This document shows positions 1-64,000 of a stretch of DNA of 64,000 nucleotides, one piece after another. The notes beneath the pieces are model-generated. The model did not search any database. It was not told the DNA's origin and worked only from the letters and a program-made list of their open reading frames with translations. The translations under genes were made by a program, and so were the position numbers. The stretch is from Gemmatimonadota bacterium (GTDB lineage Bacteria; Gemmatimonadota; Gemmatimonadetes; Gemmatimonadales; GWC2-71-9), in contig JAZKBR010000004.1 in NCBI GenBank assembly GCA_040388535.1, positions 1-64,000 of the forward strand, in the 5' to 3' direction. The number at the start of each line of letters is the position of its first letter. The first letter of the stretch is position 1.

Positions 1-348
1 GGTGGTGGTTACCGTAATCGCCTTGTCTTCGCCATTGATGCTCATGTGGCCATCGCGTTTGGAGACGAACACCGCGCCGGACGAGGTGAGCTTTCCCTTG
101 AATGTGGCGGGCGGGGTCGGAGTCCCGTCGGGACGGGGGCCCGCCTCCATCTTCGCGACCAGGGAGTCGCCCTCCTGGGCGATGGTGAGCACCCCCTTGC
201 CCATGATCGCTGTCTGTCCGCCCGCCTCGACCCGGCGGCCTGCCTCGTATTCAATATTCCATTTTCCGACCAGGGCCGGTGCCTGTTGAGCCTGAAGGGA
301 GCCGACCGAGCCCAGCAGCAAGGCTGCTGCGGCAAACGTGCGTTTCAT
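1..348 (-). CDS. Secreted protein of unknown function (5' part only)
   Basis: The reading frame starts at an ATG at 348 and stays open for 116 codons to the left edge, so only the N-terminal part is present. It begins MKRTFAAAALLLGSVGSLQA, a clear Sec signal peptide with a likely cleavage after QA. The mature part starts near ALVGKWNIEYEAG and continues as a beta-rich, glycine-rich stretch that resembles small lipocalin-like or copper-resistance-like periplasmic proteins only in general character. I do not recognise the family. No clear ribosome binding site precedes the ATG. It is transcribed divergently from the large kinase gene that starts at 682. Confidence 0.6.
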   Translation of the reverse strand, partial: MKRTFAAAALLLGSVGSLQAQQAPALVGKWNIEYEAGRRVEAGGQTAIMGKGVLTIAQEGDSLVAKMEAGPRPDGTPTPPATFKGKLTSSGAVFVSKRDGHMSINGEDKAITVTTT

Positions 349-681
349 GCGTGTCCCCGAGGAGAGAGTGGACGAACCGAGGTGCAGAACCGAGAAGAGG
401 GATGCGGGAACCATGGCAGGCGTCGCATCGGACTGGGCCGCCTTGGCTTCGAGCATCCCCCAGGCCAGCCCCCTCTTGCGCGATTCGCCCCGATTTCTTA
501 GCGTCTAGGGGTCCAAGCGTTACAGATTGCGTTGCCAGAATAGCGCGCTGCTAATCCGGTGCCGCCTTGTCGAGTGGAGTTCGGCTCCACTAGCCGAAGG
601 CGCCTTCCATCGCACCCCAGGGTGCGTGGCGGCGTCTTTTTCTGTTTTCGCCCGACCCGACCTCTTCTCGAAGCAGGGGCC
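349..681. other. Divergent intergenic region
   Basis: This 333-base stretch separates the minus-strand secreted protein from the plus-strand kinase and should hold promoters for both. The part next to the kinase (558-646) forms a candidate structured RNA leader, listed separately. In 349-557 I see no convincing gene; the short open frames there are shadows. A possible plus-strand promoter lies around 515-545, but no good match to a known box was found. Confidence 0.5.
558..646 (+). promoter_or_regulatory. Candidate structured RNA leader / attenuator before the poly-HAMP kinase
   Basis: A closing helix pairs 561-566 (gccgcc) with 628-633 (ggcggc) and can extend by wobbles to 558/636. It encloses a 7-bp hairpin 573-579/585-591 with loop ttcgg, a small GCC-GAA-GGC hairpin at 593-601, and a 6-bp hairpin 611-616/621-626. 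A T-rich run (635-646) follows at once, so the outer helix plus T-run could act as an intrinsic terminator about 35 bases before the kinase ATG. No upstream plus-strand gene is present for it to terminate, so attenuation or a riboswitch-like role is possible. It matches no riboswitch consensus I know. Function is inference. Confidence 0.35.
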
Positions 682-3600
682 ATGACCCGAATGTCGCGTA
701 CGCCCGCAGAGAACGGTGGTGCAGCCCTCATCGAGCCGCACGCTACCGCCACCCTCGATCGCAGCCAGTTCCTCCACGCCCTGCAGCAGGTCCGCGGTGG
801 CGATTTCTCGGTCCGCCTGCCGGGCGACTGGTCGGGAATGGACGGGAAGATCGCCGACACCTTCAACGAGATCGTCGCCGCCAATCAACAGATCGCGGCG
901 GAATTGAAGCGCGTTGGCCAGGTGGTCGGCCGGGAAGGGAAGACGCGCCAGCGCGCGAAGTTCGAGCAATCGAAAGGCTCGTGGGGCGAGATGGAAGCGT
1001 CGGTGAATACCCTGATCGACGACCTCCTGAGGCCGACGACAGAAGTCACCGGCGCCATCGCAGCGGTCGCCCAGGGGCACCTGACCCAGACCATCCGTCT
1101 TGACGTCGACGGCCGGCCGCTCGAGGGCGAGTTCCTCCGCTCCGCCACCATCGTCAACACGATGATCCAGCAGCTCGGCGTCTTCACCTCGGAAGTCACC
1201 CGCGTGGCGCGCGAAGTCGGCTCCGATGGCAAGCTCGGCGGGCAGGCGCAGGTCCCCGGCGTCGGCGGCGTCTGGAAGGACCTCACCGAGTCGGTCAACT
1301 CGATGGCCAGCAACCTGACCGCGCAGGTCCGCAACATCTCCGAAGTCACCATCGCGATTGCCAGCGGCGACCTTTCCCGCAAGATCACCGTCGACGTGCG
1401 CGGCGAGATCCTGCAGTTGAAGGAAGCGATCAACACGATGGTCGATCAGCTTCGCTCGTTCGCCTCCGAGGTCACCCGAGTCGCCCGCGAAGTCGGCACC
1501 GAAGGAAAACTTGGCGGGCAGGCCGTGGTCCCTGGTGTCGCCGGTACCTGGAAGGACCTGACCGATTCGGTCAACGCCATGGCCGGCAACCTGACGGCGC
1601 AGGTCCGCAACATCGCTGAGGTGACGACCGCTGTCGCCCGCGGCGACCTGTCGCGCAAGATCACGGTCAACGTGTCGGGCGAAATTCTGGCACTGAAGGA
1701 CACCATCAATACGATGGTGGACCAGCTCAACGCATTTGCCGGCGAGGTGACCCGCGTCGCCCGTGAAGTAGGCACCGAAGGGAAGCTCGGCGGCCAGGCA
1801 GAAGTGCCGGGCGTGGGCGGTACCTGGAAAGACCTCACCGACAACGTCAATTTCATGACGAGCAACCTGACGGCGCAGGTGCGCAACATCGCCGAAGTCG
1901 CGACCGCGATCGCCCGTGGCGACCTGTCGAAGAAGATCACCGTGCACGTCAGCGGCGAAATTCTGCAGCTCAAGGAAACGCTGAACACGATGGTCGACCA
2001 GCTCAACGGTTTCGCGTCGGAAGTGACGCGCGTCGCCCGCGAGGTCGGCACCGAAGGGCGGCTCGGTGGGCAGGCCGCGGTGCCCGGCGTGGCCGGCACC
2101 TGGAAAGACCTGACCGACAACGTGAACCTGCTGGCCGCAAACCTCACCACACAGGTACGCAACATCGCTGAGGTCACGACCGCCGTGGCTCGCGGCGACC
2201 TGTCGCGCAAGATCACCGTGGACGTGAAGGGTGAAGTGCTCGAGCTGAAGGTCACCATCAACGCGATGGTCGACCAGCTCAACGCCTTTGCGGCCGAAGT
2301 GACCCGGGTCGCCCGCGAAGTCGGTACCGAAGGGAAGCTCGGCGGACAGGCACAGGTGCAAGGCGTTGCCGGCACCTGGAAGGACCTCACCGACTCGGTC
2401 AACTCGATGGCGAGCAACCTGACCGGTCAGGTCCGCAATATCGTGGAAGTTGCAACCGCCGTGGCCCGAGGCGACCTGTCGCGCAAGATCACTGTCGACG
2501 TGAAGGGCGAGATCCTTGAGCTGAAAGACACGCTCAACACAATGGTCGACCAGCTCAATGCCTTCGCCTCCGAGGTGACTCGCGTGGCGCGCGAGGTCGG
2601 CACCGATGGACGACTCGGTGGACAGGCGCTGGTGCCCGGGGTCGGTGGCACATGGAAGGACCTGACTGACTCGGTCAACTTCATGGCCTCGAACCTGACG
2701 GCACAGGTGCGCAACATCGCCGAAGTCGCCACGGCGATCGCGACGGGCGACCTTTCCAAGAAGATCACCGTGGACGTCTCGGGTGAAATCCTTGAGCTCA
2801 AGGACACGCTCAACACGATGGTCGACCAGCTCAACGCGTTCGCTTCCGAAGTGACCCGCGTGGCGCGCGAGGTCGGCACCGAAGGGAAGCTTGGCGGTCA
2901 GGCACAAGTGCCTGGCGTGGCCGGTACCTGGAAGGGCCTCACCGACAACGTGAACTTCATGGCCGGCAACCTGACAGCGCAGGTCCGCAACATCGCCGAG
3001 GTCACCACGGCCGTCGCGCGCGGCGACCTCTCGCGCAAGATCACCGTCAACGTGTCGGGGGAAATCCTCGAACTCAAGAACACCATCAATACGATGGTCG
3101 ACCAGCTCAACGGCTTTGCGGGCGAAGTGACGCGTGTCGCTCGCGAAGTCGGTACCGAAGGGAAGCTCGGTGGTCAGGCCGAAGTGCCCGGGGTAGCGGG
3201 AACGTGGAAGGACCTCACCGACTCCGTCAACTCGATGGCGAGCAACCTGACGGCGCAGGTCCGCAACATTGCAGAGGTGACAATCGCAGTGGCCAGCGGT
3301 GACCTCTCCAAGAAGATCACCGTCGACGTGCGCGGCGAGCTGCTGCAGCTCAAGGAAGCGATCAACACGATGGTCGAGCAGCTGCGCTCATTCGCCGCCG
3401 AAGTCACCCGAGTGGCCCGCGAAGTTGGCACCGACGGCAAGCTGGGCGGGCAGGCGAACGTCCCGGGCGTGGCCGGTACCTGGAAAGATCTCACCGACAA
3501 CGTGAACCTCCTTGCCGCCAACCTCACCACGCAGGTGCGTAACATCGCCGAGGTCACGACTGCGGTGGCACGCGGAGACCTTTCGCGCAAGATCACGGTG

Positions 3601-6600
3601 GACGTGAAGGGTGAAATTCTCGAGCTCAAGCTGACCATCAACACGATGGTCGACCAGCTCAACGCCTTCGCCGCCGAGGTGACTCGCGTCGCCCGCGAGG
3701 TCGGCACCGATGGCAAGCTCGGTGGCCAGGCCAAGGTGCCGGGCGTGGCAGGCACGTGGAAGGACCTCACCGACAACGTCAACGTGATGGCCGTCAACCT
3801 GACCGAGCAGGTGCGTGGCATCGTGAAGGTCGTCACGGCGGTGGCCAATGGCGACTTGCAGCCGAAGTTGACCGTGAATGCCAAGGGCGAGGTCGCTGCA
3901 CTCGCTGAGACAATCAACAACATGACCGGTACCCTGGCGACCTTCGCCGACCAGGTCACCACTGTAGCCCGCGAGGTGGGCGTCGAAGGACGCCTCGGTG
4001 GCCAGGCCAACGTGCCGGGTGCCGCCGGAACCTGGAAGGACCTCACCGGCAACGTGAACCTGCTCGCCGCAAACCTCACCACGCAGGTGCGCGCCATCGC
4101 CGAGGTGGCGACGGCGGTGACGCAAGGTGACCTGACCCGGTCGATCTCCGTCGAGGCACGGGGCGAAGTCGCGGAGCTGAAGGACAACCTCAACACGATG
4201 ATCGACAACCTTCGACTCACGACCGACCGGAACACCGAGCAGGACTGGCTCAAGACCAACCTGGCGCGTTTTACCAGCATGCTTCAGGGGCAGCGCGATC
4301 TGGCCACCGTCGGCCGGATGCTGTTGTCGGAACTGACACCGCTGGTGAACGCACATCAGGGGGTCATCTATCGGCGGGAGAGCGCCGACGCCGAAGAATT
4401 GCGTCTGGTGGCGGCCTTTGCGGACGATGGCCACAGTGCGCCGCGGCAGACGCTCCGGATGGGGGAGGGCCTCCTGGGGCAGTGCGCCATCGAGAAGCGC
4501 CTCCTGATCCTGAGCGAACTCCCGCGCGACACGGTGGCGATCGGATCGAGTCTTTTCCGGGCGACGCCCCGCAATGTGATCGTGCTTCCCGTCCTCTTCG
4601 AGGGCGAGGTCAAGGCGGTGATCGAGCTGGCGTCGCTGGGCGAGTTCACCGCATCACACCTCGCGTTTCTCGAACAACTCACGGCCAGCATCGGCATCGT
4701 GCTCAACAGCATCGAGGCGACGATGCAGACCGAGGGCTTCCTGAAGCAGTCGCAGCAACTGGCCGCCGAGCTGCAGACCCAGCAGGGGGAGCTGCAGCAG
4801 ACCAACGAACAGCTGGCGCAAAAGGCGCAGCAGCTGGCCGAGCAGAACGCCGAGGTCGAGCGCAAGAACCAGGAAATCGAGCAGGCACGACGCGCCGTGG
4901 AGGAAAAGGCGACCGAGCTTGCGCTCACCTCCAAGTACAAGTCCGAGTTCCTCGCCAACATGTCGCACGAGCTGCGTACGCCGCTCAACAGCATCCTGAT
5001 CCTCGGCCAGCAACTCGGCGAGAACTCCGAAGGAAATCTGCTGCCGAAGCAGGTCGAGTTCGCCCGAACGATTCATGGTGCCGGCACCGATCTGCTCAAC
5101 CTGATCACCGACATTCTGGACCTCTCCAAGATCGAGTCCGGCACGGTCACGGTCGTCGCCGAAGAAGTGCCGGTATCGCCGCTGCTCGACTCGATCGCGC
5201 GGCCGTTCCGCCATGAAGCGGAGCGGAAGGGACTCGGCCTCGACGTGCAGCTCGAGCCGGGCATGAACGCCAACATCGTGACCGACTCGAAGCGGCTGCA
5301 GCAGGTGCTCAAGAACCTGCTCTCGAATGCGTTCAAGTTCACGGAACGCGGCGGTGTCCGGATGCGTGTTGGTCCGGTGCATGACGGCTGGAACCGCGAC
5401 CACCCGGTCCTCTCGCGCGCGGCGGGTGTTGTTTGCTTCGAAGTCGCTGACACCGGTATCGGCATCCCGGCGGAGAAGCAGCGGATCATCTTCGAGGCCT
5501 TCCAGCAGGCCGACGCGGGTACCAGCCGCAAGTATGGCGGCACCGGCCTGGGTCTGGCGATCAGCCGTGAGCTTGCCTCGCTGCTCGGTGGCGAAATCCA
5601 GCTGCGCAGCACGCCGGGCGTGGGCAGCACCTTCTCTCTCTACCTGCCCACGGCCTATACCGGGCCCTCGGTCACGCTCACCAAGCCGTCCGGGCGCGAA
5701 CTCGATTCGCGGCATGCGCACGAGGCGATGTTTCCCTCAGTTCGTCCGGAACGCGCCATCGAACAGATCCCCGACGACCGCGCCGACCTGCTGCCCGGGG
5801 AGCCGACGATCCTGATTGTCGAGGACGATCCGGCGTACGCGCGGCTGCTGCTCGACGAGGCGCACGCCCAGGGATTCAAGGTGCTGGTGGCGATGCGGGG
5901 TACCGACGCGCTGGCCCTCGCTCGTGAATACCGGCCGACGGCAATGTCGCTCGATGTGTTCCTGCCCGACATGCTTGGCTGGGCCGTGCTCAACCAGCTC
6001 AAGCAGGATCCCACGTTGCGCCACATTCCGGTGCAGATCGTCACGCTTGATGAAGACCGTCAGCACGGTCTCGCGCGGGGTGCCTTCTCCTTCATTCCGA
6101 AGCCGACGAGCACCGAGGGCTTGCAGTCAGCGCTGTCGAAGCTCAAGGAGTACATCGTGCCGCGCGCCCGGCGTCTGCTCGTCGTCGAAGACAACGAGGC
6201 CGAGCAGATGAGCATCGGGGAGTTGCTGGGTCACGACGATATCGAAATCGCAACTGCCGGGACGGGGAGGGAGGCGCTGCAGGCCATGCGCGACACGCAA
6301 TACGATTGCGCGGTCCTCGATCTGCGCCTTCCCGACATGTCCGGCTTCCAGGTGCTGGAGCAGATCCGTGATGACGCAACATTGCGGGACCTGCCCGTGG
6401 TCGTCTTCACCGGCAAGGAGCTCTCGCCGGACGAGGATGCGCAGCTGCGCACGCTTGCGCGCAGCGTGGTCGTGAAGGGTGTCGAATCACCGGAGCGCCT
6501 TCTCGATGAGACGGCCCTCTTCCTCCACCGGGTGGTGGCCGACCTGCCGGTCGAGAAGCAGCAGATGCTCGAGAAGCTGCACCGGTCGGATGATCACCTC

Positions 6601-6972
6601 ATTGGCCGGAAGGTGCTGGTGGTGGACGACGACATCCGCAACATCTTCGCGCTGAGCAGTGTCCTCGAACGCCGCGGCATGGAAGTGCTCACGGCGGGGA
6701 CCGGGTTCGAGGCCATCGAGAAGCTCGACACCACGGATGACGTGGCAATCGTGCTGATGGACATCATGATGCCCGAGATGGATGGCTATCAGACAATGCA
6801 GGCGATTCGCCAGAAGCCGGCACTGCGGCGACTGCCGATCGTCGCGCTCACTGCCAAGGCGATGAAGGGTGACCGCGAGAAGTGTCTTGACGCCGGTGCC
6901 TCGGACTATCTGGCCAAGCCGGTCAACACCGAGCAGCTGTTGTCCGCGCTTCGCCTCTGGTTGCACCGGTGA
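682..6972 (+). CDS. Cytoplasmic poly-HAMP hybrid histidine kinase with three receiver domains
   Basis: I chose the ATG at 682 (2096 residues), preceded by aagcaggggcc; an in-frame GTG at 559 would lie inside the leader structure. Order: a divergent N-terminal HAMP-like region (about 25-170), eleven near-identical 92-residue HAMP units (172-1183), a GAF domain (about 1190-1350), a glutamine-rich coiled coil, HisKA with MSHELRTPL and phospho-acceptor His1429, HATPase_c with boxes [15 protein letters not shown] and GGTGLGLA, then three receivers with acceptor Asp1758, Asp1880 and Asp2027. No membrane segment or signal peptide is visible, so it should be a soluble sensor. The architecture resembles fungal group III (Nik1-type) kinases and bacterial poly-HAMP kinases. 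The second receiver has VVVKG instead of the usual KP. No DNA-binding output domain is present, so phosphotransfer to another protein is expected. The next kinase starts 16 bases downstream. Confidence 0.93.
1195..4230 (+). repeat. Eleven tandem 276-bp units encoding HAMP domains
   Basis: Each unit encodes 92 residues beginning VTRVAREVG and containing [36 protein letters not shown] and INTMVDQL. Eleven complete copies run head to tail in one frame with no insertion. Copies 1-9 are nearly the same; copies 10 and 11 are more diverged (for example [14 protein letters not shown] and [14 protein letters not shown]). The DNA is also strongly repeated, so copy number could change by recombination and short-read assemblies may collapse it. 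Confidence 0.95.
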
Positions 6973-6988
6973 ACGGGCGCGAGCCGTG

Positions 6989-8593
6989 ATGGCCCCCGAG
7001 AAGGAAAAGGTGAACATCCTGCTGGTCGACGACCAGCCGGGGAAGCTCCTCGCGTATGAGGCGATGCTCGCGCCGCTGGGGGAAACGCTGATTCGCGCCA
7101 ATTCCGGACGTGAAGCGCTCGAAGAGCTCTTGCGAACCGACATCACCGTCGTGCTGATGGACGTGAGCATGCCGGAGCTCGACGGTTTCGAGCTGGCAGA
7201 GATCATTCGCGAACACCCGCGATACCGCAAGACAGCGATCATCTTTGTCTCCGCTGTGCACCTCAGCGATCTTGACCGCCTCAAGGCGTATGCGTCGGGG
7301 GCGGTCGACTACCTCTCCGTGCCGGTGATTCCGGAGATCCTGCGTGCCAAGGTCAGCGTCTTCGTCGAGCTCTATCGGAAGACACGCGAGTGGGAGCGAC
7401 TGAACGAAGAGCTGGAGCGCCGGGTGCGCGAACGCACGGCGGAGCTTGAGGCATCGATGGTGACGCAGGTCGATCTCTCCGAGCGCCTTCGCCAGGCCGA
7501 CCATCGCAAGGACGAGTTCCTGGCATCGCTCGCGCATGAGTTGCGCAACCCGCTCGCCCCGATTCGCAACGCGATCGAGATCCTGAACAAGAAGCCGGCG
7601 GCCGATCCGGAGTCGGTCTGGTGCAGGGAAGTGCTGAATCGGCAATCGGCACAGTTGATCCGTCTGGTGGATGACCTCCTCGACGTCTCGCGCATCACCC
7701 ACGGGAAGATCAAGCTGAAGCCGGTCCGCCTTGAGCTTGCCGAAGTCCTCGAACAGGCGATCGAGGCGAGCCAGCCGCTGATTGACGCGCACCGCCACAC
7801 CCTCGCGGTCACCCTCGGTGACGATCCGGTCCCGGTCGACGGCGATCCAGCCAGGCTGATCCAGGTGTTCGGGAACCTGTTGAACAATGCGGCGAAGTAT
7901 CAGGAAGACCACGGCCGGATCGAGCTGGATATGCGACTCAAGGGGGACACGGCCATCGTGACCGTACGGGACCGCGGCGTCGGAATCCCGCCCGAATTGC
8001 TGTCGCAGATTTTCGAGTTGTTCGCGCAAGGCGAGCGCGCTCCTGACCGGGCCGCTGGCGGCCTCGGCGTGGGCTTGTCGCTGGTGAAGTCGCTGGTCGA
8101 GATGCACGGCGGGCGGGTCGTGGCCCGAAGCGACGGACCGGGGCACGGAGCTGAATTCAGTGTGCACCTGCCGATCGCCGTGGCCGCGCCGGCGGAGATC
8201 GAAGGACCGGCGCGCGCCGGTGGGCCCGCCCAACGTTCATCGCGTCGGATTCTTCTCGTCGACGATAACCACGACGCCGCGGACAGTCTCGCGATGATCC
8301 TGCGCCTCAGTGGTCACGACGTGTCGGTGGCGCACGACGGACCCCGCGCGCTCGAAATCGCCTCAGCGGAGCAACCGGCGTTTGTGCTTCTCGATATCGG
8401 GCTTCCCGGGATGGACGGCTACGAGGTCTGCCGCCGACTCCGCGATCTCGGCCTGACGGAGGCCCGGATTATTGCCATGACCGGCTATGGCCAGGACCGG
8501 GACCGGCAACGATCCCAGGACGCCGGGTTCGACCTCCACACGGTGAAGCCGGTGGAGATCCATGGCCTGATGTCGATCCTCGCTGAGGGGTAG
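6989..8593 (+). CDS. Hybrid kinase: receiver - HisKA/HATPase - receiver
   Basis: The ATG at 6989 (534 residues) follows the stop of the poly-HAMP kinase by 16 bases, so the two are probably one transcript; a GTG just upstream at 6986 is an alternative. An N-terminal receiver (about 8-125, VLMDVSMPELDG, Asp58) is joined by a helical linker to HisKA (LAHELRNPL, His183), HATPase_c (LLNNAAKYQ, DRGVGIP, GLGVGLSLV) and a C-terminal receiver (LLVDDN start, Asp469 in LLDIGLPGMDG). There is no sensor or membrane domain, so its input is probably phosphate on the N-terminal receiver, plausibly from the preceding kinase. No output domain is present. Partnership of the two kinases is inferred from adjacency. 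Confidence 0.92.
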   Translation: MAPEKEKVNILLVDDQPGKLLAYEAMLAPLGETLIRANSGREALEELLRTDITVVLMDVSMPELDGFELAEIIREHPRYRKTAIIFVSAVHLSDLDRLKAYASGAVDYLSVPVIPEILRAKVSVFVELYRKTREWERLNEELERRVRERTAELEASMVTQVDLSERLRQADHRKDEFLASLAHELRNPLAPIRNAIEILNKKPAADPESVWCREVLNRQSAQLIRLVDDLLDVSRITHGKIKLKPVRLELAEVLEQAIEASQPLIDAHRHTLAVTLGDDPVPVDGDPARLIQVFGNLLNNAAKYQEDHGRIELDMRLKGDTAIVTVRDRGVGIPPELLSQIFELFAQGERAPDRAAGGLGVGLSLVKSLVEMHGGRVVARSDGPGHGAEFSVHLPIAVAAPAEIEGPARAGGPAQRSSRRILLVDDNHDAADSLAMILRLSGHDVSVAHDGPRALEIASAEQPAFVLLDIGLPGMDGYEVCRRLRDLGLTEARIIAMTGYGQDRDRQRSQDAGFDLHTVKPVEIHGLMSILAEG

Positions 8594-8645
8594 CCAGAGA
8601 CCACGGTCTGGCGCCACCGGCCCCGACCCGCCATTTTAGAAGGCT

Positions 8646-9356
8646 ATGTCAGCCCATTTCGGGCTGGCCAAGGCCCTTCTCACGACAGGCAGCATGGCGA
8701 CCACTGTGGAACCGACTCCGATGACCGCCTCCGGCGACAGCAACGACACCCCGTTCTTCACCCCCCAGCGGATCCGCCAGTTCGGGATCGCCGGGGCGGT
8801 GGTGCTGGTGATCGCCCTGGTGGCGTGGTTCGCCATCACTGCCGGGAAGCGCAAGGAAGCCTTTGCGGCTCGCGAGCTCGAGGTCGGCCGTTCGATGGCC
8901 GAGCAGGGGAATCTCGGCGGCGCGGTGGAGCAGTTCAACAAGGTCTCGAAGTCGTACAGCGGCACTTCAGCGGCCTACGACGCCACCCTTGGTATCGCCC
9001 AGGCCCGGCTCGTGAACGGTCAGCAGGAGCTCGCGATCGCCTCATTGCTGGACTTCATCAAGACCAATCCGCCGGCCAACTACGCGTCGCCTGCCAACTC
9101 GCTGTTGGGGACCGCTTACGAGAACACTGGCAAGTACGCCGAAGCGGCGGCTGCCTATCGCAAGGCGGCCGACCTCTCGACGCTGGATTATCTGAAGGCG
9201 ACCGCGCTCCTCGACCAGGGCCGGGCGCTCCGCCTCGCCGGGAAGAAGGACGAAGCGGTCACGGTCTACAAGGAAATTCTCACCAAGTTCGCTGAGACTT
9301 CCGCGAAGACTGAGGCCCAGGTCCGGTTGTCGGAGCTGACGCTCGGCCAGAGCTGA
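8646..9356 (+). CDS. Membrane-anchored tetratricopeptide-repeat protein
   Basis: The 236-residue product has one transmembrane helix near residues 47-67 (IAGAVVLVIALVAWFAI), a short cytoplasmic N-terminus, and a periplasmic region of helical repeats with TPR-like pairs such as GNLGGAVEQFNKV, GKYAEAAAAYRKA and GKKDEAVTVYKEIL. This layout is like YfgM and other TPR proteins that aid folding at the Sec translocon, but the family cannot be fixed from sequence alone. The ATG at 8646 has gaagg very close; ATGs at 8694 and 8718 are alternatives that keep the membrane helix. It is the last plus-strand gene before the terminator at 9376. Confidence 0.8.
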   Translation: MSAHFGLAKALLTTGSMATTVEPTPMTASGDSNDTPFFTPQRIRQFGIAGAVVLVIALVAWFAITAGKRKEAFAARELEVGRSMAEQGNLGGAVEQFNKVSKSYSGTSAAYDATLGIAQARLVNGQQELAIASLLDFIKTNPPANYASPANSLLGTAYENTGKYAEAAAAYRKAADLSTLDYLKATALLDQGRALRLAGKKDEAVTVYKEILTKFAETSAKTEAQVRLSELTLGQS

Positions 9357-9375
9357 ATCAACAAGCAGTGATGGT

Positions 9376-9410
9376 CGCGGGGCCCGATCCTTTCTGGATC
9401 GGGCCCCGCG
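9376..9410. terminator. Bidirectional intrinsic terminator between convergent genes
   Basis: A perfect 15-bp inverted repeat (9376-9390 with 9396-9410, core ggggcccgatcc) encloses the loop tttct. It lies between the stop of the TPR gene (9356) and the stop of the TonB receptor (9416). No long T-run follows on either strand, so termination would rest on the very stable GC stem. Confidence 0.75.
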
Positions 9411-9415
9411 TGCGT

Positions 9416-11692
9416 TCAGAGGGTCGTGGCAAGTCGGAGCACGATGTCGCGTCCCGGATTGAGCGCGAACGCCTTGTAGCGTGACAGGAAGTCGCGGTAG
9501 CTGGTATTGGTGGCGTTGTGGATGGTCAGCTCCATCGAGAGTGACCGGCCCAGCACGGCGCGATCGAACCCGGCCGAGATTTCGAGGAGCGAGTATCCGG
9601 CCGTCGGCAGGTCGTAGCTGCCGAGCCGGTCCTGACGCGCGACGCCGATCAGGTCGGCTCCAAGATGCGCGCGACCAGCCCACCCGAACGCAGGGGCGTG
9701 CCACTCCACGCCCACGAGCGTGCGAACCGGCGGGGTCAGTGGCAGCGGGGTATCGTTGGTCCGATCCAGCGTGCGCACGCCGTCGACGCGGGCGCGCACG
9801 GTGAGTGAGGCGATCGGGTCGACCTCGAGCGACGCCTCGCCACCGGTGAGCCTGGCATCGGTCTGGCGGTAGCGGTAGACGGCGAGTCCACCGGCGTTGG
9901 CGCCGGTTGGCGTGATGAAGATGTAATTGTCGATGCTGTTGCGATATCCGGTGATTTCACCTCGCAGGCGCGGACGCTGCCAGCGAATCGACGCTTCGAG
10001 GTTGTTGGCGGATTCCGTCACGAGCAACGGTTCGCCGATTTCATACCGGGCTTCGCTGAGCTTGGGACCGTTGCTGTAGAGCTCGAAGAGGTTTGGTGCG
10101 CGCCAGCCGCGGCCCGCATTGGCGCTGATCGACCAGCCGTCCACCGGACGGAAGACCACGCCGAAATTCCCGGTCAGCGCGTGAAAGTTGCGACGCTCGC
10201 CTGCAGAGGAGAGGGAACTGTTGGCGTCGGCATCGAGCGATGAGCGATCGCCGCGCAGGCCGGCGAGCATGCTCCATCGGGTGGTGCGGTGTTCGACCAC
10301 CGCGAACCCAGCGGCGTTGTTCGTGGTACCCGCCGGCACGAGGGCGATCGGGCCACGGGTGTCATTGGTCTGGTGCAAGGCGCTGACTCCCACCGTGGTC
10401 AGCAGGTGTCCCGCGATGGTGCGATGCGCGCTGAGGCCGGCGGTCAGGGTGTTCAGCAGCAGGTCGAACGCCACCGTCTCCTTGCCGGCGCCCGCGGCCG
10501 GGTTGGCGTCGTCCGAGACCTCGACCAGCGAGTGCTGCTGGAACTGCGCATTGGCTTCGAGGCGCCAGGCGCCGGCGAGGCGAAGGGCATCGAGCTGCAG
10601 CCGTTCATCGCGCGCCTTCCGGACCGGTCCTTCTTCCTCTGCCTCCGGGCGGAGCCGGATGGCCGCTGCCGGCCCGGTCGCCTCGAGCAACCGGAACTCG
10701 CCGCCGTAGTGGGCCCCGCGGATGGTGAAGGACCCACGTGATCCGCGGCTCCCCCAGGCGATGTCGCCGTTGACGGCGCCGAAGCCGGTGTTATCGAGCT
10801 CGCCATCGGGGGTATGGAGGGAAGCCGCCCGGCGGCCGACCACATTCGCCCGGAATCCGTGCCCGGCCGACCCACGCTCGTACCGCAGCGTCGTCCCCGT
10901 TTCGGCGTTGTTCGACGCGACCGACTGCTCCACCGAGATCCGATGCCAGCTGTTGCCTCCGGGGCCAAGTTCCGGGAGGGGGTCGGGAACCGCGTTCACG
11001 ACCCCTCCGATGGCGTCGGCGCCATAGAGGAGCGAGGTCGGCCCCCGGATCACCTCGACCCGGCCGGCGAGCCGGGCGTCGAGAGATGGGCCATCCTCAT
11101 CACTCCAGGAATAGTCCTCCAGCCGGTGGCCACCATCGAGGACGAGGACCCTTTGCCCGCTCAGGCCCCGGATCATCGGTTTCGCGATCTGGCTTCCGGT
11201 GGTCACGCTCCGGACTCCGGGGAGGTTCTCGACCGCCCGGGCGATCGAGACGCTCTGGCTCCGGCGCAGGAGGTCGGACTCCATGGTCGACGAGGAGAGC
11301 GGAGTCGCCAGTGGTGTGAGCGGGTCGGGGGTCCCGGTGGAGACCAGGGTCGGCAGCTCGACCGGCGCCTCGGTCAGCCGGAATTCGAACCGGGAGGAGT
11401 TCCGGGTGAGGTCGACCGTACTGGTACCAGGGGCATAACCGATGTCGGTCACGCTCACCGTCCAGCGACCCAGGGGAACGTCCGCGAAGCGGAAACGACC
11501 GTTCGCGTCGGTCTCGGCGAGTCGCCGAAGCTGCGGAATCCGGACCGCCGCATGCGCCAGCGGACGGCCTCGCGAGTCGGTGACTCGGCCCACCAGGGAG
11601 TCGGCTGGGGCGTGTGAGGGGGTATTGAGGAGCGCGGCGAGGGTGAGGAGCGCGAGAGTCATGACGAAGCCGTATTGAGGGTTCGGAACCAT
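9416..11692 (-). CDS. TonB-dependent outer-membrane receptor with carboxypeptidase-like N-domain
   Basis: About 758 residues from the ATG at 11692; an ATG at 11662 (MTLALLTLAALL) would start directly at the signal sequence and is equally possible. After the signal peptide comes a carboxypeptidase-regulatory-like beta-sandwich (VGRVTDSRGRPLAHAAVRI, GRFRFADVPLG), then a plug domain with MIRGLSGQRVLVLDGG, VEVIRGPTSLLYGADAIGG and VVNAV, then a beta barrel to the C-terminus. The plug sequence is closest in style to metal or siderophore receptors such as ZnuD, but substrate is not shown by the sequence. It is a single gene ending at the terminator at 9376, with an AT-rich upstream region that likely carries its promoter. 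Confidence 0.9.
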   Translation of the reverse strand: MVPNPQYGFVMTLALLTLAALLNTPSHAPADSLVGRVTDSRGRPLAHAAVRIPQLRRLAETDANGRFRFADVPLGRWTVSVTDIGYAPGTSTVDLTRNSSRFEFRLTEAPVELPTLVSTGTPDPLTPLATPLSSSTMESDLLRRSQSVSIARAVENLPGVRSVTTGSQIAKPMIRGLSGQRVLVLDGGHRLEDYSWSDEDGPSLDARLAGRVEVIRGPTSLLYGADAIGGVVNAVPDPLPELGPGGNSWHRISVEQSVASNNAETGTTLRYERGSAGHGFRANVVGRRAASLHTPDGELDNTGFGAVNGDIAWGSRGSRGSFTIRGAHYGGEFRLLEATGPAAAIRLRPEAEEEGPVRKARDERLQLDALRLAGAWRLEANAQFQQHSLVEVSDDANPAAGAGKETVAFDLLLNTLTAGLSAHRTIAGHLLTTVGVSALHQTNDTRGPIALVPAGTTNNAAGFAVVEHRTTRWSMLAGLRGDRSSLDADANSSLSSAGERRNFHALTGNFGVVFRPVDGWSISANAGRGWRAPNLFELYSNGPKLSEARYEIGEPLLVTESANNLEASIRWQRPRLRGEITGYRNSIDNYIFITPTGANAGGLAVYRYRQTDARLTGGEASLEVDPIASLTVRARVDGVRTLDRTNDTPLPLTPPVRTLVGVEWHAPAFGWAGRAHLGADLIGVARQDRLGSYDLPTAGYSLLEISAGFDRAVLGRSLSMELTIHNATNTSYRDFLSRYKAFALNPGRDIVLRLATTL

Positions 11693-11861
11693 CCACAGAC
11701 CAGAATATGCTTGTGGACTAAAACGGTAAAGTCTTGGTGCTATGGCGGTTGGTACGCGTTGCTTGTAGTAATGGTTGCGCGATATTTCTATGACGTATAA
11801 GATGTATTATGTTAAGTTAGGCCGTGGATAAGTGTGCAAAACCCCGACTTCTCCCCAACCA
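11693..11861 (-). promoter_or_regulatory. AT-rich promoter region upstream of the TonB receptor
   Basis: The 169 bases between dapF and the receptor are far richer in A and T than the surroundings, especially 11785-11820. The stretch contains a small dyad ATAA-N6-TTAT (11797-11810) that could belong to a metal-responsive operator, but it is too short to assign to Fur or Zur. No TAnnTTTG element was found here. A single sequence close to a DnaA box (TTATCCACG, near 11823-11831) is probably chance. Confidence 0.3.
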
Positions 11862-12719
11862 TCAACCCTCCCACACCCCACGCGCCACAATCCGCCCTTC
11901 ACCACAGAGCCAGACTTCGCGCGCCACCCCATCGTCACCGACCGTCGCCTGGACCGTGAGCACCCGACCCCCGCCGGAGCGGAACCGGAGCGGCAGCTGA
12001 TCTTCACCTGAGACCGCCAGTGCGAGTGCCGCCGCCACCGTCCCCGTACCGCACGCGAGCGTCTCACCCTCGACGCCGCGTTCGAAGGTCCGGATCGCCC
12101 AGGTCGGTTCAGCCGGGTTCCGGCTGCCGGTTCCAGCTCCAGTGGAACCTGATATCCGACTGACGAAGTTGGCATTCGCACCGGCCGGTCCGGTCGCGGG
12201 ATCGTTCCGGAGGAATCGGCCTCGGGTCTCGAGGTCGACTGACCGGACGTCGGCAACCACCGTGACGAGGTGCGGCACCCCGATGGTCCCGAACAACATC
12301 GCCCGTTCTCCTTCGACGACCGGGATCCCGATCGGGGCCGGCACGGGAGCATCGGCGAGATGCAGTTCGGCAAGGTGCCCCGGCCCGACACAGCGGGTCT
12401 GGTAGGTGCCGGCGTCGGTGACCAGGGTCATCCCTGCGGGGTCTGCCATCTCGAGCCGAGCGGCGAGTCGGGTGGAACAGAGCGCGGCGTTGCCGCACAT
12501 CGCGGCCCGGCTGCCATCGCTATTGAAGAAGGTCATCCGGATGGTGTCCGGGGTCGCCTCCGGCGTCACGAAAACGAGCCCGTCGGCCCCGACCCCGTCG
12601 CGCCGATCGCAGATCGACTGGATCCTGGCGGCGTCCCAGTCGGCCGGAGAGTTGACCCGGCCATCGAGCATCACGAAGTCGTTGCCGGACCCGGTCACCT
12701 TGAAGAAGACGACGCTCAT
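11862..12719 (-). CDS. dapF: Diaminopimelate epimerase (divergent)
   Basis: 285 residues. DapF interconverts LL- and meso-diaminopimelate for lysine and peptidoglycan. The start MSVVFFKVTGSGNDFVMLDG carries the family N-terminal motif; both catalytic cysteines are visible, in MCGNAALC and ACGTGTVAAA, and the C-terminal half has ERGVEGETLACG. The first motif is unusual: most DapF proteins have CGNGARC or CGNGGRC, whereas here it is CGNAALC. The ATG at 12719 overlaps the stop of the upstream glycosyltransferase as ATGA, which fixes the start. It is the last gene of the long kdsB-to-dapF chain. Confidence 0.85.
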   Translation of the reverse strand: MSVVFFKVTGSGNDFVMLDGRVNSPADWDAARIQSICDRRDGVGADGLVFVTPEATPDTIRMTFFNSDGSRAAMCGNAALCSTRLAARLEMADPAGMTLVTDAGTYQTRCVGPGHLAELHLADAPVPAPIGIPVVEGERAMLFGTIGVPHLVTVVADVRSVDLETRGRFLRNDPATGPAGANANFVSRISGSTGAGTGSRNPAEPTWAIRTFERGVEGETLACGTGTVAAALALAVSGEDQLPLRFRSGGGRVLTVQATVGDDGVAREVWLCGEGRIVARGVWEG

Positions 12720-13444
12720 CCGAGCCTCCCGAAGATGGCCTGGAACCGGAGCCACCAGACCATCCAGACCGCCTCGCGCACGATCCGCTGGTTCATCTTG
12801 CTCTGCCCCTCGACCCGGTCGACAAAGACGATCGGGAGCTCGACCAGCCGGAAGCCCTTCTTCCACGCCCGGAAGCTCATCTCGACCTGGAAGGCATAGC
12901 CGTTGGACCGGACCCGGTCGAGCGGGATCGCCTGCAGCACTTCGCGCCGGAAGCACTTGAAGCCGCCGGTGGCGTCGGTGAGTGGCAACCCGGTGACCCA
13001 GCGGACGTACTTGTTGGCGAACCATGACAGCAGCAGCCGCGACATCGGCCAGTTGATGACGTTGACCCCCGTTGCATACCGCGATCCCAGGACCAGGTCC
13101 GCGCCCGCGATCTTCTCGAGCAGGCCGAGCAGGTACTTCGGGTCGTGGGAGAAGTCGGCGTCCATCTCGATCATCATCGCGTACTCGTGCTCGAGCGCCC
13201 ACCCGAAGCCGGCCAGATAGGCCCGGCCGAGCCCCTGCTTCGAGGCGCGATGGAGGACATGGACGCGTGGGTCGGCAGCGGCCATTGCATCAGCGAGGTC
13301 GCCGGTCCCGTCCGGCGAGCCGTCGTCGACCACCAGGATGTCCAGCCGCGGGTCGACCGCGAGAATGGCAGGAACGATCTGCGGCAGGTTTTCACGCTCG
13401 TTATAGGTCGGCACCACAACGAGGGCACGAGAATCAGGCGTCAT
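12716..13444 (-). CDS. Polyprenol-phosphate mannose/glucose synthase (GT2)
   Basis: 242 residues of glycosyltransferase family 2 of the dolichol-phosphate-mannose synthase type, without membrane extension. Visible motifs are VVVPTYNERENLP, LVVDDGSPDGTG, EMDADFSHDP (metal-binding DxD), VLGSRYATG, TGGFKCFRRE and VDRVEGQSKMN. The enzyme would load a sugar from a nucleotide donor onto polyprenyl phosphate at the cytoplasmic face. Start is the ATG at 13444, which overlaps the end of the yfhO-like gene by 11 bases. Together with the YfhO protein and flippase-like genes upstream it suggests lipid-linked sugars used on the periplasmic side. The sugar is unknown. Confidence 0.88.
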   Translation of the reverse strand: MTPDSRALVVVPTYNERENLPQIVPAILAVDPRLDILVVDDGSPDGTGDLADAMAAADPRVHVLHRASKQGLGRAYLAGFGWALEHEYAMMIEMDADFSHDPKYLLGLLEKIAGADLVLGSRYATGVNVINWPMSRLLLSWFANKYVRWVTGLPLTDATGGFKCFRREVLQAIPLDRVRSNGYAFQVEMSFRAWKKGFRLVELPIVFVDRVEGQSKMNQRIVREAVWMVWWLRFQAIFGRLG

Positions 13445-15794
13445 GAGTGCGCGGTCGGAAGCGACCAGCTGCAAGGAGTCCGAGGGCGATGAGCGCACAC
13501 GCCCAACTGACCCACATCATCTGGTGGTACTCGGTGGAGTCGTAAGTAAAGGTGACTTCCTTCGCCCCCGGCGGCAGGGCCACGCTCAACAGCGAGAAAT
13601 CGGCACGGTGCGTCTGCACCGCCTTGCCGTCGATCGTGGCCTTCCAGTCGGGGTACCAGTTCTCGGCCACCATCAGGTAGGTGGTACGCGTGTCGGTCCC
13701 GCTGAGCTTCACTGTCATCGCACCCGGCTGCCAATGGCTCAGCTCGGCCTTCACCGTGGTGGGCGCAGGCGCCGTCTGGTTCCCTCCCCCGGCCACGATG
13801 CTGCTGCTGTCGGGGTAGAGCACGAACGCATTGAGCGGGAAGCGCGGATCGATGACGGTCGGCACGATCCGGTCTTCGGGCACCTTGGCGGCGGCGGGAA
13901 CGACACGAACCCAGGCGATGGCCGAGTCGCGTTCCCACAGATAGCCTGCCGGCGCATTCTTGCCGATGAGGTGCGGGAAGGAGACCGGCCCGAGCGTCTT
14001 GTGGAAGCCAGGAATACTGGGCACGTCCTGATTGAGTGTGATGTACTTCACCCCGTACAGATCCCAGAACGTCGGATTCAGCTGGTTCACCCACTTGCCC
14101 TTCTCGCCGAGCAGTTCGTCGAAGTACTTGCTCTCCATGCCGAAGTAGCCGAGGAGCTGAGGCACCCGGTACCCCATCAGCACGGAATGTGTATAGACAC
14201 CCGCACCCAGTGGGTCGAGGGTCCGAAACGGCAACGCGGTCTTCCGCATGGCCGTCGTGATCTCATCGTCGGCATAGGTCACGCTGGCTGGCGGATACCA
14301 TTTCGCGAAATGATGGAGAATGCTCCAGTTGTCCCCCGCGACCGCAAACGCGAGAAGCGCCACGGCGAATCCCTGCTTGAGGATGCCACGCTGAATCGCA
14401 ATCAGCACGCCCCCGCCCAGCACAATCACTAGGAGGAGGCGAAGGGCCCCGGTCCGCAGCTCGGGCGCATTCGCCACTGCCGTCGCCATCGTCTCGGCGC
14501 TCGCGAGGGAGGTGGCGACGCCCTGCAGGAGGCCAGCCACCCCAAGGAGGGCGATACCCCCGACCACCGCGAGTGGGACGAGCAACCTCCTCATCGAGAC
14601 CTCGCCTCGCAACAACCGCTCCGCTCCGAGTGCGGCCCAGACGCAGACCGGAAGTGCGACGAGATAGAAAGCCATGCCGGCGGCGCGCACGCTCGACATC
14701 ATCGGCATCAGGATCCACAACCGATAGAACGGCGTGTGTCCGCCAAAACTCACCAGCAGGAAGAGGGCGGCAACGACGCCGAACCCGGTGAGCAGGCCGC
14801 GCTTCCTGGCGGCGCCGAGTCCGAGCACTGCCAGCACGACCACGAGCGCGCCGAGGTACTCGGTGTGGGACTTGAAGAAGTTCTGCCCCCAGTATCCGTC
14901 GAGCATGCCGTTGAACTGCGGCAGGATCGTCGTCATCAGCTCTTCAATCGGCATCGCGTAGGCGGTGTTGTACTCCCACCCAACGCTTGGGCCGCCCGCG
15001 CCACGCGGCGTGTACACCTTGTGCGTCAGGATCGGAATCACCTGCACCGCGGCAATGCCAACGCCGATGAGTACCGCGACTGCCGCAAACGCCACCGGCT
15101 TCCATCCCGGCCGATCGGTGCGCCGCTCCGGATCGAAGAAGGCGAGCCACAATGTCCAGATCCCCGACGCCACCATCAGGTAGTAGGCCATCTGAACCTG
15201 TGGCGACAGAATCGCCAGCCCGACGACCAGCGCAAAGCCACCATAGCCTGCGAGTCGGCCGTGCCGAATGGCACGCAAGAGCGCGAGGAACGCGAGTGGT
15301 GCCATCGACGAGACGAACAACTTGCCGTCGTGCCCCGGGCTCATCTGCGACGCCACGATGCCGCTGAGCTGATACGCCACACCGCCGACCACGGCGGCGC
15401 CCCACGCGAGCTTGAGGCCGCGCAGCAGCGCGTACATCGCCACGCCGGCCAGGATGATGTGGAAGAAGAAACCCAGCGTCATGCCGAGGTCAGTCGGCAC
15501 GAACCACCGCAGCCAGGCGGTGGGATAGAATATGTCGCCGTGACCGACGACCGAACTGAACGGCACGCCGCCGAAGATGTACGGGTTCCACTGGGGGATG
15601 CTGCCGGTGGTCTTGTGCATCTCCGCGCCGAAGAGACGGAAGGCATAACCGGCGCCGAGCTGGTCATCACCCGCGAGAAACTGTCCCGAGAAGAGCGGAT
15701 AGAAGATCGTCAGCGCAACGAGAACGAAGACCACCGCGGCGACAAACGCGGGATACCGTGGCTGCCAGGATTCAGGGGCTTCAGGCGTCGTCAC
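13434..15794 (-). CDS. YfhO-family multispanning membrane protein
   Basis: 786 residues from a GTG at 15794 (VTTPEAPESW), which overlaps the preceding gene. A first membrane helix (FVAAVVFVLVALTIFYPLF) is followed by a periplasmic loop with GDDQLGAG and NPYIFGGVPFSS, then roughly a dozen hydrophobic segments, and a large C-terminal soluble domain ending with two final hydrophobic stretches. The layout matches the YfhO / GT-C-like family, implicated in Gram-positives in glycosylating lipoteichoic acid from a lipid-linked sugar. Here it precedes a polyprenol-phosphate sugar synthase, so a GT-C transferase using that donor is plausible. The acceptor is unknown. Confidence 0.82.
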   Translation of the reverse strand: MTTPEAPESWQPRYPAFVAAVVFVLVALTIFYPLFSGQFLAGDDQLGAGYAFRLFGAEMHKTTGSIPQWNPYIFGGVPFSSVVGHGDIFYPTAWLRWFVPTDLGMTLGFFFHIILAGVAMYALLRGLKLAWGAAVVGGVAYQLSGIVASQMSPGHDGKLFVSSMAPLAFLALLRAIRHGRLAGYGGFALVVGLAILSPQVQMAYYLMVASGIWTLWLAFFDPERRTDRPGWKPVAFAAVAVLIGVGIAAVQVIPILTHKVYTPRGAGGPSVGWEYNTAYAMPIEELMTTILPQFNGMLDGYWGQNFFKSHTEYLGALVVVLAVLGLGAARKRGLLTGFGVVAALFLLVSFGGHTPFYRLWILMPMMSSVRAAGMAFYLVALPVCVWAALGAERLLRGEVSMRRLLVPLAVVGGIALLGVAGLLQGVATSLASAETMATAVANAPELRTGALRLLLVIVLGGGVLIAIQRGILKQGFAVALLAFAVAGDNWSILHHFAKWYPPASVTYADDEITTAMRKTALPFRTLDPLGAGVYTHSVLMGYRVPQLLGYFGMESKYFDELLGEKGKWVNQLNPTFWDLYGVKYITLNQDVPSIPGFHKTLGPVSFPHLIGKNAPAGYLWERDSAIAWVRVVPAAAKVPEDRIVPTVIDPRFPLNAFVLYPDSSSIVAGGGNQTAPAPTTVKAELSHWQPGAMTVKLSGTDTRTTYLMVAENWYPDWKATIDGKAVQTHRADFSLLSVALPPGAKEVTFTYDSTEYHQMMWVSWACALIALGLLAAGRFRPRTHDA

Positions 15795-16698
15795 GCGACG
15801 GCCTCCGCAGCAAGAGGAACGAAGCAAACAGGATATCGAACATGGTGAAGACCACGCGATACGAGAGTGCGATGGCAAGCGCTGGCCCCGGGGAGACCTG
15901 CGGCTTGATCAGGGCGTAGAGGACCGCTTCCCGCAGCAACAACCCGGTCGGGAAAAGCGGCAGCAGGTAGCCGACCACCGTCGCCCCGGCGAGGGCACCG
16001 GTCACCAGCATCCAGTCCACGTGGAATCCCACCAGCAATCCTTCGCCGAGCAGCGAGAGGCCATAGCCCGCGATGACCCACGCCGCAAAGTTGGCGAAGA
16101 TTCCGATGCCCAGCGCCTCGGCATCTGCCGGTCGTACTGTTTCTGGCCGGCCAAGACTCTGGCCAATGCGACGCGGCAGGTCGGTCCCGGCAAGCCCGAA
16201 GGTCACCACCAGGATGGCGAGTGCGGCCAGCAACAGGATGGGGAGATAGATCTTGGTATTGCCATAGCGATAGAAGGCGAGCAGGACCGCCGCAGTCACG
16301 GAACCAGTGCCTAGCCAGACCAGTGGTGGATGCACCGCCGAGCCTACCACGAGCTTGGCCCTGAAGACTTCCTCCTCGGCGATCGCAACCAGTCGCAGCG
16401 GCAAGCCGTGCCAGCGTGGGAGATATCGCGCCAGATTGGAGCGCACCCAGAGGCGGATGGTGCTTGCCACCGAAATCTTGTATTCCCATCCCCGGATGAT
16501 CTCGCCTGTCGACCAGATCAGGATCACGTAGGCAAGGAACGTCGCGGCCAGCCCTTGTGCGATGACGGGCCAGTCCCAGAGCCAGATTACCGGCTTGAGG
16601 GCGAGCGTATCGCCGCTATGCAGTACCGACCGCACACCGAGTGCGATCAGCGCAAGCGCCCCGAGGCGCTGGGCCCCGCGGATTCGTGGGTTAGCCAT
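15781..16698 (-). CDS. Flippase-like membrane protein (LPG-synthase TM domain), copy 2
   Basis: 305 residues from the ATG at 16698 (MANPRIRGAQRLG), overlapping the upstream paralogue by 8 bases. It is a polytopic protein of the lysylphosphatidylglycerol-synthase transmembrane family (PF03706 type): RSNLARYLPRWHGLPLRLV in the second cytoplasmic region, a GRPETVRPADAEALG loop and a GLLLREAVLYALI segment near the end. It lacks the soluble aminoacyl transferase domain of MprF, so transfer of a lipid-linked substrate is more likely than lipid modification. It is clearly related to the next gene upstream. Confidence 0.75.
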   Translation of the reverse strand: MANPRIRGAQRLGALALIALGVRSVLHSGDTLALKPVIWLWDWPVIAQGLAATFLAYVILIWSTGEIIRGWEYKISVASTIRLWVRSNLARYLPRWHGLPLRLVAIAEEEVFRAKLVVGSAVHPPLVWLGTGSVTAAVLLAFYRYGNTKIYLPILLLAALAILVVTFGLAGTDLPRRIGQSLGRPETVRPADAEALGIGIFANFAAWVIAGYGLSLLGEGLLVGFHVDWMLVTGALAGATVVGYLLPLFPTGLLLREAVLYALIKPQVSPGPALAIALSYRVVFTMFDILFASFLLLRRPSRDDA

Positions 16699-17626
16699 TG
16701 GTCGTGGCCGCAGCCACCTTCGCCGGGCGCCAGAACAGGAATGGCAGCGCCGCGCCGAGTTCGTTGACCGTAAGTGTGAGTCTGGAGGCGACAGCGAGCG
16801 CGCCCGCAGGTCCGAGCCCGATCGTGGGCTTGAGCAACAGGACCAGGACGAGTTCCCGGACGCCAATCCCGCCGGGCACGATCAGCGCGAGATACCCCAC
16901 CAGATACGACGCCGCAAACGCCCCAGTTGCCGTTGCCCAGTCGAGCGTGACGTTTTCAATGGTGCCGAGGAGCAGCAGTTGCAACGCAAGGCCGTACCCT
17001 GCCCACGCCAGGAAATTCGTGAATAGCGCCGCCGCCAGCGACTCCGGCTCCACTGGCTGGACCGCATCTGGCCGTCCCACGACGAAGCCGATGCGCCGGG
17101 TGAGTGAGGGCGAGGTGAGCGCGAGTACGGCGAGCAGCGCGACGATGGCAAGGGCGAGTGCGGCCAATGACGAACCGGGCCACATCTCGTCGAGCAGGCG
17201 TGTTCCGATCAGCGCGAAGGTGAGGATGGTCCCCGTCGCGATCGACACCAGCTGCATGATGATCGCCGAGCCCGTCGCGGCCGCCCCGGACACGCCTTCG
17301 CGTTGCGCCATCACCGCCATCCCCGCGATCGCCCAGACCTTCCCCGGGATGTACTTCCCCAGCGAGGAGAGGCACCAGATCCGCGCGGCATCCACGGCTC
17401 GGATCCACTGCCGCCAGCCATGCAGCACCGAGCGCCAGCCGAGGATCAGGAAGCCGTACATCACCCAGGTCACGAGCAGTGATGCGATGATGAACTCCCA
17501 GCGGAAGTGCCACTGGATCTGCTGTGCCTTGAAGTCATCCCAGTTCTTGATGACCTTGATGACCAGGAAATAGAGGATCACGAGGCCGAGGGCGCCCTGC
17601 GCGATTCGCCACTTGTGCTTAAGCAT
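16691..17626 (-). CDS. Flippase-like membrane protein (LPG-synthase TM domain), copy 1
   Basis: 311 residues from the ATG at 17626 (MLKHKWRIAQG). It has about eight hydrophobic segments, LSSLGKYIPGKVWAIAG after the third, a GRPDAVQPVEPESLA loop, and the end-proximal motif VPGGIGVRELVLVLLL, a hallmark of the family. Comparison with copy 2 (GRPETVRPADAEALG, FANFAAWVIAGYGL versus FTNFLAWAGYGL) shows a diverged tandem duplication. Located after a GT4 gene and before YfhO, it is a candidate transporter for the lipid-linked glycan made here. Function is inferred. Confidence 0.78.
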   Translation of the reverse strand: MLKHKWRIAQGALGLVILYFLVIKVIKNWDDFKAQQIQWHFRWEFIIASLLVTWVMYGFLILGWRSVLHGWRQWIRAVDAARIWCLSSLGKYIPGKVWAIAGMAVMAQREGVSGAAATGSAIIMQLVSIATGTILTFALIGTRLLDEMWPGSSLAALALAIVALLAVLALTSPSLTRRIGFVVGRPDAVQPVEPESLAAALFTNFLAWAGYGLALQLLLLGTIENVTLDWATATGAFAASYLVGYLALIVPGGIGVRELVLVLLLKPTIGLGPAGALAVASRLTLTVNELGAALPFLFWRPAKVAAATTNG

Positions 17627-18767
17627 CGAGTGCGCTCCGGTACCAGCCGAGACAACGCTCGGCCACGAATTCAGGGGAGAGGCGTTCCCGCCAGCGTGCG
17701 CCTGCAGTGCGAGCATCCTGCCGTGCATTCGGGTCAGCCAGCAATTCGTGCATCGCCGTGGCCATGGCGCGGGCCGAGGGAGCGACGACTCGCCCCGCTC
17801 CCGACGTCGACACCACATCAAGGAGCCCGCCGCCATCGGTACAGGCGATGACCGGTATGCCTTGCATCAGTGCTTCAGCCGCCGCCAGCCCGAACCCTTC
17901 CCCGACTGCCGGCATCAGGGCGAGGTCGGCCGTTGCCAACAACAACGGAACGTCGGACGGCGCCACCTCACCGAGGAAGCGGACGGCATCGCCGAGCGCG
18001 AGCCCGCCCGCCTGCACCCGCAGGGCGGCGCGAGCCGCGCCATCGCCAGCGATCGTGAGGGGCAACGCCAGCCCCTGCGTGCGGGCCAATGCGAACGCGT
18101 CGAGGGCGAGATGGACTCGCTTCTGCTCGACCAGCCGTCCCAACACCACGATTCCACCCCCGCCACTGCTCCACGGTCGATCGACGCCGGCGACCGGCAT
18201 CGGCTGAACGGCGTCGTCGGCAACCCGCGCGGGAGTGCTCTCGTTGATCACCGTTGCAAGCTCGCGTGAGACCGTTGTCACGACCCTTGCGCGGCGAAAC
18301 GGCGTCCGGGCGAGCCAGCGCACGACCCTGCCCCGTTGCAGCAGTCGCGCATCGCTTCCGTGGCACGTGAGCACCAGCCGCGCTTCGGGTGGAGCGGCGA
18401 GCCCGGCCGGAATCCACCAGTGCGCGTGGACCAGCGCTTCAGCGGCTCCGGTCAACTCCTCGCGCGCGCCCTTACGCAGCGCACGGATCATTCCAGCCAA
18501 CGCCCGCAATCCCTGCGGCGTGCGAATCGCGCTCGCCATCGTGCCGGTGTAGGCAAACGATTCCTGGGAGGCATCGGCGTAACGTACGCGCCGCACCGGC
18601 ACCCCGTCGATCAGATCCTGCCCACCCCGTCCGGCATCGCTCGGCGCCACGACTCGCACGTCCACTCCACGGGCCCGCAAGGCCAGCGCGAGCGGGTGCA
18701 GGAAAGCCCCGGCAACATCGCCCGGGTGGCGCGGGTAGTTGTGCGTCAGAAAGACGACCCGCATCAC
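17619..18767 (-). CDS. Glycosyltransferase family 4
   Basis: 382 residues. The N-terminal Rossmann half begins MRVVFLTHNYPRHPGDVAG with an acceptor-side VHAHWWIPAGLAA segment; the donor half contains GRLVEQKRVHLALDAF, LTIAGDGAAR, VRFLGEVAPSDVPLLLATADLALMPA and the family EX7E-type motif EGFGLAAAEAL. It is a retaining, nucleotide-sugar-dependent GT-B enzyme acting at the cytoplasmic face. Two adjacent ATGs (18767, 18764) are possible. It overlaps copy 1 of the flippase-like pair by 8 bases and follows the GT2 gene by 2 bases. Confidence 0.85.
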   Translation of the reverse strand: MMRVVFLTHNYPRHPGDVAGAFLHPLALALRARGVDVRVVAPSDAGRGGQDLIDGVPVRRVRYADASQESFAYTGTMASAIRTPQGLRALAGMIRALRKGAREELTGAAEALVHAHWWIPAGLAAPPEARLVLTCHGSDARLLQRGRVVRWLARTPFRRARVVTTVSRELATVINESTPARVADDAVQPMPVAGVDRPWSSGGGGIVVLGRLVEQKRVHLALDAFALARTQGLALPLTIAGDGAARAALRVQAGGLALGDAVRFLGEVAPSDVPLLLATADLALMPAVGEGFGLAAAEALMQGIPVIACTDGGGLLDVVSTSGAGRVVAPSARAMATAMHELLADPNARQDARTAGARWRERLSPEFVAERCLGWYRSALDA

Positions 18768-18769
18768 GG

Positions 18770-19705
18770 TCAGTCGGGCCGATCGGACTCGAGCCGACGC
18801 GCGAACTCACGCTGCTCTTCGCGCATCCCGGCCACGAGTTCGGCCGTGAACCCGAAGCCGAACAGCACCACGCCACAGATGACCATCGTCTCGACCAGGT
18901 TCAGCAAGGGTCGGAAGCCGATCCCGAATCCGAAACGCAGCACCAGGGCGACAATGCCCGCAAGGAATCCCACGCTGAACAGCAGCACGCCGGCGACACC
19001 GAAGAAGAGCATCGGCTTTCGCCCGAAGCGCAACTGGAACCAGACGGAGATGAGGTCGAGCACACCAATTGGAATGCGCGTCCAGGTGAACTTCGACACG
19101 CCGGCAGTCCGCGCGTAGAGCGGCACCGGTACCGATGTCAGCCGGAAGCCGTCGGCGGCCGCGATCACGACCATGAAGCGATGCCAGTCAGGGCGCATCG
19201 GCACATTGGCCATCACCTCGCGTCGATACGCCTTGACCGAATTGAGGTCGGTGACGCGAACGCCGAAGAGCCAGCGACAGAGGCCGTTGTAGATGGTCGA
19301 GACGAAGGCCTTCTCGTATTTCCCCTGCTTCGTGCCGGTCACGATGTCGGCCTGCCCGGCGAGAATCGGAGCCACCAGCTGGGGAATGTCCTCCGGCTTG
19401 TACTGCAAGTCGGCGGGATAGAAAACGAATACATCGCCGGACGCGGCGTTGCCTGCGCTGCGCAGCCCATCGGCAATGCCACGCTGACGACGGTGCGTCA
19501 CCACGCGGAGGAAGGGATACTCGGCCGAGAGCCGCGTGAGCACACCGGCGCTGTCGTCACTGGAACCGTCATTGACGACGACCACCTCGAAGCCCACACC
19601 GAGCGCCGGCAGCGCGTCGGCGCACTGACGGAGAAATTCCGGGAGGTTCTCCGCCTCATCCTTCGCCGGCACCAGCACGGAGACGCGAATGGCGCTTCCG
19701 TTCAT
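18770..19705 (-). CDS. Membrane-anchored GT2 glycosyltransferase (ArnC/GtrB type)
   Basis: 311 residues. The catalytic domain (about 1-225) shows VSVLVPAKDEAENLP, VVVNDGSSDDS, FYPADLQYKPED and KQGKYEKAFVS, as in undecaprenyl-phosphate glycosyltransferases. Two C-terminal membrane helices follow (PMLFFGVAGVLLFSVGFLAG and VETMVICGVVLFGFGFTAEL), ending in a charged cytoplasmic tail. It probably attaches a sugar to undecaprenyl phosphate. Start ATG at 19705 overlaps the rpoN stop as ATGA. Sugar identity cannot be read. Confidence 0.85.
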   Translation of the reverse strand: MNGSAIRVSVLVPAKDEAENLPEFLRQCADALPALGVGFEVVVVNDGSSDDSAGVLTRLSAEYPFLRVVTHRRQRGIADGLRSAGNAASGDVFVFYPADLQYKPEDIPQLVAPILAGQADIVTGTKQGKYEKAFVSTIYNGLCRWLFGVRVTDLNSVKAYRREVMANVPMRPDWHRFMVVIAAADGFRLTSVPVPLYARTAGVSKFTWTRIPIGVLDLISVWFQLRFGRKPMLFFGVAGVLLFSVGFLAGIVALVLRFGFGIGFRPLLNLVETMVICGVVLFGFGFTAELVAGMREEQREFARRLESDRPD

Positions 19706-21246
19706 ACCCGCTTCCGCATCCGGGCCGGCAGGATGCCGAGTTGATCGCGGTACTTCGCGACGGTGCGGCGAGCGATCTGGATCCCCTGCTCCTCGAACAG
19801 ATGCACGATCTGCTGGTCGGTCAGCGGCTTCGCCGCGGCTTCCTCGGCAACCATCTTCTCGAGCTTCGCGCGGATCGAGCGCGCCGAAGCATCTTCACCA
19901 GATGCCGTCTGCAGGGCGCTGGAGAAGAAGAACTTCAGCGGCAACACACCGCGCGGAGTCTGGACGAACTTCTCGTTGGTGACCCGGCTCACCGTCGATT
20001 CGTGCATCGAGATCACCTCGGCGACCTCACGCAAGGTGAGCGGCCGCAGGTACTCGACACCCTTCTCGAAGAACTCTCGCTGCCGGTCGACGATGAAGTT
20101 CATCACCTTCAGCATGGTCTGGCGCCGCTGTTCGATGGCCTGGATCATCCAGGTCGCGCTATTCATCCGTGAGGCGATGAAGTCGCGATTTTCGGCGGTC
20201 ATCTTCCCCTTTTCTCGCGCGATTTCCTGGTACGACCGCGAGAGCCGGAGTCGTGGGACGCCCGTGTCGTTGAGGAAGACCTGATATCGGCCCTCGATCT
20301 TGTCGACGATCAGGTCGGGGGTGATGTAGGCGTCGCCGCGATCGGCGTACTTGAGGCCCGGCTTCGCGTCGCATTTGGCCAGCACGTCGGCCGCGGCCTG
20401 CGCTTCACGCGGACCGACGCCAAACTTGCGGGCGAGGTCATTCCAGCGATGGGCAATCAGGTCTTCGAACGCCTGATCGACCAGTCGGTAGGTCAGTGTG
20501 TCGGCATCGCCATGCTCGCGCAGCTGGAGCAACAGGCATTCACGCAGGTTGCGGGCGCCGACGCCCGGCGGATCGAGTGACTGGATGATGACGAGTGCCG
20601 CATCCAGCTCTTCGGGCGTGAAGATCGCCACGCCAGGTGGCAGCTTGGCGGCGCCGTTGGTGTGGTGCGCCTCGTGCTGGCCATGCCCCTCTTCCTCTTC
20701 GTCGATATCGAAGGGGTCATACTCATCCGGCTCCGGCGCCTTCGCCGCCGGATTGTTGGAGAGCAGCCAGAGGTTGGCCGATTCGAGGACCACCTCCAAG
20801 GGGCAGCCCAGCAGGCCGTCATCGTTGATGTTGCCGATGAGCTCTTCACAGAGGAGCCGCATCCGGGGCGTCATGTCGAGCATCTGGAGCTGGTCGCGCA
20901 GATGATCTGCGAGATCGCGACTCTCGACCGACACCGGCTCGATGTAGTCCATGACCTCGAACTGCTCCTTCGGTCCGCCCACTTCGAAACCGTTGAGCAG
21001 GATCTCTTCCCAATCGACCTCGTCGTCCTTCTTGACCTCTTCCTGCTCCTGCTCGGTGGTCTTCTCCGGCGTTTCCTCTTCCTCGGGTTCTTCCAGCTCG
21101 AGGAAGGGATTGTTGAGCAGTTCCTGTTGCAGATGCTGCTGCAGGTCGAGCATCGGCATATAGAGCATATCCATCGCCTGATAGAGGCGTGGATTGATCC
21201 GCAGCTCCTGCCGGAGGCCCTGTTGCTGATGGAGGCCGGTCTTCAC
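19702..21246 (-). CDS. rpoN: RNA polymerase sigma-54 factor
   Basis: 514 residues, the usual length. Region I is glutamine-rich (LHQQQGLRQELRINPRLYQAMDML, split over the first 30 residues), followed by an acidic region II (EEPEEEETPEKTTEQEQEE), the core-binding region, and a C-terminal DNA-binding part with VAEVISMHESTVSRVTNEK and the RpoN box ARRTVAKYR. It directs core polymerase to -24/-12 promoters with AAA+ activators. Placement directly after lptB is the conserved proteobacterial arrangement. No activator gene is in the window. ATG at 21246 overlaps the lptB stop as ATGA. Confidence 0.97.
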   Translation of the reverse strand: MKTGLHQQQGLRQELRINPRLYQAMDMLYMPMLDLQQHLQQELLNNPFLELEEPEEEETPEKTTEQEQEEVKKDDEVDWEEILLNGFEVGGPKEQFEVMDYIEPVSVESRDLADHLRDQLQMLDMTPRMRLLCEELIGNINDDGLLGCPLEVVLESANLWLLSNNPAAKAPEPDEYDPFDIDEEEEGHGQHEAHHTNGAAKLPPGVAIFTPEELDAALVIIQSLDPPGVGARNLRECLLLQLREHGDADTLTYRLVDQAFEDLIAHRWNDLARKFGVGPREAQAAADVLAKCDAKPGLKYADRGDAYITPDLIVDKIEGRYQVFLNDTGVPRLRLSRSYQEIAREKGKMTAENRDFIASRMNSATWMIQAIEQRRQTMLKVMNFIVDRQREFFEKGVEYLRPLTLREVAEVISMHESTVSRVTNEKFVQTPRGVLPLKFFFSSALQTASGEDASARSIRAKLEKMVAEEAAAKPLTDQQIVHLFEEQGIQIARRTVAKYRDQLGILPARMRKRV

Positions 21247-21995
21247 GCGGGCTGCTCCATCCGGCCGCGCAAGCGGGCGGTGAGGGTGGGTCCGAGATAG
21301 AGTTCGGCGACACGGTCATTCCAGACCAGTTCACGCACGGTCCCGGCGGCCTGCACGGTTCCCGAGTGCATGATGTAGGCACGGTCCACGATCTCGAGGG
21401 TCTGTTCGACGTTGTGGTCGGTGATCAGGACTCCAAGACCGCGTTCGCGGAGTGAGGAGACGATAGTCTGAATGTCGTGAACGGCGATCGGGTCGACCCC
21501 GGCAAACGGTTCGTCGAGCAGCATGAAGAGTGGATCACGGGCCAGCGCGCGGGTGATCTCGAGTCGCCTCCGCTCGCCACCGCTGAGCGTGTATGCCGGA
21601 GACTTTCGCAAGGCGGTCAGCCCGAGTTCGGACAACATCCGCTCCAGTCGTTCGAGCCGGTCGTGCTTCGTGAGCGAGAGGGTCTCGAGGATGGCGAGGA
21701 CGTTCTGCTCGACGGTCATCCGGCGGAAGATCGACGGTTCCTGCGCGAGATAGCCGATTCCCCGGCGGGCCCGCTTGTACATCGGCTGGGAAGTGATTTC
21801 GGTATCGTCGATGTAGATCTGTCCCTGATCGGGGCGGATCAATCCGGTGATGAGATAGAACGTAGTCGTTTTGCCGGCGCCATTGGGGCCAAGCAGGCCC
21901 ACGATTTCTCCCTGGGCCAGCGAAACCGCTACATCCTGGACCACCGCCCGCCGCGAATAGCTCTTCCAGAGACCCTCGGCCCGAAGCACGCTCAT
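21243..21995 (-). CDS. lptB: LPS export ABC transporter ATP-binding protein LptB
   Basis: 250 residues. Walker A GPNGAGKTT, Q-loop region YLAQEPSIFRRMTVEQN, signature LSGGERRR, Walker B LFMLLDEPFAGVDP and switch histidine DHNVEQTLEI are all present. The protein powers LptFG, which extract LPS from the inner membrane; lptF, lptG and lptD are not in the window. Start ATG at 21995 overlaps lptA by 4 bases. Confidence 0.95.
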   Translation of the reverse strand: MSVLRAEGLWKSYSRRAVVQDVAVSLAQGEIVGLLGPNGAGKTTTFYLITGLIRPDQGQIYIDDTEITSQPMYKRARRGIGYLAQEPSIFRRMTVEQNVLAILETLSLTKHDRLERLERMLSELGLTALRKSPAYTLSGGERRRLEITRALARDPLFMLLDEPFAGVDPIAVHDIQTIVSSLRERGLGVLITDHNVEQTLEIVDRAYIMHSGTVQAAGTVRELVWNDRVAELYLGPTLTARLRGRMEQPA

Positions 21996-23374
21996 GGCCG
22001 CTTCCCCGGCAACGCCACCTTGCTGCTGTCGGCTTTGGACTTCCGCAGCGATGCGGTCTCGAGTTGCACGCCATCGATAGTGCCGTGGGCGCGCACCGCC
22101 GACACCCCGGTCGAATCGCCACCCTTCATCAGGACCAGGATGGTGTCGGCGCGGGTGTAATTCACCGACGGCGAGGTCTTGCCGTTCTTGGTGACGTTAC
22201 GCGAGAAGAGTGATTTTGCCGACCCGATCGCCTCGATCCGACGAATCCGGGTCTTCTCGACGCCGGCGGAGTCGACCTGCTCGAACGAGGCGACAATGCG
22301 CTCGCCCCAGAGGGTATCGCGGTCGCGTGGCGTTTTGTTTGAGGTATCCGCCGCTGCGACCCTGGCCGCCGTCGTATCGAGTGGATTCTGCACCATCCCG
22401 CGACGGAAGACGCGGAGTTCCCGCAACTTCTCGCCCGGCGTGTCGATGGCAATGCTGTCGCCCTTGATGTCGTACCCTTCGTTGTGCACCGTGGCCGGAT
22501 GCTGCCTGTCCCATGCCAGCGTCCGGCTGAGCTTCTCGCTGGTGAATGCGAGCACGACGTTCTCTCCCTTGATCCGGGAACTCCCGTTGAGCACCTCGCC
22601 ATCGCCGAAGGCGCGCACGTCGCGCAGGACGTCATCATCGAGACCGAGCCGCACTTCCTTCCCCCGAACCGTGAACGAATCGCTCGAGGTGCGGCGCAGT
22701 TGTGCTGGCCTGCCAAAGAGCGACGCCGCTCCACCGCGTCCCGCGAGATAGACCAGAGAGTCGCCGGTGCCGTGCAGCGAATCGCGATCGACCGTCACGT
22801 TGCCATACCCATAGAATTTCGAGTCGCCGATGCCGCGGAGTCGATCACCGACAATCAGGTATGGCGAGGCCACCGCAGTGTCCTTCGGACCGCGGGCCGG
22901 GAGATACTTGAGGGTCGGTCGCTGCAGTGCAGTCATCTCGGCTTCGGGCCGTACTCCGGTCACAGCGCGGGCATAGTCGACCGAGGGGCCGACGATGTTG
23001 GAGCCGGTCTTGAGATTCCGCACCACCACGTGACCGCGCGCCTGCATCAATTCGCCGTTGGTCTTGAAATAGGTGATGGTGTCGGCAGTCAGCGAAACGG
23101 TGGCATCGCGGTAGAAGGCTTTCGTGATCAGGATGACCACATTGCCACCGAGCGACGCGAGCGAGTCACCACCGAGCCGCACGTCCTGACCAGCGCAACT
23201 CAAACGAACATTGCCGCCGGCGAAGTAGTTGGTGTTTCCCGGAATCGGCTCGCTCAGGAATCCCTCGCGGTCGACATTGTCGACCTTCAACAGGCACCGC
23301 TTCCCCTGCTGCGCCGTCAGGCCTGGGGTGCAGAACGCGCCGAGGAGCAGCACTCCCAGGAGTGCCCGAATCAT
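21992..23374 (-). CDS. lptA: LptA/OstA-like periplasmic LPS-bridge protein
   Basis: 460 residues, much longer than E. coli LptA (185). A signal peptide (MIRALLGVLLLGAFCTPGLTA) precedes repeated OstA-type beta strands: YFAGGNVRLSC, DTITYFKTNGELMQARGHVVV, SKFYGYGNVTVDRDSLHGTGD and RAFGDGEVLNGSSRIKGENV. These jellyroll repeats form the periplasmic LPS conduit. The size suggests several fused OstA units or an LptA/LptD-N hybrid. It lies between lptC and lptB, as expected for lptA, with 4-base overlaps on both sides. Confidence 0.85.
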   Translation of the reverse strand: MIRALLGVLLLGAFCTPGLTAQQGKRCLLKVDNVDREGFLSEPIPGNTNYFAGGNVRLSCAGQDVRLGGDSLASLGGNVVILITKAFYRDATVSLTADTITYFKTNGELMQARGHVVVRNLKTGSNIVGPSVDYARAVTGVRPEAEMTALQRPTLKYLPARGPKDTAVASPYLIVGDRLRGIGDSKFYGYGNVTVDRDSLHGTGDSLVYLAGRGGAASLFGRPAQLRRTSSDSFTVRGKEVRLGLDDDVLRDVRAFGDGEVLNGSSRIKGENVVLAFTSEKLSRTLAWDRQHPATVHNEGYDIKGDSIAIDTPGEKLRELRVFRRGMVQNPLDTTAARVAAADTSNKTPRDRDTLWGERIVASFEQVDSAGVEKTRIRRIEAIGSAKSLFSRNVTKNGKTSPSVNYTRADTILVLMKGGDSTGVSAVRAHGTIDGVQLETASLRKSKADSSKVALPGKRP

Positions 23375-23955
23375 TTCGGGGCTCCCTTGGCTGTCACCGG
23401 GCTCTTTGTTGCCGCACCCTGCCCTGGAAGCAGGAAACCTTTCCCCTTGACTGCTCCCTTGGGTCGCGCGGTCACGATGTTCTTGAAGTCCGGGTCTGAT
23501 TCGAACGAAGCACCCGAGCCATTGCCATCGGGCGCCGTGAACTTGAACGCCGTATCCGAGCGCACCTGATTCGCGATCCGGTCGTAGACGAGGTGCTCGG
23601 TGTAGAGCTTCTTGCCGGACGGGGTCACCGCCACGACGTTACCCCGCAGATCGAGACTCTTGTCCCGGATGGCGTAGTTCCCCTTGTTCGAGGTCACCGT
23701 CGACGTCTCGTTGCCGCTCCTGTCGAAGAAGGTCACCGTCACCTTCTCGAGGTCGGCTACCTGACGCTGCTGATAGACGCGGGCACTGTCGGCCTTGAGC
23801 GTGAGCACCCGGACGTTGTTGTCGGTGATCGACGTCTCCATGCCACCCATCACCTGATCGGCACTGTCGGCCATCGCGGTCTGCGTCGGGGCAATGCCGC
23901 GGCTGGCACAGCCCGTCGCAAGCAGAAGGACGGTGCCGAGCGCGATGGTCCGCAT
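23371..23955 (-). CDS. lptC: LPS export protein LptC
   Basis: 194 residues. The N-terminus has a signal with a lipobox-like end (LLLATGC, Cys16), so it may be a lipoprotein rather than the membrane-anchored form in E. coli. The body has LptC-like strands: LKADSARVYQQRQVADLEKVTVTF, ETSTVTSNKGNYAIRDKSLDLRG and GKKLYTEHLVYDRIANQVRSD. It couples LptBFG to LptA. The TGATG junction with kdsD fixes the ATG at 23955. Confidence 0.88.
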   Translation of the reverse strand: MRTIALGTVLLLATGCASRGIAPTQTAMADSADQVMGGMETSITDNNVRVLTLKADSARVYQQRQVADLEKVTVTFFDRSGNETSTVTSNKGNYAIRDKSLDLRGNVVAVTPSGKKLYTEHLVYDRIANQVRSDTAFKFTAPDGNGSGASFESDPDFKNIVTARPKGAVKGKGFLLPGQGAATKSPVTAKGAPK

Positions 23956-24905
23956 CAGGCGGCTCCTGCCCGAAGGAGGTCGTGCATGTGGACCACCCCG
24001 ATGACCCGCGCCTCATCGTCGAGAACCGGCAGGGCGACAACACCGTGGCGCTCCATCGTGCCGAGCGCGGTGGCCGCAAGATCATCGCCGTGGGTGCTGC
24101 GGGGGCTGCGGGTCATCACGTCGGCCACCGGTATCGAGAGATAGTCACTGGTGCGTTCCACGAGACGCGTGAGATCGCCGGTGGTCACGACGCCGATCAG
24201 GACGCCGCCTTCCACCAGCGGGACCAGTCCGCGCCCCCGTGCCAGCCCCACAACCGCCTGTTGCATCGTCGCCGAGGTGGCGAGTGCGTGGTCGGCCGGT
24301 ACCATGACATCGCGAACCCGGAGCAGCAGCTTACGGCCGAGGCGTCCGCCGGGGTGGAGCGAGGCGAAATCCTCGCGGCGGAAGCCCTTCCGTTCGAGCA
24401 ACGCCACGGCCAGCGCATCGCCGATCGCCAGCGCGACCGTGGTGCTGGTCGTCGGCGCGAGATCGTGCGGGCAGGCTTCTTCCGAGACCGCCGCATCGAT
24501 GGTGACCCGCGACGCACGCCCGAGTGTCGACGACGCCTCACCGGTGATCGCAATGATCGGAATCAGCATCCGCCCGAGCGCCTCGAGGAGGCCGAAGAGT
24601 TCTTCGGTCTCGCCACTCTTGCTGAGCACAATGGCCACGGTGGTCGCGTCGACCATACCCAGGTCACCGTGAAGCGACTCGATCGGATGGAGGTAGCTCG
24701 CCGCCGTGCCGGTCGAGGTCAGCGTGGCGGCGATCTTCTGGGCAATGACACCGCTCTTGCCGATCCCGCTCACGACGACCCGTCCGCCCTGAGCGAGCAG
24801 GTCGATTGCCGCGTCGAAGCGCTCGTCGAGACGCTCAGCCGCCGCGAGCACCGCTTCACCTTCGAGCCGCAGTGTCCGGCGCCCGGCGGTGACGGCGCTG
24901 CTCAC
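23955..24905 (-). CDS. kdsD: D-arabinose-5-phosphate isomerase (KpsF/GutQ family)
   Basis: 316 residues from a GTG at 24905 that overlaps the kdsC stop as GTGA. The SIS sugar-isomerase domain has VVVSGIGKSGVIAQKIAAT, LHPIESLHGDLGMV, LSKSGETEE and the end motif LHPGGRLGRKLL; two CBS domains follow (VRDVMVPADHAL and VADVMTRSPRST). It converts ribulose 5-phosphate to arabinose 5-phosphate, the precursor for KdsA. The CBS pair may sense a nucleotide. Confidence 0.95.
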   Translation of the reverse strand: MSSAVTAGRRTLRLEGEAVLAAAERLDERFDAAIDLLAQGGRVVVSGIGKSGVIAQKIAATLTSTGTAASYLHPIESLHGDLGMVDATTVAIVLSKSGETEELFGLLEALGRMLIPIIAITGEASSTLGRASRVTIDAAVSEEACPHDLAPTTSTTVALAIGDALAVALLERKGFRREDFASLHPGGRLGRKLLLRVRDVMVPADHALATSATMQQAVVGLARGRGLVPLVEGGVLIGVVTTGDLTRLVERTSDYLSIPVADVMTRSPRSTHGDDLAATALGTMERHGVVALPVLDDEARVIGVVHMHDLLRAGAA

Positions 24906-25436
24906 GCGTCGGTCCCGATGTAGTGCTGCGCGGCCTGTTCCCACTCACCGCGCGCCTGCAGCAGTTGCTCCACGACTTCGCGTAGCGCACCGTGCCCACC
25001 CGACGCCTGGGTGATGTATTGGCAGACGGCCTTGACCTCGGGGCGGGCATTGGCCACCGCGATCGGCAGGCCGACACGGCGCAACACGGGAATGTCCGGC
25101 AAGTCGTCGCCAATGAAGATCATCTGTTCCCAGGTCAGGCCGCGCTCGGCAAGCAGCGCTTCAACCGCTGCGACCTTGCCCGTGCTCGACACCTGGAGCA
25201 CCGCGCTGACCTTGAGCTCGGTTCCGCGAAGTGCAGTGGCCGACGAGACGCGTCCGCTCACCCAGCACATCTCGATGCCCGCATTGCGAAGCAGCGTCGC
25301 GGCAAGGCCGTCGAGGACATCGAAGCGCTTGAACTCGACCCGCGCGCCGGCGACCTCGCCGATGTAGAGGCCGTTGTCGGTCAGACAGCCATCGACGTCG
25401 GTACCAAGGAGGCGGATCCCTTTCGCCCGCGCAGGA

Positions 25437-25444
<8 letters not shown>
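24902..25444 (-). CDS. kdsC: Kdo-8-phosphate phosphatase
   Basis: 180 residues, a C0-type HAD phosphatase. Motif I is GTDVDGCLTDNGLY, motif II lies near VSGRVSSAT, the lysine near STGKVAAVEALL, and motif IV is FIGDDLPDIPVL. It releases phosphate from Kdo 8-phosphate made by KdsA. The ATG at 25444 overlaps the kdsA end by 8 bases; longer forms upstream are shadow coding. Confidence 0.94.
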
Positions 25445-28671
<3,227 letters not shown>

Positions 28672-28674
28672 GAT

Positions 28675-28705
28675 CAAAGCTATGTAGTCTCGGCCTCTGT
28701 GTCAA
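28675..28705 (-). promoter_or_regulatory. Candidate promoter of the kdsB operon
   Basis: On the minus strand TTGACA (28700-28705) is followed after 17 bases by TAGCTTTG (28675-28682), an exact match to the TAnnTTTG box of Bacteroidota-type promoters. The kdsB GTG follows the box by only 3 bases, so transcription would start at or next to the start codon. Confidence 0.45.
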
Positions 28706-28756
28706 AAGTCATGCCGAACTTGTGACCGTGACCCTAAACGCTTGCGAGAGAACCGA

Positions 28757-29350
28757 TTAGCTGTCAAGCCCCGCGAGGCGGATGAAGTTCACCAGCAATT
28801 CCTTTCCGGCGGGGGTCGCGACCGACTCCGGGTGGAACTGCACGCCCCAGATGGGGAGCTCCCGGTGGCGCAGGGCCATGATCTCCGCGCCTGCCGGGCG
28901 GTCGCCCGACCAGGCCGTCACTTCGAGCTCCGTGGGCATCGACTCAGGCGCAATGACGAGGGAGTGGTAGCGCATCACGGTCATCGGGGATGGCAGCCCC
29001 TGAAACAACCCTTCGCCGTTATGCGCCACGTCGGTGGTCTTGCCGTGCATCATCCGGTCGGCCCGGACAACATCTCCCCCGAAGGCCTCACCGATCGCCT
29101 GATGTCCAAGGCAGACCCCGAGCAGCGGAATGCCCCGCTGCCCCGCCTCCCGGATCAGCGGAACAGCGATGCCGGCCTCTGCGGGAGTGCCCGGCCCAGG
29201 AGAGACCAGGATTGCCCGTGGGGCTCGATCGAGGGCCTCGGAGACCGTCAGCTGATCGTTCCGGACCACCTGAGGCTCGGCCCCGAGCTCACCGAGGTAC
29301 TGGACCAGGTTGAAGGTGAACGAGTCGTAGTTGTCGAGGACAAGGAGCAT
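28757..29350 (-). CDS. trpG: Anthranilate / aminodeoxychorismate synthase glutaminase subunit
   Basis: 197 residues from the ATG at 29350 ([19 protein letters not shown]). Class I glutamine amidotransferase with [11 protein letters not shown], nucleophile motif [12 protein letters not shown], and [14 protein letters not shown] with the catalytic His-Glu. It feeds ammonia to TrpE or PabB; neither partner is in the window, so whether it serves tryptophan or folate is open (pabA is the alternative name). Transcribed divergently from yaeQ. Confidence 0.92.
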
Positions 29351-29353
29351 CCT

Positions 29354-29360
29354 GAAAGTA
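29354..29360 (-). promoter_or_regulatory. Possible -7-like box before trpG
   Basis: Minus-strand TACTTTC lies 3 bases before the trpG ATG (TACTTTCAGGATG). It is a near match to TAnnTTTG and would give a leaderless mRNA. No good -33 element is seen, so this is weak. Confidence 0.2.
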
Positions 29361-29417
29361 AGGGAGTAGAGTTCAGGCGAGGAAGTTCCGCGAACCATCA
29401 CAGGTACGGAGTGTCCG

Positions 29418-29960
29418 TTGGCCCTGACCGCGACGATTTACAACTTCGAGATCCAGCTCGCCGATGTTGACAGAGGTGTCTACGAGGAGCTGGCGCTCCG
29501 GGTCGCCTGCCATCCTTCGGAGACCCCGGAATACCTGGTCGCGCGGGTGCTCGCGTACGCCCTGGAATACACCGAGGGGATCACCTTCGGGCGCGGAATT
29601 TCCGAGCCGGACGATCCGCCCATTGCCGTCAAGGATCTCACGGGAACGCTCCTGACGTGGATCGAAATCGGCAGCCCCGATGCGGCGCGGCTCCACAAGG
29701 CAAGCAAGCTCGCCCGCCGGGTCGCCGTCTACACGCATAAGGACCCGCGAATGCTCCTCCGCCAACTCGAGGGTGAGCGAATCCACCGCTCGGAGGCCCT
29801 CGAGCTTTACAGCTTTGACCGTGAGATGATTGCGGAACTGGTGGGCTTGCTGGATCGTCGCACGAAGCTGGGGCTTTCAGTGACCGATCGTCAACTCTAT
29901 GCGACGATCGGTGAGACGACAATTTCGGGAGAAGTCCTGCGACACCTGCTCGGCAGCTAG
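29418..29960 (+). CDS. yaeQ: YaeQ family protein
   Basis: 180 residues, typical for the family. It starts at a TTG at 29418 with cggag 8 bases upstream; the N-terminus [22 protein letters not shown] and the [20 protein letters not shown] segment are diagnostic. YaeQ proteins have a PD-(D/E)xK nuclease-like fold; [15 protein letters not shown] and LTWIEIGSP give the acidic residues expected there. Its biological role is unclear. The stop overlaps the stop of convergent xerD on a CTAG palindrome. Confidence 0.9.
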
Positions 29961-30877
29961 CCGCGTGGGTGAAATTTGTGGTGGACGGTGCGCAGGTAAT
30001 CACGGTCCACGTGGGTGTAGATCTGGGTCGTCGAGAGATCGGCGTGGCCCAGCATCTCCTGCACCGCCCGAAGATCGGCACCGCCCTCGAGCAGGTGGGT
30101 CGCGAACGAGTGCCGCAGCGTATGTGGGGTGACATCCTTGCCGAGCCCGGCTTGCTGCGACCGCTTCTTGACGATGCCCCACGCCCCGACGCGCGAGAGC
30201 GGTTCGCCGCGCGCGTTGAGGAGGACGCGCCCCTTGCTGTTTCCCTTGTCGAGCGTGGGCCGGATGGTATGGAGATAGACCGAGAGGGCCGAGACGACCG
30301 CTCGACCGATCGGCACCAGGCGTTCCTTGCGACCCTTGCCAAACGCGCGGACCAAGCCGTCTGAAAGGAGCAGGTCGGTGATTCCGAGATTGCAGAGTTC
30401 GGACACCCGGAGCCCAGCGCCGTAGCCCAACTCCAGCAGGGCGCGATCGCGCCAGGCCAGCGGCTCTTCCACCTTTGGTGCCTCGAGCAATCGCTCGACC
30501 TGCTCCACCGAGAGTACTTCAGGGAGCGTCCGCCAGCGCTTGGGCGTCTCGAGCCGATCGCTCGGATCCTTCGTGACCAGCCCTTCGGCCGCCAGGAAGG
30601 CGAACCAGGTTCGCACGGCCGAAATGTGCCGCCGGATGGTGGCCCCGCTCAGCCCAAGATCCTTGAGGAGAAAGACGAACTCGCGCAGCACCGGTGTGGT
30701 CAGGCCAGCGGGTTCGTGGATCCCTTTGGTCACCGCGAACTGGGCCAGCCGTGTGAGGTCACGGCGGTACCCCTCGAGTGTATGCGGCGAATGCCCGGCT
30801 TCGAGCGAGAGGTGATCCCTGAATGCCGTCAGGTGGAACGCGAGCGCAACCTCCGCGTCGAGCTGCGGCAGTGTCAC
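29957..30877 (-). CDS. xerD: Tyrosine recombinase XerD
   Basis: 306 residues. The N-terminal SAM-like domain (about 15-105) is followed by the catalytic domain with Arg157 (GLRVSEL), Lys181 (GKGRKERL), His252 and Arg255 (HTLRHSFATHLL), His278 (MLGHADLS) and Tyr287 (TQIYTHV). With XerC it resolves chromosome dimers at dif. The best match is XerD by length and HTLRHSFATHLLEGGADLR, though XerC cannot be fully excluded. The GTG at 30877 overlaps the dedA stop as GTGA. Confidence 0.92.
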   Translation of the reverse strand: MTLPQLDAEVALAFHLTAFRDHLSLEAGHSPHTLEGYRRDLTRLAQFAVTKGIHEPAGLTTPVLREFVFLLKDLGLSGATIRRHISAVRTWFAFLAAEGLVTKDPSDRLETPKRWRTLPEVLSVEQVERLLEAPKVEEPLAWRDRALLELGYGAGLRVSELCNLGITDLLLSDGLVRAFGKGRKERLVPIGRAVVSALSVYLHTIRPTLDKGNSKGRVLLNARGEPLSRVGAWGIVKKRSQQAGLGKDVTPHTLRHSFATHLLEGGADLRAVQEMLGHADLSTTQIYTHVDRDYLRTVHHKFHPRG

Positions 30878-31491
30878 GGGGTGCCCTGCTGGCGCGATCG
30901 CCTCCAGAACCAGAACGCGAGCGCAAGTGCAATGACGACTGCGGCGATCGCCATCCCCTGATTCAGCGTGTCGAGGCTCTTGAGAAGTGATTCGACCTGC
31001 GCGCCGAAAGTCGATGCGAGCCAGACGATGCCACCATACCAGAGCGCCGAAGCCAACAGCATGGGAATGCCGGCGCGAATCGGGCCGACGTGGATCAGGC
31101 CGGCGAACGGCGGCACAATCGCCCTGAAGCCGGGGAGAAGCCTGCCAAGGAAGAGGCCCACGACTCCAAAGCGGTCGTACTCACGGCGGACGAACGCGAG
31201 TCCGTTCTCGGGAAGAAACCGGCGCGCGAATTTCGACCGGAAGAGTGCTGGCGCGTGTCGGGCGGCGAGGAAATACATCCCCATCGCGCCGGCGATGTTC
31301 GGGATCAGCGTGACGAGAAAGACGCCCCACGCGGTCGTGACACCCCGATGGGCGAGGAAGGCGCCGATGGCGACGGAGGCGTCGGCAGGAAATGGGGGAA
31401 AGATGTTTTCGACCGCCGCAAGCACACCGATGACGGCATAAACCGCTCCCGGCGGCAGCGTGGTCAGCCAGTTCAGCAGCCCCTCGATCAT
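30874..31491 (-). CDS. DedA family membrane protein
   Basis: 205 residues from the ATG at 31491. It shows [22 protein letters not shown], then [33 protein letters not shown], the DedA/VTT signature with the conserved arginines, and a C-terminal membrane helix followed by WRRSRQQG. DedA proteins help recycle undecaprenyl phosphate or phosphatidyl lipids and support membrane potential. ATGA overlap with ispF. Confidence 0.9.
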
Positions 31492-31988
31492 GGCAGGAGC
31501 GTTGGGCGGCCCGGGATCGCAGTGAGTGTGGCAACCGCCATGACAGCAATGCCCTCGCCGCGACCGAGGAAGCCCATTCCTTCGTTGGTCTTGGCCTTGA
31601 TCGATACTGATCCGACCGGCACGCCCAGCACTTCTGCCATCCGAGCCTGCATGGCGGGCACGTGTGGTGCGAGCTTCGGTGCCTGTGCGATCACGGTGAC
31701 ATCGGTCTGGTGCAGTGTCCAGCCTGCGGCCTGCACCTGGCGATGCGCTTCCGCAAGCAGGAGCATCGAATCGGCGTCCTTCCATTCCGCATCGGTATCG
31801 GGAAAGAGTCGACCGATATCACCGAGTGCGGCGGCGCCGAGGATCGCGTCGGTCACCGCATGCCCGACCGCGTCGGCATCGGAATGCCCGTGCAGCCCCA
31901 GCGTGTACGGAATGACGACGCCGCCGAGCACCAGTCGGCGGCCGGCCGCGAAGCGGTGTGAGTCGTAGCCTATTCCCACCCGAATCAC
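31488..31988 (-). CDS. ispF: 2-C-methyl-D-erythritol 2,4-cyclodiphosphate synthase
   Basis: 166 residues from a GTG at 31988 (GTGA with mqnC). Zinc ligands sit in GIGYDSHRF (Asp and His) and in [25 protein letters not shown] the second set; [20 protein letters not shown] and the [15 protein letters not shown] end are conserved. It acts in the MEP isoprenoid pathway, which supplies the menaquinone side chain and undecaprenyl phosphate. Confidence 0.96.
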
Positions 31989-33046
31989 GCGACGGCCGCC
32001 AGTGATTCGGCAACGAGCGAATAGTCCTGCCGCCGCCGCATCGGGGTGAGTCCCGCATCGCGAATCGCGCGCTCCATCTCGCCGATGGTGGCTCGGTATG
32101 TCGTGCCTGCGGCGGAGACGACGTTCTCTTCCATCATCAGCGAGCCGAAATCGTTGGCCCCGAATCGCAACGCCACCTGCCCCACCTTGAGGCCCATGGT
32201 GACCCACGACGACTGCAGGTTCGGAATGTTCTGGCAGATGATGCGAGCCATCGCGAGTGTACGCAGGTAGGTGACCGCATCGGTCTTGACGTACTCACTC
32301 ATGCCGGTCCCTTCGGGCTGCAGCGGCCAGCAGATGAAGGCGGTGAACCCGCCCGTCTTCGCCTGGACATCGCGAACGCGGAGGAGATGTTCAATCCGGT
32401 CGGCGTTGCTCTCCCCCAGCCCATACATCATCGTGACCGACGTCTTCATTCCCTGGCGGTGCGCTTCCTCCTGCACGCCGAGCCACTCTTCCGTCTGCGC
32501 CTTCTTCTTGGCGACGCGTTCGCGGATCTCATCGACCAGGATCTCGCCGCCACCACCGGGAATCGAATCCAGCCCGGCTTCGTGCAGTTGCCGCACTACC
32601 TCCGCCACCGGCATCCGGAAGCGCTCCGAGAAGAACACCACTTCCGACGGCGAGAAGCCGTGAATGTGAATCGGATGGTTGGCCTTGATGTACCGCATCA
32701 GTTCGAGATACCAGTCGAACGGGATGTACGGATTGTGGCCGCCCTGCAGCAGGATCTGCACGCCCCCAATTGCCTTGCATTCATCGATCTTGGCACCGAT
32801 CTGTTCGAACGAGAGGACGTAGCCCTCCTTGTCCTTCGGTCGGCGGTAGAAGGCGCAGAAGGCGCAATCGGCCACGCACACGTTGGTGTAGTTGATGTTG
32901 CGATCGATGATGTAGGTCACCACCGGATCCGGGTGCAGCCGCTGCCGCACGGCATCGGCCTGCGCGCCCAGCTCCAGGAGTGGCGCCTTTTCGTAGAGCT
33001 CCAGGTAGCCACGGAACTCCGCGCTGCTGCGATCGAGCATCGACAT
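31985..33046 (-). CDS. mqnC: Cyclic dehypoxanthine futalosine synthase (radical SAM)
   Basis: 353 residues. The radical SAM motif is canonical, CVADCAFC (Cys57, Cys61, Cys64), in [19 protein letters not shown]. Also conserved are [28 protein letters not shown] and [18 protein letters not shown]. It cyclises dehypoxanthine futalosine in the futalosine route to menaquinone. The start shares a base with the mqnA stop; a second ATG six bases on is possible. Confidence 0.96.
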
Positions 33047-33867
33047 CAGGCCGCCGTCAGAAACGTGAGGGAACCATTGGGAACCAGTCCGTCCTTCGCG
33101 AGGCGGCCGAAGAACTCGGTGAGGCCTGCGAGGTGTCGGTAGGAGAGTTCGTAGTCGAGATCACCGAGATAGGCGCGGCAGGTCGACGCGGGAATGCCGG
33201 TCCGAGCCGCGGCTTCGCCAGCAATGAGGTCGAGATGCTCGATCCCCCACGCCCGCGACTGCAGCAGCGCCTCGTGGACGCGGAGCACGGCGTCGCGGTC
33301 TGCCTCGCGCCGCGCGGCCCACACGGCAAAGACGAACGGGAGCCCGGTCCACTCCTTCCAGGCACTGCCGAGATCTTCGCATACGGGGTAGATGCCGCTC
33401 ATCCGAAGGTGCAGTGCTGCATCGCCAATGACGAGGACGGCATCATGTGGCAGCGACTGCAGCGTCGTGAGGTCCGTCGCCTCGGCCCGAGCCGTGGCAA
33501 AGTTCGGCTGGACTCCCCACCGATGCCGGCAGAGCAGTTCGAGCAGCAGCACCGACGTGCGCGAAGACGCCGTCCGGAGCACCGTGGCCCCCTCGAGTTC
33601 ACGCACGGGGCGGCGGGAAAAGAGCGCGACGCTGTGCACCGGGCCGTCGCAGGAAATCGCGAGGTTTGGCAGCAGGTGGTACGACGCTGCGTCGCGGGCA
33701 TACTCGACGGCGGAAACCACGCTGAGATCGAGCTCACCCGCCGCCAGCAGATCGTTGAGCTCCGCGGCCGTGGCGGACACCACGCTCGCAGGCGCCGGCA
33801 CGAGGCCGCGATCCATCGCGGCATAGACCGGCGCGGCGTTGATCCAGGGAATCCGCCCGAGCCTCAT
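33046..33867 (-). CDS. mqnA: Chorismate dehydratase
   Basis: 273 residues with the periplasmic-binding-protein fold of MqnA: LGRIPWINAAPVY at the start, ELDLSVVSAVEYAR, LPNLAISCDGPVHSV, LVIGDAALHL and CEDLGSAWKEWTGLPFVFAVWA. It converts chorismate to 3-[(1-carboxyvinyl)oxy]benzoate, the first committed step of the futalosine route. ATG at 33867 overlaps the mqnE stop (ATGA). Confidence 0.94.
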   Translation of the reverse strand: MRLGRIPWINAAPVYAAMDRGLVPAPASVVSATAAELNDLLAAGELDLSVVSAVEYARDAASYHLLPNLAISCDGPVHSVALFSRRPVRELEGATVLRTASSRTSVLLLELLCRHRWGVQPNFATARAEATDLTTLQSLPHDAVLVIGDAALHLRMSGIYPVCEDLGSAWKEWTGLPFVFAVWAARREADRDAVLRVHEALLQSRAWGIEHLDLIAGEAAARTGIPASTCRAYLGDLDYELSYRHLAGLTEFFGRLAKDGLVPNGSLTFLTAA

Positions 33868-35066
33868 GCGGCGTGCACCACTGGGAGCGAAGCGCGCACG
33901 GTGCCGCCTTGCGGAATCGCGAGTTCGCTGAAGTCGGTGCGGATCGATTCGTAGAGCGAGTTGCGCTCGACGGGTTCCTTGCCGGCATCCCGGATCAGTG
34001 CGACGAGTCCCTCGTAGGCCAGGTGCATCTGCGTCGTCGCGCCGGCCTCATGGTAGACGCGCTCAAAGACGACGGTCCCTTCCACGTCATCACAGCCGAA
34101 GGCCAGTGCGATCTGGGAGAGGAACGGCGTTACCATCGGCCAATGGGTCTTGACGTGCGGGATGTTGTCGAGGAAGAGCCGCCCGACCGCAATGTTCTTG
34201 AGATCCTCGAAGCCGGTCGTGGCCGTTCCGACGCGGCCCAGCTCGATCCCGAGTTCGTTGTGTTCGGTGTGGTACGCGAGCGGGATGTAGGTGAGGAAGC
34301 CCCCGGTCTCGTCCTGCAGATCACGCAGCATCGTCAGGTGCTCAATGCGGTCATCGGCGGTTTCGATATGTCCGTAGAGCATGGTACAGTTGCTGGGGAT
34401 GCCAAGCGTGTGTGCTTCGCGATGCACGTTGATCCACTCGGTACCGGTGAGCTTTCGCTCGGCGATCGTCGCACGCACGGCGGTCGAGAAGACTTCGGCG
34501 CCGCCGCCGGGCAGTGACGTCAGCCCGGCCTCCTTGAGCGCCACCAGCACCTCGGCCACGGAACACTTCTCGATGCGTGCGAGATGGGCGATTTCGACGG
34601 CCGTGAGCGCCTTGATGTGCACCTGCGGGTGACGTTCCTTCAGCCCGCGGATCATGTCGGTGTAATAGCTCAGCGCGAGCTTCGGATGCAGCCCGCCAAC
34701 GATGTGAAATTCCTTCGTCGGCGAGCCGGTTGCCTGCGCGGCCTCGTGATACACCTCTTCCAGGGAGCGGGTGTAGTGTCCATCCTCTTTCGGCATTCTG
34801 GCGAAGGAGCAGAAGGTGCAGGTGTTCCGGAGAATGCAGACGTTGGTCGGGTTGATATGCTGGTTGGCCGAGAAGTAGACCCGGTCGCCGTTCTTGCGGC
34901 GATTGGCGACATCGGCGAGGGTACCGAGGCCGATCAGGTCATCGCTGGCATAGAGGATTCGAGCATCGGCCGCGGTCAGGCGCTCGCCGGCATCGACCTT
35001 GTCGGCGATACCAAGGAGGGCGGGATCACGGAGGCGATGGCGCGGTACGTTCAGGGTCTGAGCCAT
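33864..35066 (-). CDS. mqnE: Aminofutalosine synthase (radical SAM) with altered cysteine motif
   Basis: 400 residues. The fold and neighbours fit MqnE: FSANQHINPTNVC, HIVGGLHPKLALSYY, KALTAVEIAHLARIEKCSV, SLPGGGAEVFS and THWPMVTPFLSQIALAFG. MqnE joins the MqnA product to the ribosyl part of S-adenosylmethionine. The [4Fe-4S] motif is not the usual CX3CX2C: the DNA reads Cys77-X5-Cys83-X2-Cys86 (CILRNTCTFC). The sequence around it is otherwise intact. First gene of the mqnE-mqnA-mqnC-ispF-dedA-xerD chain; mqnB, mqnD and later men genes are not here. Confidence 0.9.
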   Translation of the reverse strand: MAQTLNVPRHRLRDPALLGIADKVDAGERLTAADARILYASDDLIGLGTLADVANRRKNGDRVYFSANQHINPTNVCILRNTCTFCSFARMPKEDGHYTRSLEEVYHEAAQATGSPTKEFHIVGGLHPKLALSYYTDMIRGLKERHPQVHIKALTAVEIAHLARIEKCSVAEVLVALKEAGLTSLPGGGAEVFSTAVRATIAERKLTGTEWINVHREAHTLGIPSNCTMLYGHIETADDRIEHLTMLRDLQDETGGFLTYIPLAYHTEHNELGIELGRVGTATTGFEDLKNIAVGRLFLDNIPHVKTHWPMVTPFLSQIALAFGCDDVEGTVVFERVYHEAGATTQMHLAYEGLVALIRDAGKEPVERNSLYESIRTDFSELAIPQGGTVRASLPVVHAA

Positions 35067-35070
35067 GCCT

Positions 35071-35078
35071 GAAATCTA
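35071..35078 (-). promoter_or_regulatory. Possible -7-like box before mqnE
   Basis: Minus-strand TAGATTTC lies 4 bases before the mqnE ATG (TAGATTTCAGGCATG), a one-base mismatch to TAnnTTTG. A TTG about 15 bases upstream is at poor spacing. If used, the mRNA would be almost leaderless. Confidence 0.22.
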
Positions 35079-35099
35079 CGGTACCCCGGCCCGCAATGC

Positions 35100-35501
35100 T
35101 TACCTGGGTGGCGGGCCTCGGGGTGGCCCTTCCCCACCTCGAGGTGGCGGCGGGCGTCGGGCTGCCTCGGCGAGGCGATCGCGTTGTGCCGGGTCGAGCA
35201 AGGGGGCCAGTGCGGACTGCAGCGAATCCATCGCGGCGCGCATCGAGCCGGCCGCCGATTCCGAGATCAGACGATTGCGTGCATCCGTCGCGACGAGGAA
35301 GGGGCGGATCGCCGCGCGCTGAGCCGAGTCACGCGGCTGGAGGACCTCCTCCATGTGCGCCACGAAGCCGCCCGGCTCACGCAGGCGGACCATCTCCTGT
35401 GCACGGCGCTGCACCAGCGAGCCATTCCACAGCAAGCCGAGCGCGATGCCAAGCCCGAAGAGACCGGTGACCAGTACTCCGGCCTTGAATCCTGGTTGCA
35501 T
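35100..35501 (-). CDS. Membrane-tethered Spy/ZraP-like protein
   Basis: 133 residues. An N-terminal membrane helix (AGVLVTGLFGLGIALGLLW) anchors a helical periplasmic part with repeated polar motifs, including LLDPAQRDRLAEA, which resembles the LTPEQR motif of Spy, CpxP, ZraP and CnrX proteins. The C-terminus is a proline-glycine-arginine tail (about 20 residues). It follows the anti-sigma-like gene by 9 bases and the ECF sigma gene by two, a position typical of a periplasmic sensor. Family assignment is tentative. Confidence 0.6.
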   Translation of the reverse strand: MQPGFKAGVLVTGLFGLGIALGLLWNGSLVQRRAQEMVRLREPGGFVAHMEEVLQPRDSAQRAAIRPFLVATDARNRLISESAAGSMRAAMDSLQSALAPLLDPAQRDRLAEAARRPPPPRGGEGPPRGPPPR

Positions 35502-35510
35502 GAATGGCTC

Positions 35511-35822
35511 CTAGCGGGTCGGCGTGGTGCCAGAATCGAAATAGGCGACTTCGAGCGTGATCGGCGCGAGCCCCAGCAACGCCTCGGTCGTGCTCTGTCC
35601 GGCGAGACGACCGGTTCCCCCAAGGGTGTACAACGCGATCGCTGCGGCGGCCGCAAGCCCGACCGCCGCGGCGCGACTGCCGATGCGCAGGGTCAGGTCT
35701 GCCATCGACGGTGTCCGGCGGCTACGCCAGCGGAGGATGGCGCGCTCGACGAAACCCGGCTCGTACGTCGTGAGACGTCCCTCGGCGAGAATGTCGCGCA
35801 GCATGTTGAGTTCCCGGTTCAT
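35511..35822 (-). CDS. Small membrane protein, likely anti-sigma factor
   Basis: 103 residues. A cytoplasmic N-terminal half (LRDILAEGRLTTYEPGFVERAILRW) is followed by one membrane helix (AAAVGLAAAAAIALYTL) and a short periplasmic tail. Its ATG at 35822 overlaps the ECF sigma stop as ATGA, the usual arrangement for an anti-sigma gene. No zinc-binding anti-sigma HX3CX2C motif is visible, so the call rests on topology and position. Confidence 0.55.
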   Translation of the reverse strand: MNRELNMLRDILAEGRLTTYEPGFVERAILRWRSRRTPSMADLTLRIGSRAAAVGLAAAAAIALYTLGGTGRLAGQSTTEALLGLAPITLEVAYFDSGTTPTR

Positions 35823-36385
35823 CGGTCGTTCTCCAACGGTTCGAGTGCGATGGCGAGTCGGGCCAGAGCGCGCTTCAGGCGGGACATCACGGTGCCTTCG
35901 GGAAGCTGCAACAGCTCGGCGGTCTCCCGGGTCGAACGCTCCTCGAGAATCCGGAGCACGACCACGGCACGGTGAATGGGGTCGAGCGCCGCGACCGCGA
36001 GGCGGATCTGCCGGCGACGGTCGTCACGATCGATCTCCTCGGGGCTGATCGCGGCGACGGTGGGTTCATCGCGCTCCGCCGTGACGCCAAGTCGCAGCCA
36101 GCCGAAGCGGCGTCGACGACGTGCCAGTACATCGAGCGAGAGGTTGATCGCAATCCGGGTGAGGTAGGTGCGGACCGCGGCGTCACCGCGAAAATTCGGC
36201 AGCGCGCGAAGGAAACGTACAAAAGTCTCCTGCCCCACATCATCGGCATCGTCCCCTGCGCCGAGCATTGCCGTGACTGTGGCTGCGATCGCGCCTTCGT
36301 GTTCCTGCACCAGCTGCCGGAAGGCAGCCTCGTCCCCTCCCGCGGCCGCAGCGACCAGCCCCCGCTCAGTCCACGGTTGATCCAT
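35819..36385 (-). CDS. ECF-family RNA polymerase sigma factor
   Basis: 188 residues from the ATG at 36385, which has gaggg 3 bases upstream; longer frames lack this. Region 2 is EAAFRQLVQEHEGAIAATV through DDVGQETFVRFLRALPNF and AVRTYLTRIAINLSLDVLARRRRR; region 4 is LDPIHRAVVVLRILEERSTRETAELLQLPEGTVMSRLKRALARL. It should be held by the downstream membrane protein and released by an envelope signal. Target promoters are unknown. Confidence 0.93.
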   Translation of the reverse strand: MDQPWTERGLVAAAAGGDEAAFRQLVQEHEGAIAATVTAMLGAGDDADDVGQETFVRFLRALPNFRGDAAVRTYLTRIAINLSLDVLARRRRRFGWLRLGVTAERDEPTVAAISPEEIDRDDRRRQIRLAVAALDPIHRAVVVLRILEERSTRETAELLQLPEGTVMSRLKRALARLAIALEPLENDR

Positions 36386-36482
36386 CGGCCCTCGAAATGG
36401 CGGTGGTGCGGGAGCATCATGACGATTGGACGGGCGAGGGGGCTCTCTCATTCCCTCATGGGGGGGCGCTTCTCCTCCTCCC

Positions 36483-38873
36483 CTACGAACGTCCGTCGAG
36501 CGCCTCGCGGACGGCATCGGCAAGCTCGGCCGGGGAAAACGGCTTCGCGAGGAAGGGGGCCCCACCATACTCGGCGGCGACGAGCTCCTCGCTGTACCCG
36601 GACATCAGCAGGAGTCGGGTCTCCGGCCGCGTCTCGTGGATCCGTCGCGCAAGTTCACCACCACCCATGCCCGGCATCACCATGTCGGTGAGCAGGAGCT
36701 GGAGAGTGCCATTGTGCGCACTCGCGAGGGCCAGTGCCTCATTACCGTCGACTGCCACGAGAACGGTGTAGCCCAGCTGTTTGAGAACGCGCTCCGCCAG
36801 CCGGCGAATCTGGGGCTCATCTTCGGCGACCAGGATGGTCTCGGTTCCTCGCGGTGCCTCGTGCTCATCCCGGCTTGGCGGCGCCGGGTCCGGTGCACCA
36901 GGGGCGAGAGGCAACGCAATCCGGAACGTGGTCCATTCACCGAGCCGGGAGGTGACCTCGATGCGACCTCCGGCTTGCTGAATGATGCCGTAGCAGGTCG
37001 CCAGCCCGAGGCCAGTTCCCTGGCCCGCCGCCTTGGTGGTGAAGAATGGCTCGAAGATGTGCTCGCGCACGTCAGGTGCGACGCCGGTGCCCGTATCCGA
37101 TACCGTAACGATGACGGTATTCCCTTCGACCGTCGTCTGGATATGGAGCGTGCCTCCATTCGGCATCGCGTCGCGGGCATTGACGGCCAGGTTCGTGAGC
37201 ACCTGTTCGAACTGGGTGGGGTCGATCAGGACCCGTGCCGGCGATGGGGCGATGGTCGTCGCGATCGTGATCTTCTCTCCGACCAGTCGGCGCAGCAGTG
37301 AGTTGGCGCCCACAATGACCGTGTTGGCATCCACGACCCGGGGCTGCACCATCTGCTTGCGGGCGAAGGCCAGCAGCTGCCGGGTGAGTTCGGCGGCACG
37401 ATCCGACGACTGGACGATTTCGTTCAGGTCTCGCAATGCTTCCGGATCGCCGTGGCACCGCTCGCGCAGGAGCTGCGCGTAGCCGGCAATCGCCGTGATC
37501 AGGTTGTTGAAATCGTGGGCGATTCCGCCTGCGAGCCGACCCACCGCCTCGAGCCGGGCCGCTTCCGTGAGGCGACGCTCCAGTTGCAGTTGATCGTGGA
37601 CATCACGGATGATCATCAACAGGCAGTCGACGCCATCGAAATTGACGACTCGCCCGGACATGCGGCACTCGCGCAGGTGCCCGTCACCGGTCGGCAACGC
37701 GAGCGCAAATTCGCTGATGCTCCGGTCGGCCGCCAGCGCGGCAAGCAACTGCTCACGGCCTTCGGTCGAGCTCCAGAGCCCGGCTTCGATCGTCGTCCGC
37801 CCGATGAGTTCGTCACGCGGGCGCCCGGTCATCGACACAAGGACGTCGTTGACCTCGAGGATCCGACCATCGGCGTACCGAGTCAGGATGACACCGTCGG
37901 GGATCAGCGAGAAAAGGCGCGCGAACTTTTCTTCAGCCCCGCGTCGCAGCTGGGCATCACGCGCCTCGATTCGCGCGAGCTGACGGCTGCGGGCCAGGAA
38001 GGCCGAGAGGGCCATCAGCAGAACCACGAGCCCCACCCGCACGGCGAACGGGAAGAGCGGGCCGGTCGAGCGCGAGTCCCAGCCGCCGGCCGGCACCGAT
38101 TCCAGCGTCCAGGTCCGGTCGGGGAGGTGCACTTCCGTCCGGATCACTTCTCCTGCCTGCTCCAACCCTGGGCGCCCGGCAATGACAGCGCCGCTGCTGT
38201 CACGCAGTCGCATCCAGAGTGATTGCTGGTTGTCGAATCCTGACTCGTGCAGCAGCGGGTCGACATCGAGGACAACGGCCGCAACGCCGAGCACCTCGCC
38301 CTTTGCATCACGGAAGGCGAGCCGGCCGATGAGGCCGCGCCCACCCTGAAAAAGCTGGATCGGGCCGGAAAGCACCACGCCATCTGACTCCAGCGCGTGG
38401 CGGAGTTCGACGCTGATCTCGGGTCTCGGATCGTGAAGGATGTCTCGGCCGACCGCCGCCTCGTTGCCGGCGAGCGGTACCGTCTGCGTGATCCGACCGT
38501 CGACGACGTACTGGATGCTGCGGACGCCCGGGACACCCTTCAGGATCCGGGTCCCGAATGCATCGAAGTCCTGGGCCAGCCCTGGCCGCCCCCAGTTGAC
38601 AGCGAGGAATGCAGCGACGCCATCGAGCAACGCCATGCGGCGGTTGATGGCCGTCTCGAGCGCGTTCGCCGACGGAATCGTTTCCTGGATCACCTGTTGG
38701 CGGATGATCACGGTATCGCTGGAAATCGCAGAGCGCCGCACGAGGACCGCGAGCAGAATCGCGGCCCCGGCGATCAGGGCGGCAGCATGCAACGGGCGAA
38801 ACGAGGCGACCCCCCGCCGGGGCAGCCCGGGGAGGGTCGTCGGATGGTCCGATGGTTCTGGCGCGCGGGACAT
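36483..38873 (-). CDS. CHASE-PAS hybrid histidine kinase, coupled to fabF
   Basis: 796 residues from the ATG at 38873, which shares one base with the fabF stop (TGATG). Membrane helix 1 is near residues 28-45; a periplasmic CHASE-type sensor domain (about 60-270, with [20 protein letters not shown] and [18 protein letters not shown]) ends at helix 2 (about 278-296). Then PAS ([23 protein letters not shown]), HisKA with [11 protein letters not shown] and His453, HATPase_c ([29 protein letters not shown]) and a receiver with Asp730 ([12 protein letters not shown]). The ligand is unknown; CHASE domains bind small molecules. No output gene follows directly; the ECF sigma is 97 bases downstream. 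Confidence 0.92.
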
Positions 38874-40108
38874 CACATCGCCCGGACAGCCAGCGTGGCG
38901 TTGTGGCCACCGAATCCAAAGGAGTTCGAAAGCGCGACCCGAACCTTCTGTGTCCGCTTCACGTTCGGCACGCAATCGAGGTCACAATCAGGATCGGGAT
39001 CGTCGTTGTTGATCGTCGGCGGAATCTCACCACGGCTCGCGACCAGGAGCGAGATCACCGCTTCGATCGCTCCAGCGGCGCCGAGGGCGTGTCCCGTCAT
39101 CGACTTGGTCGAGGCAAACACCAGGTCGCGTGCGCGCGGACCGAACACCGCCTTCACGGCGTTCGTTTCGGCGATGTCGCCCTGCGAAGTCGAGGTGCCG
39201 TGGGCGTTGATGTAGTCAACCTCATCGAGGCCAATCCCGCCGCTCTCGAGGCAGTCGGTCATCGCCTGCATCGCTCCGTGACCATCTTCCGGCGGCGAGG
39301 TTATGTGATAGGCATCGCCAGATGCCGCGTAGCCGATGACCTCTCCGAGGATCGGCACGCCGCGTGCCTTGGCGTGTTCATACTCCTCGAGCACGAGCAT
39401 TCCCGCACCGTCGGCGAGGACGAAGCCGTCGCGACCGCGGTCAAACGGCCGTGATGCCGCCGCCGGATTCTCGTTGCGCGCGGAAAGGGCTTTCATGTTC
39501 GAGAAGGCGGCCACGGTGAGCCCGGTGATCGCGGCCTCGCACCCGCCGGTCAGCATCACATCGGCAATGCCGCCGCGGATCATCTGCCACGAAGTCCCGA
39601 TGGCGTGGGTCCCCGACGCGCAGGCCGACACGGTGGCGAAATTGGGTCCGCGCAGGTTGTAGCGAATCGAGGCGAGGCCCGCAGCGATATCCGGGATGAA
39701 CATCGGGACGAAGAACGGTGAGACGCGATCAGGGCCCTTCGTGAGGAAGGCCTCGCAATTGTCCTGGTAGGTCTGCATACCCCCGATGCCCGCGCCGATG
39801 ATCGCGCCGGCACGCTTCGGGTCGGCCATCTCGCCATTACTCAACCCCGCCTGCACCATGGCCTGGTGCGCAGCGGCCAGGCCATACTGGGCGAAGAGGT
39901 CGTACCGTCGCGCTTCCTTCCGGTCGATGTACGGCGACGGATCGAAGTTCTTCACTTCACAGGCAAACTGCACCGCGAAGCGCTCCGGGTCGAACTTGGT
40001 AATGCGGGCCGCGCCGGAGACGCCGGCAAGCAGGTTCGCCCATGACTCTTCCACGGTGAGCCCCACCGGGGTCACCAGGCCGAGTCCGGTTACGACGACG
40101 CGGCGCAC
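38873..40108 (-). CDS. fabF: 3-oxoacyl-ACP synthase II
   Basis: 411 residues from a GTG at 40108, 4 bases after acpP. Active-site Cys is in VSACASGTHA, the two histidines in NAHGTSTSQGD and KSMTGHALGAAG, and the glycine-rich end is NSFGFGGHNA. It extends acyl-ACP by two carbons in fatty acid synthesis. Confidence 0.97.
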   Translation of the reverse strand: MRRVVVTGLGLVTPVGLTVEESWANLLAGVSGAARITKFDPERFAVQFACEVKNFDPSPYIDRKEARRYDLFAQYGLAAAHQAMVQAGLSNGEMADPKRAGAIIGAGIGGMQTYQDNCEAFLTKGPDRVSPFFVPMFIPDIAAGLASIRYNLRGPNFATVSACASGTHAIGTSWQMIRGGIADVMLTGGCEAAITGLTVAAFSNMKALSARNENPAAASRPFDRGRDGFVLADGAGMLVLEEYEHAKARGVPILGEVIGYAASGDAYHITSPPEDGHGAMQAMTDCLESGGIGLDEVDYINAHGTSTSQGDIAETNAVKAVFGPRARDLVFASTKSMTGHALGAAGAIEAVISLLVASRGEIPPTINNDDPDPDCDLDCVPNVKRTQKVRVALSNSFGFGGHNATLAVRAM

Positions 40109-40112
40109 CCGG

Positions 40113-40352
40113 TTACTTCCCGAGCTTCTCGTTGAGATACTTCAGGGCATCGCCGACGGTGCGAAGCTTCTCGGCCTCTTCGTCCGGGATGTCGATGTCG
40201 AATTCCTTCTCGAAGGCCATCACCAGCTCCACCGTATCGAGGGAGTCGGCGCCCAGGTCCTCCATGAACGAGGCCTCGGGGGTGAGCTTCTCGCGCTCGA
40301 CGCCGAGTTCCTCGACGATGATGTCCTTGACCTTCTCCTCTACGTCGCTCAT
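40113..40352 (-). CDS. acpP: Acyl carrier protein
   Basis: 79 residues, acidic and helical. The phosphopantetheine serine is Ser37 in [10 protein letters not shown]. The ATG at 40352 has gaggcag upstream, one of the clearer ribosome binding sites, as expected for a highly expressed gene. It carries growing acyl chains for all Fab enzymes. Confidence 0.98.
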
Positions 40353-40389
40353 CTCTGCCTCTGTTGCCTGGTGTGAAGTGATGACCTGC

Positions 40390-41133
40390 TCAGCCGATCA
40401 TGCCGCCGTCGACCACGAGTACCTGCCCCGTCACGTACCCGCCGAGATCCGAGGCGAGGAAGAGAACGGCTCCTGCAATATCACCCGGGCCGCCGAGGCG
40501 CTTGACCGGGATCGACTCCAATAACGCGGCCCGCGTCGCCTCGGGCAAGGCACCGGTCATGTCCGTCTCGATGAACCCCGGGGCGATGCAATTGGCCAGG
40601 ATCCCGCGACCCGCGTATTCCTTGGCCACCGACTTGGTGAAGCCGATCAGCCCGGCCTTGCTGGCGGCGTAATTCGCCTGCCCCGCGTTGCCGGTGACGC
40701 CCACGATGCTGCTGATGTTGATGATCCGCCCCTGACGACGCTTCATCATCCCCTTGATCACGGCCTGCGTCGCGACGAAGGCGCCCTTCAGGTTCGCTGC
40801 CAGCACTTCGTCCCAATCGGCCTCGCTCAAGCGGATCAGGAGGTTATCCCGCGTCAATCCGGCGTTGTTCACCAGGATATCGATCGGCCCTAGCGCCGCT
40901 TCGGCGTCGGCGATCGCCAGCCGAAGGGAGGGCGGATCGGTGACGTCGCATGCGAAACCTCGCGCACCCGTTCCGAGTTCCGAGGCGACCCTTTCGGCCG
41001 CATCGAGAGAGCGGCCGAGAATCGCTACCTTGGCTCCGGCGCGGTGCAGCGTTTCCGCTATCGCACGCCCGATCCCGCGGGTGCTGCCGGTGACGAAGGC
41101 AACGCGGCCAGTGAGGTCGATGGTGATGCTCAT
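40390..41133 (-). CDS. fabG: 3-oxoacyl-ACP reductase
   Basis: 247 residues of a classical short-chain dehydrogenase from the ATG at 41133 (ATGA with fabD). NADP-binding [22 protein letters not shown], catalytic Ser in NISSIVG and Tyr/Lys in NYAASKAG, and the C-terminal [17 protein letters not shown] are present. It reduces 3-oxoacyl-ACP. Confidence 0.96.
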
Positions 41134-42062
41134 CGGGCCAGCCACTTGTCGATATCGTCGGCGGTGCCAAGGGGAGTGCAGCTTGCCCCCGGAACGATCC
41201 GCTTGAGCAGGCCGGTGAGCACGGCACCTGGGCCGATTTCAAGCCACTGGGCCTCGGGGAAGCGCTCCGCCAGACGTTGCATCGACGCGACCCAGCGGAC
41301 CGGCGCGGTGAGTTGCGCGGCGAGCAGTTCGACCGCGGTATCACGCGATTTCGAAAACTCGGTGGTGGCATTCGCAATCACGGGAAACGCCGGCTCTCCG
41401 AAGGGTGCGACGTCGAGCGCCTCGCGAAGTCCGGGCACCGCCGGCTCCATCAGCGGTGAATGAAACGCGCCACTCACCTTGAGCGGCAGCACTCGCTTGG
41501 CGCCAGCCGACTTGCACAATTCGCCGGCCCGTTCGACCGCGGCAGGGTCGCCCGAAATCACGGTCTGGTCGGGTGCGTTGAGGTTCGCCGCGACCACGGT
41601 CCCGACGCCTGACGCGGTCGCGCCGGCGCAACTCGCCTCGACCTCGGCGGTCCCGAGCCCGAGGATGGCCGCCATCGCGCCCGGGCGTGCCTGCCCCGCC
41701 TGGAACATCAGGGCACCGCGCCGACGCACCAGCAGGGCCGCATCGGCCGCGTCCAGGGCGCCAGCGGCGACGTAGGCGCTGTATTCCCCGAGCGAGTGAC
41801 CAGCGGCGGCCGCGACGTTGCCAAGCTTGCCAGAGAGGATCGCGAGCACAGCTGCCGAATGCGCGAGAATGGCGGGCTGGGCGTTGTGCGTCAGCGTGAG
41901 CTGATCCTCGGGGCCGCTCCACATCAGCGTGGTGAGGGGGGTCTCGAGCGCGTCGTCGATGCGCTGCATGACAGCGCGCGCCTCGGGGAATCGCTCCGCC
42001 AGGTCCTTCGCCATGCCGACCTTCTGTGCCCCCTGCCCGGGGAACAGCAGGATGGTCACCAC
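41130..42062 (-). CDS. fabD: Malonyl-CoA:ACP transacylase
   Basis: 310 residues. FPGQGAQKVGMAKDL at the N-terminus, active-site Ser90 in GHSLGEYSA and catalytic His in SGAFHSPLM. It loads malonate onto ACP. Two adjacent GTG codons (42062, 42059) can start; the second overlaps the fabH stop as GTGA. Confidence 0.96.
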   Translation of the reverse strand: MVTILLFPGQGAQKVGMAKDLAERFPEARAVMQRIDDALETPLTTLMWSGPEDQLTLTHNAQPAILAHSAAVLAILSGKLGNVAAAAGHSLGEYSAYVAAGALDAADAALLVRRRGALMFQAGQARPGAMAAILGLGTAEVEASCAGATASGVGTVVAANLNAPDQTVISGDPAAVERAGELCKSAGAKRVLPLKVSGAFHSPLMEPAVPGLREALDVAPFGEPAFPVIANATTEFSKSRDTAVELLAAQLTAPVRWVASMQRLAERFPEAQWLEIGPGAVLTGLLKRIVPGASCTPLGTADDIDKWLAR

Positions 42063-43048
42063 CGAAGCACCACACTGCCCCAGGCGAAGCCCGCGCCGAA
42101 CGAGACCAGCATGATGATCATCCCCGGCTTGAGGCGACCCTCCTGCTGCGCCTGCGCCAGTGCCAGCGGAATGCTTGCGGACGAGGTGTTCCCGAAGCGG
42201 TCGACGTTCACGAAGACCTTGTCCATCGGGATCCCGGCGTGCTTCGCGGTCGCCTCGATGATCCGTTGATTTGCCTGATGCGGCACCAGGAGGTCGATGT
42301 CTTCTGGCGCGAGTCCGGCACGACGTATCGCCTCGTCAGTCGAGCGGCTCATGGCGAGCACGGCCGCCTTGAACACTTCACGGCCGGCCATCTTCATCAG
42401 GTGACGCTTGTCGCGGAGAATTTCTTCGTTCATCGGCTCGGTCGAGCCGCCCGCCGGAATGTAGAGCAGGTCGGCGAGGTCGCCATCGGCGCCGAGATAG
42501 GTCGCCAGCATTCCGCGCTCATCGGTGGCACGCTTGAGTACGGCGGCGCCCGCACCATCCCCAAAGAGAATGACGGTCGAGCGATCCTGCTGATCGACGA
42601 TGCTCGAGAGCTTCTCGGCGCCGACGACCAGGATGGTGTCGCCATTGCCGGTCGCCATCAGCCCTTCGGCCACCGTGAGCCCGTAGACCCAGCCCGGGCA
42701 GGCGGCCACGACGTCAAAGGCCCACGCGTTCTTGGCGCCGAGCGCGGCTTGCAGGTCACACGCGGCAGACGGCAGGCGACGATCGGGGGTGACGGTCGCG
42801 AAGACGATGCCGTCGAGGTCGGCTGCGGTAATGCCGGCCTGCGCCATCGCCTGATGCGCGGCCACGAGTGTGTAGCTGGTCAGCGACTCGTTGACGTCGG
42901 CAATGCGGCGTTCACGAATGCCGGTCCGCTCGACGATCCATTCGTCGGAGGTCTCGACCGTGCGCTCGAGATCGGCATTGGTCAGCACCCGAGCCGGGGT
43001 AGCCGAACCGATGCCGGCGAAATAGGCGATCGGGCGCCGGATGCTCAT
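42056..43048 (-). CDS. fabH: 3-oxoacyl-ACP synthase III
   Basis: 330 residues. The triad is Cys117 in AACPGWVYGL, His in LVPHQANQRI and Asn in RFGNTSSASIP. Most FabH proteins have AACSG or AACAG around the cysteine, so ACPG is an uncommon variant. It begins fatty acid synthesis by joining acyl-CoA to malonyl-ACP. ATG at 43048 overlaps plsX (ATGA). Confidence 0.94.
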   Translation of the reverse strand: MSIRRPIAYFAGIGSATPARVLTNADLERTVETSDEWIVERTGIRERRIADVNESLTSYTLVAAHQAMAQAGITAADLDGIVFATVTPDRRLPSAACDLQAALGAKNAWAFDVVAACPGWVYGLTVAEGLMATGNGDTILVVGAEKLSSIVDQQDRSTVILFGDGAGAAVLKRATDERGMLATYLGADGDLADLLYIPAGGSTEPMNEEILRDKRHLMKMAGREVFKAAVLAMSRSTDEAIRRAGLAPEDIDLLVPHQANQRIIEATAKHAGIPMDKVFVNVDRFGNTSSASIPLALAQAQQEGRLKPGMIIMLVSFGAGFAWGSVVLRW

Positions 43049-44058
43049 GCGTCGGTCTCCTGGCTGCGCAGCGCGAACTCGGCCGCGATGTGTTCACTCA
43101 GGCCACCGCGCACTGATTCGACCGCCTTCTTGATGGCATTCTTGATCGCGTTGGCCGTCGACGAGCCGTGACAGATGATCGGCACGCCGCGCACGCCCAG
43201 CAGCGGACCGCCACCGTATTGCGAGTAGTCCAGGAAGCGCATCAGCGGCTTCATCGCGTCGGACTCGAGCAGCCCCGGGCTCTCCCGCCCGAGCAGCGAA
43301 GCGACGAGGCGACCCATCGACTCGTAGAACTTGAGCACGACGTTGCCGACAAAACCATCGCACACCACCACATCGACACGGCCATGGCGCGGATGCGGGA
43401 CGGCGATGTCGCGGCCTTCGATGTTGCCGACGTAGTTGAGATGCGGGGATTTGAGCAGGACCTTGTGCGCCTCGCGCACGACGGCGTTGCCCTTCTCGTC
43501 TTCTTCGCCAACGTTGAGCAGGCCGACCTTGGGCTCGTTGCGGCCGACGACATCGCGCATGTAGATCGAGCCGAGGTAGGCGAAGTTCACCAGTTCCTTG
43601 ACCGAACAGTCGACGTTCGCACCGGCATCGAGAACCAGCACGGGTCCCTCGGCGGCAGGAAAGAGCGACGCGACGGTGGCGCGATCGACGCCATCGTGCA
43701 GACCGAGGAGGATGGTGGCTGCGGCGAGGGAGGCCCCGGTGTTGCCGGCCGAGACGAACGCATCGACCAGACCGTCACGATGGAGGCTGATGCCCACGAC
43801 CAACGAGGAGTTGGGCTTGCGGCGAACCGCAGACAGCGGCTTTTCGGCCATCCCGATGACTTCGGTGGCCTCGACAATGCTGAGGCGCGACCGGTCAATC
43901 CCGGGGTGGCGGGCGAGGTGCTCTTCAATGACCGCCGGCTGCCCAACCAGGGTCAGCGTGAAGTCCGGCGGCAGCTCGCGCAGGGCGAGGGCCGCGCCGT
44001 CGACTTCAGCGGCCGGCGCGTGGTCTCCCCCCATCGCGTCGAGCGCGACGCGGATCAC
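43045..44058 (-). CDS. plsX: Phosphate acyltransferase PlsX
   Basis: 337 residues from a GTG at 44058, directly after rpmF. ALDAMGGDHAPAAEVDGA, SAGNTGASLAAATILLG, VVVCDGFVGNVVLKFYE and HGSSTANAIKNAI are conserved. It makes acyl-phosphate from acyl-ACP for glycerolipid synthesis. Confidence 0.96.
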   Translation of the reverse strand: MIRVALDAMGGDHAPAAEVDGAALALRELPPDFTLTLVGQPAVIEEHLARHPGIDRSRLSIVEATEVIGMAEKPLSAVRRKPNSSLVVGISLHRDGLVDAFVSAGNTGASLAAATILLGLHDGVDRATVASLFPAAEGPVLVLDAGANVDCSVKELVNFAYLGSIYMRDVVGRNEPKVGLLNVGEEDEKGNAVVREAHKVLLKSPHLNYVGNIEGRDIAVPHPRHGRVDVVVCDGFVGNVVLKFYESMGRLVASLLGRESPGLLESDAMKPLMRFLDYSQYGGGPLLGVRGVPIICHGSSTANAIKNAIKKAVESVRGGLSEHIAAEFALRSQETDA

Positions 44059-44061
44059 AGC

Positions 44062-44244
44062 TTAGTTGTCCTCGACCTCGAGCCGCTTCTTCCCCGCGTA
44101 ATAGCCGCAGGACGGGCACACCCGGTGGGGCAGGCGCGGAGCACTGCAACGCGCGCACGCCTGAGCCGGAATCCCCTGCGCGGTATGGTGCCCGCGACGG
44201 AGGCGCTTGCGCGACTTCGACATCTTTCGCTTCGGTACGGCCAT
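44062..44244 (-). CDS. rpmF: Ribosomal protein bL32
   Basis: 60 residues. The basic start MAVPKRKMSKSRKRLRRGHH is typical, and Cys30, Cys33, Cys43 and Cys46 (CARC, CPSC) form the zinc site of the zinc-containing type. Its place between yceD and plsX is widely conserved. Confidence 0.97.
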   Translation of the reverse strand: MAVPKRKMSKSRKRLRRGHHTAQGIPAQACARCSAPRLPHRVCPSCGYYAGKKRLEVEDN

Positions 44245-44251
44245 CGGTCCC

Positions 44252-44728
44252 TCAGTTGGTCGAGCCGGCGACCATGCACCCGCATGGACCGGCGTTCAAA
44301 TCCGCGCCGCAGGCAGCGCAGAATCCCTTGCAATCAGGTCGGCAGAGTGGAAATGCCGACACCCGCAGCGCGAGCTCTTCCCGGACAGCCGCCGCCACGT
44401 CGATCAGGTCGACATGCGTCGGGAGAGGGTAGACGCTGGGATCTTCGATCAGCTCGGGGTCCCCGGAAAAGAGGACGTCCACTTCATCGTCGATTTCCTG
44501 CGTCACCGGCGTCAGGCAACGGCGACACTCGCCCGCGACCGTGGCCTGGATCCGCCCGCGCCAGAGGTAATTCCCCTCCGACGTGGACTGCAACTCCCCC
44601 ACCACCTGCACCGGGCCCGTCAGGGCCACGTCCAGCCCCTCAAGGGCGCTGTCAGTGGGGGCAATCTGCCCGTCGGTCTCGACCGGACCCCCCTTCAGCT
44701 GACGCACGTCCACGCGAAGCATAGCCAT
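44252..44728 (-). CDS. yceD: YceD/DUF177 family protein
   Basis: 158 residues from the ATG at 44728; an ATG at 44722 is an alternative. The body has GRIQATVAGECRRCLTPVTQEIDDEVDVLF and the C-terminus carries a cysteine cluster (LCRPDCKGFCAACGADLN, GPCGC) that could bind a metal. DUF177 proteins are linked to 23S rRNA accumulation and always sit next to rpmF. Gene order from here to fabF equals that of E. coli. Confidence 0.9.
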   Translation of the reverse strand: MAMLRVDVRQLKGGPVETDGQIAPTDSALEGLDVALTGPVQVVGELQSTSEGNYLWRGRIQATVAGECRRCLTPVTQEIDDEVDVLFSGDPELIEDPSVYPLPTHVDLIDVAAAVREELALRVSAFPLCRPDCKGFCAACGADLNAGPCGCMVAGSTN

Positions 44729-44760
44729 CAAAGCTAGCGGCGCGGCCCCGGCTGGGTCAA
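44729..44760 (-). promoter_or_regulatory. Candidate promoter of the yceD-rpmF-fab operon
   Basis: On the minus strand TTGACC (44755-44760) is followed after 18 bases by TAGCTTTG (44729-44736), the same octamer as before kdsB. The yceD ATG at 44728 touches the box and the ATG at 44722 follows after 6 bases, so a transcript from here would be leaderless and favour 44722. Confidence 0.42.
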
Positions 44761-44767
44761 GCCGAGT

Positions 44768-45202
44768 TCAGGCCACCCCGAGGAGGGCTAACTCACGCTC
44801 TGGAAAGAAGAAAGCGATTTCCCGGGCGGCATTCTCGTCGCTGTCGGAGCCATGGACCGCATTCCGGCCCTTCGATTCCGCGAACAGCTTGCGAATGGTG
44901 CCCTCGGCGGCCTCAGCGGGGTCGGTAGCTCCGATGGCCACGCGCCAGGCCGCCACGGCATCGGCACCTTCCAGAGCCAGGGCGACAACCGGGCCCGAGC
45001 TCATGAACTCGACCAGTTCGCCGTAGAAGGGGCGTTCCCGGTGGACCGCATAGAAGGCTTCGGCTTCGGTCCGGGTCAGGCGGACCATCCGCATCGCCCG
45101 GATACCGAACCCCTGCTTCTCGATATGGGCGAGGATCGCCCCGCCCTTCCCGGTGCTCACGGCATCGGGCTTCAGCATCGCAAACGTCATCCGACCAGCC
45201 AT
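44768..45202 (-). CDS. ndk: Nucleoside diphosphate kinase
   Basis: 144 residues from the ATG at 45202, with aggag six bases upstream. [10 protein letters not shown] at the start, the phospho-histidine His117 in RNAVHGSDS, and [13 protein letters not shown] are diagnostic. It balances nucleoside triphosphates, including the CTP and UTP used by the envelope genes. Confidence 0.97.
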
Positions 45203-45213
45203 CAAGAACTCCT

Positions 45214-45231
45214 CGCGGCCCCGCGGCCGCG
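45214..45231 (-). promoter_or_regulatory. GC hairpin next to the ndk ribosome binding site
   Basis: A 7-bp perfect stem (cgcggcc 45214-45220 with ggccgcg 45225-45231, loop ccgc) sits between sucD and ndk, ending right before the aggag that serves ndk. It may be a sucCD terminator, although no T-run follows, or may influence ndk translation. Confidence 0.35.
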
Positions 45232-45252
45232 TTCAGTACGTGCAAAACGTGA

Positions 45253-46125
45253 CTACTTGAGGCGCGCCTTCAGCAGCTCGACCACGTCGGCTGGGCGGCG
45301 CATGATGCCGATATTGGCGGACTCGAAGGCCTGGAACTTCTCTTCCGCGGTGCCCTCGGAGCCCGAGATGATCGCGCCCGCGTGGCCCATCCGGCGTCCC
45401 TTCGGCGCCGTCTGACCGGCCACGAAGCCGCAAACCGGCTTCTTCACGTGGGCCCGGATGTACTCGGCAGCTTCCTGTTCCGCCGTCCCGCCGATTTCAC
45501 CCAGCATGACGATCGCTTCGGTCTTCGGATCGGCGTTGAACGCCGCAATCACGTCGATGAAGTTGGTGCCGACGATCGGATCGCCGCCGATACCGACGCA
45601 CGTGCTCTGCCCCAGCCCGGCACCGGTAAGGTGATGGACGACTTCGTAGGTGAGGGTGCCCGAACGCGAGACCAGGCCGATCGGACCCGGCTTGCAGATC
45701 GAACCAGGGATGATGCCAACCTTGGACTCGCCCGGCGTGATCAGGCCGGGGCAGTTCGGTCCGATGAGCCGGACATTCCGCTGCGCGATGTAGGGCATCA
45801 CGGTGGTCATATCGAGCACCGGCACGCCCTCGGTGATGCAGACTACCAGTTCGATACCGGCATCGGCCGCTTCCTTGATCGCCGCCGCCGCCATGGCGGG
45901 CGGCACATAGATCACGGAGCAGTTCGCGCCGGTTTCGGCGACCGCCTGAGCCACCGTGTGGAAGACCGGCACCTTGGATTCAAAGGTCTGGCCGCCCTTT
46001 CCGGGCGTGACGCCGGCCACGATGTTGGTGCCGTATTCCATCATCTGGCGCGCGTGGAACGATCCCTCACGGCCGGTGATGCCCTGGACCACCAGGCGCG
46101 TGTCCTTCCCGATCCAGATGCTCAC
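45253..46125 (-). CDS. sucD: Succinyl-CoA synthetase alpha subunit
   Basis: 290 residues from a GTG at 46125 (GTGA with sucC). [16 protein letters not shown] binds Co[14 protein letters not shown] and SRSGTLTYE are conserved, and [11 protein letters not shown] holds the phospho-histidine. It works in the TCA cycle with SucC. Confidence 0.97.
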
Positions 46126-47261
46126 GCAGCCCCCTTGGCGAGTGCAACGGCCTTCGCAACAGCCGCGTCCATGTCATTCATTGCCGACATCCCGACCGAT
46201 TCGAGAATGCGGAACGCTTCGACTTCGTTGGTGCCAGTGAGGCGGATCACGATGGGCACCCCGACCTTGAACTGCTTGGTCGCGGCCACAATGCCGTTCG
46301 CAACGTCATCGGTGCGGGTGATGCCACCGAAGATGTTGAACAGGATGACCTTCACCGCAGGATCGGCGGTGATGATCTTCAGCGCGTTCACTACCTTCTC
46401 CGGATTCGACGAGCCGCCGATGTCGAGGAAGTTGGCGGGCTCACCACCGTGGTACTTCACGAGGTCCATCGTCGCCATCGCGAGACCGGCACCGTTCACA
46501 ACACAGCCGACGTCGCCATCGAGCTTGATGAAGGTGAGGTTGGCGCGGCGCGCAGCGACTTCGCTCGGCTCCTCGCCCGACTCGTCACGGAGCACCGCGA
46601 GATCGGGGCGACGATCCAGCTCGTTGTCGTCGATGATGATCTTCGCGTCGAGCGCGAGCACCTTGCCGTCCGGTGTCGTGACGAGCGGGTTGATCTCGGC
46701 GAGCGAGCAACCGTTGGCCATGAAGACGCTGTAGAGCTGCGTCAGAATCCTGGTGGCCGCCTTGACGTGATCCCAGTCACGGTAGAGCGCGAGCGCGAGC
46801 TTGAGTGCCTGGTGGGGCAGCAATCCGTCGCGCGGATCGATGGCCATCCGGGTGATCTTCTCGGGCGTCTTGGCCGCGACTTCCTCGATGTCGACGCCGC
46901 CGGCATCCGACACCATGAAGACCGGCTTCTGCGACGCGCGATCGAGGATCAGGCCGACGTAGCTCTCGGTGGCAATGTCGGCAGCGGGAACCACCAGCAC
47001 CTTGTTGACGATCAGCCCCTTGATCGACATGCCGAGAATCTGCGATGCGCATTCAAGCGCTTCGGCGGGGTTGCGGGCGAGCTTGACGCCGCCGGCCTTG
47101 CCGCGGCCGCCGACGTGCACCTGCGCCTTGACGACCACCGTGCCACCCAGCCGGCGGGCGATGGCCTCGGCCTCGGTCGGTGTGCTGGCGACGTCGCCGT
47201 CAAACATGGGAATGCCGGCAACCTTCAGCAGGTCACGGGCCTGATATTCGTGCAAGTTCAC
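46122..47261 (-). CDS. sucC: Succinyl-CoA synthetase beta subunit
   Basis: 379 residues from a GTG at 47261, with gaggt five bases upstream. The ATP-grasp domain begins [54 protein letters not shown] and the CoA-ligase part with [32 protein letters not shown] and [13 protein letters not shown] follow. First gene of a sucC-sucD unit. Confidence 0.97.
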
Positions 47262-47295
47262 GCGTACCTCGACGAAAGGATCAAGAGACAGCCAT

Positions 47296-47303
47296 CAAAA
47301 ATA
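47296..47303 (-). promoter_or_regulatory. Candidate -7 box upstream of sucC
   Basis: Minus-strand TATTTTTG is an exact TAnnTTTG match, 34 bases before the sucC GTG. This leaves room for a short leader with the gaggt site. No clear -33 element was found. Confidence 0.35.
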
Positions 47304-47326
47304 GCCGTGCGCAGGGCGCCCCGCCA

Positions 47327-49729
47327 CTAACGCGGGCGACGCTCGAGCACCTTCCGCAACTCTTCGAAGGCCCGCCCAAAGGCGGTCAGATCGTGTCGCG
47401 ACAGGGCTGAATCGGCCTGCCGCATCCAGCTCTGTGCGGCGGTCAAACGCCCGGCATCCGTCGGGCCGGTGGGGCTGGCAGGGCGCCCCGCCCCGAACAG
47501 GGCGGCCCATGCCTCGGCACCACTCCGGGCGCCGATGGCGCGCTCGCCAACGGCAGCCCCGAGGCCGAGCAACGCCGGCCTGCCGCGGGCAGGGGCCGCA
47601 AAGATCGGCTGCCACGCCATCAGTTCGCCAGCCACGAACCGCCAACGCAATGGCGGCGCGAAGAAACTGTCACCGGCGGCCTGAGCGGAATCGCGGAGAT
47701 GCGCCAGCGTGAGGTCCCGGGCCCAGTCGCGTTCCAGTTCACGTCCATTGGCAATCGCGGCTCGTTCGATCCGATCGATCCTCAACTGAGGCACCCCGTT
47801 CAGCCGCGATGCGGTCACCAGTGCGGAGAGGACCCGCCTGGCCGGATCCTCGAAGACGGCGACCCGGGTCGGCTGCGAACCGCTGCTCCAGACAACCATG
47901 GCTCGCTCGGCAGGTCCATCCGGACTTTCGCGACCTGGCCGCCGGCCGAGGCCCCATGCCGGCCCTTCGAGGACCTGCAGCTGGCTCGCCAACCAGGCGG
48001 AGGGGTAGCCGAGTTGCTGCCGCACCTCTGGCGGCATTGCCGCGGCCTCTGCCACGACGCCCGGTGCAAAGCGCGACCAACTCGCCGCAAGTGAATCGGC
48101 CCCTGGATCCCGGTAGATCGTGATGGTCCCCGACACGGCATCCATGGTCGCAACGAATGCCGGGACAACGCCTGACACCTCGGCCCCACGCCAGCGCAGG
48201 CGGGTTGCCTGGGGCGCAATCGGCAAGGGCAACATCCCTTGAACTACCCAGGTAATCCGGTTTCCCAGCGCCATCGGCACCGGGGGTGACCAGGTGGCCA
48301 TCGGCAGAATTGCTGCGGCACGCTCAGCCGGATCGAGATGCCAATCCACGGCGCGCGCCGCGCCCGGTGTCACCATTCCCCAGGCCTGTCGTGCCCACGC
48401 CAGCCCGAGGTTCCGAAGCGGTCCTCCCATCGGCACACCGGTCAGCGTGAAGCGCCACTCGTCGGCATCTGGCCGCAGCCGTGGGTCGGCCAGTGTGAGC
48501 AGTGGAACGGCAGGCTCGGTCCTCGACAGGAGCACCGGACTGCCGTCGCTCGCGGCCACTCCTTCCGCAATCGCAAGCAGGTCGACACGATGGCGGTCGG
48601 CAGCGGCAGTCGCGGCAACGAGCCACCCCGGCTGCGCCCCTGCCGGACCACCGACAACCGCGGGGTTTGCCCCGAGGAGTGTCCTGCCGTCTCCCTCGAA
48701 CCAGCGCGACAGGATGGCATCATCCCAGATCGCCGCAGGGACTTCGCTGCTGTCACTGGTGCGGGGCTCGGTCGCCTCGCGGATACCCCACGCGATGCTC
48801 TCGAGCTGCCTGATTTCGGCACTGGTCACGGCCGGCGGGGTGGCTTCGGCAGCGAGCGCCGGGATGATGACGCGCTCCACCAGGATCCCCATCACGAGCA
48901 CGCTCCAGCCACTCAGCAGGAGCGCGTGTCGACCGCGCTGCGCCCACATCAGGCTCAGGAGCGAAACCGCCAGCGCTATCCCGGCCATGATCTGCGCGGC
49001 GCGAATCCTCGTCAGCGCGGCCACCGCGCCGAGCCCGGGGTCGTTCCCCGCAGCGATGCGGTAGGGCTCGATGAGGTAACCGGCGGCGAGCACGCCGGCG
49101 AAGAGCGTCAGGAGGCCACCCAGGTGTCGCCGCGCGTCGGGGTGAACGACCAGCGCTTTCTGGTCGCGCTTGATCCCGCCGATGCCGGAGTAGAGCATCG
49201 TCGCGACGGCGAGCCCGAGCACGATGAGTGTCACGGCGAAATCGTGGGCGAGTTCCCACACCGGCAATTGCGCGACGTAGACGCCGAAATCCTCTCCCAG
49301 GAGCGGATCCACCACGCCGTAATGCACACCCTGCCAGGCGAGCGCTACCGGCCCACGCCAGGCGCGCGCCCCGGCGCCAGTGATGAGGCCGAGCAGCACA
49401 CCGGTGCAGACACCCGCGACCCAGAGGTAGCGGACCGGGATGGCTTCGCGGACCTGGAGATTTCCGATATTGCGGGTGACGGAGACCGTCGCCACCGCGC
49501 GGGCAACCAGCAGCGCTTGCAGCGCGAACCAGCACGAGGCGATGAGGATGGCGGCGCCATCGAGCGCGAGACCAAGGAGACGCCACCGGGTGATGGCGCT
49601 GACGGCGGCGGGCGAAAAGGTCGCGGCCCACCAGCGCTCGGTCAGGAACGCGACGCTCCAGCGGCCAACGTACAAGAGGACAACCACCACCGCGATACCG
49701 CTCAACAAGCGGCGCGTTCGCGGCGTCAT
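47327..49729 (-). CDS. UPF0182 family membrane protein
   Basis: 800 residues. About seven membrane helices fill the first 320 residues; HYGVVDPLLGEDFGVYVAQLPVWEL between helices matches the UPF0182 (COG1615) signature of a DP-x-F-x-x-D motif followed by LPFW. The long soluble remainder has DPAERAAAILPMATWSPPVPMALG and an ending without the acidic tail of many homologues. The function of the family is unknown. It follows the phosphohexomutase gene by 4 bases, probably as one transcript. Confidence 0.8.
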   Translation of the reverse strand: MTPRTRRLLSGIAVVVVLLYVGRWSVAFLTERWWAATFSPAAVSAITRWRLLGLALDGAAILIASCWFALQALLVARAVATVSVTRNIGNLQVREAIPVRYLWVAGVCTGVLLGLITGAGARAWRGPVALAWQGVHYGVVDPLLGEDFGVYVAQLPVWELAHDFAVTLIVLGLAVATMLYSGIGGIKRDQKALVVHPDARRHLGGLLTLFAGVLAAGYLIEPYRIAAGNDPGLGAVAALTRIRAAQIMAGIALAVSLLSLMWAQRGRHALLLSGWSVLVMGILVERVIIPALAAEATPPAVTSAEIRQLESIAWGIREATEPRTSDSSEVPAAIWDDAILSRWFEGDGRTLLGANPAVVGGPAGAQPGWLVAATAAADRHRVDLLAIAEGVAASDGSPVLLSRTEPAVPLLTLADPRLRPDADEWRFTLTGVPMGGPLRNLGLAWARQAWGMVTPGAARAVDWHLDPAERAAAILPMATWSPPVPMALGNRITWVVQGMLPLPIAPQATRLRWRGAEVSGVVPAFVATMDAVSGTITIYRDPGADSLAASWSRFAPGVVAEAAAMPPEVRQQLGYPSAWLASQLQVLEGPAWGLGRRPGRESPDGPAERAMVVWSSGSQPTRVAVFEDPARRVLSALVTASRLNGVPQLRIDRIERAAIANGRELERDWARDLTLAHLRDSAQAAGDSFFAPPLRWRFVAGELMAWQPIFAAPARGRPALLGLGAAVGERAIGARSGAEAWAALFGAGRPASPTGPTDAGRLTAAQSWMRQADSALSRHDLTAFGRAFEELRKVLERRPR

Positions 49730-49733
49730 CTGG

Positions 49734-51104
49734 TCAGGCCCTGAGGCCGCGGCCGGCGAGCCAGGACATCACTTCGTGTTGATAGCTGTCTCGTGCGGCA
49801 GCGGTGGCACCCTCGAAGCGCAGCACGAGGATCGCCTGGGTGTTGGACGCCCGGATGAGACCCCATCCTTCGGGGTATTCGATCCGCACGCCGTCGATCG
49901 TCGACACAGGATAGCGTGACGCGAAATAGGCCGCCGCTTCCTCGACGAGGCCGAACTTCACCGCATCGGCACACTCGACGCGCAATTCCGGCGTCGCAAA
50001 CGTTTCGGGGAGGTCTGCCAGCAAGGGCGCGAGGCCGCCGGGCTGCGACGAGACGATCTCGAGCAGTCGCGCCGCGGCGAAGAGCGCATCATCGAACCCG
50101 AACCAGTCACCGCCAAAAAAGATGTGTCCGCTCATTTCGCCGGCGAGCGGCGAATGCTCGGCCTTCATTTTCGCCTTGATCAGCGAGTGCCCCGTCTTCC
50201 ACATGATCGGACGAGCGCCAGCCGCCGTCAGCGCCTGCGGTAGCAAGTCGGAGCATTTCACGTCGAAGATCACCGGGATGCCCGGGCCGAAGCGCCGCAC
50301 CGCATCGCGACCGAAAAGCACCAGCAGCTGATCGCCCCAGACCGGCCGGGCATCTTCATCGACGGCACCGATCCGATCGCCGTCGCCGTCGAACGCGATA
50401 CCGAGTTCGGCACCGTGCACCCGCACCGCTTCCTGCAGGTCGACAAGGTTCTCGAGGACGGTCGGGTCGGGATGATGATTCGGGAAAGTGCCGTCGCTGT
50501 CGGCGAAGAGTGGCACGACATCGGCACCGCACGCCTGCAGTGTCGCCACCGCGACCAGCGATGCCACGCCGTTACCGCAATCGACCACGACCTTCACCGG
50601 ACGCTGTAACTGATGCCGCTCGACGATGGCTTGCCGATAGCGTGTCAGGATCGACGCGTCGCTCGCGTGGCGCCCAGCACCTTCGTCGAAGCGCTCGGTC
50701 ACGATCGCCTCCCACAGCGCGATTATTTCCTCGCCATGGATGGCATCGCCTGCCAGCATCACCTTGAAGCCGTTGAACTCGGGTGGATTGTGCGATCCGG
50801 TGACCTGGACGCCACCATCGGTCCCGAGGGCACTGACCGCGTAGTAGAGTGCTGGTGTCGGCAGCATTCCCACGTCGATCGCGGTGCAGCCGGTCGAGAC
50901 AATCCCGTGGCGCAGCGCCGCCGCGAGCGCTTCCCCGCTCGGGCGATTGTCGCGCCCGACGGCGAGCGTCGCATCGCGATGCAACCGTGCCCGCGCTGCA
51001 GTGCCGATGGCACGGCCAAGCTGCTCGGCGAAGGCGGGGGTGAGTTCGCTGCCTACGATGCCACGGACATCGTACTGACGAAAAATCGACTTCGGGACGT
51101 TCAC
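49734..51104 (-). CDS. Phosphomannomutase / phosphoglucomutase
   Basis: 456 residues from a GTG at 51104, aagga upstream. Alpha-D-phosphohexomutase motifs: FRQYDVRGIVGSEL, AVGRDNRPSG, catalytic serine loop QVTGSHNPPEFNG, metal loop FDGDGDRIG, GEMSGHIFF for sugar binding and a phosphate-binding RASNTQA near the end. It makes mannose- or glucose-1-phosphate for nucleotide sugars, AlgC/ManB style. It may feed the glycan cluster at 11862-19705. Confidence 0.94.
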   Translation of the reverse strand: MNVPKSIFRQYDVRGIVGSELTPAFAEQLGRAIGTAARARLHRDATLAVGRDNRPSGEALAAALRHGIVSTGCTAIDVGMLPTPALYYAVSALGTDGGVQVTGSHNPPEFNGFKVMLAGDAIHGEEIIALWEAIVTERFDEGAGRHASDASILTRYRQAIVERHQLQRPVKVVVDCGNGVASLVAVATLQACGADVVPLFADSDGTFPNHHPDPTVLENLVDLQEAVRVHGAELGIAFDGDGDRIGAVDEDARPVWGDQLLVLFGRDAVRRFGPGIPVIFDVKCSDLLPQALTAAGARPIMWKTGHSLIKAKMKAEHSPLAGEMSGHIFFGGDWFGFDDALFAAARLLEIVSSQPGGLAPLLADLPETFATPELRVECADAVKFGLVEEAAAYFASRYPVSTIDGVRIEYPEGWGLIRASNTQAILVLRFEGATAAARDSYQHEVMSWLAGRGLRA

Positions 51105-51118
51105 AGGAAAGGATTCCT

Positions 51119-52618
51119 TCAGCGCGGGCCGGTCGGCATCGCGGTCTGCCGCAGGTGTACCGCTTCCTGGGTCGCGAAGTTCAAGGGGATGTTGGGCAGC
51201 AAGCCGAACACCAGAATGGCGGCAACACAGATCGCAACGGCGATCTTGGCCGGAATCGGGAAGCGGATGGTGGTGTGCGCCGAGCGGGTCCGCGTCGGCT
51301 TCAGCGTCATTGCGAGAATCACCGGGAGGTAGTAGCCGATCGAGATACCGCTGCCGATCATTGCCACGATCGGAAGAAATGCCTCACCCTGCCCCAGCGT
51401 GGCCGAAATGAGATACCACTTGCCGATGAAGCCGAACGTGCCCGGGAAACCGAGCAGGGAGAGCATGCAGACTGCGAGCCCGAGTGACGCGAAGGGCCGG
51501 ACCGAGAAAAGACCTTCGAGGTCGGTGAGCAGCACGGTGCGTGCACCGGCACGCTCGATGGAGGCGAGGATCCCGAAGGCGGCCACCGTTGTGATAGAGT
51601 AGGCCAGCAGGTAGACGAGTACCGCCGCCGTTCCCTCATCGCTGTGGGCCCAGAGCGCGAGCATCAGGTAGCCAGCGTGGGCGACTGCGCTGTAGGCCAG
51701 CATCCGCTTCATCGAGGTCTGCGCGAGGGCTGTCAGGTTGCCGACCAGAATCGTGGCCACCGCCAGCACCGCGATGATCGGGCGCCAGAGCAGCACATAC
51801 GCCGGGAACGCCTCGGCCAGCAGGCGCGCGAGCGCGAGGAACGCCGCCGCTTTGACGCCGCTCGCCATGAACGCCGTGACCGGGGTCGGAGAGCCTTCAT
51901 AGACGTCGGGTGCCCAGGCGTGGAACGGCACTGCGGCGACCTTGAAGCCGAAGCCGATCAGCAACAGCCCCATGCCGAACTTTGCCATCAGCGTGGGCGG
52001 TGTGGCCGACAGCTGCGCCCCGATCAGGGCGAAGTTGAACTGTCCGGTCGCGCCGTAGATGAGCGCGATGCCGTACAGCAGGAAACCGGAGGCGAAGGCA
52101 CCCAGCAGGAAATACTTGAGCGATGCTTCCGCGGAAGAGCGCCGTGTGCGATCGTAGCCGGCGAGGACATACACCGAGATCGACATCACCTCGAGCCCGA
52201 GGAAGACGGTGATCAGGTCGGCCGCGCCAGCGAGGAGCATCATCCCCACGGTCGCGAGCATCAGCAGGACGTAATACTCCGGGGCGAGAATGCCTTGCCG
52301 TTCGAGCCAGCGCAGCGACAGCACGGCAATGGCCCCGCCGATCCAGAGCAGCAAGGCATCGCTCGCGAACCGGAAGCCGTCGAGCGCGATCATCTGCGGC
52401 AGGCCGTCCGCCCGTGCGCCACGCCAGGCCAGCCAGCCGGTCGCAACGACGGCGAGGAGATAGCCGAAGAGCGACAAGAGCCCTACGAACCGCGTATCGG
52501 CCGCCGTACGATGCCGCCACGCGACGACGAGCAGGACCACCAGCGCCCAGGCGGTGAGCAGCAACTCAGGGAGCAGTGCCAGTGTCGCACCGCCCGGTGT
52601 GGCGAGGTCGATCCCCAT
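51119..52618 (-). CDS. nuoN: NADH-quinone oxidoreductase subunit N
   Basis: 499 residues, an antiporter-like membrane subunit of complex I. FGLLPNIPL-type ends, KFGMGLLLIGFGFKVAAVPFHAWAPDVYEG and the key Lys/His pattern of the proton channel are present. Last gene of the nuo operon. ATG at 52618 shares a base with the nuoM stop. Confidence 0.96.
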   Translation of the reverse strand: MGIDLATPGGATLALLPELLLTAWALVVLLVVAWRHRTAADTRFVGLLSLFGYLLAVVATGWLAWRGARADGLPQMIALDGFRFASDALLLWIGGAIAVLSLRWLERQGILAPEYYVLLMLATVGMMLLAGAADLITVFLGLEVMSISVYVLAGYDRTRRSSAEASLKYFLLGAFASGFLLYGIALIYGATGQFNFALIGAQLSATPPTLMAKFGMGLLLIGFGFKVAAVPFHAWAPDVYEGSPTPVTAFMASGVKAAAFLALARLLAEAFPAYVLLWRPIIAVLAVATILVGNLTALAQTSMKRMLAYSAVAHAGYLMLALWAHSDEGTAAVLVYLLAYSITTVAAFGILASIERAGARTVLLTDLEGLFSVRPFASLGLAVCMLSLLGFPGTFGFIGKWYLISATLGQGEAFLPIVAMIGSGISIGYYLPVILAMTLKPTRTRSAHTTIRFPIPAKIAVAICVAAILVFGLLPNIPLNFATQEAVHLRQTAMPTGPR

Positions 52619-54177
52619 CACGGCTTCATCCCCGAGGTCGAAATGCCGGGCAGCGAGGCAGGCGGCAGGTGCGGCTGGATCAATTCGATGTAGCGACGGG
52701 CCGCCGCCTCCGTCCGGTGCAACAGCGGCTTCGGATACAGCCCGATCCAGAGCATCGCGATGATCAGCGGGGCCATCACCGCGATCTCGCGGAAGTTCAG
52801 GTCACCGATTCCCTCGTTGAGCGGGTTCGTGAACCGGTTGAAGAAGACGCGCTGCGTCGACCAGAGCATATAGGCCGCGGAGAAGACGACCACCGTCGCT
52901 GCCGCCGCGACCAGCCAGGGGTAGCGTCCGAAGGAGCCGATCAGGACGAGGAACTCTCCGATGAACCCGTTCAGTCCCGGCAACCCGATCGACGAGAAGG
53001 CCGTGATCGTGAACGCCGTTGCCATGAGCGGGGCGACCCGGGCGAGTCCGCCGAAGTCGGCGATCTTGCGGGTGTGCCGTCGCTCGTACAGCATGCCGAT
53101 GATGAAGAAGAGCGCACCGGTCGAGAGGCCATGGGAGACCATCACGAGAATGGCCCCTTGCACGCTCTCGACGGTACTGCCCCAGATGCCGAGCATGACG
53201 AAGCCGAGATGGCTCACCGAGGAGTAGGCGACGAGGCGCTTGAGATCTGGCTGCACCATCGCCACCAGGGCAGCGTACACGATGCCGATTACCGCGAGTG
53301 ACGCCATCACCAGACCAGTGGTCTTCGACAGGGCGAAGGCCGGGAAGAATGGGATCGCGAAGCGGAGGAAACCGTAGGTTCCCATCTTGAGCAGGATCAC
53401 GGCGAGGTCCACCGAGCCCGCCGTCGGCGCCTCGGTGTGCGCATCGGGGAGCCAGGTGTGGAATGGGAAGAGGGGCACCTTCACCGCGAATGCCAGCGCA
53501 AACGCCACGAAGAGCCAGCCGCCCCACGGCGCCATCGATTCTGCGTGTTCCAGCAGGTGTGCGTAGGCAAAGGAGTACACCCCCGTTGCCTTGCCGACGG
53601 TCCACACCATCCAGACAATAGCGACGAGCATCAACAGCGAACCGACGAAGGTGTAGATCACGAACTTCGTCGCCGCGTACAGGCGGTTGCTGCTCCCCCA
53701 GATGCCGATGAGGAAATACATCGGGATCAGCAGCAGTTCCCAGAAGGTGTAGAAGAGAAAGAGGTCGGTCGAGATGAAGACCCCGAGCATCCCCGTCTTG
53801 AGCGCCAGCAGCAGCGAATAGAAGCCGCGCTGCTTCTGATCGATTCCGCGCCAGCTTCCCCACACAACCAGTGGCATCATCACCACCGACAGCAGCACCA
53901 TCAGCACCGAGATGCCGTCGATGCCGATCCGGTAGCCGATGCCGAATTGCGGCAACCACGCCGCATCAGTGACGAACTGCATTCCGGGGTTGTTGGAATC
54001 GAACGCCCACCAGAGTCCGAGTCCGAGCCCCAGTTCCGTCAGCGCCACCGTGAGCGCGATCCAGCGCGCCGAGTGGACCGGGAAGACCAGGATCAGCGGG
54101 ATTGCGAGCAGCGGCAGCAGCAGGAGCACGTGGAGAATCCAGTGCTCGTATCCGATGGAGGCGAGGAATTGCGTCAT
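52618..54177 (-). CDS. nuoM: NADH-quinone oxidoreductase subunit M
   Basis: 519 residues. GIGYRIGIDGISVLMVLLS, TFWELLLIPMYFLIG (conserved Glu), FAVKVPLFPFHTWLPDAHTEAPTAGSV and LKRLVAYSSVSHLGFV define NuoM. Proton-pumping antiporter-like subunit. Confidence 0.97.
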   Translation of the reverse strand: MTQFLASIGYEHWILHVLLLLPLLAIPLILVFPVHSARWIALTVALTELGLGLGLWWAFDSNNPGMQFVTDAAWLPQFGIGYRIGIDGISVLMVLLSVVMMPLVVWGSWRGIDQKQRGFYSLLLALKTGMLGVFISTDLFLFYTFWELLLIPMYFLIGIWGSSNRLYAATKFVIYTFVGSLLMLVAIVWMVWTVGKATGVYSFAYAHLLEHAESMAPWGGWLFVAFALAFAVKVPLFPFHTWLPDAHTEAPTAGSVDLAVILLKMGTYGFLRFAIPFFPAFALSKTTGLVMASLAVIGIVYAALVAMVQPDLKRLVAYSSVSHLGFVMLGIWGSTVESVQGAILVMVSHGLSTGALFFIIGMLYERRHTRKIADFGGLARVAPLMATAFTITAFSSIGLPGLNGFIGEFLVLIGSFGRYPWLVAAAATVVVFSAAYMLWSTQRVFFNRFTNPLNEGIGDLNFREIAVMAPLIIAMLWIGLYPKPLLHRTEAAARRYIELIQPHLPPASLPGISTSGMKP

Positions 54178-54181
54178 CTCC

Positions 54182-56152
54182 TTACCCCACCAGCGAACGA
54201 AGGATGAGTACCGCGCCGATCGCGAACATGGTCACGTAGAGTGCGACCTGTCCGTTCTGCAACCGCGAGCCGAGCCAGCCGAGTCCTTCGGCCACCCGGG
54301 CCGTACCACCCACCGCGAGGCGATCCACGAGGAACTGGTCCATCCCCTGCCAGAGTACCTTGCGCGCGATCCAGACCACCGGCCCGACGATCAGCTTCTG
54401 ATAGAGTTCGTCGATGCGGTACTTGTCGTAGAGGAGTCGGGCGAGGCCGACATCAGGCGTCGCAAGCTCCGGCGTCGCGATCGGAGCGCGCAGCGTACGC
54501 GTGATGCCGAGGAAGAGTCCGAGTAGTCCGATCGCCACCGCACCACCGATCAGCAGGAGCTCGGTGCTGCCGTGGGGCATCGCAACGATCGGGAGGAGGG
54601 CATCCGCCGGCGCCGTGACCGGCTCGAGCCAGCGATGCATCGCCTCGCTCCCGCCGACCAGTTCCGGGAGATTGAGCGCACCACCCACGACCGAGAGCAG
54701 CCCGAGGATCACGAGGGGCCCGGTCATCACCCACGGCGCCTCGTGGAGCCCGGTCTCGGTCGCATCACCCCCACGGAACTTGCCAAGAAAGGTCATCGCG
54801 ACCAGCCGGGCCATGTAGTACGCGGTCATCAAGGCGGCGGCGAGCCCGAGCACCCAGCAAATGAGGTAGACGGGATTGGTCTGACCCTTGGCAAACGCCA
54901 TCGTCAGGATCTCGTCCTTCGACCAGAAGCCCGAGAGCGGAGGCACGCCGGCGATGGCCAGCGTCGCAATCGCCATCAAGGCGAAGGTCCAGGGCATCGC
55001 CTTCCGCAGGCCGCCCATGTTGCGCATGTCCTGCGCATCACGATGGCTGTGCGCATGATGCAGGGCGTGATGCATGGCGTGGATCACGCTGCCGGCACCG
55101 AGGAAGAGCAGCGCCTTGAAGAACGCGTGGGTGACCAGGTGGAAGATGCCGCTGGCGTACGCCCCCGTGCCGACGCCGAGGAACATGTATCCGAGCTGCG
55201 AGACGGTCGAATAGGCGAGCACCTTCTTGATGTCATACTGCTTGAGGCCGATCGTCGCCGCGAAGAACGCGGTCAGTGCACCGATGATCGCGATCAGTTC
55301 CAGCGTGGCCGGGGCCAGCGCGAAGAGCACCCCGGTGCGCACCACCAGAAAGACGCCGGCGGTCACCATCGTGGCCGCGTGGATGAGGGCAGACACCGGA
55401 GTCGGACCGGCCATCGCATCGGGCAGCCAGACGTAGAGCGGGATCTGCGCCGACTTGCCGGTGCAGCCCAGGAAGATCAGCATGGTGATCAGTGTTGCCG
55501 TCGTGCCGCCGAGGGAGAGCAGCGCCGGTGCCCGTCGCGCGATTTCGGTGTATTCGAGCGAGCCGAGGTACCACCAGATCAGGAACATCGCCATCAGGAC
55601 GCCGAAGTCACCGATCCGGTTGGCGAGAAAGGCCTTCTTGCCCGCGTCGGCGTTGGCATCGATCTCGAACCAGAACCCGATCAGCAGGTAGGAACAGAGC
55701 CCGACTCCTTCCCAGCCGATGAAGCTCACTGGCAGCGAGGCGCCGAGCACCAGCACAAGCATGAAGGCGACGAAGAGGTTCAGGTAGGCGAAATACCTGG
55801 CATACCCCGGGTCGTCGTGCATGTACCCGACGGAGAAGAGATGGATCAGCGAGCCGATCCCGGTCACCACGAGGAGCATGATGACCGAGAGATGGTCCAC
55901 CTGCAGGGCGAGATCGATGCTGAGGCGGTTCGAGATCGGCATCCACTGCCACAGCATCACCCGCACCGATTCCTCGGTCCCGCCTCGCAGTTCGCTGAAC
56001 ACGGCGAGCGCGACCCCGAAAGCCGCCACCAGAGTCCCGACCCCGACGAAGGAGACGAGCCCCTTCGCGCGGGATTTGCGCGCGGCGAGGACGCCATTGA
56101 ACAGCGCGCCCAGGAGCGGGAAGAGCACGGCCAACCAGACGAGCTGGATCAC
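54182..56152 (-). CDS. nuoL: NADH-quinone oxidoreductase subunit L
   Basis: 656 residues from a GTG at 56152 with gagg upstream. LQVDHLSVIMLLVVTGIGSLIH, SFIGWEGVGLCSYLLIGFW, GKSAQIPLYVWLPDAMAGPTPVSALIHAATMV and the HAMHHALHHAHSHRDAQDMRNMGGL loop are typical; the lateral helix at the C-terminus connects to NuoM and NuoN. Confidence 0.97.
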   Translation of the reverse strand: MIQLVWLAVLFPLLGALFNGVLAARKSRAKGLVSFVGVGTLVAAFGVALAVFSELRGGTEESVRVMLWQWMPISNRLSIDLALQVDHLSVIMLLVVTGIGSLIHLFSVGYMHDDPGYARYFAYLNLFVAFMLVLVLGASLPVSFIGWEGVGLCSYLLIGFWFEIDANADAGKKAFLANRIGDFGVLMAMFLIWWYLGSLEYTEIARRAPALLSLGGTTATLITMLIFLGCTGKSAQIPLYVWLPDAMAGPTPVSALIHAATMVTAGVFLVVRTGVLFALAPATLELIAIIGALTAFFAATIGLKQYDIKKVLAYSTVSQLGYMFLGVGTGAYASGIFHLVTHAFFKALLFLGAGSVIHAMHHALHHAHSHRDAQDMRNMGGLRKAMPWTFALMAIATLAIAGVPPLSGFWSKDEILTMAFAKGQTNPVYLICWVLGLAAALMTAYYMARLVAMTFLGKFRGGDATETGLHEAPWVMTGPLVILGLLSVVGGALNLPELVGGSEAMHRWLEPVTAPADALLPIVAMPHGSTELLLIGGAVAIGLLGLFLGITRTLRAPIATPELATPDVGLARLLYDKYRIDELYQKLIVGPVVWIARKVLWQGMDQFLVDRLAVGGTARVAEGLGWLGSRLQNGQVALYVTMFAIGAVLILRSLVG

Positions 56153-56155
56153 GCC

Positions 56156-56452
56156 TCAGCCCTTGAGAAGGTTGAGCTGGGTGAGGTCGACCGACTGCGT
56201 GTGCCGGTAGACCGCGAGGATGATGGCGAGACCGACGGCCGCCTCGGCCGCTGCGACCGTCATCACGAAGAAGACCATGATCTGGCCGCCATAGCCGTGG
56301 ACACGCGACAGTGCCACGAAGCTGACGTTCACGGCGTTGAGCATCAGCTCGACGCACATGAAGAGCACGATGGCGTTCCGGCGGATCAGCACGCCGGCCA
56401 CACCGATCACGAACAGGATCGCCGAGAGGATCAGGGAAGGTCCGAGCAGCAT
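56156..56452 (-). CDS. nuoK: NADH-quinone oxidoreductase subunit K
   Basis: 98 residues, three membrane helices, with the conserved glutamates in [12 protein letters not shown] and [12 protein letters not shown]. The ATG at 56452 shares a base with the nuoJ stop (TGATG); longer frames are shadow coding. Confidence 0.96.
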
Positions 56453-57015
56453 CAGAGTTTCTTCTTTGCGAGGACGACGGCCCCGATCGCGGCCGCCAGC
56501 AGGAGCACCGAGGTGATCTCGAACGGGATCAGGTAGCTGGTGAAGAGTGGCTCCGCGATGCCCCCGACGACGCCGTGCGCCGCCGTGGCGGCCTGCGCCG
56601 CTGCACCCTCCGGAAAGACCAGCGCCGGGTCGACGGTGCCGGGGAGGGTTGAGAGCTCGCGGGCGAGCCGGTCCGGCGAATAGCCGCGCAACGCCACGAG
56701 TTCCGCGAGCATCACGGCGCTGAGCCCGGTGCCGGTGACCCACATCGGCCACCGCTTCATGTTGCGCGGCGAGTCGCCGATGTTGAGCAGCATGATCACA
56801 AACAGGAAGAGCACCATTACTGCGCCAGCGTACACCAGCACCTGCACCGCCGCGATGAACTCGGCCTGGAGCAGGACGTAGATGCCCGCGAGGGCGAACA
56901 TGCAGGAGACCAGCCAGAGGACCGACGCGATCGGGTTCCGACGCGTGACACAGAGAAGCGCCGACACGACGGCCCACACCGCAAAGACCCACCAGGTGAT
57001 GGTGACGAAATTCAC
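56452..57015 (-). CDS. nuoJ: NADH-quinone oxidoreductase subunit J
   Basis: 187 residues from a GTG at 57015, one base after the nuoI stop. [38 protein letters not shown] is the conserved core around membrane helix 3. A larger periplasmic loop rich in alanine precedes the last helix. Confidence 0.94.
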
Positions 57016-57016
57016 G

Positions 57017-57523
57017 TCACTCTCCCTTCGGATCGGCAGGATCCCAGAGCGTCGAGACCGGATGGGTCTGCGCCGACAGTCGCTCGAGGTCATAGACAAA
57101 GCGATCGCGGGAATATTCGGCGTTCTCGTAGTGGACGCCCACGTGGATCGCCTCTTCCGGGCAGACTTCCTGGCAGTAGCCACAGAAGACGCAGCGGAAT
57201 TCGTCGATCTCGTAGATCAGCGGATAGCGGTTCCCCGCTTCATCCTCGCCGGGCACCAGCTTGATGCAGTTCGCCGGGCAGATCTGCGGGCACAGCCCGC
57301 AAGCGACGCACTTCGAGCGACCCTGCGCATCCGTCATCATCCGGTGCGTGCCCCGCCACCGGGTGGCGATGTGCCACTCCTCGGTGCTCCGGCTCTCGGG
57401 GTACTGCATCGTGACCCGCGGCTGGAACATGTGCTTGAACGTCAGCGCCATCCCCTTGAGCGTCGCCCGGATGTACGACACCTCGCGTTCCGGGCGTCGC
57501 ATCACCTTCACGCCGATAGCCAT
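57017..57523 (-). CDS. nuoI: NADH-quinone oxidoreductase subunit I
   Basis: 168 residues from the ATG at 57523. Two [4Fe-4S] motifs, CVACGLCPQICP and CVFCGYCQEVCP, carry clusters N6a and N6b that pass electrons to NuoB. Preceded by the conserved GTHRMMTDAQGRSKC. Confidence 0.97.
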   Translation of the reverse strand: MAIGVKVMRRPEREVSYIRATLKGMALTFKHMFQPRVTMQYPESRSTEEWHIATRWRGTHRMMTDAQGRSKCVACGLCPQICPANCIKLVPGEDEAGNRYPLIYEIDEFRCVFCGYCQEVCPEEAIHVGVHYENAEYSRDRFVYDLERLSAQTHPVSTLWDPADPKGE

Positions 57524-58755
57524 CACCCCACCCCTTCGGTACGAGCGACCGGCAGTGGCGCCCGACGACTGACGCCGCGCATCACGCGGCCGCGATCAAG
57601 CACGAAGAAGAGCAACCACCCGAGCACGAGATTCATTCCGGCCAGCGCGAAAGCGACATTGCGCACGCCGGTGACGCCAACCGCTTCGAGGCCCTGAATG
57701 GCGCCGGCCGTGACCATGATGTACGCCAGCGCCAGCGGCAGTAGCACCTTCCAGCCGAGCGTCATCAGCTGATCGTAGCGGAACCGCGGCAGGGTCCAGC
57801 GGATCCACATCACGAAGAAGATCCAGAAGAACATCTTGACGAAGAAGGCGAGGAAAGTGGCGACGGCCTGCAACGCTCCGCCCTGCTCATCCCACTTCGT
57901 GAACGGAATGTCCCAGCCGCCGAAGAAGAGGGTGGCGACCATCGCCGCGATCGTCACGATATGCGAGTACTCGCCGATCATGAAGAGCGAGAACTTCATC
58001 GCGCTGTATTCCGAGTGGTAGCCGGCCACCAGCTCCGATTCTGCCTCCGGAAGGTCAAACGGCAGCCGGTTGGTCTCGGCGAACCCAGAGATCAGGAAGA
58101 CGAAGAACGAGATGAAGAGGGGCCCGATGAACCAGAGCCCTGCCTGCTGCCGGGCCACGATTTCGTTGAAGCTGACATTCCCGGTGAGCAGCAGGACGGG
58201 AATAAGCGAGAGACCCATTGCGACTTCGTAGGAGATCATCTGGGCACTCGCTCGCAGGCCACCGAGCAGCGAGTACTTGCTGTTGGAGGACCACCCCGCG
58301 AGGGCCACGCCGTAGACACCGAGTGACGAGAGGGCGAGGATGAAGAGGAAGCCCATCGGGAGATCGGCCACGGACATCGCCATCATGCCGTGAAAGACCG
58401 CTTGCCCGATCAGTGGCAGGGTCCAGTCGAAGTCGACGCGCATCGGTGCCGCGAGCGGGACCACGGCGATCAGCATCACGGCGGGAATGAACGACATGGC
58501 CGGTGCGAGGACGAAGATCGTCCCGTTGGCTGCCGACGGCCGGGTCTCTTCCTTGATGAAGTTCTTGATGCCATCGGCCGCAGGCTGCAGGATGCCGAAT
58601 GGGCCGACGCGGTTCGGCCCCGGACGATTCTGCATCCACCCGGCGAGCTTGCGCTCCATCAGGGTGAGCAGCGCAACGCCCACGAGCAGGACGGTGAAGA
58701 CCACGATCACCTTGATGACCGCGAGGATCAGGAAGCCCTTCATTTCGGGGGTCAC
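57523..58755 (-). CDS. nuoH: NADH-quinone oxidoreductase subunit H
   Basis: 410 residues from the GTG at 58755 that overlaps nuoG as GTGA; an ATG at 58743 is possible. LMERKLAGWMQNRPGPNRVGPFGILQPAADGIK, FAETNRLPFDLPEAESELVAGYHSEYS and WIRWTLPRFRYDQLM mark the quinone-chamber subunit. Confidence 0.96.
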   Translation of the reverse strand: MTPEMKGFLILAVIKVIVVFTVLLVGVALLTLMERKLAGWMQNRPGPNRVGPFGILQPAADGIKNFIKEETRPSAANGTIFVLAPAMSFIPAVMLIAVVPLAAPMRVDFDWTLPLIGQAVFHGMMAMSVADLPMGFLFILALSSLGVYGVALAGWSSNSKYSLLGGLRASAQMISYEVAMGLSLIPVLLLTGNVSFNEIVARQQAGLWFIGPLFISFFVFLISGFAETNRLPFDLPEAESELVAGYHSEYSAMKFSLFMIGEYSHIVTIAAMVATLFFGGWDIPFTKWDEQGGALQAVATFLAFFVKMFFWIFFVMWIRWTLPRFRYDQLMTLGWKVLLPLALAYIMVTAGAIQGLEAVGVTGVRNVAFALAGMNLVLGWLLFFVLDRGRVMRGVSRRAPLPVARTEGVG

Positions 58756-60314
58756 GAGACGGCCCCCGCGGCCTGCTCGCCGACCACGCGCCCGGTGAAT
58801 CCGAGTTCCGCATTCGAGAGCGATGCGAAGGGCGCCAGTGCGCGCAGCGCTTCGTCGGCAGACGCCGGCGCGGAACGGCCTTCGGCGGACTGGGCCCACG
58901 CTTCGGCAGCAACCCACCACGCCGGCCGGGCCATCCCGGGCGCCGGTCGCGCCGGGAGCACTCGCTGCGCCCGCCGGTCGCGGTTCACGAGCACACCCTG
59001 CGATTCAACGACCGTGGTCACCGGAGCGACAACGACCGCGTTGGTCAGTCGCGCGTCGGCCACGGTGGTGAAGTGGATCAGCTGAGGCGCACGCGACACG
59101 GTCGCGGCATCTTCGTCCGAAAGTTCGACGTCTAGCACGATCACCAGTGATGCCTGAGCGGCAGCGGCGACGGCCGCGCCCCAGTCACCCGCGAGTCCGA
59201 GGAGTCTGGCCCCTTCGAGATTCGCGGCGCGTTCGGCCCGGAGCGCCAGATCGGGGATCGCACCGATCGGTGCGGTCTCGCCGAGTGGAACCTGCATCGC
59301 CGCAGTCAGCGGACGATGCCCGGCAAACTTCGCGACCCAGCCCAGCGCCTCGCAGCTGCTTCGCCCGCCGCTCAGCAGGACCACCGGGCCGTCGCTCGCT
59401 CCGACCAGGACGGCCAGCCGCTGCAACGCATTGTCCCAGTCGGTCGCGCGCAGCTTGTCGCCATCGCGCACCAGCGGTGCTTCGACCCGGTCGCCACGAT
59501 TCATCCAGCGATAGTCGGCGCGCCCGGTATCACACATGAAATGACGGTTGACATCGAGATTCGGGCGTGGACGCAACCGCACGACGACATCGTCGCGCGT
59601 GTCCACGGTGATGTTGCATCCCTGCGTGCAGCCGGTGCAAACCGATGGCGTGCCGTCGAGGTCCCAGGCGCGCGCCTTGTGCAGGAAGTCTTTCGAGATC
59701 AGCGAGCCGACCGGGCAGAGGTCGACGACGTTGCCGGCCCACGGATGATCCAGGCGCTGACTCTCATCGATCCCGATGAAGGCGCGATCCCCGCGTTCGG
59801 ACACATTGAGAACGGGCTCTTCGGCCACGCTCTCCATGAAGCGGACGCAACGGGTGCAGAGAATGCATCGGTTCGCGACGTAGAGGATGTCAGGCCCGAA
59901 GTCCTCAACTGGATTGTAGCGCTTGGGCTCGGCGTAGCGGCTGTTGGCGCGGCCGCCCTGGAAGACGAAGTCCTGCAGTTCGCATTCGCCGGCCTGGTCG
60001 CAGATCGGACAGTCCAGCGGGTGATTGATCAGCAGGAACTCGAGCACCCCTTCGCGCGCCTTGATCGCCTCGGGCGAGTGCACGTGAATCACCTGGCCAT
60101 CGGCCACCGGCGTGACACAGGCGGGCACCAGCTTCGGCATCTTCTCGACCTGGACCAGGCACATCCGGCACACGGCAGGTGAGGGCAGCGACGGGTGGTA
60201 GCAGTAGTGCGGCACCATGATGCCGGCCATCTTGGCCGCCTCGATCATGGCGGTGCCTTTGGCGACCTGCACCGGCACCCCGTCGATCGTGACCGTCAGC
60301 AGTTCGGCAGCCAT
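58752..60314 (-). CDS. nuoG: NADH-quinone oxidoreductase subunit G, short form
   Basis: 520 residues; most bacterial NuoG proteins are about 690-910. A [2Fe-2S] ferredoxin domain (CYHPSLPSPAVCRMCLVQVE), the His-ligated cluster region (HPLDCPICDQAGECELQDF), NRCILCTRCVRFMESV, and a further CTGCTQGC with FMCDTGR, which correspond to the N7 cluster of some bacteria, are present. The molybdopterin-like C-terminal part is much reduced. Start ATG at 60314, 4 bases after nuoF. Confidence 0.94.
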   Translation of the reverse strand: MAAELLTVTIDGVPVQVAKGTAMIEAAKMAGIMVPHYCYHPSLPSPAVCRMCLVQVEKMPKLVPACVTPVADGQVIHVHSPEAIKAREGVLEFLLINHPLDCPICDQAGECELQDFVFQGGRANSRYAEPKRYNPVEDFGPDILYVANRCILCTRCVRFMESVAEEPVLNVSERGDRAFIGIDESQRLDHPWAGNVVDLCPVGSLISKDFLHKARAWDLDGTPSVCTGCTQGCNITVDTRDDVVVRLRPRPNLDVNRHFMCDTGRADYRWMNRGDRVEAPLVRDGDKLRATDWDNALQRLAVLVGASDGPVVLLSGGRSSCEALGWVAKFAGHRPLTAAMQVPLGETAPIGAIPDLALRAERAANLEGARLLGLAGDWGAAVAAAAQASLVIVLDVELSDEDAATVSRAPQLIHFTTVADARLTNAVVVAPVTTVVESQGVLVNRDRRAQRVLPARPAPGMARPAWWVAAEAWAQSAEGRSAPASADEALRALAPFASLSNAELGFTGRVVGEQAAGAVS

Positions 60315-60318
60315 CGCG

Positions 60319-61626
60319 TCAGACCCCCGCCAGCACCGGTGCACGCGCACCGGAGAGATAGGCCTCGAAGTCGGCCCGGAACTTCTGGATGCCGCTCACC
60401 ACCGGCGTCGCGCACGAATCGCTCAGCACGCAGATAGTCTTGCCGGTCATGTTCTCGGCAAGGTCCATCAGCAGGTCGAGATCGGAAGGCTTCCCTTCCC
60501 CGCGGACAATGCGTTCGAGGATGCGGGTCGTCCAGCCGGTCCCTTCGCGGCAGTTCGTGCACTGGGCACAACTCTCGTGCGCATAGAAGCGCGCGAGGCG
60601 CATGATCTGGTAGACAATATCCGTACTGTCGTCCATCACGATCATCCCGCCCGAGCCGAGCAGCGATCCGGCGGCCGCAATGCCCTCGTAGTCCGTGACG
60701 CAGGTCTCGACTTCTTCAGGCGTCATGATCGGCACTGAGGAGCCGCCGGGGATGACCGCCTTGAGCGTGCGACCGAGCAGCATGCCGCCGCAGGCATCGT
60801 AGATCAGTTCCTTCATCGGCAGGCCGAGAGTGATCTCGTAGGTGCCGGGTCGCTGCACATGACCGCAGACGGAGATGAGCTTGGTGCCGGTGCTCTTGGG
60901 GTTGCCGAGCATCAACCCGGCGTACCACGCCGCGCCGCGATTCAGGATGTGCGGGACCGCCGCGAGCGTCTCGACATTGTTGATCGTGGTCGGCAGTCCG
61001 AAAAGGCCGGCGACGGCCGGGAACGGTGGCTTGATCCGGGGATTGCCGCGGCGCCCTTCGAGCGAATTCATCAGCGCCGTCTCTTCGCCGCAGATGTACG
61101 CGCCGGCGCCGCGATGCACAATCACCTCGAGGCGCTTGCCGGAGCCGAACGCATTCGCTCCGAGCGCACCAGCGGCGTACGCCTCATCGACCGCGCGCTG
61201 CAGGATCGTGCAGGGCTCGGTGTATTCGCCGCGAATGTAGATGTAGGCCACTTCGGCCCGGATCGCGAGCGCGCCGATCGCACACCCTTCGATGAGGGCG
61301 TGCGGTGTCCAGCGGATGATCTCGCGGTCCTTGAAGGTACCCGGCTCGGATTCGTCGGCGTTGCAGCAGAGGTAATGGACCTTGCCGTCTTCCTTCGGCA
61401 TGAACGACCACTTCAGCCCGGTCGGGAAGCCGGCGCCGCCACGACCGCGCAGGCCGGAGGCCTTCACCTCATCGACGATCTGTTCCGGTGTCATCGTCAG
61501 CGCCTTCTTCAGCGCGACGTATCCGCCCCGCTCGGTCCAGCCACTGAACGTGCGTGCGCCGGCATCACCGAAATAGGTTGAGAGAACCGGGGTTTCCTTC
61601 GCGTGAATCGGATGCGGATATCCCAT
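60319..61626 (-). CDS. nuoF: NADH-quinone oxidoreductase subunit F
   Basis: 435 residues. FMN/NADH part with SGLRGRGGAGFPTGLKWSF, CNADESEPGTFKDRE and YICGEETALMNSLEGRRG, then the N3 cluster motif ESCAQCTNCREGTGW with the distant cysteine near ICVLSDSC. It oxidises NADH. TGATG junction with nuoE. Confidence 0.97.
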   Translation of the reverse strand: MGYPHPIHAKETPVLSTYFGDAGARTFSGWTERGGYVALKKALTMTPEQIVDEVKASGLRGRGGAGFPTGLKWSFMPKEDGKVHYLCCNADESEPGTFKDREIIRWTPHALIEGCAIGALAIRAEVAYIYIRGEYTEPCTILQRAVDEAYAAGALGANAFGSGKRLEVIVHRGAGAYICGEETALMNSLEGRRGNPRIKPPFPAVAGLFGLPTTINNVETLAAVPHILNRGAAWYAGLMLGNPKSTGTKLISVCGHVQRPGTYEITLGLPMKELIYDACGGMLLGRTLKAVIPGGSSVPIMTPEEVETCVTDYEGIAAAGSLLGSGGMIVMDDSTDIVYQIMRLARFYAHESCAQCTNCREGTGWTTRILERIVRGEGKPSDLDLLMDLAENMTGKTICVLSDSCATPVVSGIQKFRADFEAYLSGARAPVLAGV

Positions 61627-62126
61627 CAGGGATACCGCGCCAGGAGCGCCGGTACACCGTCAACCGTGACGCCTTCGATGAAATCGTCATCGATGAGCAT
61701 CGGAGTCGCGAAACCGCAGGCACCCAGACATTCGACTTCCATCACCGTGAAGCGGCCGTCCGGCGAGGTGGCTCCCAGCTCGCCACAGCCAGTGTGCTCG
61801 AGCAGCGCCTTCGCCACCGCCTCGGCACCACAGATGTTGCACGGCGAAGTGGTGCAGACCTGGATGAAATGGCGACCGACCGGGTGCGTGTGATACATCG
61901 TGTAGAAGGTGATGACCCCACGGACGTAGGCAGGAGTGAGCTCGAGCTTCTCCGCAACCTCATGGATCGCCCCGTCGGAAACCCAGCCGCGCTCTTCCTG
62001 CACCATCCAGAGTGCGGGCAGGAGCAACGCCATTTTGGTGGGGTACTTGGGATACAACGCTTCGAGCTTCGCGAGCGTCGGGCCCACAAAGACCGGTGCG
62101 TATGCTTCAGCGGAGTGCGAACTCAC
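61626..62126 (-). CDS. nuoE: NADH-quinone oxidoreductase subunit E
   Basis: 166 residues from a GTG at 62126 (GTGA with nuoD). The thioredoxin-like fold carries the [2Fe-2S] N1a ligands in CTTSPCNICG and CLGACGFATP. Confidence 0.96.
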   Translation of the reverse strand: MSSHSAEAYAPVFVGPTLAKLEALYPKYPTKMALLLPALWMVQEERGWVSDGAIHEVAEKLELTPAYVRGVITFYTMYHTHPVGRHFIQVCTTSPCNICGAEAVAKALLEHTGCGELGATSPDGRFTVMEVECLGACGFATPMLIDDDFIEGVTVDGVPALLARYP

Positions 62127-63409
62127 CGATCGATCTCTCCCATCACGATGTCGACGCTCGCGTTGATCGCGATCACGTCTGAAAGGAGCGCGCCTTCGCA
62201 GAGCCGTGGCAGCGCCGCCAGATTGAGAAACGAGGGCGGGCGGATCCGCCAGCGAACCGGCTTGGCAGTACCGTCGGAGACGAGGTAGTAGCCCAGTTCG
62301 CCCTTGGGATTCTCGACGCCGAGGTAGACCTCGCCAGAGGGCGGCTTGACGCCTTCCATCACCTGCTTGAAATGGAAGATCATCGCTTCCATGTCGCTCA
62401 TCGCCTTTGACTTCGGCGGCAGGATGACGCGCGGATCGGACACGTTGATCGGGCCGGGCTTCAGGCGATCGAGGGCCTGATCGAGAATGCGCACCGACTG
62501 GTACATCTCCTCGAGCCGGACGCGGTACCGATCATAGATGTCGCCGTGCTCACCGATCGGCACATCGAAATCGAACTCGTCGTAGCCGAGATACGGGCGA
62601 TCCTTGCGGACATCGTAGTCGACGCCGCTGGCGCGCAGCATCGGCCCCGACAGCGAGTAATTGATCGCGTCCTCGGCCGACATCACCCCGACGCCCTGGG
62701 TGCGTCCGCACCAGATCGCGTTGCGAGTGAACATCGTGTCCACTTCGTTCAGCACCTTCGGGAAGGTCCGCGTGAAGTCACGGAGTCCCGCTTCCCATCC
62801 CTCGGGGATGTCGGCCATCATGCCACCGACGCGCGAGACCGAAGTCGTCAGGCGGGCGCCAGTCCAGGATTCCTGGAGATTGTAGATCCGCTCGCGCTCC
62901 TCGAACATCCAGAGGAACGGCGTAAAGGCACCGAGGTCGATGCCCGTCGTGCCGGCCCAGACCAGATGCGAAATGATCCGGCTCATCTCGCAGGCGATCA
63001 CGCGCAGCAGGCGGCAGCGTTCGGTGACCTCGATGCCCATCAGGGCCTCGGCCGCAAGCGCGAAGGCGACATTGTTCGCCATCGGCGCGAGATAGTCGGT
63101 GCGGTCGGTGAGCGGAATGATCTGGTTGTAGTGGCGGTACTCGCCGAGCTTCTCGAAGCCGGAATGCAGGTAACCGATGTGCGGGATCACCCGCTTCACC
63201 GTCTCGCCTTCGAGCTCGACCACCAGTCGGAGCACGCCGTGCGTGGCCGGGTGCTGCGGGCCGATGTTGACCAGCATATGTTCGGCGCCGAAGTCATCGT
63301 GCACCGACTCGCTGGGCCGACGTGCGATGCCGAGCGGGACGTTGCGCACCTGCCCGCTGTGATCGAGCGTCGGCGTGGAGAGCTGCATCTCGATCGTGCG
63401 TGTGCTCAC
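62123..63409 (-). CDS. nuoD: NADH-quinone oxidoreductase subunit D
   Basis: 428 residues from a GTG at 63409. LVNIGPQHPATHGVLRLVVELEGE, HIGYLHSGFEKLGEYRHYNQIIPLTDRTDY and the C-terminal RWRIRPPSFLNLAALP and DIVMGEIDR are conserved quinone-site elements. Separate from NuoC, not fused as in enterobacteria. Confidence 0.97.
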   Translation of the reverse strand: MSTRTIEMQLSTPTLDHSGQVRNVPLGIARRPSESVHDDFGAEHMLVNIGPQHPATHGVLRLVVELEGETVKRVIPHIGYLHSGFEKLGEYRHYNQIIPLTDRTDYLAPMANNVAFALAAEALMGIEVTERCRLLRVIACEMSRIISHLVWAGTTGIDLGAFTPFLWMFEERERIYNLQESWTGARLTTSVSRVGGMMADIPEGWEAGLRDFTRTFPKVLNEVDTMFTRNAIWCGRTQGVGVMSAEDAINYSLSGPMLRASGVDYDVRKDRPYLGYDEFDFDVPIGEHGDIYDRYRVRLEEMYQSVRILDQALDRLKPGPINVSDPRVILPPKSKAMSDMEAMIFHFKQVMEGVKPPSGEVYLGVENPKGELGYYLVSDGTAKPVRWRIRPPSFLNLAALPRLCEGALLSDVIAINASVDIVMGEIDR

Positions 63410-64000
63410 GGCAATGGCCCCCGGCCGCTCTCGGCAAGCCGCTGCTGCATATCCTTGGGGAGTTCGCGATACGCCTCGGAAATGGAGAGCTCTTCCAGGG
63501 AGTAATGCGCCTCAGGATTGGCGTTGAGTGCCTGACGGGTCTGTTCGGCGCGCGACCAGTGGCCGCGCAAGGGGAAGGACTTCCGCAGCGGGTGACCCTC
63601 GGAGTAGGTCTCCCACATCAGGATCCGTCGCAGGTCGCCGTGTCCGGCAAAGACCACCCCGAACATGTCCCAGGCCTCGCGCTCGAGCCACTCGGCACCG
63701 TACCAGAGATCGGTCACCGTCGCGACATCGAGCGGACCTTCGGGATCGAGACCGATCTTTACGCGCAGGTCGACCCGACGTGCGAGCGACCGGAGCTGGT
63801 AGACGACTTCCAGCTCGCGCTCGCGATCGCGGTATTCCACGCAAGTGATGTCGGTGAGGTAATTGAAGCGCTGCGCCGCGTCGCGCTGCAGGTACGCGAG
63901 GATCGCGTGCGCAGCTGCTCGGGTCACGTAGAGCACCGTCTGGCCATTCACCACGTGACTGCGGACAACACCTTCCGGGAAGCGCGCCCTCGCGGCGGCC
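63406..64000 (-). CDS. nuoC: NADH-quinone oxidoreductase subunit C (5' end beyond the window)
   Basis: The frame is open from the stop at 63406 to the right edge. A GTG at 63954 is possible, but the residues before it (ARFPEGVVRSHVVNGQTVLYV) look like the normal NuoC N-terminus, so the true start lies outside. The family signature EREAWDMFGVVFAGHGDLRRILMWE and GHPLRKSFPL are present. It links NuoD to the peripheral arm. nuoA and nuoB should follow outside. Confidence 0.9.
   Translation of the reverse strand, partial: AAARARFPEGVVRSHVVNGQTVLYVTRAAAHAILAYLQRDAAQRFNYLTDITCVEYRDRERELEVVYQLRSLARRVDLRVKIGLDPEGPLDVATVTDLWYGAEWLEREAWDMFGVVFAGHGDLRRILMWETYSEGHPLRKSFPLRGHWSRAEQTRQALNANPEAHYSLEELSISEAYRELPKDMQQRLAESGRGPLP

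Follow-up and report, generated by a model that had tools for sequence, protein, structure and literature searches.

Introduction

The primary promoter of the Bacteroidetes combines a -33 element, TTTG, with a -7 box, TAnnTTTG, and is read by sigma-ABfr. This sigma factor lacks region 1.1 and is substituted in regions 2.3-2.4 and 4.2, and the box of F. johnsoniae is described as nearly devoid of G at positions -10 and -9 (PMC6847099). Relative to mapped transcription starts in Flavobacterium psychrophilum, the TAnnTTTG box lies at -12 to -5, and 5.5% of mRNAs are reported as leaderless (PMC9723704). For B. thetaiotaomicron, ~3.7% of 5' UTRs are reported to be under 10 nt.

A second described system belongs to leaderless genes. 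Zheng and colleagues presented a TANNNT box lying ~12 bp upstream as diagnostic of such genes; leaderless TANNNT promoters are known in high-GC phyla (PMC3160421). In Deinococcus-Thermus and Actinobacteria, the leaderless TANNNT genes are described as having few Shine-Dalgarno-like words and an optional -35 element (PMC3160421, PMC12340547).

Supplementary tables aside, no promoter consensus for Gemmatimonadota was found in the open-access literature searched. The phylum is unmentioned in the main texts of PMC3160421 and PMC12340547. The latter is a motif scan of complete genomes across the bacterial domain with its species in supplementary tables, which may already list the leaderless -10 of some Gemmatimonadota. 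In their available text, PMC10783764 gives only the anti-Shine-Dalgarno type for the Gemmatimonadota class, and PMC10949492 and PMC4593161 give no Gemmatimonadota promoter.

Here, the octamer TAGCTTTG is considered at two gene starts, those of yceD and kdsB, in a 64-kb stretch of DNA from a Gemmatimonadota bacterium (the whole stretch is called the window). Comparison of sequences indicates that the octamer is very probably one -10 spelling of the lineage's housekeeping promoter, TTG(AC)-N17/18-TANNTT, which would be read by a Bacteroidetes-type sigma factor and give leaderless or nearly leaderless mRNAs.

Sequences and Methods

The sample comprised 959 kb of the genome (GC ~65%): the 64-kb window, 90 kb selected for holding TAGCTTTG, and two contiguous blocks (805 kb) that were picked once the octamer list was known and contain 6 of the 15 TAGCTTTG sites. 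Because the choice of sample followed the octamer list, the TANNTT test was redone without TAGCTTTG and on the 805 kb alone. Genes were called with a simple hexamer coding score, and words before the start codons of 479 genes were then counted. In a comparison of the PlsX protein, the ten best matches among named loci (L040-L049) all carry the label Gemmatimonadetes.

For the yceD footprint, 40 loci (L010-L049) were given and YceD was found in 37. Removal of a partial locus (L029) and two duplicates (L040 and L044) left 34 distinct rows, one of which (L013) had unaligned first codons that were extrapolated. The motif search covered 61 related genomes, the genome under study being G000. The non-FCB control is a pool of plsX neighbourhoods drawn from many species (L054-L119 minus L056 and L066) and not a single genome. 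The 16S rRNA gene, whose promoter was wanted, was not found in the genome's own assembly; the same search matched in 9 of 14 control genomes.

Promoter Elements in the Window

The elements and genes discussed below all lie on the minus strand.

44755..44760, minus: -35 element TTGACC, promoter of the yceD-rpmF-plsX-fab operon
44729..44736, minus: octamer TAGCTTTG before yceD; the -10 core TANNTT is 44736..44731, with 6 nt to the ATG
44722..44725, minus: predicted transcription start zone of yceD, at the ATG (44722..44720) or at most 3 nt before it, placed from the Flavobacterium box at -12..-5 (PMC9723704)
44252..44722, minus: yceD, first gene of the operon (Pfam PF02620), start taken from conservation
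38873..44244, minus: rpmF, plsX, fabH, fabD, fabG, acpP and fabF, downstream of yceD (NCBIfam matches)
28700..28705, minus: -35 element TTGACA of the kdsB promoter, read from the window sequence
28675..28682, minus: octamer TAGCTTTG before kdsB (27922..28671, by NCBIfam), with a 3-nt gap to the GTG
47296..47303, minus: TATTTTTG, the window's third TANNTTTG; first T 42 nt from the GTG (47261) of an ATP-grasp/CoA-ligase gene of succinyl-CoA synthetase beta type (Pfam)
29355..29360, minus: -10 box TACTTT, 10 nt before the ATG of a glutamine amidotransferase gene (28757..29350)
35073..35078, minus: -10 box TAGATT, 12 nt before the ATG of a CofH/MqnC-like gene (33864..35066)

The preliminary description had reported the same octamer at nearly the same distance from TTGAC before two operons, and this is confirmed. 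The minus strand reads TTGACC-N18-TAGCTTTG-ATGGCT-ATG at 44760..44720 and TTGACA-N17-TAGCTTTG at 28705..28675. The -10 letters are TAGCTT at both sites, not TATAAT, and the first T of the box lies at -14 from the start codon of yceD and at -11 from that of kdsB. A canonical sigma70 promoter was rejected, since a scan of 43000-48000 returned none and TATAAT occurs once in the noncoding DNA upstream of the 479 genes. A known RNA element was also rejected, with no Rfam match and no tRNA in the window.

The octamer had been placed next to both start codons. That holds for kdsB, whose GTG follows after 3 nt. For yceD, the ATG at 44722, 6 nt on, is the likeliest start, rather than the ATG touching the octamer, because the former is conserved among relatives (GTG in one row) and the latter is present in 4 of the 10 rows of the genus only. 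The GGCT immediately 5' of the yceD ATG (window 44722-44728) is strongly conserved in Gemmatimonadota (L010-L049), and is perhaps a start-site or discriminator sequence. Judged by gene spacing, yceD through fabF would form one transcript.

The succinyl-CoA synthetase beta-type gene at 47261 is presumably sucC, and the CofH/MqnC-like gene is one that we take to be mqnC. The window's NCBIfam matches also identify ndk and the succinate-CoA ligase alpha subunit. Directly after TATTTTTG (window 47281-47303, minus strand), ATGGCTGTCTCTTGA forms a five-codon reading frame that ends before the GTG of the beta-type gene; this is possibly chance.

TANNTT Is a General Box Upstream of Genes

Among all 4-letter gapped words located 14-10 nt before start codons in the 959 kb, TANNTT has the highest z score (35 occurrences vs 1.65 expected, z 26). 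The peak does not depend on the octamer or on how the sample was chosen: 33 boxes remain vs 1.09 expected with all TAGCTTTG excluded, and the two contiguous blocks alone give 27 vs 1.02. The longer word TANNTTT is found 17 times at this position vs 0.24 expected. The Shine-Dalgarno word GGAG is commoner (81) but less enriched (12.8 expected). Among the 35 peak boxes, TANNTTTG accounts for 5 and TANNTTTC for 10, so the final TG of the octamer is not a general feature of the box, even though TANNTTTG is found 18 times upstream of genes in this genome vs 0.68 expected.

The -35 element appears to be optional: a TTG lies at a spacer of 17 or 18 in 18 of the 127 noncoding upstream TANNTT sites, vs 21 over the 21 spacers outside 16-19 taken together, which is the enrichment expected of a -35/-10 pair. 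Genes with a peak box are also distinct at their starts. A Shine-Dalgarno-like word precedes 4 of the 35, vs 190 of the 479 genes overall, and ATG is the start codon of 30 of the 35, vs 347 of the 479. Transcripts from the box are therefore, on this analysis, probably leaderless.

The same scan was applied to other genomes. In G043, of the same order, TANNTT again ranks first at the leaderless position (12 vs 0.84 expected); upstream of genes, TANNCT is as enriched as TANNTT (4.3- vs 3.9-fold), and TANNTTTG shows no clear enrichment (3 vs 1.70 expected). In G088, of the same class, there is no TANNTT peak (2 vs 0.97; TANNAT 4 vs 0.59), and TANNTTTG is not clearly enriched upstream of genes. 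Upstream of genes in the Bacteroidetes genome G092, TANNTT stands at 3.6-fold and TANNAT at 0.6-fold, with a small TANNTT peak (5 vs 0.73); the Zixibacteria genome G093 gives 2.0-fold and 1.4-fold. The pooled non-FCB loci give 7.4-fold for TATAAT, 2.4-fold for TANNAT and 1.7-fold for TANNTT. Since TANNTTTG is enriched 3.1-fold (9 vs 2.9) in these loci too, it is the weaker as a stand-alone marker. Support for the promoter is strong in the genome itself and its family; it is fair for a second family of the order, and for a family further away within the class it is weak.

The Probable Primary Sigma Factor

Among the RpoD-type proteins that the genome encodes, the best match (C1:113287-114153, ~289 aa) sits in an open frame of 302 codons, with ~106 residues before WWIRQ. 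A frame of this length is too short to include region 1.1. The protein is 58-61% identical to the best sigma in one Zixibacteria, one Bacteroidetes and one Chlorobiota record, a range that leaves out Chlorobiota G095, which gave a 142-aa fragment only (49% identical). Identity to the best sigma in one Acidobacteria, one Desulfoscipio and one Betaproteobacteria record is 39-45%. The DNA-recognition segment compared, which we take to be region 2.3-2.4, reads KFISYAVWWIRQ[AS]ILQALAEQSRIVR in the Zixibacteria, Bacteroidetes and Chlorobiota set, with small variants in the Gemmatimonadota rows. The other type reads KFSTYATWWIRQAITR[AS]IADQARTIR in 4 of 6 rows, with near variants in 2. A tree of 28 rows splits the two types with support of 100/100; the node uniting the Gemmatimonadota rows is weak (71/56), and the tree tool warns of long branches meeting.

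Four RpoD-type paralogs are present in G000 (C1:113287-114153, C1:436881-437591, C7:118150-118860 and C1:717814-718533; L004-L007). All four carry the Bacteroidetes-type KFISYAVWW[IV]RQ. Three differ downstream in the recognition helix, and because of this they may read variant -10 boxes. In Zixibacteria G093, a short sigma of Bacteroidetes type coexists with a longer one belonging to the other type's group (L190, L203).

The mechanism proposed is that a primary sigma factor of Bacteroidetes type, without region 1.1, would bind TTG(AC)-N17/18-TANNTT, in which the -10 core is TANNTT, often TANNTTT, and the -35 element is optional. Transcription would begin ~12 nt after the box's first T, which predicts a start at ~44724 for yceD (ATG 44722) and ~28670 for kdsB (GTG 28671). 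As these predicted starts fall on or within ~3 nt of the start codons, both mRNAs would be leaderless or nearly so, and would be translated without a Shine-Dalgarno sequence.

The box could instead be an ordinary leaderless TANNNT promoter of the Deinococcus or Actinobacteria kind in a GC-rich genome, with no true Bacteroidetes-like feature. Leaderless TANNNT promoters are indeed described in high-GC phyla (PMC3160421), and all four TANNNT forms peak at -14..-10. Within the genome, however, the other three forms do so far more weakly than TANNTT (TANNAT, TANNCT and TANNGT, 10, 10 and 7 vs ~1.6 expected each), with or without the octamer counted, which means that T at position 5 is preferred and not obligatory. 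This preference and the Bacteroidetes type of the sigma factor make an ordinary TANNNT promoter unlikely.

Conservation of the Core and Drift of the Octamer

The 34 distinct Gemmatimonadota rows at yceD keep the promoter core. TTG is present in all 34, TTGAC in 28 (absent in 6), TANNTT in 29 (absent in 5), and TTGAC together with TANNTT in 24, with a spacer of 17 in 22 rows and 18 in 11. Within the genus (10 rows), identity is 100% over the TTGAC block and 44% over the spacer. The octamer is far less constant: TANNTTTG occurs in 9 of the 34 rows, all within the genus, and TAGCTTTG in 2. It is thus the promoter core, and not the octamer, that selection preserves, as TTGAC and TANNTT persist while TAGCTTTG is left in two rows.

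At kdsB, a match was found in 48 of the 61 genomes, and the full motif with the same 3-nt gap adjoins the gene in at least five (G000, G002, G004, G015 and G035), a count that covers the exact motif only. Over the 61 related genomes, TTGAC-N-TANNTTTG has 167 sites vs 31 for a reversed-pattern control that is inflated by G031 (163 vs 21 without it). The promoter-like character given to the element at the outset is borne out, and its position before yceD and kdsB is kept in related species. In G034, G024 and G019, near-identical sites of the style TTGACAAAA-N-GATTTTn-CGGGGTAGCTTTG recur in several family members, which suggests another conserved gene start with the same promoter.

The preliminary description went on to propose shared control of LPS and fatty acid synthesis, that is, a dedicated regulator or alternative sigma factor acting on TAGCTTTG to co-regulate kdsB and the fab genes. 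The identical octamer with TTGAC at nearly equal spacing in both operons speaks for this, as does the finding that TTGAC stands at the proper distance from only 3 of the 15 octamers in the genome. The genome-wide list, however, is not limited to envelope genes. The genes after other TAGCTTTG sites include an AraC-type regulator, a PnrA-like binding protein, a fumarase/aspartase-type lyase, a QueF-like protein and a multihaem cytochrome. With products this diverse, an octamer that drifts at yceD while the generic core stays, and a TANNTT box that is general in the genome, the regulon was rejected as very improbable; the general promoter accounts for what yceD and kdsB share. Co-regulation would gain from a regulator that binds TAGCTTTG without binding TATCTTTG.

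Slightly less probable again is that the box is a translation-initiation signal instead of a promoter. Its peak at 14-10 nt before starts and the scarcity of Shine-Dalgarno-like words there would suit such a signal, but the 17/18-nt distance to TTG is the geometry of a promoter, and TANNTT shows further enrichment at -40..-36 and -35..-31 from starts (12 and 17 vs 1.85).

Chance repetition within one window is the least probable explanation, its likelihood close to nil, and was rejected on the conserved footprints at two loci and on the placement of the octamer relative to genes, even though the genome count roughly matches the figure scaled from shuffles. Exactly two copies of the octamer lie in the 64-kb window (shuffle mean 0.19; 2 reached in 0 of 100 shuffles). 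The 3.72-Mb genome holds 15, a number close to the ~11 expected by scaling the window shuffle mean and therefore unremarkable. Random placement relative to start codons, which the preliminary description had named as grounds for refutation, is not what the sites show: 10 of the 15 lie outside called genes vs ~8% noncoding in the sampled sequence (P = 3.4e-8), and 9 of these 10 precede a called same-strand start by 11-187 nt, the tenth having an uncalled ATG 14 nt downstream. The other 5 lie within called ORFs.

Implications

A broader reading is that Gemmatimonadota have a promoter code of their own, intermediate between sigma70 and Bacteroidetes, in which a Bacteroidetes-type sigma without region 1.1 would read TTGAC-N17/18-TANNTTT and many leaderless mRNAs would exist beside Shine-Dalgarno mRNAs. 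We hold this tentatively, leaning slightly against it, because support is weak in G088 and the TG extension is missing in G043. If it is true, the change of A to T at position 5 of the -10 box would have arisen before Bacteroidetes, Chlorobiota, Zixibacteria and Gemmatimonadota diverged, and the losses of the TTGAC -35 element and of Shine-Dalgarno sequences would be later events in Bacteroidetes.

A usable promoter rule would aid the annotation of starts and operons in the little-cultured Gemmatimonadota, amend start-codon calls, that of yceD among them, and help in designing expression tools. The hybrid promoter also offers a testable intermediate for the origin of the unusual Bacteroidetes promoter.

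Comparison with Known Promoter Systems

With the E. coli sigma70 promoter (TTGACA-N17-TATAAT), the promoter shares the -35 element TTGAC(A/C) and a spacer of 17-18, and it differs in having TANNTT instead of TATAAT as its -10. With the leaderless TANNNT promoters of Deinococcus-Thermus and Actinobacteria, phyla compared here by published description, it shares a box ~12 nt before the start, few Shine-Dalgarno-like words, and an optional -35. It differs from them in the preference for T at positions 5-7 and in a sigma factor of Bacteroidetes type.

The likeness to the Bacteroidetes primary promoter lies in the TANNTTT core as the -10/-7 box, with TAGCTTTG matching TAnnTTTG at both sites, and, judging by the protein sequence, in a primary sigma without region 1.1 that carries a recognition segment of the sigma-ABfr type. 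The differences are threefold. The -33 TTTG is replaced by TTGAC at 17/18 nt. G in the middle of the box is common (in TANNTTT boxes, 23 of 56 at -10, the third letter, and 8 of 56 at -9), unlike in F. johnsoniae. Leaderless placement is frequent, whereas the figures reported for F. psychrophilum and B. thetaiotaomicron are low (5.5% and ~3.7%). Because it departs from the Bacteroidetes pattern both in the -33 TTTG and in the avoidance of mid-box G, the Gemmatimonadota promoter is not filed under that family. It is most likely a hybrid, with a -35 resembling that of sigma70 promoters, a -10 resembling that of Bacteroidetes, and leaderless placement, which suggests that the little-studied Gemmatimonadota read promoters in a Bacteroidetes-like way. 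What is new here is a variant combination of known promoter kinds.
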